Assembly (NCBI GenBank): GCA_005798855.1
Contig: SYIF01000003.1
Coordinates: 1 to 46,302, forward strand
From: Actinomycetota bacterium
GTDB lineage: Bacteria > Actinomycetota > Thermoleophilia > Gaiellales > F1-60-MAGs149
Direction of reading: 5' to 3'
DNA: 46,302 nt
In this document: piece after piece, positions 1 to 46,302 of the stretch
Layout of the letters: the number at the start of each line of letters is the position of its first letter
Position numbering within the stretch: position 1 is the first letter of the stretch
Translations under genes and position numbers: made by a program
Notes under the pieces: generated by a model
What the model saw: only the letters and a program-made list of their open reading frames with translations
Databases searched by the model: none
Told to the model about the DNA's origin: nothing

Positions 1-134
1 AGCGTGGTCTTACCAACCCCGTTGCGCCCGATCAGGCAAATTCGCTCGCCCGTGCCCACGCGTAGCGACACGTCACCGAGGACGGTGCGTGCACCAAACG
101 ACTTGGTTACCCCAGCAAGATGGATGGACGCCAT
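1..134 (-). CDS. ABC transporter ATP-binding protein, probably ABC-F type; N-terminus only, truncated by window edge
   Basis: Reverse complement of 1-134 reads MASIHLAGVTKSFGARTVLGDVSLRVGTGERICLIGRNGVGKTTL with Walker A GRNGVGKT. Absent from the ORF track because it is truncated. Confidence 0.85.
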   Translation of the reverse strand, partial: MASIHLAGVTKSFGARTVLGDVSLRVGTGERICLIGRNGVGKTT

Positions 135-750
135 GCAGGCATCGTACGATTCCCCCGTGAACGCCGATGCATCGCTGATTGGTTCGCGCTTCCGAACGCT
201 CGTGCAACTGGCCGCCGATCGCGACGAAAACGCGGCTGACTGGCAGGTGTTGATCGAGACGGGTCGGCTACCAGCGGCAAGTTATGTGCTTGACGGGGAG
301 GACTGGTTTCCGCCGTCCTACTTTGCCCTGCTCGACGAGGCTGGTGGGGTCGACGAGCTTCGCTCACACTTTGAGGGGCGTTTCGCAATTGCCTCCGACG
401 AGACGGGTGCGCTGGCTGGTCCGGACGAACTCGACGAGGCCTGGGACGAGTACCTGTCGGGCGCGTGGGGGCGCATCCTGTTCGATCCGACACCGGAAAG
501 CGCAGTTCAGTCGAACCGGCTGGCCGGCTCGATTGCCGAACTGTTGGCCGAGCCAGCGCCCGATGATCCGGCCTGGGGGCGGCGCCTCACAGCGCGCGTC
601 GATGCGCTGGCGGCACTGTTGCGGGAAGGATGCGATCAGGATCGGGCGAACGAAGAGCCACACCCTTGGGATCTCTGGGTCGTCGCGCCGCGTCGCGACT
701 ACGCTGTGGTCTTCACGACCTTTACGTTCCACTCCGACGGAGCTGACTGA
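133..750 (+). CDS. DUF6058-like hypothetical protein
   Basis: ORF 4..750 with internal ATG at 133 (MQASYDSP...). LPAASYVLDGEDWFPPSYFALLDEAGG and WDEYLSG...TPES resemble the DUF6058 family from memory. GTG at 157 is an alternative start. Confidence 0.6.
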   Translation: MQASYDSPVNADASLIGSRFRTLVQLAADRDENAADWQVLIETGRLPAASYVLDGEDWFPPSYFALLDEAGGVDELRSHFEGRFAIASDETGALAGPDELDEAWDEYLSGAWGRILFDPTPESAVQSNRLAGSIAELLAEPAPDDPAWGRRLTARVDALAALLREGCDQDRANEEPHPWDLWVVAPRRDYAVVFTTFTFHSDGAD

Positions 751-754
751 CGCC

Positions 755-1195
755 ATGAGCTACGACACACTCACCACCCTGCACTCGCTGTCCGCATACA
801 TCTGGCTCGGCAGTCTGTTTGGCACCCTCGTGTTTACGACGCTGGTTTCGCGGCGCGCTCCCGCTGGGCTGATCACGGGCGCCACTGCCATCGTCCGATT
901 CTCGACCCGCGTTGGATTGCCGGCTGCAGTGGTGCTGCTTTTGACTGGCATCTGGATGATTGGCACGGGCAATGCTCCCGAGGGCGGCCTGTGGTTGACG
1001 ATTGGCTTTGTGGCCTGGCTGGTTGCGGCCGTCGTTGGCAGCGCACTGATGCATCCGGCGGCTCGCAAGATGCGCGCGGCTTCGAATGCGGACGAGGCGA
1101 TCGGGTTTGCACGCCGCATCGCCCTCGTCGGTGGTGCCGAGATCATCATGATTGTGATCGGCATCTGGGTAATGGGCGCACAGCCGGGTAGCTGA
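755..1195 (+). CDS. small integral membrane protein (DUF2269/CopD-like)
   Basis: ATG 755; 146 aa with about four hydrophobic segments (MSYDTLTTLHSLSAYIWLGSLFGTLVFTTL...). Confidence 0.6.
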   Translation: MSYDTLTTLHSLSAYIWLGSLFGTLVFTTLVSRRAPAGLITGATAIVRFSTRVGLPAAVVLLLTGIWMIGTGNAPEGGLWLTIGFVAWLVAAVVGSALMHPAARKMRAASNADEAIGFARRIALVGGAEIIMIVIGIWVMGAQPGS

Positions 1196-1265
1196 CCCTC
1201 TGCGCGACGATCCCCTCCTCAATAATCGCGACGGCCGCCTCCTTCTTGGGGCCCAGGCCGTCGAT

Positions 1266-2420
1266 GTGGTGGCGGCTGGGGTGTCTTCAATCGCGCTCCC
1301 ATGGTTGGTCTTAGATGGGGGTGGGTCAAACACTGAGGCTGGGCTTGTCTTCGCCTTCTCGATGCTCCCGTACGTCGTCTTCGGCCTTTTCGCCGGTGTG
1401 GTGGGCGACCGTTACAACAGGCGAACGATTATGTGGATCACGCATGCGATGCAAGTCGTCGCGGCCTTGCTGGTGCCGATTTGGGCACTTTCTGGTCAAC
1501 CGCCGTTGATCGTGATTTTGGGTGCTGCCTTCGTGATTGGTACGGCGCGGGTCTTTGTTGACGCTGCAGTGTTTGGCGCGATCGCCGCCCTGATTGGGCG
1601 CCAACATTTCGCTCGTGGACAGGCCACGCTGTCAGCATCGTGGGCGGTTGGCATGTTGGCAGGGCCTGCCCTCGGAGGGGTCTTGATTGCTGCTTTTGGT
1701 CCGGCAATCGCGCTGGTTGCGGAGGCTGGCGGCTTTGCCGTGGCGGCGGTGATGATTCTGCTTATTCGGCAGCCGCTTGAAGCCAATGATCATCGTGGAC
1801 ACGAGCCTGCCATCCAGATGATGAAGGAGGGGTTGGCAGTGATTTGGAATAGCCCGAGAATCCGCGTCTATACGTGGCTCAGCGTGGCGTGGAATCTCGG
1901 AGCCGCTGCCTCTGTCGGGTTGATCGTCCCGCTCCTACGGGACACGATTGGACTTGGCTCGACGCAGGCTGGAGTGGTGATCGCTGTCGGTGCCCTGATG
2001 GGCCTTGTCGTTCCTGCCCTGCTGGGCTGGCTACTGCCACGCGTTGGGGCGGCGAAGGTGACGACAGGTGCAACAGCGTTGAGTGCATGTGCGATTTTTG
2101 CGATGGGTATGTCGCCAGGATTCCTGACTGTTCTGGTCAGTAGTGCGGCCCGGTCGCTGTCGGACTACACGATCCTTTCGACGGTAATCGGTGAGCGCCA
2201 ACGAGGCGTCCCCGACCGCCTCCAAGCCCGTGTCGGCATCTCGATCAGGATGATCGCGGTGATGGCGATTACGGTCGGGTCTGCCGTTGGTTCGATCTTG
2301 GCCGATCCACTTGGAGTGCGGACCGTATACCTCTTGTCTGCTGCCGCTGTTGGGTTGGTCTTGCTCGTCGCGATCCCAAGCGTGCTCCGAGTGGGACGCT
2401 TAGCGGAAGATGCTGCCTGA
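1266..2420 (+). CDS. MFS transporter
   Basis: 12-TM-like protein with MFS loop motif GVVGDRYNRR. In-frame upstream sequence LRDDPLLNNRDGRLLLGAQAVDV looks like native N-terminus, so the start is probably upstream (CTG 1200?). Confidence 0.85.
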   Translation: MVAAGVSSIALPWLVLDGGGSNTEAGLVFAFSMLPYVVFGLFAGVVGDRYNRRTIMWITHAMQVVAALLVPIWALSGQPPLIVILGAAFVIGTARVFVDAAVFGAIAALIGRQHFARGQATLSASWAVGMLAGPALGGVLIAAFGPAIALVAEAGGFAVAAVMILLIRQPLEANDHRGHEPAIQMMKEGLAVIWNSPRIRVYTWLSVAWNLGAAASVGLIVPLLRDTIGLGSTQAGVVIAVGALMGLVVPALLGWLLPRVGAAKVTTGATALSACAIFAMGMSPGFLTVLVSSAARSLSDYTILSTVIGERQRGVPDRLQARVGISIRMIAVMAITVGSAVGSILADPLGVRTVYLLSAAAVGLVLLVAIPSVLRVGRLAEDAA

Positions 2421-2452
2421 GCATTGCTGCGTGCAGAGCCCGTGCGGCGGTT

Positions 2453-3544
2453 CTAGCGCAGTTGCTGGAGTGCGGCTTCGAGTTGTGCTCGGTCATCCGC
2501 ATCACCGACGGCAATGCGGAGATATTCCTGCGTTCCCGAGACAACCGCACGCACGAGCACGCCTTGTTCTTCGAGACGCAAGACCGTGGTTGCGACTGCG
2601 GTCGTCGGTGCGAGCAGGAACCCGGTCACAGAGGGCAGTGGCTCAAGGTCGTTGCTGCGCATGATCTGCTCGAGCTCAAGCCGTGCCGCTGTCGTCGCCT
2701 CTCGACGACGAGTAATCTCGTCGGGTTGCTGAAGCGAGAGCGTGGCCGCGATGTGGGCGATGTCCGTGACGTCGTACCAGTGTCGTAGACGACCAACAGC
2801 GTGGGCGATCGGTGTGGGCCCGACGATATAGCCAACGCGGAGTCCTGCGAGGCCAAAGATCTTGGAGAAGGTGCGCAGGTAGCAGACGTTCGGGCGGCTC
2901 AGGTCGAGTACGGCCCCGGTGTCGGGTTCATCGCCAACGAATTCTGCATAGGCCTGATCCAGCGCGACTAAGACGTGGCTTGGAACGGCGTCAAGAAAAT
3001 CGGCGATATCGCTCGGGGGGAGATAGCCACCGGTCGGATTATTGGGGTTGCAGAGGAAGATGATGCGAGTCTTCACTCCGATTGCCTCCAGCGTCGCTGG
3101 TAGGTCAATGCACCCATCTGGGCGGACCGGGACTTCGATCACACGGGCGCCATAGCGGAGTGCATCCTGGCGGTACGTCACGAATGACGGCGTGGGGATG
3201 ATCACGTCGTCGCCGGGCGGCACGAACGCCTGGCAGAGGTAGCCGATCAGCGGGTCGGCGCCGTTGGTAACGACGATGCTCTCTTGGTCGACCGAATGTC
3301 GGTCGGCAATCACAGCAGCGAGCTCTTGGCCGCGATCGGGGTATCGATTGGTCTCAGTTAGAGCACGTGCAGCCGCCTCAGCAACCCCAGGGAATGGCCC
3401 GAAAGCCGACTCGTTGGCGTCGAGTTTGGCGATCCGCCGAACGCCTAGACGGACCGCAATTGCGGCTGTCGAGGCGTCCGGCGAATAGGGGCTGATCTCA
3501 TCGCTTACTTGACGTTCTGCGGGCGTTGGCCCGCCATCATGCAT
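2453..3544 (-). CDS. histidinol-phosphate aminotransferase-like class I/II PLP aminotransferase
   Basis: NPNNPTGGYLPPSD, PLP-lysine motif RTFSKIFGLAGLRVGY. ATG at 3544 overlaps the upstream stop by 8 bp (ATGCATGA). Confidence 0.85.
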   Translation of the reverse strand: MHDGGPTPAERQVSDEISPYSPDASTAAIAVRLGVRRIAKLDANESAFGPFPGVAEAAARALTETNRYPDRGQELAAVIADRHSVDQESIVVTNGADPLIGYLCQAFVPPGDDVIIPTPSFVTYRQDALRYGARVIEVPVRPDGCIDLPATLEAIGVKTRIIFLCNPNNPTGGYLPPSDIADFLDAVPSHVLVALDQAYAEFVGDEPDTGAVLDLSRPNVCYLRTFSKIFGLAGLRVGYIVGPTPIAHAVGRLRHWYDVTDIAHIAATLSLQQPDEITRRREATTAARLELEQIMRSNDLEPLPSVTGFLLAPTTAVATTVLRLEEQGVLVRAVVSGTQEYLRIAVGDADDRAQLEAALQQLR

Positions 3545-4715
3545 TCTTGAATTCCTGCCAAGCCCGGCTGCGGATCTTGGTTGCCTCTTCGCCGAGGAAC
3601 TGCTCGAACTCGATCGTCTTGGCAGCCGCCTCATCATAGGCGAGTGCTGGGTTGTTCTTGATGGCATCATCGATGTACTGCTCAGCGTCTGGCATCAAGA
3701 ATGCTGAGCCAGTGTTGTTAATGAAGCCTGCATAATTCTTCGGCTCCAGCAGGAAGTTCATGAAGGCTTCAACTTCCGGAAGCTTCTGCGTACCGCTGAT
3801 GGCAAGCCAGCCGTCGAGATAGGCTGGCATGCCCTCCTCGGGCGACACCCATACGATGTTCTCGTTTTCGCGCTGGGCGTACGAGACGCTGTAGTCGTAG
3901 TCCATCCCCATCACTGCTGTGCCCTTGAGCAACGGCTTTGATGCGTCGGTCGGCAGAATTGCCAAGAGGTGGGGCTTGAGTTCGATCAGCGCGTCACGGG
4001 CCGTATCAATTTCGCTCTGCGTTTCCGAGTTAACCGAGTAGCCCTTGTAGATTAGTGCTGCGCCAAGAATGTCGACGTCATAGTCGAACAGCGTTACCTT
4101 GCCGGAGTACTTTGGAGCAAGCGACCAGAAGTCAGCCCACGACGTGGGCGTCTCGCTGATGAGGTCCTTACGGTATGCGAAGCCGGTCTTGCCGTAGTCG
4201 GTCGGCGGGCCCCAGGGGTAGGCAGTCTTAAAGAAATCGGGGACATTCGCGAGGTTCGGAATGTTGGCGGGGTTGATCTCCTGCAGGAAGTTACCTTCCT
4301 TGAGCATCGCGGCGAGTACCGGGCCACCGAGGGCCATGTCGTAGGAACCCTTGTTCTGAGCGACCTGTGCAGCAGCGGCAGAGGTGCCTTCAGTGAGACC
4401 CTCAACCTGTTTCACAGTGACACCAGTTGCTGTCTTGAAGTCTGCGACGGTTGTCTTCCCCATCCACTCGGGGTAGTTCATCATCACGATTTCGCCGGAG
4501 AGAGCAGCGGTTGTTGCTCCTGCTGCAGTTGCGGCGGCCGTTGTGGCTGCGGCACTGCTCGACGACGAACTACTCGACGACGAACTACTCGACCCGCCAC
4601 AGGCTGCGAGGAACGCTGCGAGCGAGCCTGCTGTCGCTAGCTGTGCACCCCGTACCAGCGCTGTGCGGCGGGTAAAGGATCGAGATACGTTGAACCCCTC
4701 AAATTGCTCAGACAC
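3537..4715 (-). CDS. PotD-like (spermidine/putrescine family) extracellular solute-binding lipoprotein
   Basis: Twin-Arg-like signal plus lipobox (SFTRRTALVRGAQLATAGSLAAFLAAC), Ser/Ala/Thr-rich linker, PotD-like domain (TGFAYRKDLISETPTSWADFW, MGMDYDYSV, YLDGWLAISG). GTG start preceded by GGGAGGA. Confidence 0.85.
   Translation of the reverse strand: MSEQFEGFNVSRSFTRRTALVRGAQLATAGSLAAFLAACGGSSSSSSSSSSSSSAAATTAAATAAGATTAALSGEIVMMNYPEWMGKTTVADFKTATGVTVKQVEGLTEGTSAAAAQVAQNKGSYDMALGGPVLAAMLKEGNFLQEINPANIPNLANVPDFFKTAYPWGPPTDYGKTGFAYRKDLISETPTSWADFWSLAPKYSGKVTLFDYDVDILGAALIYKGYSVNSETQSEIDTARDALIELKPHLLAILPTDASKPLLKGTAVMGMDYDYSVSYAQRENENIVWVSPEEGMPAYLDGWLAISGTQKLPEVEAFMNFLLEPKNYAGFINNTGSAFLMPDAEQYIDDAIKNNPALAYDEAAAKTIEFEQFLGEEATKIRSRAWQEFKNA
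4561..4590. repeat. perfect 15-bp tandem repeat x2 (GACGACGAACTACTC) in the poly-Ser linker of the binding protein
   Basis: 4561-4575 and 4576-4590 are identical; in frame. Confidence 0.9.
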
Positions 4716-4891
4716 TTAAAGCATCCTCCCTCGGATGATGTTGCCGTATGGACAACTCTATTTGGCGTTTTTAGCACGCGCGAGCGCAGGATGCAATCTT
4801 TTGAGGCGTATAAGGCGGCTGGTTTTGGGCCTGGAGGGGACGTGTTTACAGCTTCTGCGCAGCCTCATTCTCCATCGAGCCACAGGATGAA

Positions 4892-5713
4892 TTAGCTGGG
4901 ATTGACGAGCACAGCGCGCCGATCGGCGACGATGTCATTGTGTGGTCCCCACGAGGTTTCGCGTCGGGATAGCGTGGGAAGGTCGGCGGCGACAATGGCC
5001 GGCGCGTCATCGTTTGGGGCTAACGCTCGTGTCGTGCCGGCGGCGTCGATCACGACCGCAGCACCCGTCCAATTGGCACCTCGCTCCGTACCGCAGCGGT
5101 CAGCAACGACGAGTGGAACACGATTGAGATGTGCTGCTGCCCGCGCGACGGCAACATAGATGTGGTCAAAGAGCACAATGGGCGGATCGTCAGTGAGGTT
5201 GCTCGGGAAGACAAGCAGCTCAGCACCGCCGTCGGCTAGGGCGCGCACAAGGTCGGGGAACCACAGGTCGTAACAGACGCCGACGCCGATCTTGCCAAGG
5301 GAGGTGGCGGCAACGAGTGGCGGTTTGTCCCCGGGCACGAAGTACAACGTCTCGCGTCCCCAGAGATGAATCTTGCGATAGACGCCAACAATTCCGGATG
5401 GGTCGATCACGACTGCGCTGTTACGGCGCTGACCGTCGGCGTCCAACTCGGCGAGCCCACCAACGATGACGACCTGGCGCTCCTGTGCGAAGGACGACCA
5501 CTGTGCGGTAGACGATCCAGGGATCGTTTCGCAGGCGGCATCGGCCTCTGCGTCCGACTCAAAGCAGTAGCCACTGATGCATAGCTCGGGGAGCACAAGA
5601 ATCGTTGCGCCAGCGTCAGCTGCCGCGGTCAGCGCTGCCAGCGCGGCCTGCCGATTTCCAGCAAGGTCACCAAAGACAGGATGGGTACGGATGGCGGCGA
5701 CGACGGGGCACAT
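4892..5713 (-). CDS. carbon-nitrogen hydrolase (nitrilase superfamily)
   Basis: Catalytic Glu (VLPELCISGY), Lys (YRKIHLWGRE) and Cys (GVGVCYDLWFPD). ATG 5713. Confidence 0.9.
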   Translation of the reverse strand: MCPVVAAIRTHPVFGDLAGNRQAALAALTAAADAGATILVLPELCISGYCFESDAEADAACETIPGSSTAQWSSFAQERQVVIVGGLAELDADGQRRNSAVVIDPSGIVGVYRKIHLWGRETLYFVPGDKPPLVAATSLGKIGVGVCYDLWFPDLVRALADGGAELLVFPSNLTDDPPIVLFDHIYVAVARAAAHLNRVPLVVADRCGTERGANWTGAAVVIDAAGTTRALAPNDDAPAIVAADLPTLSRRETSWGPHNDIVADRRAVLVNPS

Positions 5714-5754
5714 GGCGGGTATCTTCCCCGATACCACGCGACGAAGGGGAATGC

Positions 5755-6579
5755 ATGTCCACGCATGAGGTCGAGGATGCCGTGCTGCACTATGAGCAGA
5801 CGGGTGAGGGACGCGACATCGTGTGGCTTGCTGCCGGTGATCACCCAGGGGCAAACTGGCGGCGTTGGCAGGTTCCAGCATTCGAGCCGGGCTGGCGCAA
5901 CACAACCTATGACGCTCGTGGCGTGGGACACACGACCTCAAGCACCGACTCTCCGTGGCCTATTTCAATTCATGCCGAGGATGTCATCCAACTGATCGAA
6001 TCGGTCTGCACACCACCAGTCGCTCTGGTGGGGCTCTCGATGGGATCGTTGATTGGAGTCCAGGTAGCGCACGATCGTCCGGACCTTGTCTCATGCGTGG
6101 CGGCAATGGGGACGTGTGTGAAGAAGACCGGATTCATCTGGGAGTGGGAGGAGGCGGAAATTGAGCTTCGTCGTTCCGGCGCCACCTTGCCTCGCGAGTT
6201 TGCGACCGCCCACTATGCCTTGCTCTACTACCCGGCTGAGGTGCTCGGCGACGACGAGTTGTGGGCCGAGCTGCGTTCCTTCATCGCCTCCGATTTCTCC
6301 GAACGCGACGGCGCGATGCTGGCCGCTCAGTGGCAGGCCTGCCTGGAATACGACTCCACGGAACTTCTCCCCAAGATCGATGTTCCGATCCATGCGGTCG
6401 CGTTCTCTGAGGATGTCCAGACGCCACCACAGCGCGTCCGTCAGGTTTCCGACCTTGCCGCGAACGGCCACTTTCACCTGCTCCAAGGGCTTGGCCACGG
6501 GTCGGCCTTTGGTCATCGACCAGACGAAGTCAACACCTGTCTGCAAGAGATCATCAGAGGTTATCTGCCGCCTGCATAG
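5755..6579 (+). CDS. alpha/beta hydrolase
   Basis: Nucleophile elbow GLSMGS, late His in GLGHGSAFGH; ATG 5755. Confidence 0.85.
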   Translation: MSTHEVEDAVLHYEQTGEGRDIVWLAAGDHPGANWRRWQVPAFEPGWRNTTYDARGVGHTTSSTDSPWPISIHAEDVIQLIESVCTPPVALVGLSMGSLIGVQVAHDRPDLVSCVAAMGTCVKKTGFIWEWEEAEIELRRSGATLPREFATAHYALLYYPAEVLGDDELWAELRSFIASDFSERDGAMLAAQWQACLEYDSTELLPKIDVPIHAVAFSEDVQTPPQRVRQVSDLAANGHFHLLQGLGHGSAFGHRPDEVNTCLQEIIRGYLPPA

Positions 6580-7553
6580 TGCGCACTCAACGCTGCGACG
6601 GCTGCGGCCACGAGGAGCGTGCGCGCGACGACTGCACTCGGAACCTGTGTGATCTCTGCGTGGTGCTCCAGTTGGGCCACAATCTGTGTGGGAAGTGAGA
6701 GGGGAAACTCAACGCGCGGCTCAGCCGTGGGTAGCTCTTCGGTCCAGAGGTTCCGGGCGGTGTGTGCCCCAGCTCCGGCGGTTCGAGTGCAACGCAAGCG
6801 GATTGAGCCTGAGTCATAGGGCGAGCAGGCAAAGAGGTCGCTGACGCAGGGGTTGGTCGCGACGAAACAGGGGTCCTCGGCAGCGAGCGTGACACGGTCG
6901 CCTGGGGCACTCGGCGTCTGTCGCCAAGCCAACGTGCCGTCCGTCTTGGATTCCGAGCTGAACCACAGATTCAAGGGGTCAGGGATGGCAGTCGTCGAGG
7001 CGCCAATGGACTGTGCAGCGAGTGCGTGGAGCTCGAAACAGCTTGGCGAGCCCATGCAACCGATCGCGGCAAATTCGCCAGGGCTGCAGGCGGGGAAAAG
7101 CAGGTCGTGCCCTGGCGCGGAGTCCTCAATGAGGGTTAGCAGCACGCGCTCCGCAGGGGGTATTGTGAGCAACTCCGTGCCGATTGTCGGGTTTGCCCCC
7201 GCAACGGCTCGCGTGTGGGTGGCCGAGAACCGCTCGTCAAGGTCGGCGGCGGACCAGGCGACGACGTCCACACAGGTATTTCCGGCGAGCTGTTCGATCG
7301 TCAGACGATCGCCGCGCTCGAGCCGGGCAATGCCGGTCATACCAACAGACACGTCGAGACATTCAAGGTTCGCACCGGGCAGGGCTGCTGGCTGCGCTGC
7401 GGGTTGTGGCGGTGCAGGAACGGGGTCACCTGCGAGTCCACTGGAAACGTGTGCAGTTGCGTCGAACCCTGGGTCGCTCAGTTGCGCGAGCATGACTGCG
7501 CGGAATTGGCGGGCGCTGAGAGACAGTGAGATAGTTAAGGCCACGATTGGCAT
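6561..7553 (-). CDS. DUF1989 (urea-carboxylase-associated / carboxyguanidine deiminase-like) protein
   Basis: DUF1989-like blocks: CVDVVAWSAADLDERFSATHTR, EDSAPGHDLLFPACS, IPDPLNLWF, DGTLAW, SAPGDRVTL. N-terminal Pro/Ala-rich stretch. Confidence 0.7.
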   Translation of the reverse strand: MPIVALTISLSLSARQFRAVMLAQLSDPGFDATAHVSSGLAGDPVPAPPQPAAQPAALPGANLECLDVSVGMTGIARLERGDRLTIEQLAGNTCVDVVAWSAADLDERFSATHTRAVAGANPTIGTELLTIPPAERVLLTLIEDSAPGHDLLFPACSPGEFAAIGCMGSPSCFELHALAAQSIGASTTAIPDPLNLWFSSESKTDGTLAWRQTPSAPGDRVTLAAEDPCFVATNPCVSDLFACSPYDSGSIRLRCTRTAGAGAHTARNLWTEELPTAEPRVEFPLSLPTQIVAQLEHHAEITQVPSAVVARTLLVAAAVAALSAHYAGGR

Positions 7554-7600
7554 GGTACATTCGCGGTAACAAGTTGGAAATCCGCCAACCAGGAGTGGCA

Positions 7601-8002
7601 GTGCTGCGACGACTCGACAATATTGATGTGCTCTGCGTTGACCTTCCCGCGATGGTGGCCTTCTATCGCGATGTCTTGGAATTGCCGTCGCTACTGGGCT
7701 ACAACGAGGAAGAGGGCTGGGCCGGCTTCCAGGCGGGTGACGTCTCGCTCTTCCTGATCGCAGTCGATGCACCGCACGCCGGGAGACGGGTTCCTGGGCA
7801 GGGCCCCGCTGGATTGGAGTCCTACGCGTTTGCCGTGGACGACCTTGAGCAGGCGATTGCGGAGTTCGATCGTCGTGGCGTGACATGGGCGGCAGAGATC
7901 GTCGAATCGCCGTGGTATCGCTACCGCAGTTTCTACGATCCTGACGGTAACCTTATGCACCTCACGCAGCCCAACCGAGAGGCACTGGGACTGCCTCAAT
8001 GA
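7601..8002 (+). CDS. VOC family (glyoxalase/bleomycin resistance fold) protein
   Basis: LRRLDNIDVLCVDLPAMVAFYRDVLELP...SFYDPDGNLMHLTQP. AGGAG at 7591 supports GTG 7601. Confidence 0.8.
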   Translation: MLRRLDNIDVLCVDLPAMVAFYRDVLELPSLLGYNEEEGWAGFQAGDVSLFLIAVDAPHAGRRVPGQGPAGLESYAFAVDDLEQAIAEFDRRGVTWAAEIVESPWYRYRSFYDPDGNLMHLTQPNREALGLPQ

Positions 8003-9105
8003 CTGGACCGACGACTGCTCCGCTGGGGCGACGCCCGGCAGCGCTGCCGGCTGACGTGCCGGTGATCGATGTCGATGTTCATACGGTCGCTCCAACAATT
8101 GAGACGCTCTTTCCATGGTTGGATACTCATTGGCAGGAAGTGGCGCGTGTCACCCAGTTTCGGGGTCCGACCGATACGGCGTACCCTCCAGGTGCGGAGA
8201 CGAGCATTGCTCCAGAGCACCGTGAGCGACACAGCGTGGCCGAAACGCTCCAAGATATTCGTGACCATGTGCTTGATCCGTGGGGCACCGAGCGAGCGAT
8301 TCTCAATTGCACATACTCAGCAGATGCTGTCAAAAATCCGGATGCTGCTCTGGCTCTCAGCCGTGCGGTCAATTCGTGGGTACGTGAAGAGTGGCTCGCG
8401 CACGACGAACGACTCCGGGGGTCGATCGTCGTTCCGAGCCTCGATCCGCACGAGTCTGCACGCGTGATCGATGAGTTTGGTGATGATCCACGCTTCGTTC
8501 AGGTGCTGCTGCCTGTCAGGGCCTTTGCGCCTTATGGCAATCGCATATGGCTTCCCGTGATGGATGCTGCGGCCCGTCATGACCTTGCGATTGGGCTGCA
8601 TTTCGGTGGGACTCCGGGGCATCCCACAACTTCAGTTGGTTGGCCGTCAACGTACGTTGAGGAATACGTGGATATGGCGAGTGCGTTCCAAGCACAGCTG
8701 ATGAGCTTGGTCGCAGAGGGTGTTTTCGATCGCCTACCGGCACTTCGCGTGATGTGCCTCGAGAGCGGCTTCGGCTGGATGCCAAGCTTTCTGTGGCGTT
8801 TCGATCGTCTCTGGCGTGGGCTGCGCCGGGAGATCCCGTGGACACGGCTCCCTCCGTCGGCGTATGTGCGAGAGCATGTGTGCCTCTCTATGCAGCCGTT
8901 CGATGTTCCCTCGACGCCCCAGGCTTTTGAGCGGATCGTCGATCAGATCGGTTCCGAATCGATGTTGTGCTTTGCCACCGACTATCCACACTGGCAGGCA
9001 GATTCGGCCGAACAGGCGTTACCACCTCTCTCCGACGGCGAGCAGTTTCGTGCGATCATGGCGGGCAACGCGCGGTCACTTTATGGCACACGGTTGGGCG
9101 GGTGA
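7999..9105 (+). CDS. amidohydrolase family protein (amidohydrolase_2 type)
   Basis: IDVDVHTVAP, GLHFGG, ESGFGWMPSFLWRFD, ATDYPHWQ; ATGA overlap with the VOC gene. Confidence 0.85.
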   Translation: MTGPTTAPLGRRPAALPADVPVIDVDVHTVAPTIETLFPWLDTHWQEVARVTQFRGPTDTAYPPGAETSIAPEHRERHSVAETLQDIRDHVLDPWGTERAILNCTYSADAVKNPDAALALSRAVNSWVREEWLAHDERLRGSIVVPSLDPHESARVIDEFGDDPRFVQVLLPVRAFAPYGNRIWLPVMDAAARHDLAIGLHFGGTPGHPTTSVGWPSTYVEEYVDMASAFQAQLMSLVAEGVFDRLPALRVMCLESGFGWMPSFLWRFDRLWRGLRREIPWTRLPPSAYVREHVCLSMQPFDVPSTPQAFERIVDQIGSESMLCFATDYPHWQADSAEQALPPLSDGEQFRAIMAGNARSLYGTRLGG

Positions 9106-9111
9106 TTGGCC

Positions 9112-10233
9112 ATGGCAGACGCAGAACCATTGATCGATTGTGATGTCCACAATGCCCTCGCTGATGACGGCGCGTTGGGCCCATACATGCCTCAGGCCTG
9201 GCGTGATCGCCGCGAGGCCTTGACGTATCTACCCACCGAGTTTCGAAATGTCCGCGAGAACCTTGGAGATAGGTCGTACATCGGGGCCGAGTATCCGCGA
9301 CCGACACCCCGTGCCTCACGCGTGGATGCGTGGCCGCCCGATGGTGGAGCACCGGCATCCGACTTAGATTTCACACGGGCCCAACTTCTCGATCGGTGGA
9401 ATGTTGAGTACGCGGTGCTCAACCCACTGCTCGGCATCGGCGAAATGCTTAATCTGGAGTTGGCAGCAGTGATGGCTCGGGCTGCCAACGATTGGCTGGT
9501 GGACCAGTGGCTCGACCCGGAGCCGCGATTCCGTGGCTCTATCGTGATTCCCTACGAGGACGCGGTCTGGAGTGCGGGCGAGATCGATCGCGTAGCGGCT
9601 GACGATCGCTTTGTTCAGGCCCTCATGCTGTCACGCACGATCGAGCCGATGGGTCGGCGGCGTTACTGGCCAATTTACGAGGCCTGCGAACGAAATGGGA
9701 TCCCGCTCGGCATTCATAACGGCGGCTGGGGTGGGCATCCAATGACGCCAACGGGCTTCCCAACCTTTTACCTAGAGGATGCGGCAGCAATGGCACTCGC
9801 CTTCCAGGCGCAGATCACCAGCCTCATCTGCGAAGGCGTCCTGCATCGGTTTCCGAGACTACGCATCGTACTGATCGAGGGCGGCTTCGCTTGGCTCCCG
9901 TCGTTGATGTGGCGTCTCGATCGTGCGTGGGAGAAGTTGCGTGTGGAGGTACCTCACCTTGACGTACCCCCATCCGTCCTGGTTCGCGAGCGGTTCTGGT
10001 TCTCGACGCAGCCGATGGAAGAGACGGAACACCCTCACCAATTCGGTGAGCTAATCGAGGATCTCGATATGTCTGACCGAATCCTCTTCTCCACGGACTA
10101 TCCACACTGGGACTTCGATTCGCCTAATGCAGCGCTCCCTCCGCGGCTCGACACGGGCCTGCGGCATAAGATCTTGCACGACAACGCTGCGGCGCTCTAC
10201 GCGCTCCCAGCGGTTTCCCCCGCCAATGACTAA
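9112..10233 (+). CDS. amidohydrolase family protein, paralogue of the preceding gene
   Basis: IDCDVHNALAD, GIHNGGWGGHP, EGGFAWLPSLMWRLD, STDYPHWDFD; ATG 9112. Confidence 0.85.
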   Translation: MADAEPLIDCDVHNALADDGALGPYMPQAWRDRREALTYLPTEFRNVRENLGDRSYIGAEYPRPTPRASRVDAWPPDGGAPASDLDFTRAQLLDRWNVEYAVLNPLLGIGEMLNLELAAVMARAANDWLVDQWLDPEPRFRGSIVIPYEDAVWSAGEIDRVAADDRFVQALMLSRTIEPMGRRRYWPIYEACERNGIPLGIHNGGWGGHPMTPTGFPTFYLEDAAAMALAFQAQITSLICEGVLHRFPRLRIVLIEGGFAWLPSLMWRLDRAWEKLRVEVPHLDVPPSVLVRERFWFSTQPMEETEHPHQFGELIEDLDMSDRILFSTDYPHWDFDSPNAALPPRLDTGLRHKILHDNAAALYALPAVSPAND

Positions 10234-10687
10234 ACACGTTCTCTGTGCTGCTCGAGAGCTCGCTGTCGGCGAGCACCGCGTCTTCGACGTCGACGGCCGC
10301 TCGATTGGCGTGTACAACGTTGGAGGCGAGTTCTTGGCGATCCGGAACCGCTGTCCACATCAAGGCGGTCCTCTGTGTGAAGGAGTCCAGGTCGGTGCCT
10401 TGATCTCGGAGGAACCCGGTACCTATATCTATGATCGGCCGGGCGAGGTCGTGCGGTGCCCGTGGCATGCGTGGGAATTCGATCTTCGCACTGGGACGTC
10501 ATGGTTTGACCCTGAGCATCAGCGCGTCAAGTTCTACGAGGTGCAGGTGCTGACGGGCGAGGATGTTGCAGGATTAATGCCGCCGAGGCCCGGGATGTTA
10601 CCCGGCCCGTACCGCGCAGAAATCGTCCCGGTCTCGGTTGAGGATGCCTATCTGGTGATCGATGTGGGGCACATCCCCAAGGGGTGA
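10226..10687 (+). CDS. Rieske (2Fe-2S) domain protein
   Basis: Ligand motifs CPHQGGPL and CPWHAWEFD. ATG 10226 overlaps the previous gene by 8 bp. Confidence 0.9.
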   Translation: MTKHVLCAARELAVGEHRVFDVDGRSIGVYNVGGEFLAIRNRCPHQGGPLCEGVQVGALISEEPGTYIYDRPGEVVRCPWHAWEFDLRTGTSWFDPEHQRVKFYEVQVLTGEDVAGLMPPRPGMLPGPYRAEIVPVSVEDAYLVIDVGHIPKG

Positions 10688-10700
10688 GTTGCCCGGGTTT

Positions 10701-11909
10701 CTAGGCGTTTGCACCAGAAGAAAGTCGGCGTGCTGGAGGAAGCACCGACGTATCGAGTGCAATCTTCGAGGTCTCGCCATCAAGCAGCACGCGTCCGAGC
10801 TCGCGCATCTGCGTATCGTCACGCACGTGCAGCGTCAATGTACGCGCGTCTCGGTAGAGGGCCTCGAGTGGATACATGCGAAAAGCTGTTCGTGCGCCGC
10901 AGACATCGAACGCACGCTCGGTGGTTCGTAGAACCGTGCGCTTGGCGAGATGGACTGCCATCAGCGACTGTGCTTCGGCCAAGGACCAATTGCCAGTATC
11001 CCACGTAGCGGCGGCCGCCTGGACTGCACTGCGTGCACCGTGGACTGCGGCTGCCATTTCCCCGAGTGCTGCCTGGACGAGGTCGGAGTCGGCCAAGTAG
11101 CCGCGCTCACGAACCCAGTCGAGACTGAAGTCGAGGGCAGTCCTGGCCACACCAACATGGTTTGCGGCAAATGCCAACGTGAAGGTTCGAGGATCTTTCT
11201 GGACCCAGGCACCAGGAGGGCCGATGATCATGTCTTGGGTGACATGGAGGTTCGTGACCCGTACGCTCTGCGAGACGGTTTGGCGCATGCCGAGGACGTC
11301 CCACTCATCGATCATTTCGATCTCGGGCGCAGTTCGTGGGACGAGTATCGTCACCGTTCGATCGGGGTAGGGCTCGGACCCAGGCATTGCAACCCAGAGC
11401 AGCAGGTGGTCTGCCGCCGGTCCAAGAGATGCGAAGTACTTCATGCAATTGAGACGCCAGCCTGTGCCGTCCGCTTCCATCTCCGTCGCATAGACACCAG
11501 GCTGCGCGCTACGTGGTGCCGTCTCGCTGCCAACCGATGCGAGCAACTGCCCCTGCTCCACGATCGGGCGGAGCAGCTGCTCGTGCTGCTCGGGCGTGCC
11601 ATGGCGGGCAATGAAGCCAAGCGCATGGGAGTGCACCTGCACGAGCTGACCGGTCGAGCTGTCGGCGTAGGCAAGGTGCTCAAGCAACTCGTAGTACGGG
11701 GCAAAAGAACCCGCGCTCCACATGCCAAATCCGCCAACTTCGAGTGGGGCGGTCAGCGCTAGGAGGCCCAGTTCTCGGAGGTTCGCGAAATTTTCAGTAG
11801 GAAAGGCAACAGTGTTGTCAGAGGCCCGGGCCCGCCCTCGAAATGCCGGAATCAGTGCCTCAATTTGTTCGAGGCGTTGCCTTTGGAGTAGGTTGGTCTG
11901 CGCTGGCAT
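10701..11909 (-). CDS. acyl-CoA dehydrogenase-fold flavoprotein
   Basis: ACAD-like organisation (FANLRELGLLALTAPLEVGGFGM, YADSSTGQLVQVHSHALGF, DEWDVLGMRQTVSQSV, YRDARTLTLHVRDD). C-terminal YEGT motif not seen. Confidence 0.8.
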   Translation of the reverse strand: MPAQTNLLQRQRLEQIEALIPAFRGRARASDNTVAFPTENFANLRELGLLALTAPLEVGGFGMWSAGSFAPYYELLEHLAYADSSTGQLVQVHSHALGFIARHGTPEQHEQLLRPIVEQGQLLASVGSETAPRSAQPGVYATEMEADGTGWRLNCMKYFASLGPAADHLLLWVAMPGSEPYPDRTVTILVPRTAPEIEMIDEWDVLGMRQTVSQSVRVTNLHVTQDMIIGPPGAWVQKDPRTFTLAFAANHVGVARTALDFSLDWVRERGYLADSDLVQAALGEMAAAVHGARSAVQAAAATWDTGNWSLAEAQSLMAVHLAKRTVLRTTERAFDVCGARTAFRMYPLEALYRDARTLTLHVRDDTQMRELGRVLLDGETSKIALDTSVLPPARRLSSGANA

Positions 11910-13261
11910 CACAGTGCTCCTTGTGCGGCGGATGTTGCCTCTGCGCCGTATGTTAGAAAAGAAATCAGAGTATCTTCGTCGGCTGCCCCGAGCTGAGCGG
12001 AAGGCACCACGGGTTCGCGTGGACACGTCGCACCACCAGGCGCAAGGTGCAGTGTGGCTTTCCGCAGAATGACCTGCTCCCACCCGTCTGTCCCCGGCTC
12101 ACCCTCTGCCTCGATGGGGCCCGAACTACGTGTCGTGCCATCGTTCAGGTGGAGCTCGACGATCGCGACTCGCTGCCCTGGAAAGAGCGCCGTGAGTTCC
12201 GGGGCGACGACGATTTCGATGCGTTCGGCAAGTCGATGGACAGCGGGGTCATCAAAACCAGCCAGCACCTCAGGGACGCCAAAGGTACCGCGCGCGAGGG
12301 CGGTCGCAACCGGCCAGAGGAGGCTGTACTGCATCTCCTCCGTATTGGTGGGACGGCGACGAGAGAGCAGGTCTGCTGCCGCGAATGTCCGGACCACTAC
12401 GTGCTCGATCTGATCGGGGTGTGTGAGCGAGGCGCTAAGACCTCGGGCTGCGTCGATCGCCGGCTGGCTCCACCGGCAGCAGGGGTAGGGCTTGATGTAG
12501 AGATCGAGCAGTCCCCACTGATTCCCGAGTTGCAGGTCGCGTTCAGTCAACATGAACTCGCTCGTCAGCCCGGTAAAACCGCGACGCGCGAGCAGTGCGC
12601 TGGTGGTGCCATTCATTGCGCCCCATCCGCAGGTGTCCTTGGTCATCGCTGGGTCGCCAACTGCGCGGGGCATCAGTGCAATCGGTGCGTGGTACTCGGC
12701 GATGCCAAGAGCGTGACCAATTTGGTCGGCGTCGAGCCCATAGAGTCGAGCTGTGGCGGCAGCAACACCGAGCGAGCCCCACGAGGCGGAGGCGTGATAC
12801 TGGGCCTCACGTTCATGAATCAGCACTCCGGCATGGATCGCGACTTCATAGCCAACGACGACGGCCTCGAGAAACTCCTGTATCGAGGCGTTGACCGCCT
12901 GAGCTGCGGCGAGTACCCCGGGGATGATCATGGCGCCCGGATGTCCCTTGGTAATGCGGTGGCCGTCATCGAAATCGAGCACGTTGGCGAGGACACCGTT
13001 TGCCCACGCCGCACCTGGGACCGACAGCACTCGTCCGTCGAGGAGAGCACGGGCAGTCGTGCCGCCCATTGCCTCAGAGGCGAAGTCGGCGGCGATGCTC
13101 GAGGCCGGGGCAACACGACCAGCGACCGAAACGGCAGCAAAATCAACGAGCACCAGCGCCACGTGGCGACGGACATGGGCGGGGACATCGTCCCAGCGGA
13201 GTTTCTGAGTAAAATCGACGACCTGCGAGGCCACGCTGATCGACGGTGCGCTAGTCGCCAC
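11909..13261 (-). CDS. MmgE/PrpD family protein
   Basis: MmgE/PrpD blocks (NVLDFDDGHRITKGHPGAMIIPGVLAAAQ, EYHAPIALMPRAVGDPAMTKDTCGWGAMNG, KPYPCCRWSQPAIDA). GTG 13261. Confidence 0.9.
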   Translation of the reverse strand: MATSAPSISVASQVVDFTQKLRWDDVPAHVRRHVALVLVDFAAVSVAGRVAPASSIAADFASEAMGGTTARALLDGRVLSVPGAAWANGVLANVLDFDDGHRITKGHPGAMIIPGVLAAAQAVNASIQEFLEAVVVGYEVAIHAGVLIHEREAQYHASASWGSLGVAAATARLYGLDADQIGHALGIAEYHAPIALMPRAVGDPAMTKDTCGWGAMNGTTSALLARRGFTGLTSEFMLTERDLQLGNQWGLLDLYIKPYPCCRWSQPAIDAARGLSASLTHPDQIEHVVVRTFAAADLLSRRRPTNTEEMQYSLLWPVATALARGTFGVPEVLAGFDDPAVHRLAERIEIVVAPELTALFPGQRVAIVELHLNDGTTRSSGPIEAEGEPGTDGWEQVILRKATLHLAPGGATCPREPVVPSAQLGAADEDTLISFLTYGAEATSAAQGAL

Positions 13262-14156
13262 TGGACATTCCCTTGAGTGCGGCTGAGAGGTTGTGGGCGG
13301 CATCGATCAGGCGGACGCCGGCTTCGTCAATGCTTGAGTCAAAGCGATACTTTGGCCCAGAAATATTGATCGCCGCGATGATGCGCCCCTCCGGGTTTCG
13401 TACGGGTGTCGCGACCGCGACAAGGCCAGCTTCGAGTTCTTCGTCGGCGACGGAGAAGCCGCGCTTGCGTGCCTCGGCTATGCGCTCCATGTAGGCCTTC
13501 GGGGTCGTTGCCGTATTTGGGCCCACCTGGTCCATCGATCGAGACGCAAGCAGTTGCAGGATCGCACCATCGGGCTCATCGACCAAGAGTGCACGACCAA
13601 CAGCAGTGCAGTAGATCGGGGCGGTACGACCAACCCAGCCCATCGATTGCACGCGTGTTGGCGCAGATTCAGACAGGATTGTGATGGTCTCAGCGCCGTG
13701 GAGCACTGAGAGAAATGCGCGCTCACCGAATTCGTTGACGAGTTGCTGAAGCACCGGACGGCCAGCGTCGAGCAGGAGGCGCTCGCCCGCGAGACTTGCG
13801 AGGGCATAGATACGCCAGCCGAGACGGTAGCCACGTGTTTCGGGATTGCGATCGACCAGACCGTACTCAGCCAAGGTCTTGAGCGTACGCGACACCTGGC
13901 TTTTCTCGCGTCCAAGGAGTTCCGCAATTTTGGTAACGCCAAGAGTGCCCTGCTCGATCGCCTCGTCCGAGCCGAGTGAGAGCAACACTTCGAGGCTCCG
14001 GCGAATGCTCGTCTCGCGGTCCCCCGTTCCGCGCGGACCATCCAGCGAGGCATCAGATGCAGTATTACCAACCACTGTTGCTGACCGTATCACCTCGGAT
14101 CCGCTGCGGCAATCTAACCCTACCTTGCTGAAATCGTCGAGGGATTTGGAGTTCAT
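13251..14156 (-). CDS. IclR family transcriptional regulator
   Basis: HTH region IRRSLEVLLSLGSD...GVTKIAELLGREKSQVSRTLKTLAEYGLVDR; C-terminal IclR effector domain (YCTAVGRALL, GFSVADEELEAGLVAVATPVR). Start uncertain. Confidence 0.9.
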   Translation of the reverse strand: MNSKSLDDFSKVGLDCRSGSEVIRSATVVGNTASDASLDGPRGTGDRETSIRRSLEVLLSLGSDEAIEQGTLGVTKIAELLGREKSQVSRTLKTLAEYGLVDRNPETRGYRLGWRIYALASLAGERLLLDAGRPVLQQLVNEFGERAFLSVLHGAETITILSESAPTRVQSMGWVGRTAPIYCTAVGRALLVDEPDGAILQLLASRSMDQVGPNTATTPKAYMERIAEARKRGFSVADEELEAGLVAVATPVRNPEGRIIAAINISGPKYRFDSSIDEAGVRLIDAAHNLSAALKGMSSGD

Positions 14157-14193
14157 TGGCCAGCCGGGTATGAAGAGGCAGATAGGTGCTGCA

Positions 14194-15852
14194 TCACAGC
14201 GCGCCAACCTCAGCGGCGCCGTGCCACGCGGGATCCGAGGCGGCCTCGGTCTCGCCTGAGGCATTGACGGTAATCAGGCTGCAGCGGGCAAAGGGCTCTG
14301 AGGCTGGCGTCAGTGCGCGACGGATGACGGGATGGCCACGCAGCTCCAGCTCGGCAATAGTGGCGGCAGGGATGCGGTCATCGACGAAGGTATCGCCGCC
14401 CTCGCACCAGACGCGTGGAAGTTCGACCGAGTCGCGTGCCGTGAGGCCGTGGTGGAGTGCATTCACGATCGCGTGCGTCACAGAGCTTGTGATGGCCCAG
14501 CCGCCCGAGCCAGCAGCCGCTGCCACGGCAGCACCCTCTTGGTCGACCGCAATCGCGGCAGGAACACCAAATAGCGGTCGCTTGAAGGGCGCGATCGAGT
14601 TGGAACGACCAGGGCGAGGATCAAAGTTCGCCATGCCGCTATTGCCGAAGCCACTAATCTCAGGGATCAACGTACCGCCCCCAAAATCCTGTCCAATCGT
14701 GGTGATGATCACGGACACACCACCATCAGCATCACGAGCGACAACTTGGGTTGTCCCATCGGTCCCACCGGAGCCAGGTAGAACACCGTCGGCAACAGGT
14801 CCTGGCGTAATCGGCCGGGCCGCTGCGCGTTGTTGGTTGATGGCTGTTGCCCGCAACGTTGCGTACTCCGCACTTCGCAGGACTTGACTGTAGTGCGGCG
14901 TCGCCGCTGGGTCGCCAGACCAGGAAACGGCATCGGCAAAGACATGACCAAAAGCCTCTGCCATCAGGTGCAGAGCATCGGGACTAAGTGGATCACCGGC
15001 GGGCAGGTGCAGACGATCGAGCAGGCCAAACAGCAGATGCCCAAGATCGTCATCACCCACGGCGACGGCATACGAGCCAAATGCTGTCGGTGTTTCACGC
15101 GAAATCGTTGGGCGGTACGCGGCAAGATCTGCCAGCGTCATCACACCCCCAGTCTCGCGAAGTGCAGCGACGATTGCCTCCGCGATGGGGCCTTCGTAGA
15201 AGGCGTCTGGGCCATCGCTTGCGATCCGTTGCAGGGTTTCGCAGAGCCCGGTCATGGCGAGCTGAGAGCCAGGACCCCAATGGTCTGTGGCTCGTGGAGG
15301 CTGCCCATTCGGGACTGCCCATGCGGCGGCGGCAGGCGTAGCCCGCAGCCGTTCGAATGCATTGACAGCGACGAGGGCGAACGGCCAGTCGACGGCAAAC
15401 CCTTGCTGAGCAAGTTCGATGGCAGGTGCCAGGACTGCTGCGAGCGGCAGTCGTCCAGCCAGGGCGTGTGCCTCGCACATGCCACGGACAGCGCCAGGAA
15501 CTGCGGTTGCGCGACCGCCATTGGCATTGCTGCCGTCGGGAACCGTTGGAGCATCGTAGGGTGCGCCAGCATCCACGCTCCCGGTGTCGGCGACGTCGAA
15601 CATGTCAGCGCACGCTGCGCTGGGTGCCCATGGTCCGTGGTCGACCGAGAGGAATGTCTGCGTGGCAGGATCCCAGGTGAGGAGGTGCCCGTAGCCGGCT
15701 AGCCCAGCGTTATTCGGCTCGACGATCGCTGCGCAAAAGGCGCCCGCGATGACGGCATCGACGGAGTTACCGCCTTCGTGCAAGATGCGGACACCTGCCG
15801 CCACTTCGCTTGGATGTCCGGCAGCAACGGCCATGGTGTGATCAGGAGACAT
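14194..15852 (-). CDS. gamma-glutamyltransferase family protein
   Basis: MAVAAGHPSEVAAGVRILHEGGNSVDAVIAGAF, putative nucleophile GTTQVVARDADGGVSV, PEISGFGNSGMANFDPRPG. Confidence 0.85.
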   Translation of the reverse strand: MSPDHTMAVAAGHPSEVAAGVRILHEGGNSVDAVIAGAFCAAIVEPNNAGLAGYGHLLTWDPATQTFLSVDHGPWAPSAACADMFDVADTGSVDAGAPYDAPTVPDGSNANGGRATAVPGAVRGMCEAHALAGRLPLAAVLAPAIELAQQGFAVDWPFALVAVNAFERLRATPAAAAWAVPNGQPPRATDHWGPGSQLAMTGLCETLQRIASDGPDAFYEGPIAEAIVAALRETGGVMTLADLAAYRPTISRETPTAFGSYAVAVGDDDLGHLLFGLLDRLHLPAGDPLSPDALHLMAEAFGHVFADAVSWSGDPAATPHYSQVLRSAEYATLRATAINQQRAAARPITPGPVADGVLPGSGGTDGTTQVVARDADGGVSVIITTIGQDFGGGTLIPEISGFGNSGMANFDPRPGRSNSIAPFKRPLFGVPAAIAVDQEGAAVAAAAGSGGWAITSSVTHAIVNALHHGLTARDSVELPRVWCEGGDTFVDDRIPAATIAELELRGHPVIRRALTPASEPFARCSLITVNASGETEAASDPAWHGAAEVGAL

Positions 15853-17452
15853 CCTCAGCCCCCACTGTTTGTGGTGTCACCTCGATCACCGTGGGTCGGT
15901 CTGCCTGCAGCGCATCTCGCACATGCGTTGTGATGTCTTCGACTGTCTCGGCTTTCACACCGAGGCAACCAAAGCCACGGGCAATCGCGGGATAGTCAAA
16001 GGCGGACGCATCTGTTCCGATTCGCGGAATCGACGACAGATCCATGGCATCACGAATCTCGCCGTAGCCCGAGTTGTTCCAGACGATGATCGGCAGTGGT
16101 AGGCCACAATCCCGCCCAGTTGCTAGCTCTTGGAGTGTGAACAGAAAGCCACCGTCACCGGCAATTGCAATGACATCACGCGTTGGTTCGGCCAGCTTGG
16201 CTCCGATTGCCATCGGCAACGCTGGCCCGAGACAGCCGAACCCAATCGGCATCAGCCACGAACCAGGGGCGTAGACGTCGAGCGCATGGTTGGCGGCATA
16301 GCCAGGCTGTGTCGAGTCAACGGCAACGATGCGATCACGCGCCAATGCTGAGTCGAGCGCACGGATCGTCGGTAGGTAGCGACGCAATTCATCAGGCCAG
16401 ATTACGGCGGCGTTATCGGCGGCAATCTGTCGACCCAACTCGGCGACACGGTCCGTCGCAACCGGCTGTCCAAGTGCCGTTGTGATCGCTTCGAGACACG
16501 CGGTTGCATCGCCGTGCATTGCGATCGCAGGTAGTACGTTCGTCTCGAGTGAGCGCTCGTCCGTATCGATGCGGATCACGTGCCCCTGCGGCTTAAAGCC
16601 CTCAGCGTGGGTCCACCAATCGAGATCCGAGACCTGGCTGCCGACCACGACGACGACGTCGGCCTCAACGAAATACCGATCGAGCGGCGAGAACATCATG
16701 CGCGAGGGGATGCACAGCGGGTGGTCTGCGGGGATTGCCCCCTTGGCATTGATCGTCAGTCCAACCGGGGCGCCAAGCTGCTCTGCGAGCGCAAGTGCGG
16801 CGGGCCCGGCATTACGTCCGCCACCACCAAGGATGATGGCCGGGTTCTTTGCAGCAACGAGCAGGTCCAGGGCGGCGCCGACCATCTCTTCGGTTGGAGC
16901 CAGCGCGGGTGGCAGGCTAGGGCTGGGGCCGTTTGCTGCGGGGTGGCGCAGGATGTCCATCGGCACCTCTAGGTGGACAGGGCCACGCGGTCCCGAACGA
17001 CCAGAGAGCACAGCCCAGGCCTCAGCCACGGCCTGCTCGAGCATGCTCGGGTCAGTTACCGTCAGCGTGCGACGCGTGACCGTACCGGTCATCGCCGCCT
17101 GGTCAGGCAGATCGTGGATGACGCCCAATTGGCGACCACGGTGCGTGGTCTTGACGGCGGCCGAGATCACCAGCAGTGGAGTCGAATCGTGGCGGGCCTG
17201 AGCGAGCGGCGTCATCGCATTCGTGACACCGGGCCCGGTGATGATGATCATGACTCCCGGCGTGTCGGTTACCCGTCCCCAACCGTCGGCCATAAAACCG
17301 GCACCCTGCTCATGACGGGTGGTGATGTGGCGGATCTCGCTATTGCCAAGGCCACGGTAGAGCTCGAGCGTATGCACACCCGGGATCCCAAAGACCGTGG
17401 TGACACCACGCTCGGCAAGCAACTCGACAAGATGTTCTCCACAGGTTTTCAT
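15842..17452 (-). CDS. thiamine pyrophosphate-dependent enzyme, resembles 5-guanidino-2-oxopentanoate decarboxylase (AruI) / acetolactate synthase family
   Basis: MKTCGEHLVELLAERGVTTVFGIPGVHTLELYRGL, RHEQGAGFMADGW, GDGGFLFTLQEL...NNSGYGEIR. N-terminus resembles AruI annotations from memory. Confidence 0.8.
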   Translation of the reverse strand: MKTCGEHLVELLAERGVTTVFGIPGVHTLELYRGLGNSEIRHITTRHEQGAGFMADGWGRVTDTPGVMIIITGPGVTNAMTPLAQARHDSTPLLVISAAVKTTHRGRQLGVIHDLPDQAAMTGTVTRRTLTVTDPSMLEQAVAEAWAVLSGRSGPRGPVHLEVPMDILRHPAANGPSPSLPPALAPTEEMVGAALDLLVAAKNPAIILGGGGRNAGPAALALAEQLGAPVGLTINAKGAIPADHPLCIPSRMMFSPLDRYFVEADVVVVVGSQVSDLDWWTHAEGFKPQGHVIRIDTDERSLETNVLPAIAMHGDATACLEAITTALGQPVATDRVAELGRQIAADNAAVIWPDELRRYLPTIRALDSALARDRIVAVDSTQPGYAANHALDVYAPGSWLMPIGFGCLGPALPMAIGAKLAEPTRDVIAIAGDGGFLFTLQELATGRDCGLPLPIIVWNNSGYGEIRDAMDLSSIPRIGTDASAFDYPAIARGFGCLGVKAETVEDITTHVRDALQADRPTVIEVTPQTVGAEDVS

Positions 17453-17486
17453 CAGTAGCCCTTCAGGTGCTGTAGCGATAGCACTG

Positions 17487-18422
17487 TTATTGCACCGGGG
17501 TTAGAGCATGGCCAGACGTCTGCCAGCTAATGACGTTTTGTGCCTGGTGGGCGTAGGTGGCTGCCTCGGCCTCCACACTCCAGAAGGCGGCGTGTGGATT
17601 GATCACGATCCGAGGATGCGAGCGAATTGCTGCGGTAGGTGTTGGAGGTTCGTCGGCGAGTACGTCGATGGCCGCGCCCGCAATAGTCCCGGCATCGAGC
17701 GCTGTCAGGAGGGCGTCGGTAACGACCAGTCCACCACGCGCGACATTGATGAGGTAGGCCTCAGGTCGCATCTGGGATAGTCGTCCAGCATCGATCAAGG
17801 GAGGTTGTCCCACCTGAGCGGGGATGTGAAGCGAGACGACATCGCTGATGCCGAGTAGCTCATCGAGAGTCACTGCTCGAACGGGCGCTGTGATCGGGGC
17901 GATCGGATCATGCGCGACTACTGCGCCGAAGAACGGGGCGGCGAGCTCGGCGACGCGACGACCGATCCGACCAAACCCGACGAGTCCAAGCGTGAGCCCT
18001 GAGACACGGTGGCGCGGCCCTGTGGCGAATGGGTCCCACGCTCCCTCGCGGACCGAGCGATCGAGAAAGTTGGTGTGCCGTAGGAGTCCGAGGGCGAGCG
18101 CAAGCGTCGTGACGGCAACTTCTTCCGTCACGACATCAGGCACGTTAGTGACCACGATGTCGTGACGTTTGGCGGCAGCGAGGTCGATGTGGTTTGTCCC
18201 AACGGTTGCCGACGCGATCACGCGGAGGTCGGGCAACGCTGCAATGGCAGCGGCGGAAATGGGGCTGTCGCCAACAAGGATTGCGGTTGCGCCTGTGGCG
18301 GCAGCGACGACTTCCTCGTCTGTATTTGCGAGTGCGTGTTCGACGCTGAAGCCCGCGGCCTCAAGCAACGTGGGCCCGTCGTGGGGGTCAGCAGGTGCCG
18401 TATCAAGGTAGATTGCCTTCAT
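17487..18422 (-). CDS. D-2-hydroxyacid dehydrogenase (phosphoglycerate dehydrogenase-like)
   Basis: NAD-binding GLVGFGRIGRRVAELA, VVSLHIPAQVGQPPLI, LINVARGGLVV, NPHAAFWS; ATG 18422. Confidence 0.9.
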   Translation of the reverse strand: MKAIYLDTAPADPHDGPTLLEAAGFSVEHALANTDEEVVAAATGATAILVGDSPISAAAIAALPDLRVIASATVGTNHIDLAAAKRHDIVVTNVPDVVTEEVAVTTLALALGLLRHTNFLDRSVREGAWDPFATGPRHRVSGLTLGLVGFGRIGRRVAELAAPFFGAVVAHDPIAPITAPVRAVTLDELLGISDVVSLHIPAQVGQPPLIDAGRLSQMRPEAYLINVARGGLVVTDALLTALDAGTIAGAAIDVLADEPPTPTAAIRSHPRIVINPHAAFWSVEAEAATYAHQAQNVISWQTSGHALTPVQ

Positions 18423-18581
18423 GATTTTGGTGCCGTATTTCCAACCACGCGTGCATGATAATCCTTTGACGCACCGAATGCGCGGCACATTCAGTTATTG
18501 CACTCTCATGCCTTGGCGTGCTAACAACTGACAGGCAATCATGAATACACAACACCATTCGAGCGTTCCTCGAGGCGGCAG
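18423..18581. promoter_or_regulatory. divergent intergenic region between dehydrogenase (-) and permease (+); likely promoter/operator region
   Basis: 159-bp gap between divergent starts; contains palindrome CACGCGTG (18446-18453). No motif assigned. Confidence 0.4.
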
Positions 18582-19424
18582 ATGATCACGCGCCGTTCAA
18601 TTCTGGTCGTGCCTACGGTCGTCTGGGCGGGGATTTTTTTCTTCATTCCTCTCGGCCTACTGGTCTTCTACTCGTTCGGCCAGATCGACATCTTCACGTT
18701 CGATGTCACCTGGGGCTGGACGTTTGAGAACTACCAGCGCATCATCGATCCGCTCTATTTCAAGCCGATCATGCGCGGTGTGGGCATCAGCCTCCTCGCG
18801 ACAGCGCTCTGTCTGGTGATTGGTTTTCCAGTAGCTCTCTGGATGAGTCGGCTCGGTGGTCTTGCACAGTCGCTCTTGCTCGTCGCCGTGATGGTCCCCT
18901 TTTGGGCATCGTTCGTCGTGCGCACGTATGCATTGGTCAATCTTCTCTCCGATGGCGGGCCCGTGGCCGATGCCCTAAAGGTGATTGGCATAGGTGGCGG
19001 AGCGCCCGGCATCATGTACACACCGTTTGCGGTGGCGATTGGCATTGTCTACTCCTATCTGCCGCTGATGATCTTGCCGCTGTTCGTGGCACTCGAACGC
19101 ATCAATCCGTCACTCCTGCAGGCCAGCGCAGATCTGGGAGCCTCTAGCTTTCGTAGTTTTCGTCGTGTGACCTTGCCGCTCGCCGCACCGGGGATTGTTG
19201 CTGGCTGTGTCTTGGTGGGCATTCCGGCGACAGGTGAATATGTGATTCCTGCCATCCTTGGCGGCGGCAAGACGCTGCTGGTTGGCAATGTGATTGCCGA
19301 TCAGTTCCTCGAGCTCGGCGACTACCCGTTCGGGTCTGCCCTGGCTGTCGCACTCATGCTGGCGCTGATGGCGGTGCTCGTAGTCGTGCGTTCGCGGCTA
19401 CGTAATACGGAAGACGTCGCCTGA
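18582..19424 (+). CDS. ABC transporter permease (PotB-like)
   Basis: Membrane permease with EAA-type loop (LQASADLGASSFRSFRRVTLPLAAPGIVAG). Confidence 0.9.
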   Translation: MITRRSILVVPTVVWAGIFFFIPLGLLVFYSFGQIDIFTFDVTWGWTFENYQRIIDPLYFKPIMRGVGISLLATALCLVIGFPVALWMSRLGGLAQSLLLVAVMVPFWASFVVRTYALVNLLSDGGPVADALKVIGIGGGAPGIMYTPFAVAIGIVYSYLPLMILPLFVALERINPSLLQASADLGASSFRSFRRVTLPLAAPGIVAGCVLVGIPATGEYVIPAILGGGKTLLVGNVIADQFLELGDYPFGSALAVALMLALMAVLVVVRSRLRNTEDVA

Positions 19425-20236
19425 TGCGCCGGCCAAGCCTCGTCGCAGTAATCGCGATCATCGTGGTCACACTTCTATATGCGCCGATCGTGCTCGTGAT
19501 TATCAACAGCTTTAATGCCGACAAGTTGCTTATTGCATGGGGTGGCTTCACCACAGAGTGGTATCGCGAGGCACTATCAGACGAGCGCGTTCGCAATGCA
19601 TTCATGACCAGCATCAAGGTTGCGCTGCTCTCAACGGTCATTTCGCTGGTGATCGCGATTACCGCGGCCCTGTGGACACGTCGTGCTTTGGCAGGTCGCC
19701 GTCGACTCTTCGACGCCACGACGTTCCTACGCATCATCCTGCCAGAGACGGTCTTTGCGCTGGGACTGTTTCTGCTGTTCACACGTTTTGACATTCCACT
19801 CGGAATCCCAGCGATCGTGATCGGGCACGTGGTCTTCAACTCGGCCTACGCAACGATCATTATTCAGTCTCGCTTTTCAACCATGGACACAACCTTGGAG
19901 TCGGCAGCTGCAGACCTTGGGGCTCCACCATGGAGGGTGTTTCGCCGCGTCACGTTGCCGCTAATTTTGCCGGCTGTGATCGCTGCGGGTCTGCTGGTGT
20001 TTTCATTCTCGTTTGATGCTGTCGTGACATCGCTCTTTCTCGGTGGCACGCACGCGGAGACGTTGCCCGTGCTGCTGCTCGGGATGATTCGCCTACACGT
20101 GACGCCAGAGGTCAATGCGATCGGCGTGATGGTGATGCTTACGACAACGGCACTGTTCGCAGTCGCTGCTGGTGTCATCAGTGTCCGTAGTGCCGCAGGC
20201 GCTCGAGCGTCCGCAAAGCAATGGAGAACGACGTGA
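19424..20236 (+). CDS. ABC transporter permease (PotC-like)
   Basis: EAA loop (LESAAADLGAPPWRVFRRVTLPLILPAVIAAGLLVFSFSFD); TGATG overlap with the previous gene. Confidence 0.9.
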   Translation: MRRPSLVAVIAIIVVTLLYAPIVLVIINSFNADKLLIAWGGFTTEWYREALSDERVRNAFMTSIKVALLSTVISLVIAITAALWTRRALAGRRRLFDATTFLRIILPETVFALGLFLLFTRFDIPLGIPAIVIGHVVFNSAYATIIIQSRFSTMDTTLESAAADLGAPPWRVFRRVTLPLILPAVIAAGLLVFSFSFDAVVTSLFLGGTHAETLPVLLLGMIRLHVTPEVNAIGVMVMLTTTALFAVAAGVISVRSAAGARASAKQWRTT

Positions 20237-21312
20237 CAGATCACGGGCCAGCAGTACGACTCAGCGGCGTCAAGCGCCAGTTCGGCGATGCCTATGCACT
20301 CCGGGGGATCGACCTCGAAATCGCTGACGGCGAATTTTTCTCGTTGATTGGGCCAAGTGGGTGTGGCAAGACAACGACGCTGCGACTGATCTCCGGGCTT
20401 GATAACCCGACGACCGGTAGCGTCGAAGTTCACGGGCAACCGATGATGGGCGTACCAGCCCACAAGCGACCTGTCACCACGGTCTTTCAGAGTTACGCGC
20501 TATTCCCGCATCTCGATGTGTATGAGAACGTGGCCTTTGGGCTACGGGAACGGAAGGTTCCAAACGAGCAAGTACGCGAGAAGGTCAGCACGATGCTCGA
20601 ACTCGTCAACCTAACGGGGCGCAATACGGCGCGACCACGGGAACTCTCGGGTGGTCAGCAACAGCGCATCGCGTTGGCAAGATCGCTCGTACTCGACCCG
20701 GAAGTGCTCTTGCTCGACGAACCGCTGGGCGCGTTAGACCTTCGCCTCCGTAAGCAGTTGCAGGGACTTTTGAAGACAGTGCAACGCGAGGTCGGCGTCA
20801 CCTTTATCTACGTGACACACGATCAAGAAGAGGCCTTCTCGATGTCGGACCGTGTTGCGGTGCTGCGTGAGGGTCTAATCGAACAGGTGGGTCGACCCCG
20901 TGAGATCTACGCGGAACCCCAGACGGCCTTTGTTGCGGACTTCGTTGGCGGGGCGAATCAGATCCCCGTCACAATCGTCAATGTGACAGCGGGTTCGTAT
21001 CGGGTTGATGCCGGCCGACTCGGATCCTGGACGAGCCCAGGGATTAGTGGACTCCAGTTAGGACAAAAAGCCACCGCAATCATCCGACCCGAGACGGTTC
21101 AGGTCGGAGGCGGTGACGTGTCCGTCGAAGGTCGTGTCACAGATCTCTCGTTTGTCGGACCGGTGATGAATCTCGCAGTCGCGTGCGGTGAACTGGAGAT
21201 CCGCTCCATGATCTCCGGGCGAACGCCCCAACCGGAAGAAGCAACGAAATTTGGCTGGGATGCGGCGGATTCTTGGATCGTGGCGGCCGCCGTTGAAGCT
21301 GAGCCAGCGTGA
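20221..21312 (+). CDS. ABC transporter ATP-binding protein (PotA-like)
   Basis: Walker A GPSGCGKTT, signature LSGGQQQRIALARSL, Walker B LLLDEPLGALD, C-terminal TOBE-like region. Confidence 0.95.
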   Translation: MENDVTDHGPAVRLSGVKRQFGDAYALRGIDLEIADGEFFSLIGPSGCGKTTTLRLISGLDNPTTGSVEVHGQPMMGVPAHKRPVTTVFQSYALFPHLDVYENVAFGLRERKVPNEQVREKVSTMLELVNLTGRNTARPRELSGGQQQRIALARSLVLDPEVLLLDEPLGALDLRLRKQLQGLLKTVQREVGVTFIYVTHDQEEAFSMSDRVAVLREGLIEQVGRPREIYAEPQTAFVADFVGGANQIPVTIVNVTAGSYRVDAGRLGSWTSPGISGLQLGQKATAIIRPETVQVGGGDVSVEGRVTDLSFVGPVMNLAVACGELEIRSMISGRTPQPEEATKFGWDAADSWIVAAAVEAEPA

Positions 21313-21995
21313 CCTTTTCCCTCGCCGGGCGCTGCGCACGGACGGGGGCCTTTGGGGTCATAGCCGCAACCTGCGACATCGCGGTTGGTTCGCGGGTTAG
21401 CTATGTCGCTGCCGGGGTTGGCGCTGTGATTACCCAGCACCGAACTGACCCTCGACTCGGCCCGGTGGGAATCGAATCGCTCAGGCGTGGGCGTGCAGCT
21501 GAAGAGGTGATTGCAGAGCTTGTTGCAGAGACGCCTCACTCCGGTTGGCGCCAACTCGCAGTCATCGATGGGGTGGGCCGGACCGCAAGTTTTTCCGGCG
21601 ATCGTGTGACCACGGTCACCGCTGAGGTCCATGGGCAAGACTGCGTTGCAATCGGTAATTGTCTCGGCGACTCGGGGGTTGGGGCGGTGATGGTTGCCGC
21701 CTTCGTTGCGACCCCTGCCGACCCTCTCGGCGAACGCCTAATGCAGGCGCTAGAGGCCGGGCTCGCAGCAGGTGGAGAGACGTCGCCAACCCTGTCGGCA
21801 GTGATGCTCGCGGCCGTCGACCCAGGGATGTCGTTGATTGACCTGCGTGTCGATTACGACCCCGCGCCCGTCGTACAATTACGGACACTGTGGGAGGAGT
21901 ATCGCGGCTGGGTCCGCGATTTCCGACTGCGAGCGCTCAATCCAGATCAGGCGGCTGGTTGCGCAGATGCAACAGAGGGCGAAGGAGTGATCTGA
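21309..21995 (+). CDS. DUF1028 family protein (putative Ntn-hydrolase-like)
   Basis: TFSLAGRCARTGAFGVIAATCDIAVGSRVSYVAAGVGAVITQ...GPVGIESLRRGRAAEEVI...LAAGGETSPTLSAVML...DLRVDYDPAPVVQL. GTG start. Confidence 0.8.
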   Translation: MTFSLAGRCARTGAFGVIAATCDIAVGSRVSYVAAGVGAVITQHRTDPRLGPVGIESLRRGRAAEEVIAELVAETPHSGWRQLAVIDGVGRTASFSGDRVTTVTAEVHGQDCVAIGNCLGDSGVGAVMVAAFVATPADPLGERLMQALEAGLAAGGETSPTLSAVMLAAVDPGMSLIDLRVDYDPAPVVQLRTLWEEYRGWVRDFRLRALNPDQAAGCADATEGEGVI

Positions 21996-24035
21996 GTGGC
22001 TGATACCACAGGGCCGAGGATTCGAGCAGATTTTCCGTTTGCGGTCGAAGTCCGCGATAACGTCGAGATTCCACTCACCGATGGCACGATCCTGCGTGCC
22101 TGCCTCTGGCTCCCGGTTGCTGCAGCACAGGAGCCTGTGCCGGCGATCTTGGAGTATGTCCCGTATCGCAAGGGCGACTCGTACGCGGCTGATGATGCCG
22201 TGCGATATCCGTGGTTTGCGGGACATGGCTATGCCTGCGTGCGCGTAGATATTCGCGGCAGTGGCGATTCGTCCGGCGTGTTGCTTGATGAGTATCACCC
22301 ACAGGAGCAGTTGGACTGCCTCGAGATCCTGAAATGGATTGCCGCACAGCCGTGGTGTACCGGGGACATCGGGATGATGGGTATCTCGTGGAGTGGCTTC
22401 AATAGCCTGCAGGTTGCAGCTCATCGGCCGCCCGAGCTGAAGGCGATTATCACCTGCTGTTCGACCGATGATCGCTACACAGACGATGTCCACTATGTCG
22501 GTGGGCTGCCGCTCGCCTTCTATCTGTTGCCGTGGGCCTCAGTGATGATGGCCTTCAACGCGCGTCCACCGGATCCGGCATTCGTGGGCGAGAACTGGCG
22601 AGAGATTTGGATGGAGCGACTCGAAGGGAGTCCGTTTCTGGCTGAGGAATGGCTTCGCCACCAGCGGCGAGACGACTACTGGGAGCAGGGCTCTGTTCGA
22701 CAGGACTACAGCGCCATCACCGCTGCGGTCTACATTGTTGGCGGTTGGTCCGATGGGTATACGAGTGCGATTCCCCGACTGCTCGAGGGGCTCACGTGTC
22801 CACGCAAGGCGCTCGTCGGTCCGTGGGAGCACATCTGGCCCGAGTTCGGTTATCCCGGTCCGGCGATCGGGTTCTTACAGGAAGCCTTGCGTTTCTGGGA
22901 CCACTGGTTGAAGGGTGTTGACAACGGTGTGATGGCAGAGCCCGAACTGCGCTACTGGCGACAGGACAGTGTCGAGCCGCGTGGTGGCTATGACATTCGT
23001 CCAGGCGCGTGGGCTGCGGAGGCGACATGGCCATCGCCACATGTCAGCGAAGAGCGTTTCTACCTTCGGCACGATTGTCTCGGGGCAGAGCCGGATCACG
23101 GCACGGTGCGAGATCACTCGAGCCCGCTCACGTTGGGGCTCGATGGTGGCTCGTGGCTCCCGTATTGCAATCCCGCTGATCTCCCTGGGGATCAGCGGGC
23201 AGAGGATGCGTGGTCGCTTACATTCGATGGTGCCCCGCTCGAGCAAGAGCTCGAGATTCTCGGTTGTCCAACAGTTGCACTGCACGTTGCCGCGGATCGT
23301 CCGCGTGCATTCGTAGCGGTGCGGCTATGCGATGTACACCCAAATGGCACATCGACGCTGATTACCCGCGGGCTTCTCAACCTCTGCCATCGTGAGGGGC
23401 ATCGTGACCCTGTCGAGATAATCCCTGGCCGGCTTGATCGCGTCAACGTGGAGCTCAAAGCAATCTCGTACGTCATGCCACCGGGGCACCGGCTGCGCGT
23501 TGCCGTCTCGACGTCGTACTGGCCGTGGGCGTGGCCTTCGCCAGAGGTTGCGACCATCACGGTGGCCTGCGACGAGGCAAGTGTCTTGGTTGTACCGGTC
23601 CGATCATCAATAGCGCCCAACATCGAGTTGCCGGCGTTCGATGAACCAGAGACTGCTGCACCGTTGGAATTCGAGTGGTTGGCCGAGCGGGAGCCCCGCT
23701 GGGAAATCTCGCACGATGTCGTCACTAACACGCACACGATGGTGATGGCACGCGCATTGGCAGGCGCGAAACGTTTGCCAAATGGCATCGAGTATCGCGA
23801 TCTCGACCCGGTCAGTTTTTCCCTCGTTGATGGCGATCCACTATCGCCCGTTGTGGAGGCAGCTCGGACCATTCAGATTGGGCGTGGTGACTGGCAGACG
23901 CGCGTCGAGGTACGAGCTCGCATGACCTGCGATGCCGAAAACTTCTTTGTCACGGGGCACCTCGAGGTGTTTGAGGGCAGCGAGCTGATCTTCGAGCGAT
24001 CCCACGACGTTTCCGTCCCACGCGACTACTGCTAA
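21996..24035 (+). CDS. CocE/NonD family hydrolase (X-Pro dipeptidyl-peptidase S15-type)
   Basis: VPYRKGD, VRVDIRGSGDSSG, nucleophile MMGISWSGFNSLQ. GTG start directly after the TGA of the previous gene. Confidence 0.9.
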   Translation: MADTTGPRIRADFPFAVEVRDNVEIPLTDGTILRACLWLPVAAAQEPVPAILEYVPYRKGDSYAADDAVRYPWFAGHGYACVRVDIRGSGDSSGVLLDEYHPQEQLDCLEILKWIAAQPWCTGDIGMMGISWSGFNSLQVAAHRPPELKAIITCCSTDDRYTDDVHYVGGLPLAFYLLPWASVMMAFNARPPDPAFVGENWREIWMERLEGSPFLAEEWLRHQRRDDYWEQGSVRQDYSAITAAVYIVGGWSDGYTSAIPRLLEGLTCPRKALVGPWEHIWPEFGYPGPAIGFLQEALRFWDHWLKGVDNGVMAEPELRYWRQDSVEPRGGYDIRPGAWAAEATWPSPHVSEERFYLRHDCLGAEPDHGTVRDHSSPLTLGLDGGSWLPYCNPADLPGDQRAEDAWSLTFDGAPLEQELEILGCPTVALHVAADRPRAFVAVRLCDVHPNGTSTLITRGLLNLCHREGHRDPVEIIPGRLDRVNVELKAISYVMPPGHRLRVAVSTSYWPWAWPSPEVATITVACDEASVLVVPVRSSIAPNIELPAFDEPETAAPLEFEWLAEREPRWEISHDVVTNTHTMVMARALAGAKRLPNGIEYRDLDPVSFSLVDGDPLSPVVEAARTIQIGRGDWQTRVEVRARMTCDAENFFVTGHLEVFEGSELIFERSHDVSVPRDYC

Positions 24036-25214
24036 ATGGAACATGCCAGCCCGCAGCAATTGCAGAACGTGCTGGTCGGCAAGATTGAGGCAATCGCCGA
24101 ACTGACGGAGCGCCTCGTAGAGGAGGAGAGCCCGACCTCTGCAGGTGAGGGCGTAGCGGCTGTGCTCGCGTTGTTTGAGAAGCGGCTGCGAGCGATTGGT
24201 TTTGTGACTCGATCGATCGATGTTGGGTTATTGGCGCCCGTGCTCGACGCAGTGCTGGAGTTTGGCCCAGGACCAACCGTCTTGGTGTTAGGTCACGCCG
24301 ACACAGTTTGGCCGTCCGGGACAGCAGTGGACTGGCACTTTGCTCGAGCCAACGGACGTTGGTCGGGGCCAGGAGTTGGCGATATGAAGGCCTGTCTGGT
24401 GCTCGCTGCAGCGGCTCTTGAGGCATTGCTTGAGGTAGCTCCGCCGAACGCGGGGAGTGTCCGTTTTCTCGTAATCCCAGACGAGGAAGCTGGTAGCGCT
24501 GCCAGCCGTCAGATAATCGAGGAGGCGGCGAGCACAGCTGCTGCGTGTTTGACGTTGGAAGCGGCTCGCCCCAATGGTGGACTCGTCACGAGTCGAGGAG
24601 CGGTTGGTGCCATGCACCTCGAAACCTTTGGTGTTGCGTGTCATGTCACGGACCCCGGTCCACACCAGGATGCGCTCGTCCCTCTGATCACAGTCGCGGC
24701 AGCGCTCCCGGAGCTCTCGCATGATGGCGCAGTCGCCCACGTCGGTGTTCTAGCTGCGGGTTCGGCGCGCCAGGTAGTGCCGGAATCCGCAGAGGCTTGG
24801 ATTGATCTGCGGGCAGAAACGACTGAGGCCGGGGAACAGTTGGCGGCCGCGGTGGCTGACAGTCTGGCGCAGGCGTGTGCCGTGGAAGGCGTGGAGTTTG
24901 TGGTCACCGGCGGCGTGACACGACCGGCCTTCCCACGCACGCCCGGCACGGGAGAGCTCTACGACCGAGCGGTGGCGGTGGCCACGGCCTTGGATATATC
25001 ACTCGCCGAGGTGGCGGAACGCGGTGGCTCAGACGCGTCTTTTGCAGCGGCACTTGGTGTGCCGACGCTCGACGGTCTTGGCCCGATTTGCCATGGCTCG
25101 TGCAGTCGCGAAGAATGGATTGAGGAGGACTCGCTCGCGGTCTACGGTGCGATCTTCGCCGACCTCGTCCAGTCCGTGCTCGCCGGCGCACTCTGCGCCA
25201 GCGCGAAGCCCTAG
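24036..25214 (+). CDS. M20 family metallopeptidase (CPG2/ArgE/DapE type)
   Basis: VLGHADTVWPSG, GPGVGDMKACLVLAAAAL, IPDEEAGS, GGSDASFAAALGVPTLDGLG. Confidence 0.9.
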   Translation: MEHASPQQLQNVLVGKIEAIAELTERLVEEESPTSAGEGVAAVLALFEKRLRAIGFVTRSIDVGLLAPVLDAVLEFGPGPTVLVLGHADTVWPSGTAVDWHFARANGRWSGPGVGDMKACLVLAAAALEALLEVAPPNAGSVRFLVIPDEEAGSAASRQIIEEAASTAAACLTLEAARPNGGLVTSRGAVGAMHLETFGVACHVTDPGPHQDALVPLITVAAALPELSHDGAVAHVGVLAAGSARQVVPESAEAWIDLRAETTEAGEQLAAAVADSLAQACAVEGVEFVVTGGVTRPAFPRTPGTGELYDRAVAVATALDISLAEVAERGGSDASFAAALGVPTLDGLGPICHGSCSREEWIEEDSLAVYGAIFADLVQSVLAGALCASAKP

Positions 25215-26659
25215 CCCAGCACCTCAAGCACGGCACTGATCAGCCCATCGAGGTCGTGCTCGTCGGCTTCGAGGGCGATGCCCACGCCGAGTTCGCGCAT
25301 GGCCGCGCTCGTGACAGGGCCGATTGAGATGCCCTTGAGGGCGGTCAGGTCGCGGTCGGGATAGGCCGCGACGAGCGCGCGGACGGTCGAGGCGGAGGTG
25401 AAGGTGACCGCGTCGGCTGCGAGTGGGCCATCGCCTGACGGTACGGCGTACTCGGTGCGATACAGCGCTGCGATGTCGACGATCGCACCCGCGTTTGTGA
25501 GACCCTCGGGCAGCAGGTCGCGAGCCTCCTCGGCACGGGCGATCAAAACACGCTTGCCAGCCATGCGATCTTGCAGCGTCTCGAGCAGAGCCTCGGCGAC
25601 CGCTCGCTCGGAGACGGTGTCGGCAACGACGCCGATCTGGCGCAGGGCCTCGGCCGTGCCAGGGCCGATCGCCGCGACCTCGACGCCGTGCAGCACGCGC
25701 GCATCGCCACCAATGCGGTCGAGCAGAAGCGGGGGCGTGTTCGGGCTCGTGACGACGACGACGTCGTAGACGCTCGCGTCGATTGGATCGCCGGCGAGGG
25801 GAACGGTCGAGATCGTGGGTGCGCTGACGACGTTCGCGCCGAGGTCGGTCAGCCGGCGTGTCAGTCCGTCGGCTTGGGCGCGAGCACGCGTGACGGCAAC
25901 CACGCGACCGGCGAGTGGCAGCCGCTCTGCCCAGCCAATCGCTTCGCGTACGGTGACGATCTCGCCGATTACGGTGACGGCGGGCGCGCGGACCTTGGCG
26001 GCCTCAGCCACCTCCGCAATCGTTGCGAGCGTACCGGTCGTCACGCGCTGCGTCGGCAGCGTGCCGCGCTCGACGATGCCAACGGGAGTCTCGGCAGGAC
26101 GACCGCCGGAGATCAAAGCGTCGGCGATCAGGCCGAGGCGTCCGACGCCCATCAAGACGACGAGCGTGCCACCTGCCTTTGCGAGTGCCGCCCAATCGGT
26201 CTGGGTCTCGGGTTTATCGGGGTTCTCATGACCAGTCACGATCGTCACGTGCGTCGACAGGCCACGATGCGTAATCGGAAAGCCGGCTGCTGCGGGTGCG
26301 GCAAGCGAACTGCTGATCCCAGGCACGACCTCGTAGTCGACGTCGGCTTCGTGCAACGCCTCCGCCTCCTCCGAGCCGCGACCGAAGACAAACGGATCGC
26401 CGCCCTTGAGGCGCACGATCAGCTGGCCGGTCTGGCCGTGTTCGACGAGGCATGCGTTGATCTGATTCTGCGTCATCGCCACATCGCCCGGCGCCTTGCC
26501 TGCGTTGATCAGCACGCAGCCCGGCTTGGCCTCGAGTGGCAACTGGTCGCCAGCAAGACGATCGAGCACGAGCACGTCGGCGCGCCGCACGAGATCGAGC
26601 CCGCGTACGGTAATCAGCCCCGGGTCACCCGGGCCGGCGCCGACAAGGAAAACCGTCAC
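25211..26659 (-). CDS. cobA-hemD: bifunctional uroporphyrinogen-III C-methyltransferase / uroporphyrinogen-III synthase
   Basis: N-terminal SUMT (FLVGAGPGDPGLITVRGLDLVRRADVLVLDRL, RLKGGDPFVFGRGSEEAEAL, GFPITHRGL) followed by a HemD-like domain. Confidence 0.9.
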   Translation of the reverse strand: MTVFLVGAGPGDPGLITVRGLDLVRRADVLVLDRLAGDQLPLEAKPGCVLINAGKAPGDVAMTQNQINACLVEHGQTGQLIVRLKGGDPFVFGRGSEEAEALHEADVDYEVVPGISSSLAAPAAAGFPITHRGLSTHVTIVTGHENPDKPETQTDWAALAKAGGTLVVLMGVGRLGLIADALISGGRPAETPVGIVERGTLPTQRVTTGTLATIAEVAEAAKVRAPAVTVIGEIVTVREAIGWAERLPLAGRVVAVTRARAQADGLTRRLTDLGANVVSAPTISTVPLAGDPIDASVYDVVVVTSPNTPPLLLDRIGGDARVLHGVEVAAIGPGTAEALRQIGVVADTVSERAVAEALLETLQDRMAGKRVLIARAEEARDLLPEGLTNAGAIVDIAALYRTEYAVPSGDGPLAADAVTFTSASTVRALVAAYPDRDLTALKGISIGPVTSAAMRELGVGIALEADEHDLDGLISAVLEVLG

Positions 26660-27552
26660 GCGGCCCCCTCGGCGAGCAACTCGCGCCCGCCGTCAGCAAG
26701 CAACTGTGCGACGATCGTAGCGACGAGGCTGGTGGGGTTATCGCCAGTTGCCTCGTGACGAATGGTCTGAGTACCGTCGGGCGAACCGACCCATCCGATC
26801 AGGGTCCAGTCGGCTCCTTCGCGGTACGCATGGGCGGCGACCGGTACGCGGCAGCCGCCACCGAGGCTGCGCGTCACTCCCCGCTCGGCCATCACTGCGA
26901 TACGCGTGTCGGCATCGTCGACTGCGGTTACTCGCGCCTCATCGCCCGAACGTGTCTGCAGGGCAATGGCACCTTGACCCGACTCGGGCACGATCATCGC
27001 GACGGGGAATCGGAAGCCAATCTCGTGGGCAAGCTCGATCCGATCGAGGCCGCAGGCCGCCAGCACGACACCATCCAAGTCGCTGGTTGAGCGATGCGCA
27101 AGACGGGTCTGGACGTTCCCGCGGACGGGCACCATCGTCAAATCGGGGCGTAGCGATCGCAGCGCAGATGAGCGCCGAATCGACGATGTACCGACGCGGG
27201 CTCCCACCGAGATATCACCAAAGGAGCGCGCCTCACCGCACCAAGCGTCACGAGGATCGGCGCGGGGCAGGAAGGCGGCTAGTGCCAAACCGTCGAGTTC
27301 GTCGCCGGTCAGGTCCTTCGCCGAGTGCACGGCTACATCGATCTCTTCGGCGAGCAGTGCCTCCTCGAGTGCGGAGGCAAATGCGCCAGGGCCTAACTCG
27401 CCAAGCGGCGTCGACTGTGCGGCGTCACCGCGTGTTGAAACAACCACCATCTCAACCTTGGCACCCGCAGCGGTCATGGCGTCGGCTGCGAGGCGCGCCT
27501 GTGCCTGCGCGAGCGGCGAGCCTCGCGTGCCAAGGCGGAGCAGAAGGCTCAT
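26656..27552 (-). CDS. hemC: hydroxymethylbilane synthase (porphobilinogen deaminase)
   Basis: LRLGTRGSPLAQAQA, VHSAKDL, GTSSIRRSSALRSLRPDL, RGNVQTRL, GGGCRVPVAAHA. Confidence 0.95.
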   Translation of the reverse strand: MSLLLRLGTRGSPLAQAQARLAADAMTAAGAKVEMVVVSTRGDAAQSTPLGELGPGAFASALEEALLAEEIDVAVHSAKDLTGDELDGLALAAFLPRADPRDAWCGEARSFGDISVGARVGTSSIRRSSALRSLRPDLTMVPVRGNVQTRLAHRSTSDLDGVVLAACGLDRIELAHEIGFRFPVAMIVPESGQGAIALQTRSGDEARVTAVDDADTRIAVMAERGVTRSLGGGCRVPVAAHAYREGADWTLIGWVGSPDGTQTIRHEATGDNPTSLVATIVAQLLADGGRELLAEGAA

Positions 27553-27710
27553 TTCGTTGACGGGTCCGATGGTGCAGCGCGTTCAAGCTCCTCAAGCGTC
27601 GCCTCGAGCCGCGTCAACTTACGACCGATAATTCCCACGTACGCGAGGATCACAAGCCAGACGGCGATGTAGGCACCGGCGACGTACGGCACTGCGTCCT
27701 GGAGCGTCAT
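27549..27710 (-). CDS. ccmD: CcmD-like small membrane protein, 53 aa
   Basis: Hand translation: MTLQDAVPYVAGAYIAVWLVILAYVGIIGRKLTRLEATLEELERAAPSDPSTK*. One TM helix, ATGA overlaps with ccmC and hemC. Missing from the ORF track (length cutoff). Confidence 0.8.
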   Translation of the reverse strand: MTLQDAVPYVAGAYIAVWLVILAYVGIIGRKLTRLEATLEELERAAPSDPSTK

Positions 27711-28405
27711 GCATCCTCCCCGCGCGCCACGCGCTGCAACTGGAGCACGCGCGCGGCCGTCCGCTTGCCGCGCATTTCGGTGGAGATCAGGAGCACCATC
27801 AGACTCAGCATGCCTGCAAAACCGACGACAAACGTCAGTAAAAACGAGTTTGGCATCGCAGCGCCATCCGAGGTAAAGACCACGGGGTGGATCAGGGTCT
27901 GCGCGATCCGCACGGCAAGAAACGAGAGCGGAATCAGGCCAACACCGAGCAGCGCAAAGACCGCCGAGGCCGAGCGGCGTCGTTCGCCCTCATCGAGCGA
28001 GAAGCGCAGCATGAAGTACGCGCAGTAGTAGAGAAACAGAATCAGGAAGACGTTGATTTGGCGATCGCCCCAGTTCCACCACACGCCCCACGAGGCCTTG
28101 GCCCAGATTGGTCCCGTCAACAGCACGAGCGTGCCCCAGATCGTGCCGGAGTGCACACCAACGTACGAGCGCAGGTCCCAGACCTCAGTGCGCTTCCACA
28201 GGTACATCGCCGCCGAGAACGCGCCGAACGCGAACGCGACGTAGGACGTCAAGGCAATCGGAACGTGAAAGTAGAAGATCTTCTGGCTCAGCCCTTGGTC
28301 GAAGTCTTCGGGCGTCCACCAGAACGCGAGTGCGACAGTCAGCGGAATCAGAATCGTGCTGAGGACAAGCGGGATGGTGGTCGAAAGGCGGCCAAGAGAG
28401 CGCAT
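27707..28405 (-). CDS. ccmC: heme exporter / cytochrome c biogenesis protein CcmC
   Basis: KIFYFHVPIALTSYVAF, HSGTIWGTLVLLTGPIWAKASWGVWWNWGDRQ (tryptophan-rich motif). Confidence 0.9.
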   Translation of the reverse strand: MRSLGRLSTTIPLVLSTILIPLTVALAFWWTPEDFDQGLSQKIFYFHVPIALTSYVAFAFGAFSAAMYLWKRTEVWDLRSYVGVHSGTIWGTLVLLTGPIWAKASWGVWWNWGDRQINVFLILFLYYCAYFMLRFSLDEGERRRSASAVFALLGVGLIPLSFLAVRIAQTLIHPVVFTSDGAAMPNSFLLTFVVGFAGMLSLMVLLISTEMRGKRTAARVLQLQRVARGEDA

Positions 28406-28407
28406 GA

Positions 28408-29073
28408 TCAATCTCCTAGAAGGTGCTCTGAGGTGCCCCATGCGAGCGCCGCGAACACGAGGTCATAGAGTGCCAGAAATCCGAGAGGCCGGAATCCCCC
28501 TACCTCTTCGCCGAAAGCGCCGTACGTAGCCGTCACGCCCGCCAAGACAATCGGGATGACGAGTGGCAGGACGAGCACCGGTAAGAGCACGTCGCGCGTG
28601 CGGGCTCCGAGGGCCAGTGCGGCGGCCAGCGTGCCGACGAGGGCGATGCCAACGTTGGCCAAGAGCAACGCGACGACGACCGTGCCAATGCTCGGGCCCC
28701 CGGCTTGGAAAAACAGCACCCACCAAACAGGCACGGCGACGACCTCCACCACGACCAGAAAGCCAAACTGAGCGAGCGCGGCACCAATCCAGATTGCGGC
28801 GCGATCGATCGGCGCCAAGAGCAGCGCATCGAGTGCGCCCTCCTCCTGCTCGGCAGCGAACGTGCGCAAGAGGCCGAGCACTGCCGTAAAGACCACCGCG
28901 GCCCAGAGCATGCCGGCTGCCGCGCGACTGCCCGCGCCTGTATCGCCGCTCAACGCGAAGTGGACAATCACGATCGTTGCGGCGATAAACAGCAGCATCG
29001 CGAAGATCACCTCACGGCGACGAAGCTCAAGCACGAATTTGACGCGGGCGATCGCGAGCGCTGCGGGGATCAT
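28408..29073 (-). CDS. ccmB: heme exporter protein CcmB
   Basis: Multi-TM protein with CcmB-like blocks (EQEEGALDALLLAPIDRAAIWIG, LLPVLVLPLVIPIVLAG); adjacent to ccmA and ccmC. Confidence 0.85.
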   Translation of the reverse strand: MIPAALAIARVKFVLELRRREVIFAMLLFIAATIVIVHFALSGDTGAGSRAAAGMLWAAVVFTAVLGLLRTFAAEQEEGALDALLLAPIDRAAIWIGAALAQFGFLVVVEVVAVPVWWVLFFQAGGPSIGTVVVALLLANVGIALVGTLAAALALGARTRDVLLPVLVLPLVIPIVLAGVTATYGAFGEEVGGFRPLGFLALYDLVFAALAWGTSEHLLGD

Positions 29074-29702
29074 GCGAGGCTCCCGGCGCTGAGGTGGACG
29101 GCGCGGGCCCCAAGACGCGCGGGTAGCTCGTCGTCGTGGCTGGCAACCAGTTGCGTGCGGGTGCCGAGGCCTGCTCGAAGTGTCGCATCGAGCAGTAGGC
29201 GCCCATCTGCATCGAGCCCGCTCGCCGGCTCGTCGAGCAGAAGCAGAGCGGGCTGGTGCGCCGTGGCGCGGGCCAGCGCGAGTCGCTGCAGCATGCCGCG
29301 CGAAAAACCGTCGATGTATTCGTCCGCGCGATCGCCCAGACCAACGTGGTTGAGGAGAGCCGTGACGTCGAGGTCGCGTTGCCCGTGGAGACCAGCATGC
29401 AACTCGAGATTCTCGCGTGCCGTTAGTCCGCGGTAGAGCTGCGAGCGATGGCCCGCGTAGGCAATACCGGCGCGGAGTGAGCGCGGCGCACTGGTCGCGT
29501 CAACGCCCGCGATCCGGGCCGAGCCGGCAGTCGGGCGCAGCAGGCCAGCGACGAGCCGCAGCAGCGTCGACTTGCCGGCACCATTCGGGCCGAGCAGCAC
29601 GATTGTCTCGCCGGGTGCCACCGTCAGCGTCGCCTTGCGTAGCGCAAGGCGATCACCGAAACGCTTCGAGCACTCCGTGAGCGTGACAACGGGCGGTTCC
29701 AT
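29070..29702 (-). CDS. ccmA: heme exporter ATP-binding protein CcmA
   Basis: GPNGAGKSTLLRLVAGLLRP, FSRGMLQRLALARA, LLLLDEPASGLD. Confidence 0.9.
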   Translation of the reverse strand: MEPPVVTLTECSKRFGDRLALRKATLTVAPGETIVLLGPNGAGKSTLLRLVAGLLRPTAGSARIAGVDATSAPRSLRAGIAYAGHRSQLYRGLTARENLELHAGLHGQRDLDVTALLNHVGLGDRADEYIDGFSRGMLQRLALARATAHQPALLLLDEPASGLDADGRLLLDATLRAGLGTRTQLVASHDDELPARLGARAVHLSAGSLA

Positions 29703-29727
29703 GGGTTGGAGGGTAGGCGATGCGCGT

Positions 29728-29765
29728 GGGAGGACACCACAACCGCGCGGATGTGGTGTCCTCCC
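29728..29765. other. perfect 14-bp stem hairpin GGGAGGACACCACA-(10 nt)-TGTGGTGTCCTCCC
   Basis: Arms 29728-29741 and 29752-29765 are exact reverse complements; loop ACCGCGCGGA. In the pfkB-ccmA gap, 26 bp upstream of the ccmA start. Confidence 0.9.
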
Positions 29766-29882
29766 CGGACCACGCGTGGACCCCGAGTTCGCGGATCAGT
29801 GGTCGGCGTACCTTGGTCTTCGCCCCCCTTGCACCAACGCGCTGGCGTCATCTGCGCTTGGCCACTGGAACCCCCGAAATCG

Positions 29883-30719
29883 CTAGACCCGCAGGCGCAA
29901 GATCTTCGCAACGCCATAGGTAGCAGTGACGGCCGCCATGCGAGGGGGCTCGTCGGCATCGAGCGCAGCAGCGAACAGTGCCGTAAACATGTCGCCCGCC
30001 CCGACGGTGTCGGCGAGGTGGGGGATGCGGTCGGCCGGGATGCGCAGAATCTCGGGCTCGTCCTCGGTCCAGATCTCACAGCCGCCCTCACCGTAGGTGA
30101 CGACGACGATCGGGACGCCTGAGCGGGCGAGGGCTGCGGCATCCGTGCCGCCAAGCAAGGCCTCGGCCTCTTCGTCGCTGAACTTGATAGCAGCGACACC
30201 CGCCACCCAGGCCGGGTCGAACGGGCCGGTGGGGCGCACGTCACCAAGGCCAGGTCGAGCAAGACCCTGAGCATCGAAGACAACGCGACGTCCAAGCTCC
30301 ACGAGGGCCGCCACGGATTCGGCAGGCACGTCGTCGCGCCACTGTGTCCCGACGACGATTGTCGAAGCACTTGCCAGCGACGACTTTGCCCAGCCGTTGA
30401 TGTCCTCGGGGAGAAACGGATCCCCGAGCGCCGCGATCTCTTGATCGCGCAGGCCACCCGGCTTGAGCGTGAGACGACTGACAAACGTGTCTTCCGTTGG
30501 TCCGATCAGCACCGGGAGGCCGCGACGATTGAGCGCGGCGTAGAGCTCGTCGTCGCCGCCACGCGTGACGACGATGCCGCGAATGCCAGCAGCCGAGAGC
30601 GCCTGTGCAGCAAAGATCGGAGCGCCACCGCAGCGGTGCTCCTCTGAGCCGTCGGGATGAATGATCTCGTCGAGCACGGTCTGTCCGAGCAGGGCAATCA
30701 CGCGCGCAACGCTCCCCAC
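29883..30719 (-). CDS. PfkB family carbohydrate kinase
   Basis: GGAPIFAAQALSAAGI and C-terminal DTVGAGDMFTALFAAAL. Confidence 0.85.
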   Translation of the reverse strand: MGSVARVIALLGQTVLDEIIHPDGSEEHRCGGAPIFAAQALSAAGIRGIVVTRGGDDELYAALNRRGLPVLIGPTEDTFVSRLTLKPGGLRDQEIAALGDPFLPEDINGWAKSSLASASTIVVGTQWRDDVPAESVAALVELGRRVVFDAQGLARPGLGDVRPTGPFDPAWVAGVAAIKFSDEEAEALLGGTDAAALARSGVPIVVVTYGEGGCEIWTEDEPEILRIPADRIPHLADTVGAGDMFTALFAAALDADEPPRMAAVTATYGVAKILRLRV

Positions 30720-31132
30720 GCTAGGTAGCCATAGGCACTGAAGGCCAGGAGCCAGCCGGCGGCGGCCAAAATGTCGGGTCCGGTTCCACCACAGTTATAG
30801 GCGTTGCCCGCAACGCAAAGTCCCTGAGCCAAGAGACCGAAACCGCCGGCCAAACCTGTGGCGGCGAAAACCCCAAGTGCGATCCACGTCGGTCCATGCT
30901 CCCGTCCCCGTCCGCGCAGTGCGAGCGCGCCGGCCGACACGATCACAGCGGCCAGTAGTACGAACGCCTCGAGCGACCAGTGATGCAGGCCCATCTGAAT
31001 GATCAGGACTAAAACCGCGAGGGGGAGCGTGACGCGCCCAATGAGGACCCCGTAGCCACAGGAAAGGCGGATGATCGTCATGATCACAAGCGCAGCGGTC
31101 GCTGCAGAGAGGATTGAGAAAAACAGACTCAT
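30698..31132 (-). CDS. hypothetical membrane protein
   Basis: 144 aa, about four hydrophobic segments; 22-bp overlap with the pfkB ORF start. Confidence 0.55.
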   Translation of the reverse strand: MSLFFSILSAATAALVIMTIIRLSCGYGVLIGRVTLPLAVLVLIIQMGLHHWSLEAFVLLAAVIVSAGALALRGRGREHGPTWIALGVFAATGLAGGFGLLAQGLCVAGNAYNCGGTGPDILAAAGWLLAFSAYGYLAWGALRA

Positions 31133-31218
31133 CGACAGTAATCACCGTAGACGGTACCGCGATCTCCCGGCGAATCTCTTTCAATGGTAGGCTTGCGCAT
31201 GCAAGGAGGAGGAACCGC

Positions 31219-31581
31219 ATGCCGCAATTTGGAGTAATGGAAATCGCGATCGTTCTCGTGATTGGTCTGCTCGTGTTCGGTCCGAAGAAGTTGCCGGAGC
31301 TCGGCCGCGGTTTGGGCTCAAGCATGCGCGACTTTCGTCGTGGACTTTCTGGCGAGGCCGACAATGATCCGCCGGCGCAGCCCGTCGTTGTGCAGTCGAC
31401 GATACCAATTGTCGAGACAGCCGTTCCTGCATCTGAGCGTGTCGCTGAGCCCGTTCCTGTCGCTGAGCCCGTTGCTGCTGCAGCTGCTGCTGCTGACCCC
31501 GTTGCTGCGGCTGAGCCCGATGCTGCCACAGAGCCCGAGGTCGCTGAAGTGCCTGTTGCAGACGCTAAGCCGGCTGAGTAA
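31219..31581 (+). CDS. tatA: twin-arginine translocase TatA/E family subunit
   Basis: MPQFGVMEIAIVLVIGLLVFGPKKLPELGRGLGSSMRDFRRG; strong SD AAGGAGGAGG. Long Ala/Pro/Glu tail. Confidence 0.9.
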   Translation: MPQFGVMEIAIVLVIGLLVFGPKKLPELGRGLGSSMRDFRRGLSGEADNDPPAQPVVVQSTIPIVETAVPASERVAEPVPVAEPVAAAAAAADPVAAAEPDAATEPEVAEVPVADAKPAE

Positions 31582-31604
31582 GCACACCCAGGGTAGACAA
31601 GACG

Positions 31605-32411
31605 ATGCTGGCCGGACTCCGCGGTACGCGGCGCATTGAGCACCAGGAGGAGGTCCCAATTACGGACCACCTCGAGGAGCTCCGCAACCGCATCATCATC
31701 TGCGTGGTCGCGCTAGTAGTCGGCTTTGCAGTCTGCTTCTGGAAGCACGAGTTGATTCTCGAGATCCTCAACGGGCCGCTGCCGACCGAGCTGCCTACGC
31801 CAATGGTGCTGGGCGTTGCGGAGCCGTTCACAATTGCTCTCAAGGTAGCGTTGGCGGGCGCGGTCGTGCTGGTGATCCCTGTGCTGATTTACCAGCTTTA
31901 CGCCTATGTGATGCCCGCGTTCGACCCCGATCACGATCGGCGCACGTGGCCGTACCTTTCTGGTGCTTCTTTGCTCTTTTTCGCTGGCCTCGCCTTTGGC
32001 TACTTTGCCGTTTTGCCGCCCGCGATGGGCTTTCTGGTCGGTTACGACTCGGAGCTCTACAACCGGCAGATCGATGCGGGCAACTACTACAGCTTCGTTG
32101 TCCAGATCCTGATCGCCTGTGGGCTCATCTTTCAGTTGCCGTCGGGCGTCTTTGTGCTGACGACGGTTGGTCTGATGCGCGCATCGTGGATGCGCAAGAA
32201 TCGTCGCTACGCGATCTTCCTGCTCGCGATCATCTCGGCGGCCCTTCCGAGCGGCGATGTGATCTCGATGATGATCATGTTCGCCGCGCTGCTCGCACTC
32301 TATGAGGCTTCGATCTACGTCGCCGTCTTTGTCGAACGAAGAAAGGCTGAGGACCCCGATTCCGAGGCTACGACTGACCTCGTCGACATTGCTGACGTCG
32401 AGGACGTGTGA
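31605..32411 (+). CDS. tatC: Sec-independent protein translocase TatC
   Basis: ITDHLEELRNRIII, six-TM pattern, VLPPAMGFLVGY, FQLPSGVFVLT. Confidence 0.95.
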   Translation: MLAGLRGTRRIEHQEEVPITDHLEELRNRIIICVVALVVGFAVCFWKHELILEILNGPLPTELPTPMVLGVAEPFTIALKVALAGAVVLVIPVLIYQLYAYVMPAFDPDHDRRTWPYLSGASLLFFAGLAFGYFAVLPPAMGFLVGYDSELYNRQIDAGNYYSFVVQILIACGLIFQLPSGVFVLTTVGLMRASWMRKNRRYAIFLLAIISAALPSGDVISMMIMFAALLALYEASIYVAVFVERRKAEDPDSEATTDLVDIADVEDV

Positions 32412-33748
32412 CCGAGGTCTACACCGCCGACCAGGTGCTGCCGGTCGGCACCCCGCCGTTACGGCAGGGCGCAGTTGCAGTGCAGGATGGTCTGATCGTC
32501 GCAGTCGGTTCGCGAACAGAGGTGCTTGGGGCGTTCCCGGATGCTCAGCTTGAAGAGCTTGGCACTGCCGTGCTGCTGCCCGCTCTCGTCAATGCGCACA
32601 CGCACTTGGAGTACACCACCTATGGTGGCTTTGGCGGTGGTCTTCCGTTCGGCGAGTGGCTCGCCGATCACGTTGCACGTAGGCCACGGCTTGCCCCCGG
32701 CGATGTCGAGGCAGCTGCTGCGCTCGGGGCCCTGCTCTGTCTGCAGTCCGGTGTTGGCACCGTTGCTGACGCTTCGTATTCGGGGGCCGCTGTGGCCGCT
32801 GCCAGCGAGGCTGGGCTCCGTGCGATCGTGCACCTGGAGGCCTTTGGGGGCCCCGACGCGGATGCCGTGGCAGTCGTTGCTGCTCTGCGCGAGCGACTTG
32901 CCGTAGCCGCCGGCTCGACGACTCCGCTTGTCCGACTTGGCGTTTCTCCCCACAGTCCGTATACGGTCGCACCAGCTGTCTTTGCCGCGCTCGATGCGTT
33001 TGCTCAGTCCGAGGGCCTGACGGTGATGACGCATGTCGCCGAATCACATGCTGAGCTCGAGGCCGTCGCGGCGGGCACCGGGCCGATTGCCGATGCGCTG
33101 CGTTCGATGACACGCATTGAGGCGACGGGTCAACACCCGATTGAACTTCTAGCCAGTGGTGGACTTCTGCATCCGAACGTGATTCTCGTCCATGCGGTGC
33201 AGGTCAACGATGCGCAGATAGCGCTGATCGCTACCTCTGGTGCGGGTGTCGTGCACTGTCCGCGCTCGAACGCGATTCTCGGTTGCGGTGCGGCTCCGAT
33301 CGCCGGGCTGCGTGCCGCGGGAGTGCCCGTTGGCATTGGGTCGGACTCGCCAGCCTCCGCCATCGATTTTGACCTATGGGCCGAAATGCGGGCTGCGCTC
33401 TTGACGGCACGGGTCCGCGAGGGGAGGCCCGATGCGCTGACCGCTGAGGCTGTCCTCGAATTGGCGACGCTTGGTGGAGCCCGCGTGTTGGGCATTGACG
33501 ATCTCGTTGGCTCGCTTGCTGTTGGCAAACGAGCGGACCTGACGGCAATCGATCTGACGGACACGCCGTATGGCGTCGCCGAGAACGCCGCCACGAGCGC
33601 AGTGTTCGCGGGATCACCAGAACGGACGCTACTCACCGTCGTTGATGGTGTCGTGCGCTACCGTAAGGGCGCGGATACGGGGCGATTTACAGCCTGTTGG
33701 GCTGCTGCGCTACCGGGTCGGACACGAATGATCGGAACAGAAAACTGA
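32408..33748 (+). CDS. amidohydrolase (nucleoside/aminodeoxyfutalosine deaminase-like)
   Basis: VNAHTHLEYTTYGGFGGG, THVAESHAELEAV, VHCPRSNAILGCGAAP, GIGSDSPAS. Confidence 0.8.
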   Translation: MTEVYTADQVLPVGTPPLRQGAVAVQDGLIVAVGSRTEVLGAFPDAQLEELGTAVLLPALVNAHTHLEYTTYGGFGGGLPFGEWLADHVARRPRLAPGDVEAAAALGALLCLQSGVGTVADASYSGAAVAAASEAGLRAIVHLEAFGGPDADAVAVVAALRERLAVAAGSTTPLVRLGVSPHSPYTVAPAVFAALDAFAQSEGLTVMTHVAESHAELEAVAAGTGPIADALRSMTRIEATGQHPIELLASGGLLHPNVILVHAVQVNDAQIALIATSGAGVVHCPRSNAILGCGAAPIAGLRAAGVPVGIGSDSPASAIDFDLWAEMRAALLTARVREGRPDALTAEAVLELATLGGARVLGIDDLVGSLAVGKRADLTAIDLTDTPYGVAENAATSAVFAGSPERTLLTVVDGVVRYRKGADTGRFTACWAAALPGRTRMIGTEN

Positions 33749-34653
33749 TGGCACGAACCAAGCGAAAAGATGGTCCTGGCACGGTTGCCACGTCGGCGCC
33801 GAAGTCGCCCAAGAGCAAGCAGGAGGCTCCGTACTCGGCCACGCCAACGCTGAACGAGCGCCTGCGCAAACACTTCAAGTGGGTCTTTGCACTGCTAGCA
33901 ATCGTCTTCGCTTTGATGTTCGTGGTCGCGGGAGTCGGTACGGGTGGACCGTCGATCATCGACATGCTTGGCAACTCTGGGGGTAGTTCGGATACGCCCG
34001 CGGCGGTGCCGGCCAACACGGCTGTCAAGGATGCGTTGGCTAAGACCACGTCTGCACCGGATGATCCGCAGTCGTGGCTGGCGCTCGCTCAGGCCTACGT
34101 CAACACCGGAGCGTTAAGCGACGTCCCTGCTGCTGCCGAAAAGGCTGCGGCACTTGCACCAACGGATGCCGCCGTGCAGGGCGCAATCGCCGACGTCTAT
34201 CTCGCCCAGGCTGCTGCCGCCCTACAAGAGGCCCAGACTGAGTACGCCGCAGCGCAGGTCAAGAGCAATCTTGCTGGACGCCCTGCTGTGCCGCTGTCGG
34301 TCATCCCCGGCCAATCGAACGGAGCGACGCAGTTCCAGACGGCGCAGGAGAGCATCTCGAGCGCGGTGATGGCAGAGGCGTCCGCGAAGGTCACGCCACT
34401 GCAGACCGAGGCCACCGACGCCTATCAGGCGGCGGTGATGGCGCAGACGATTGTGACGGTCCTCGATCCCACAGATCCTGCGGCCTTCTTCCGTCTCGGC
34501 CAGATCAGCTCGGCTGCAAACGACTCGACCGCGGCGATTGCCGCGTACAAGAAGTTCGTCAAGCTGGCACCGAACGATCCGTTGACGTCGAAGGTCAAGG
34601 AAGAAATCGCTAGCTTAGAGCAGGCAGCGGCTGCATTTCCGTTGACGCAGTAG
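33748..34653 (+). CDS. membrane-anchored TPR-containing protein
   Basis: Basic N-terminus, TM segment WVFALLAIVFALMFVVAGVG, TPR-like repeats (PQSWLALAQAYVNTGALSDVPAAAEKAAALAP; PAAFFRLGQISSAANDSTAAIAAYKKFVKLAP). Confidence 0.7.
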   Translation: MARTKRKDGPGTVATSAPKSPKSKQEAPYSATPTLNERLRKHFKWVFALLAIVFALMFVVAGVGTGGPSIIDMLGNSGGSSDTPAAVPANTAVKDALAKTTSAPDDPQSWLALAQAYVNTGALSDVPAAAEKAAALAPTDAAVQGAIADVYLAQAAAALQEAQTEYAAAQVKSNLAGRPAVPLSVIPGQSNGATQFQTAQESISSAVMAEASAKVTPLQTEATDAYQAAVMAQTIVTVLDPTDPAAFFRLGQISSAANDSTAAIAAYKKFVKLAPNDPLTSKVKEEIASLEQAAAAFPLTQ

Positions 34654-34719
34654 GTTCGCGGCGCCCACGAAGTGGGTACGCGACCCCTAAGCGCTCACGA
34701 TTGGTACATTTTCCGCCGC

Positions 34720-34792
34720 GGGCCGTTAGCTCAGCTGGTAGAGCAGGGGACTCTTAATCCCAAGGTCGTAGGTTCGACCCCTACACGGCCCA
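34720..34792 (+). tRNA. tRNA-Lys (anticodon CTT)
   Basis: GGGCCGT acceptor pairs with ACGGCCC; D arm GCTC/GAGC; loop CTCTTAA; T arm GTAGG-TTCGACC-CCTAC. 73 nt, no encoded CCA; position 27-43 is G-A. Confidence 0.95.
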
Positions 34793-34847
34793 TCCGCGCT
34801 GATTGGAGGCGCCGCGAGCGGCCAGCAAGGCCCTCTCGTAGTGCTTG

Positions 34848-34880
34848 GCGGACACGCAAGTGCGCACTTGTCATGTCCGT
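34848..34880. other. hairpin: 14-bp perfect palindrome CAAGTGCGCACTTG flanked by GCGGACA/TGTCCGT
   Basis: Core 34857-34870; outer arms 34848-34854 and 34874-34880 (6/7 Watson-Crick plus one G-T). Between tRNA-Lys and the convergent OYE gene; possible bidirectional terminator. Confidence 0.7.
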
Positions 34881-34904
34881 CAGCGACCTACGTTGCTGAG
34901 CTGA

Positions 34905-36047
34905 TCACGCGCGAGGCACGTCTGTGAATAACGCCTGGCCTCGGTTGGCGAAGAAGATCTCAGCGTTGTCGAGGTTTGCGATCGGGCCGAGCATGCCGAA
35001 GTCAAACTCTTCGAGTGCCGCGCCGGACTGCACCTTGTTTGGCCAGTCCTGATTGGCGAGGGCGGCCTTGCCCTGCGCGACGATATCGGCATTGCCGTCG
35101 GCAATCACCGAGGCCGCCGTCGAGGGGTCGCCGAGGCCACCGTTGAGGATCACGGGCGCCTTCGAATACTTTTTGGCGAGGCCCGCAAGCGAATGGCCCG
35201 AGCCGAAGACTTCGTCGGTGGCGACGTGCTCGGTGATGTGGATAAACGCCACGCCGGCCTCGTCGAGCACCGGGAAAATGTCGGCGGCATCCTGCTCGCC
35301 GCCGGCCCACTGGTATTCGAAGTCGTTGACCTTGCTCTGCGAGAGACGCAGACCAACCGGCAGCTTGCCCTGCGTGCCAGCGATGACTGCGCGGACGATT
35401 TCCTCGTCGAGGCGGATGCGATTGCGCGCGCTGCCGCCGTACTCGTCGGTGCGCTGGTTTGTATATGCGGTCCAAAACTGGTCGAGGAGGTAGCCGTTGG
35501 CACCGTGGATTTCGATGGCGTCGAAGCCAGCCTTCTGGGCGTGGATCGCAGCCGAGACGAAGGCGTCCTTAACGGCAATCAACTCATCCGTCGTGATCTC
35601 GCGCGGTACCGGGTAGCCACCCTCGCCACGATAGAAGTCGAGCATCTCGCCCTTCGGCTCGACGGCCGATGGGGCGATGGTGCCCTCGACATAGTTCGCA
35701 TTGCGGCCCTGGACGAGTGCACCAGCGTGGACGAGCTGCATGCAGATCTTGGCACCAGCAGCGTGGACGGTGGCAATGACGGTCTTCCACGCGGCCTCTT
35801 GGGCAGCGTTGATGATGCCGGGCTGATAGTGGTAGCCCTGGGAGTACTGATCGTCCATGTAACAGGCCTCGACGATCACAAAGCCGAAGCCGCCAGCGGC
35901 GTAGCGGCCGTAGTACTCGGCCATCTGCTCCGTCGCGCAGCCATCCTCGGTGGCGCTCACGCGCGTCATTGGCGCGACCGCCAGGCGGTTCTTCAACTCG
36001 AGCGAGCTGATCGACGTGGGCTGAAACAGAATCGATGTATCCGTCAC
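34905..36047 (-). CDS. NADH:flavin oxidoreductase / Old Yellow Enzyme family
   Basis: LKNRLAVAPMTRVSATEDG, QLVHAGALV, GFDAIEIHGANGYLLDQFWTAYTNQRTDEYGGSARNRIRL; GTG start with AGGAGA SD. Confidence 0.9.
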   Translation of the reverse strand: MTDTSILFQPTSISSLELKNRLAVAPMTRVSATEDGCATEQMAEYYGRYAAGGFGFVIVEACYMDDQYSQGYHYQPGIINAAQEAAWKTVIATVHAAGAKICMQLVHAGALVQGRNANYVEGTIAPSAVEPKGEMLDFYRGEGGYPVPREITTDELIAVKDAFVSAAIHAQKAGFDAIEIHGANGYLLDQFWTAYTNQRTDEYGGSARNRIRLDEEIVRAVIAGTQGKLPVGLRLSQSKVNDFEYQWAGGEQDAADIFPVLDEAGVAFIHITEHVATDEVFGSGHSLAGLAKKYSKAPVILNGGLGDPSTAASVIADGNADIVAQGKAALANQDWPNKVQSGAALEEFDFGMLGPIANLDNAEIFFANRGQALFTDVPRA

Positions 36048-36124
36048 GGTGGTCTCCTAGAGAATTGCGGCCGAACGAGAAGGAAAACCTAAACGAAGCG
36101 TTGGTTATTCCCCGCACACGGTAA

Positions 36125-37333
36125 TCAAGGTGACGATCGGTGAGCGTGGAGGCGGGCCGGCGAGAGCAGGCTGGCGCAGATCAAAAACAGCACCGCGGCG
36201 ATCGGGAAGCACAGCATTACGAGATCGAAGTTGCCCGTTAGGTCGCGCACACCGCCAAGTAGCGACGGCGCGAGAGCCGTCACTAGGTAGCCGAAGAACA
36301 GCATCATCGCGGCGGCAGCGCCTACGTCGAGGGTGCTATCGGCAACTTCGAGCGGCAGGCTCATGGCAAGCGTAAACATCGCGCCGTTCGCGAGTCCACC
36401 CAGCAACATCCAGATCTCGGCCTGCGCCGGTGCGACGATCAGCAGCACCGCGACTGCACCGATCATGAGACCCGTCACCTGCAGCAGGGTTCGCCGCGAG
36501 AAGCGGCGGCTGGCAGCGAGGGCAAGCAGTGGTCCGGGGATCATGCCGAGGTTGTAGAGCGCACCCAACCAGCCGGCGTAGGCGAGCGACGAGCCGTGCT
36601 CGACGTACGCTGCCGGCACCCAGGTGTTGATGCCGTAGTAGAGGGTGCCCATCAGTCCGAACTGCACGGCCAAGAGCCACACCACACCACGATGCAGGGG
36701 GAGGCGAGGGAACGCCGCGATCTCGTGCGCGTGGGAGACGCCACGCGTCAGGGCGAGCCAGGCGACGAGCATCACGAGACTGAAGGCCGAGTAGACGAGC
36801 ATCGTCGACTGCCAGCCGCCGAGCCAGAGGGCAATCGGGACGGCGAGGGCGGCACTGACGCCGGAGCTGATCTGAAAGCCCATCGCGTAGATGCTCGTCA
36901 CCATCAGGGGGTGGTCGGCGAAGCGCTCCTTGACGGCGACGACCATCAGCGTGTTGCCGACACCCATGCCAATGCCAATCAGCAGGGTCATGATCAGGAT
37001 GCCAGTCAGGCCTGGCACGAACGCGCGGCAGATGCCCGCCAGACCGATCAGTGCGACCGAGAGGCTGATCGCGTGGAGTGCCCCGATGTGCCCGGCGAGA
37101 ATTGGCGCAAGCGGGGAGAAGAGCCCAAAGCAGAGCACGGGGATCGTGACGAGCAGTCCGACCATGGCGTGAGACACGCCCAACGAGGTCTGAATCTCCG
37201 GCACCAGAGGCCCGATTCCGACGAGTTGTGGACGGTAGACGAGCGCGGCCACAAACAGACCAACCAGCAGTGGCACGCGGTCGCCAATCGGTTGAATCGG
37301 AAAGCGACTCGATGCCTGCTGGTCTGCTCCCAT
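36125..37333 (-). CDS. MFS transporter (CynX/NimT-like)
   Basis: 12-TM hydrophobicity pattern; RPQLVGIGPLVPEIQTSLGVSHAMVGLLVTIPVLCFGLFSPLAP. Confidence 0.85.
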   Translation of the reverse strand: MGADQQASSRFPIQPIGDRVPLLVGLFVAALVYRPQLVGIGPLVPEIQTSLGVSHAMVGLLVTIPVLCFGLFSPLAPILAGHIGALHAISLSVALIGLAGICRAFVPGLTGILIMTLLIGIGMGVGNTLMVVAVKERFADHPLMVTSIYAMGFQISSGVSAALAVPIALWLGGWQSTMLVYSAFSLVMLVAWLALTRGVSHAHEIAAFPRLPLHRGVVWLLAVQFGLMGTLYYGINTWVPAAYVEHGSSLAYAGWLGALYNLGMIPGPLLALAASRRFSRRTLLQVTGLMIGAVAVLLIVAPAQAEIWMLLGGLANGAMFTLAMSLPLEVADSTLDVGAAAAMMLFFGYLVTALAPSLLGGVRDLTGNFDLVMLCFPIAAVLFLICASLLSPARLHAHRSSP

Positions 37334-37390
37334 CGAGGCAGGATGGCAGAGCGAGCCTAGGTAGGCGACCCAGCACGGCAGACCCTCAAG

Positions 37391-38341
37391 CTAAAACGTC
37401 GGGGCCCTCGGGCTCCCACAATTGGCATACGGGTCGGGCACGAGTTGCCGCTGCAGGTCGTTCATCGTCAGCTGCCAATTTGGATTGTAGGGGTAAGGTG
37501 GTCCAGCAAATTCGACGCGGATGTCGGGGGTGACACCCGGACCGGGCGATGTGACGCGATAGCGATTGACTGTCGACTCGCCACTAAATCGCTGTCCCAG
37601 GAGCGTGGGGGCCTGCCGCTTCGGACCGATCTCGAAGCAGAACTGGCCGTAGGGACGGTTGGCGAGAAAACCATTGACGCGCCGCCATTGAAAACCACCG
37701 GCGGGGAAGCCGTAGTTCGAGTTGAGTGCGTCGAGATAGATGTTGCGTCCCTTGTCGTCGAGCGGCACACCTTGCGGCGTTGCCTGACCCACGCCGATCG
37801 GTTTGCCCTGCCAACTGTAGGTGCCAAAGAGGTGGGCGAACTTCTCCATCTTCGACCGCCCGTAGCGCGACCAGTCGCTAAACACGACGAGGTCGGCGAC
37901 GGGTCCACGCCAATGCGACAGTCGTATTTCGATTGAGCCTGTCGTGCCGCCATAGTTGAGGATCGACCGTTGCCACTGTTGGACGGCCCAATGGCTGCCG
38001 TCGCGCGCCGTGCAGGAGGCAACGATCAGCTTGGAGCCAGGAAATGCACCACCACGGTAGGGGCCGCAGGTGTTGCGAAAGGTCTGCCAATTGGCACCGC
38101 TCGAGCCCGTGCCGCCCGAGTAGTCGAGCAGCAGGCGGCCACGCGACATATTGACCGCACCCCAGGCGAGGATGTGCTGCGTCTGGCCATTCACGCGTAG
38201 GGTCAGCATCGCTACGCCTTGCTGGTTGACGGCGAGGTTGACTGGTCCCTGTGGGTTGCGCGTGATCAACGTGCTCGCCTGCGCAACGCCGGTAACGGCG
38301 AATAAGAAGACGAGTGTGAGTGGGAAAACTCGACGGCGCAT
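37391..38341 (-). CDS. secreted hypothetical protein with signal peptide
   Basis: MRRRVFPLTLVFLFAVTGVAQAS signal peptide; no domain recognised. Confidence 0.6.
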   Translation of the reverse strand: MRRRVFPLTLVFLFAVTGVAQASTLITRNPQGPVNLAVNQQGVAMLTLRVNGQTQHILAWGAVNMSRGRLLLDYSGGTGSSGANWQTFRNTCGPYRGGAFPGSKLIVASCTARDGSHWAVQQWQRSILNYGGTTGSIEIRLSHWRGPVADLVVFSDWSRYGRSKMEKFAHLFGTYSWQGKPIGVGQATPQGVPLDDKGRNIYLDALNSNYGFPAGGFQWRRVNGFLANRPYGQFCFEIGPKRQAPTLLGQRFSGESTVNRYRVTSPGPGVTPDIRVEFAGPPYPYNPNWQLTMNDLQRQLVPDPYANCGSPRAPTF

Positions 38342-38424
38342 ATACAGAAGACGCTATGGGACGTTCGATCTGACGTCAGCCATTTGGTGACGCGGGGTAT
38401 GCTTCCCGCCAACAGGAGAAGTTG

Positions 38425-39792
38425 ATGGAACGCACCGAGCTCAATCGCACACGACTCAACGAGCTGCTCGAACGTGAGCGCACCGTCGCCGCCGAGCGCA
38501 CGCCAACGTCGCGCGCACTCGCAGCCGAGGCGCAGGCGCACCTGATCGGTGGCGTCCCGATGCAGTGGATGGAGGTCTGGGTCGGCCAGCACGTGGTCTT
38601 CTTCGAGCGCGCCAAGGGCAACCGCATTGTCGACGTCGATGGCAACGAACTGATCGACTTCTGCCTTGGCGACACCGGCTCGATGGCGGGGCACTCGCCC
38701 GACGCGATGGTTGCGGCCGTGCAGCACCGAATTGGCGAGCTCGGGGGCGTCACGACGATGCTGCCGACCGAGGATGCGATCTGGGTTGCGGGCGAGCTTG
38801 CCCGCCGCTTTGGTCTGCCCAAGTGGACCTTTTCGCTGACGGCAACCGACGCCAACCGCTGGGTGCTGCGGACCTGCCGCCAGTTAACCGGCCGGTCGAA
38901 GGTGCTGATCATGAACTACAGCTACCACGGCTCCGTCGACGAGACAATCATTGCGCTCGAGAATGGCGTTCCGACGCAGAAGCCCGGCAATGTCGGGCCG
39001 GCCGTCGACCCAGCGGTGACGACGCGCGTCGTCGAGTTCAACGACCTTGCTGCGCTCGAGCGCGAGTTGGCGCACGGCGATGTGGCGTGCGTGCTGGCCG
39101 AGCCGGCACTGACAAACATGGGCATCGTCTTGCCCGACGCCGGCTACTGGGAGGAGGCGACGCGGCTGATCAAGGCGGCTGGCGCTTTGCTCGTGATCGA
39201 CGAGACGCACACGCTCTCTGCCGGTCCGGGCGGCTGCACGAAGGCCTGGGGTCTGCAGCCCGACATCGTCACGATCGGCAAGAGCATTGCCGGCGGTGTC
39301 CCGATTGGTGCGTATGGCGTGTCGGCCGAGATTGATGTCCAGATCCAGGGCGATCCCGATGGCGACTACGTCGATACGGGTGGCGTCGGTGGCACGCTCG
39401 CGGGCAACGCTCTGTCGCTGGCTGCGGCTCGCGGTACGCTCGAACACGTTCTAACCGACGAGGCTTTTGTGGGCATGTGCGAGCTCGGCGCCCGGATGCT
39501 GGCCGGCATGCGCGACCTTATCGAGCGGCACAACCTGCCATGGGTCGTCGAGGGGCTGGGTGCGCGGGCAGAATTCCGCTTCTGCGCCACGATGCCCGCC
39601 AACGGTGGCGCCTCGCACGATGCGCACGACGCCGACGTCGAGGAGTGGCTCCATCTCGTCACGCTCAACAACGGCATCCTGATCACGCCGTTTCACAACA
39701 TGTGCCTTGTCTGCCCCACGACTACGGCAGCCGATGTGGACCGGTTGCTCGAGGTGCTCGACGCGGCCGTGACCGAATTGCGAGCGGCCTAG
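38425..39792 (+). CDS. class III PLP aminotransferase (glutamate-1-semialdehyde aminomutase-like)
   Basis: DVDGNELIDFCLGDTGSMAGHSPDAMVAAV, LLVIDETHTL, PLP-Lys GKSIAGGVPIGAYG; ATG 38425 after AGGAG. Confidence 0.9.
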   Translation: MERTELNRTRLNELLERERTVAAERTPTSRALAAEAQAHLIGGVPMQWMEVWVGQHVVFFERAKGNRIVDVDGNELIDFCLGDTGSMAGHSPDAMVAAVQHRIGELGGVTTMLPTEDAIWVAGELARRFGLPKWTFSLTATDANRWVLRTCRQLTGRSKVLIMNYSYHGSVDETIIALENGVPTQKPGNVGPAVDPAVTTRVVEFNDLAALERELAHGDVACVLAEPALTNMGIVLPDAGYWEEATRLIKAAGALLVIDETHTLSAGPGGCTKAWGLQPDIVTIGKSIAGGVPIGAYGVSAEIDVQIQGDPDGDYVDTGGVGGTLAGNALSLAAARGTLEHVLTDEAFVGMCELGARMLAGMRDLIERHNLPWVVEGLGARAEFRFCATMPANGGASHDAHDADVEEWLHLVTLNNGILITPFHNMCLVCPTTTAADVDRLLEVLDAAVTELRAA

Positions 39793-39797
39793 CTGGA

Positions 39798-39836
39798 TCA
39801 ACTTTGCTTTGGGGTCAGACCCTTAAGCAAAGTTGA
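39798..39836. terminator. hairpin TCAACTTTGCTT-15 nt-AAGCAAAGTTGA (nested GGGT-CAG-ACCC)
   Basis: 12-bp perfect stem directly after the aminotransferase stop, between convergent genes; REP-like or terminator. Confidence 0.6.
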
Positions 39837-39899
39837 CCGCGTTTGCTTGCGGCACTCGACACGGCTGTGGCAGAATTGCGACCTGCCTAGATGGATCTG

Positions 39900-39930
39900 C
39901 TTTGCTTAGAGGTCTGAACCCAAAGCAAAG
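39900..39930. terminator. second, diverged copy of the hairpin (CTTTGCTT...AAGCAAAG)
   Basis: 8-bp core stem with outer GATC/GATC; ends next to the stop of the convergent gene at 39938. Confidence 0.5.
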
Positions 39931-39937
39931 TTGATCA

Positions 39938-40534
39938 TCAGACGATGTCGGGTGCGATCTCGGCGATCGTGTTGTCGATCAACTCTCGACGGCCGTGTTC
40001 TGTCTCGCGCCGCATCACACCGTTCTCGTCGACGCGGTACTGCGCAACCTCCATCAGGGGTGGCGAGTACGAGTGGATTGTGATGGCCGGCGAGCCCTCG
40101 ACGTGTGCAACGGAGTGGATGTACCCGGCTGGTCCTTCGCGGGTCACGCCCTCGCGCACCTCGACGTCAGACGAGCCGTGAGGGAGTCGCATCTGCTTTT
40201 CCATCACCACACCGTCAACACCGACCAGACCGACGCCAGAGATCGCGTGGTCGTGATAGCCCGTGCCCTGGCCCGGCATCCACATGATCAACCAAGTATC
40301 AACTCGATCATCCTCATACAAAAGGCGATAGCGGCGGCGCTCAGTATCGGCAACCACCATGGGGCGCCAGAGATCCTCGCGCGCGGCAACATCAGCCGAA
40401 AGCTGCACGAGTTGGGCGGTTGTGAGCGGTCCATCGCCCTCAGGCACGAGCGCGCCCACTGCCGCGAGCAGTTCGGCGGGCGGAGAAACCACCTCCGTCC
40501 AATCCTGGGGGGTGAGGGTATCTGTGGAAGCCAT
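39938..40534 (-). CDS. cysteine dioxygenase-family cupin protein
   Basis: YRLLYEDDRVDTWLIMWMPGQGTGYHDHAISGVGLVGV (HxH), GYIHSVAHVEGSPAITIHSYSPPL. Confidence 0.75.
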   Translation of the reverse strand: MASTDTLTPQDWTEVVSPPAELLAAVGALVPEGDGPLTTAQLVQLSADVAAREDLWRPMVVADTERRRYRLLYEDDRVDTWLIMWMPGQGTGYHDHAISGVGLVGVDGVVMEKQMRLPHGSSDVEVREGVTREGPAGYIHSVAHVEGSPAITIHSYSPPLMEVAQYRVDENGVMRRETEHGRRELIDNTIAEIAPDIV

Positions 40535-40620
40535 CTTGCACCCCTTTCGTATACGCGTCTCGAGGGGATGACGCTGTAATCAGAGCATATCGCTCGTCGG
40601 GAGCGAATACACTCCTGCAG

Positions 40621-41076
40621 ATGACAGACGTACGCATGATCGATGTTAGTGCCAAGGCTACGACGCGCCGCCGTGCGCTGGCGCGCTGCGAGGTGCACAT
40701 GTCGGACGAGGCGCTCGCCAAAATCGAAGATGGCGCCGTCGCGAAGGGCGATGTTTTTGCCACGGCGCGGGTCGCGGGTATTACAGCGGCCAAAAAGACG
40801 CCCGACCTGCTTCCGCTCTGTCACCCATTGATGCTCGACTACGTGCGCGTTGATCTCGCAGTCGACCGCACTGCTGGCTGTGTACGCATCGAGGCAGAGT
40901 GCGCACTCGATGGGCGCACGGGTGTGGAGATGGAAGCGCTCGTCTCGGTCTCTGCAGCCGCACTCTGTGTCCACGACATGCTCAAGTCGACCGACCCCGA
41001 GATCCGCATCGACGGCATCGCTCTGTGGGAGAAGGACGGCGGCAAGAGTGGCGCGTGGCGCCGGTCGGGTACCTGA
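40621..41076 (+). CDS. moaC: cyclic pyranopterin monophosphate synthase MoaC
   Basis: MIDVSAKATTRRRALA, ARVAGITAAKKTPDLLPLCHPL, TGVEMEALVSVSAAALCVHDMLKS. Confidence 0.95.
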   Translation: MTDVRMIDVSAKATTRRRALARCEVHMSDEALAKIEDGAVAKGDVFATARVAGITAAKKTPDLLPLCHPLMLDYVRVDLAVDRTAGCVRIEAECALDGRTGVEMEALVSVSAAALCVHDMLKSTDPEIRIDGIALWEKDGGKSGAWRRSGT

Positions 41077-41077
41077 G

Positions 41078-41563
41078 GTGCGCGCCTGCGTGCTGACGGT
41101 CTCGGACGGTGTCTTCCACGGTGTGCGTGAAGATGGCTCTGGCGATCTCCTCGCCGAGCGCGTGACGGCAGCCGGCTTCGAGGTAGTCGATCGTGCAGTG
41201 GTCCCCGACGAGGTGGGCGCGATCATGGCGCACGTCGTGACTTGGGCCGACACGCCGGATGCACCCGAGCTCGTCCTCGTCACGGGTGGCACGGGGTTTG
41301 CTCCGCGCGATGTCACACCCGAGGCGCTCGCTCCGGTCTACGACCGCCGCACGCCGGGTATCGACGAGGCGATGCGCGCCTTCTCGATGCGGGCCAAGCC
41401 GCACGGCATGCTCAGCCGAGGGGTCTCAGGCATTCGCGGCCGCACGCTGATCCTCTCGTTTCCAGGTAGCTCGAAGGCGTGCGATGAACTCTTTGGCGTC
41501 GTCGAGCCGGTGCTCGATCACGCCCTCAAACTGCTGCGCTCAGACCCGACCGAGCACCTCTAG
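41078..41563 (+). CDS. molybdenum cofactor biosynthesis protein MoaB/MogA
   Basis: VRACVLTVSDGVFHGVREDGSGDLLAERV, LVLVTGGTGFAPRDVTPEAL, FPGSSKACDE; GTG start 1 nt after the moaC stop. Confidence 0.9.
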   Translation: MRACVLTVSDGVFHGVREDGSGDLLAERVTAAGFEVVDRAVVPDEVGAIMAHVVTWADTPDAPELVLVTGGTGFAPRDVTPEALAPVYDRRTPGIDEAMRAFSMRAKPHGMLSRGVSGIRGRTLILSFPGSSKACDELFGVVEPVLDHALKLLRSDPTEHL

Positions 41564-43239
41564 GCGATTGGAATTCGCAGTTCGGCGCGGCGCCCACCGC
41601 CGAAATGGATACGCGTCGAGCCGGATTCTTCGGTGACATAGCATGCAGGCATCTGGCCACTGAAGGGATTGACGGGGAATAGCCAGTGGGAGCGCAACTC
41701 GAGTTCGAGGACGTCGCCAGCACGAAGGTGTGTGGCCTGTGGCAGCAGCGCGATTGAAATCGGCACGATTTCGCCGGTTGAGAGTGGCTCGCGGACCGCG
41801 TGGCTGTGGACGGGCTGCCAATCGGTCGAGAGTCCTTGATCGAGTGTGCGGTGAGCCGGGCGAAGCCATCCGTGCGTCACGACGTCTCCGGCAAACCCGT
41901 ACGAGCCTTCGAAGGTGACCTCACGGCCGTCGCGTAGGAGACGGATAGCAGCGAGCATCGTGGTGTCCTCGACACCCTCAAGCGACACGTCGAGATGGAG
42001 CGTCATCGGCCCGATCAGGTCGACCGCTTGGGGCGCGGTCCAGCGATACAACAGCGAACCATCGGCATTCGCATAGGAGGACGACTGTTCCTGCGACTCA
42101 GGCTGAGCGGAGAGGGTGCCATCGCCCCGCAGGTGGAGGCCGGTCCAGACAATGTCCGACGGCGGCCACGTCGTGGCCGAGCGAATCTCGAGTGGTTGCT
42201 CGCCCGTCTCGTGAATGGCGATGCGTACCGGTGGTTCGTCATCCCAACCATTATCTGCGTCACAGAGGAATCGTTCGAAAAAGCGCCGCTGAATACCCTG
42301 TGCTTCTGCACCGTAGAACGTGCACCACTTCCCACCCCGATGGGTGTACAGCCACTTCTGGTCGGATTTGACGCGACGAAATGCCTCAAACGATCCGCGG
42401 GTGTGGAGGAGATGATCCGAGAAGCTTCCGCAGACGAGCATCGGTACCTCGATGTCTTCAATCTTGGGCATCCGCGACTGCCACCAGGCGTCGAGTTCTG
42501 GTCGAGCCGTTGCCTGAGTTAGGAGGTCTTCCGTAATCCGACCCTGTTTGCCAACCGTGGTCGACCAGAGCTTGAAGAACCCCATTTCGGAAACGCCACC
42601 CGGCTTTGCGAAGTCACGGTAGACGTCGGAAAAGCCTTCCCACGGGCAGATCGCCGCGAGGTGCGGAGGTCGTTCGGCTGCAGCACGGTATTGCGACAGT
42701 GCGAGGTATGAGACACCGAGTAGGCCGACGCGCCCATTGGACCAGGGCTGAGTACCGGCCCATTCGATCAGGTCGTGGTAATCCTCGCCCTCTTGTTTCG
42801 AAAGCATGGTGCCGACGCCGTCCGAAGTACCGAAGCCACGCAGATCGCCGACCACAACTGCAAAGCCAAGCCGGACCCAATAGGCGGGGTCTGGCCCCTC
42901 CCAGCAGGTCCAGGCCGAGAACGTGATCGGTACTGGCTGGCGAAACACTCGATATTGCAGCGGTGGGAGATACCCCCACGGCACCTTCTTCGGCAGGACG
43001 TCTTTGCCGTACGGATGGGCACACATAATCACGGGGAAACGCCCATCGGGGTGAACGAGATCACCAGCGCTGTTTGGCGCTGGTCGGAAAACGTTCGCGC
43101 GAAGGGTCGTTCCATCGCGCGCCGTAATCGCACAGTTCCATTCCGTCAGGACACCATCGGGTGGCGGTGTGATCGTCAGTGGCGGTCGCGCAATGCCGTG
43201 TAGGCGTCGCAGGACTCGTCGGGGGGAGATCCTGCTCAT
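41560..43239 (-). CDS. CocE/NonD family hydrolase
   Basis: VVVGDLRGFGTSDG, RVGLLGVSYLALSQY; C-terminal jelly-roll-like region. Confidence 0.9.
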   Translation of the reverse strand: MSRISPRRVLRRLHGIARPPLTITPPPDGVLTEWNCAITARDGTTLRANVFRPAPNSAGDLVHPDGRFPVIMCAHPYGKDVLPKKVPWGYLPPLQYRVFRQPVPITFSAWTCWEGPDPAYWVRLGFAVVVGDLRGFGTSDGVGTMLSKQEGEDYHDLIEWAGTQPWSNGRVGLLGVSYLALSQYRAAAERPPHLAAICPWEGFSDVYRDFAKPGGVSEMGFFKLWSTTVGKQGRITEDLLTQATARPELDAWWQSRMPKIEDIEVPMLVCGSFSDHLLHTRGSFEAFRRVKSDQKWLYTHRGGKWCTFYGAEAQGIQRRFFERFLCDADNGWDDEPPVRIAIHETGEQPLEIRSATTWPPSDIVWTGLHLRGDGTLSAQPESQEQSSSYANADGSLLYRWTAPQAVDLIGPMTLHLDVSLEGVEDTTMLAAIRLLRDGREVTFEGSYGFAGDVVTHGWLRPAHRTLDQGLSTDWQPVHSHAVREPLSTGEIVPISIALLPQATHLRAGDVLELELRSHWLFPVNPFSGQMPACYVTEESGSTRIHFGGGRRAELRIPIA

Positions 43240-43240
43240 C

Positions 43241-44002
43241 CTAACTTCGCCGCGGCGTCCAGCGGAAACGCCACGAGGCGATGATCAGGCCGATCGCGCC
43301 CCAGGCGATGAGCAGCCCGAGAGGGCGCCAGGGCGTCGTGGTGGCAGGGACGTAGGCCCATGTGACGATCTTAACAAATGGAGCGACCGGCAGCAAGGCG
43401 GCAATGTTGCCGAGCCACGTTGGGAGTGACTCAATCGGGACAAAGACGCCGGAGATGAAGTACAACGGCAGCACGACGACGTTTGCGAGTGGCGGTGCCG
43501 CTTCGGTCGAGGGGGTCAACGCCGCGAGCATCATGCCGAGACACGAGAACGCGATCGCACCGACCAATACGCCTGCGACGAGCCATGGCAGGTGGCCGAT
43601 GTCGACACGCACGCCGTACGCGAAGCTACCGAGCGCGAGCATGACGATCACCATTAGGAGGGCAATCACCAGCGACGTCACAACTTGCCCGGCAATCAGC
43701 AGCCAGGCCGGGGCTGGGGTGCCACGTACGCGCTTGAAGATCCCGGTCTCGCGGCGATTGACGACGGTGATCGAGAGAGCCACGAAGCTCGCGGAGATGA
43801 CGCCCATCACCATGAACGCGGGGACCTGAAGGTACGACTGCGCGACTACATCGCCGCCCGCGAGCGTGACGGACTGCCCACCAAAGATCGCTTCGAACAG
43901 CACGAGGAAGATGACGGGCAGAAAGACCGTGAAGAACAGTGTCTCGGGGCGGCGCGAGAAGGCCAGCAGATCGGCGCGGACCTGTTCGACGAGCATGTTC
44001 AT
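43241..44002 (-). CDS. ABC-2 type transporter permease
   Basis: FSRRPETLFFTVFLPVIFLVLFEAIFG, NRRETGIFKRVRGTPAPAWLLIAGQ; ATGA overlap with the ATPase gene. Confidence 0.85.
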   Translation of the reverse strand: MNMLVEQVRADLLAFSRRPETLFFTVFLPVIFLVLFEAIFGGQSVTLAGGDVVAQSYLQVPAFMVMGVISASFVALSITVVNRRETGIFKRVRGTPAPAWLLIAGQVVTSLVIALLMVIVMLALGSFAYGVRVDIGHLPWLVAGVLVGAIAFSCLGMMLAALTPSTEAAPPLANVVVLPLYFISGVFVPIESLPTWLGNIAALLPVAPFVKIVTWAYVPATTTPWRPLGLLIAWGAIGLIIASWRFRWTPRRS

Positions 44003-44901
44003 GCCGTCTCTCCCGAGATTGCGAGGAAGACGTCTTCGAGCGTTGGGCGCTCGACCGTTAGGGCGGGCAGCTCGAGGCCGCGTGCCTCGGCCCAACTGCA
44101 GAGCACGGCGAGGTCAGCCGTCGGTGCAGTGGTTTCGACCCGTACCTCGCCACCCGTCAGTCGAGGCTGCGTGGAGAGGGCCGGGAGTGCGGCGAGCTCG
44201 ACGCCGGGAGGGAGGCTAAAGCGAATCTCGACGTCTCCGCGTAGTGCTTGCAGTTTGGCGGGCGTGCCGAGTGCGGCGATCTTGCCGTCGCGCAGCACCG
44301 CAACACGGTCGGCGAGGACCTGCGCCTCATCCATGTAGTGCGTGGTGAGAAAGACGGTGGTCCCGAGGTCGCGGAGGCCACTGATGACATCCCAGAACTG
44401 GCGGCGCGCCTCCGGGTCGAAGCCTGTCGTGGGCTCGTCGAGGAAGACGAGCTCGGGGCGGCCAATCAGGGCGATGCCAACGTCGAGGCGTCGCGCCTGC
44501 CCACCCGAGAGTCGCCCGGCGCGCTGGTTGGCCTGCTCCTCGAGGCCGACGAGCTGAATCACCTCGTCGACGGTGTGGGGGTTGGGAAAGTAGGCGGCGA
44601 AGAGACGCAGCGTCTCGTTCACGGTCAGTGCTCCAAGCGGCCGGCTCTCCTGCAGGACGATGCCGAGCTTGGCGCGCCAGGCGGCTCCGGCGTTGGCGGG
44701 GTCCTCACCGAGCACGGAAACGTCGCCGCCATCGCGGGTGCGGTAGCCCTCAAGGATCTCGGTCGTCGTTGTCTTGCCCGCGCCATTCTTGCCGAGGAAT
44801 GCGAAGACCTCGCCCTGCTGCACCTCGAGGTCGAGGCCATCGACGACCGCGTGATCACCGTAACGCTTGACGAGGCCTCTGACGGAGATGATGGCGGGCA
44901 T
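43999..44901 (-). CDS. ABC transporter ATP-binding protein (drug-export type)
   Basis: GKNGAGKTTTTEILEGY, LSGGQARRLDVGIALIGRPELVFLDEPTTGFDPEARRQFW. Confidence 0.95.
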   Translation of the reverse strand: MPAIISVRGLVKRYGDHAVVDGLDLEVQQGEVFAFLGKNGAGKTTTTEILEGYRTRDGGDVSVLGEDPANAGAAWRAKLGIVLQESRPLGALTVNETLRLFAAYFPNPHTVDEVIQLVGLEEQANQRAGRLSGGQARRLDVGIALIGRPELVFLDEPTTGFDPEARRQFWDVISGLRDLGTTVFLTTHYMDEAQVLADRVAVLRDGKIAALGTPAKLQALRGDVEIRFSLPPGVELAALPALSTQPRLTGGEVRVETTAPTADLAVLCSWAEARGLELPALTVERPTLEDVFLAISGETA

Positions 44902-44953
44902 GGGTCACATCTTACCGTCGCGTCTGAAGGTGTGGCACGCCAAGATCCGAGCA

Positions 44954-45820
44954 ATGGAGTCCGCCATTGTGCCGTCTTTGCCGCGTCGTCTCGCGAATCT
45001 TGTGCGTCTCGAGCACTCGCTGTTTGCGTTGCCGTACGCCGTCGTTGGCGCGTTGTTGGCTGCGGATGGTCTGCCGCCGATTGTCGAGTTGCTCTGGGTT
45101 GGCGTGGCGATGGTGGCTGCGCGAACGCTGGCGATGGGCCTCAATCGCCTGATCGACGCGGAGGTCGATGCGCGCAACCCGCGGACGGCCAAGCGCGAGA
45201 TCCCCGCTGGCCTCGTTTCGAAGGGTCAGGTGGTTGGACTCTGCGTGCTCTCGCTCGCCGTGCTGATCATCGCGTGCTTCAACCTCGCGCCGATGACGCG
45301 CTGGCTGTGGCCATTCGTCGTGATCCCGTTCCTGATCTACCCGTACACGAAGCGCTTCACGTGGGCGTGCCACCTCTGGCTCGGCCTCTGCATCGGCCTC
45401 GCCCCGGTCGCCGCGTACGTCGCGATCGCCGACGCGCTGCCGCTCGCGTCGTTCTGGCTGCTCGGCGTCGTCGGCTTCTGGATCGCCGGCTTCGACATCA
45501 TCTACGCGACGATGGACGTCGAGAGCGACGTCGCCGAGGATATCCACTCGGCGCCTGCCGACTTCGGCATCGGCCGCGCGCTCTGGTTTGCGCGCGTCCT
45601 GCACGTGCTGAGCATCGTCTCGATGATCGGCGTCGGCGTCTGGGCGGGCCTCGCCTGGCCGTACTGGATCGCCGTCGCGGCCTGCGCCGCGCTCCTGATC
45701 TACGAGCACGCGATCGTGCGCGAGGACGACCTCTCACGCGTCAACCAGGCGTTCTTCAACGTCAACGTGATCCTCGCCTTCGCCTACTTGGCGGGCGTGA
45801 TCGCGGCGCTGGCCGTGTAG
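44954..45820 (+). CDS. UbiA family prenyltransferase (MqnP/4-hydroxybenzoate polyprenyltransferase-like)
   Basis: NRLIDAEVDARNPRTAKREIPAG, IYPYTKRFTWACHLWLGL, DIIYATMDVESD. Confidence 0.85.
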   Translation: MESAIVPSLPRRLANLVRLEHSLFALPYAVVGALLAADGLPPIVELLWVGVAMVAARTLAMGLNRLIDAEVDARNPRTAKREIPAGLVSKGQVVGLCVLSLAVLIIACFNLAPMTRWLWPFVVIPFLIYPYTKRFTWACHLWLGLCIGLAPVAAYVAIADALPLASFWLLGVVGFWIAGFDIIYATMDVESDVAEDIHSAPADFGIGRALWFARVLHVLSIVSMIGVGVWAGLAWPYWIAVAACAALLIYEHAIVREDDLSRVNQAFFNVNVILAFAYLAGVIAALAV

Positions 45821-45873
45821 GTGCTCGGTGTGAAAGAATCACCTCACTCTCAACATTGAATAAGCAGGCAGCT

Positions 45874-45907
45874 GAAGTTTCGGCTCGAAGGAAGTTTCGG
45901 CTCGAAG
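45874..45907. repeat. perfect 17-bp tandem repeat x2 (GAAGTTTCGGCTCGAAG)
   Basis: 45874-45890 and 45891-45907 are identical; ends 8 bp before the sigma factor ATG. Confidence 0.95.
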
Positions 45908-45915
45908 GAGCCCAG

Positions 45916-46302
45916 ATGGCGCGCACGCACCGTGAGCAGCGGATGGACCGCATGGTCGAGGCGCACGCAGCGTCACTGCGCCGCTACCTCCTGCGCCGCG
46001 GCGCGGGCGACGAGGCGGAGGACCTCGCGGCCGAGGCGCTGCTCGTCCTGTGGCGGCGCCTCGACGACGTGCCCCGGGAGGCGGAGCTGGCGTGGCTCTA
46101 CCGCACCGCGTGGAACCTGCTCGCCAACCTTCGGCGGAGTCTACGGCCGCTGTCGGACCCCGACGCCGACCGCGTGGTCGGCGACTTCGCCGACGGCCTG
46201 ATCGAGGATCTGGCACTGCGCGACGCCTGGCGCGGTCTTTCCGAGCGCGAACGCGTGGTCCTGCGCCTCGTCGCCTGGGAGGGCGTCGGCGGGCCCGCGC
46301 TC
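45916..46302 (+). CDS. ECF sigma-70 family sigma factor, truncated by window end
   Basis: Translation MARTHREQRMDRMVEAHAASLRRYLLRRGAGDEAEDLAAEALLVLWRRLDDVPREAELAWLYRTAWNLLANLRRS...LSERERVVLRLVAWEGVGGPAL: region 2 and start of region 4. Confidence 0.85.
   Translation, partial: MARTHREQRMDRMVEAHAASLRRYLLRRGAGDEAEDLAAEALLVLWRRLDDVPREAELAWLYRTAWNLLANLRRSLRPLSDPDADRVVGDFADGLIEDLALRDAWRGLSERERVVLRLVAWEGVGGPAL

Follow-up and report, generated by a model that had tools for sequence, protein, structure and literature searches.

How did a second end of an aminotransferase gene come to lie in the gap between that gene and its convergent neighbour? In the 46,302-nucleotide stretch of Actinomycetota DNA analysed here (the window), a class-III aminotransferase gene (PRK07046-type transaminase; 38422–39792, plus strand, predicted start; Pfam Aminotran_3, 146 bits; NCBIfam NF005453, 608.9 bits against a cut-off of 425) converges with a cysteine dioxygenase type I family gene (39938–40534, minus strand; Pfam CDO_I, 44.7 bits). 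Between them are a hairpin (h1), a copy of the aminotransferase gene end, and a second hairpin (h2). The window's own genome (G000) is a 1.93-Mb draft of 142 contigs and is 72% complete.

Direct-repeat comparison places the functional 3′ end of the aminotransferase gene, with the bases up to h1, at 39742–39799 (copy 1, plus strand) and its decayed, non-genic counterpart at 39840–39897 (copy 2, plus strand). The source of copy 2 is the last 51 coding bases of the gene and a few bases past the stop codon. The whole direct repeat (39742–39836 and 39840–39934, offset 98) is 79% identical over 95 nt, a value inflated in its hairpin part by palindromy, since h2 agrees with the inverted h1 at 37 of 43 positions and with h1 read directly at 34 of 43. 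With the hairpin left out, copy 2 matches the gene end at 43 of 55 positions, compared to 29 of 55 for the best other site on either strand of the window, so that the gene-end copy of the original prediction stands, with its coordinates right. Its reading of the second copy in frame up to a stop codon is likewise confirmed: the gene ends in RLLEVLDAAVTELRAA and copy 2, which carries its own TAG at 39888–39890, in RLLAALDTAVAELRPA. Copy 2 lies outside any gene, downstream of the aminotransferase stop, and a TGA precedes the opening of its frame. Its sequence departs from that of the G000 gene at 11 of 51 bases, and from that of the gene in a sister genome, G009, at 9 of 51. The in-register homology begins at 39840. 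The proposed upstream likeness (GTGGACCG/GTTGACCG) is present, but at offset 96 rather than 98, and is thus out of register by 2 bases. Copy 2 has decayed and is probably a non-functional scar, with nothing to suggest a use.

The two hairpins have a different relationship. The "forward" REP/TIR-like repeat h1 (39796–39838, plus strand) matches the forward family consensus at 41 of 43 positions and terminates at GTTGAC, precisely at the start of copy 2. The GTTGACCG junction (39832–39839, plus strand) comprises the end of h1 and a possible 7-base microhomology, GTTGAYC, with the gene; the G009 gene has GTTGACCG at the homologous place. The "reverse" repeat h2 (39894–39936, minus strand) matches the reverse consensus at 39 of 43 positions and has the same outer junction as the hairpin in another sister genome, G006. 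Judged by sequence, h1 and h2 are related as an inverted pair and not as a direct duplicate, and this leaves unsupported the idea of a gene-specific hairpin copied along with the gene end without a change of orientation. Both are predicted to fold well as RNA compared to shuffled sequences (h1, -23.2 kcal/mol, z -6.5; h2, -18.1 kcal/mol, z -4.6), and the predicted DNA fold of the entire pair is -45.5 kcal/mol versus a shuffle mean of -20.9 kcal/mol. No T-run was found after either hairpin. REPs elsewhere affect mRNA ends, and by analogy the window hairpins may do so as well. An Rfam match of the pair to MIR8565 (39.8 bits, gathering threshold 136) was rejected, because a long and almost perfect hairpin will fit that model on structural grounds. 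Searches of plasmid records for the hairpin gave no match, and a literature search for GGGGTCTGACCCC returned no relevant paper.

The hairpins belong to a genome-wide palindrome family with consensus GATCAACTTTGCTTTGGGGTCAGACCCCTAAGCAAAGTTGATC, a GGGGTCWGACCCC centre and variable arms. A search of G000 with the window hairpin found dozens of further sites. At the sites that were read, the family is extragenic. Some copies form arrays or adjoin transposase genes, and inverted pairs with GTCAGAC in the first hairpin and GTCTGAC in the second are common. Doublets with the exact core number 53 in G009, 28 in G007, 25 in G002, 19 in G003, 16 in G006 and 5 in G000, versus 0 for a reversed-pattern control. 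In a set of 102 distinct pairs drawn from G000 and its sister genomes, the spacing between centres has its mode at 64–71 and a peak at 66–67, making the window's spacing of 98 an outlier. Eight three-hairpin arrays tandemly repeat a unit of spacer plus hairpin of 65–68 bases. Among the 102 pairs, one other besides that of the window has a spacer copying adjacent host DNA: in G009:C314 (L145, positions 490–620), the hairpins enclose a second copy of a 30-base flank that lies where an oxidoreductase-like reading frame begins (TTCCATCAGATCAGCGTAGTCGGAAATCAAC and CTCCATGAGACCAGCGTAGTCGGAAATCAAC). Spacer and flank agree there at 20 of 23 positions in register, compared to approximately 7 of 25 for other spacers and 0.26 for a cross-locus control. 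In both cases, the first hairpin's outer GTTG marks where the copy begins. Duplication of adjacent DNA together with a hairpin is thus a habit of this palindrome family. Two broader generalisations were rejected. Doublet spacers are not all copies of local flanks, as flank matches are at chance level except in the window, L145 and the three-hairpin arrays; nor do all long doublets (spacing above 79) carry gene ends, as the others tested (L148 and L176) do not. A second palindrome family, GACATGACAAGTGCGCACTTGTCATGTC, has 28 exact copies in G000 (one at G000:C137:15254-15281, L186), 14 in G005 and 9 in G009; one copy is close to a Y1_Tnp gene in G006:C84, and the Y1 gene of G005:C31 has a variant on both sides.

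The original prediction compared the hairpins to REP/BIME units, and sister genomes support this. Genes for Y1 (IS200-like) transposases (Y1_Tnp, PF01797) are present in 6 of 13 genomes of the genus, with hairpins of the window's arm type on both sides of those in G006:C16 and G009:C166. Other Y1 genes lie between hairpins that keep the centre but have the arms CTTCCTA, ATGTTCC, ATGCGAC or ATGTCAC, giving five arm types, each paired with its own Y1 gene. The proteins have the HuH and Tyr motifs (NHAHL and YVDLN) and score 37 bits for Pfam Y1_Tnp (cut-off 23) and 52 bits for the NCBIfam RAYT model NF047646 (cut-off 80); a MerR-like match at residues 222–249, a candidate for the C-terminal helix-turn-helix of TIRYT enzymes, is weak (21.5 bits, below the cut-off of 28.2). 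In the 72% complete G000 assembly, a search for a matching Y1 gene found none; the single weak Y1 gene there (13 bits, below cut-off) carries different palindromes. The matching gene may be among the quarter of the genome that the assembly lacks. The hairpins lack a GTAG/GTGG tetranucleotide at their foot and are flanked by GATCA...TGATC, and their core GGGGTCAG fits GGGGWSAS, the motif of TIRYT-associated repeats (Di Nocera et al. 2013, PMC3733652). On these motifs, they match RAYT/TIRYT repeats and not GTAG-type REPs. A further set of Y1 genes in the genus (L040, L136, L137, L142 and L143) has its own sort of adjacent palindromes. Examples are AGGCGACATTCTGGGCCCGGGCCCAGAATGTCGCCT on one side and a close variant on the other in G000:C23, and CAATCTGGATCCGGATCCAGATTG on either side in G007:C87. 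Many such Y1/palindrome systems may exist in parallel within the genus.

Comparison of the homologous gap in relatives shows how rapidly this locus changes. G003 has 3 bases between the stop codons and no hairpin; G005 has half a hairpin running into the end of the facing gene; G006 has a single hairpin oriented as h2; and G009 has a hairpin pair whose arms are CTTCCTAA and whose spacer is unrelated to the gene. Five related genomes thus have five states, and among them the gene-end copy is present only in G000. In G005:C3 (L080/L109), the half hairpin GATCAACGTTGCTGTGGGGTCAGACG is fused to the TCAGACG end of the facing gene, as if deleted at the shared GTCAGAC. In G006:C11 (L078), the region homologous to window positions 36921–38450 shares approximately 77% identity with G000 upstream of the aminotransferase gene, and identity is approximately 93% in and after the gene, a mosaic that points to recombination at the start of that gene. 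Four-fold divergence is 0.17 between G000 and G006 and 0.23 between G000 and G009. By parsimony, placing copy 2 at the stem of G000, G006 and G009 takes 26 steps versus 28 beside G000, a small difference over 60 bases. This deeper attachment implies either that the event predates the split of the three genomes and was followed by loss in two, or that the copy came from a relative or from elsewhere. The copied gene end is old and lineage-specific, in agreement with the original view that the event was not recent.

On balance, we consider it probable that the gap holds a REP-like palindrome doublet whose spacer is the scar of a tandem duplication, via slippage, of the gene end (approximately 58 bases) and its hairpin, followed by a second step. 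Tandem duplication at short repeats can arise by replication slippage. Here, a new strand on which the hairpin had just been copied, ending in GTTGAYC, would slip back to the GTTGACC of the gene approximately 96 bases upstream and recopy the gene end plus hairpin. We favour slippage because eight arrays duplicate spacer plus hairpin, because host DNA was copied twice, and because both of those copies start at the outer GTTG. An extra step is needed since a simple tandem duplication predicts hairpins of the same orientation, yet h1 and h2 are inverted. The usual inverted pair could have been restored if a collapse later took place between adjacent hairpins of a pair already present or, alternatively, if one palindrome, which has few positions unlike its reverse, flipped. 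Further points count against this account: the 2-base offset (CG) breaks the register of the microhomology, copy 2 attaches deeper in the tree than the G000 tip, and the flank-copy cases are a small sample (n = 2). A more doubtful extension, which we regard as unlikely, is that new doublets of this family can arise in place, when one hairpin and the host DNA beside it are duplicated in tandem; the spacer would then start out as a copy of the adjacent gene, and the window and G009:C314 would be two such births caught before spacer decay had hidden their origin.

An alternative to slippage is a recombination scar, in which DNA imported from a related species was joined illegitimately at the hairpin, leaving resident and imported gene ends in tandem. 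Copy 2 agrees with the G009 gene end at 42 of 51 bases, against 40 of 51 for its own gene, and has LDTAVAELR in common with G005, the G006 locus is itself a mosaic, and copy 2 with h2 retains the outer junction of G006. However, an end like copy 2 was present in none of the genomes examined, and the G000 flanks look uniformly G009/G006-like. Moreover, 4 of 16 amino acids differ between copy 2 and G009, more than between orthologues at a similar DNA distance, which suggests non-coding decay. Import is also unnecessary for the flank-copying doublet of G009. Overall, we regard it as unlikely here. We give still less credence to a copy made by the transposase, in which a Y1 enzyme would have cleaved beyond the hairpin, taken the gene end along and joined it beside an existing hairpin. 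The Y1 genes of sister genomes with the same hairpins fit this, as does the break at the outer GTTG of the hairpin in both flank-copy cases, and REP enzymes described so far cut on the 5′ or the 3′ side of the hairpin (PMC8266576). Yet this enzyme group has no known cleavage site, a matching gene was not seen in the 72% complete G000 assembly, and slippage explains the tandem order without an enzyme.

The two remaining explanations carry much less weight. That the metagenome assembly joined strain variants at a repeated hairpin is a concern for a fragmented and incomplete draft in which the hairpin family is repeated, but the exact repeat common to the junction is short (approximately 14 bases), copy 2 is identical to no strain or sister sequence found, and G009, an independent assembly, has a comparable structure; an artefact is very improbable. 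Selection of the second element as a back-up bidirectional terminator, as the original prediction had proposed, is scarcely credible and was left unsupported. A convergent gap with strong predicted hairpins would suit such a role, but both hairpins lack the T-run, sister genomes manage at the same gap with half, one or no hairpin, and the family also occurs elsewhere, in pairs, in arrays and beside transposase genes.

The locus is therefore ordinary in kind, being a transposase-associated palindrome doublet, and unusual in detail, with a gene end as spacer. REP/REPIN spacers are variable; where a spacer is a copy of a neighbouring gene and can be dated, it provides a natural record of array growth. 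The locus also shows the instability of one convergent gap, and it calls for caution in annotation, as a reading frame in a gap that resembles a gene end can be a repeat-driven scar.

Three known systems come close. As in slippage at short repeats, the duplicated unit is bounded by a few homologous bases next to a hairpin able to stall replication, but here the inverted second hairpin requires an extra step. REPINs and BIMEs with RAYT (Nunvar 2010, PMC2817692; Bertels & Rainey 2011, PMC3116915) are likewise extragenic inverted palindrome pairs of preferred spacing whose palindromes flank a Y1 gene, and tandem REPIN clusters including flanking sequence have been reported in SBW25 (Bertels & Rainey 2011, PMC3116915); they differ from the present family, which lacks the GTAG/GTGG foot and reaches 52 of 80 bits for the RAYT model. 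TIRYTs and TIRtrons (PMC3733652) share Y1 HuH transposase genes bracketed by GGGGWSAS inverted repeats, which are dispersed or occur as dimers and clusters, some of them self-complementary. In contrast to these, the genus described here has a large doublet population (53 with the exact core in G009), several arm types and, in two doublets, a spacer made of host DNA.
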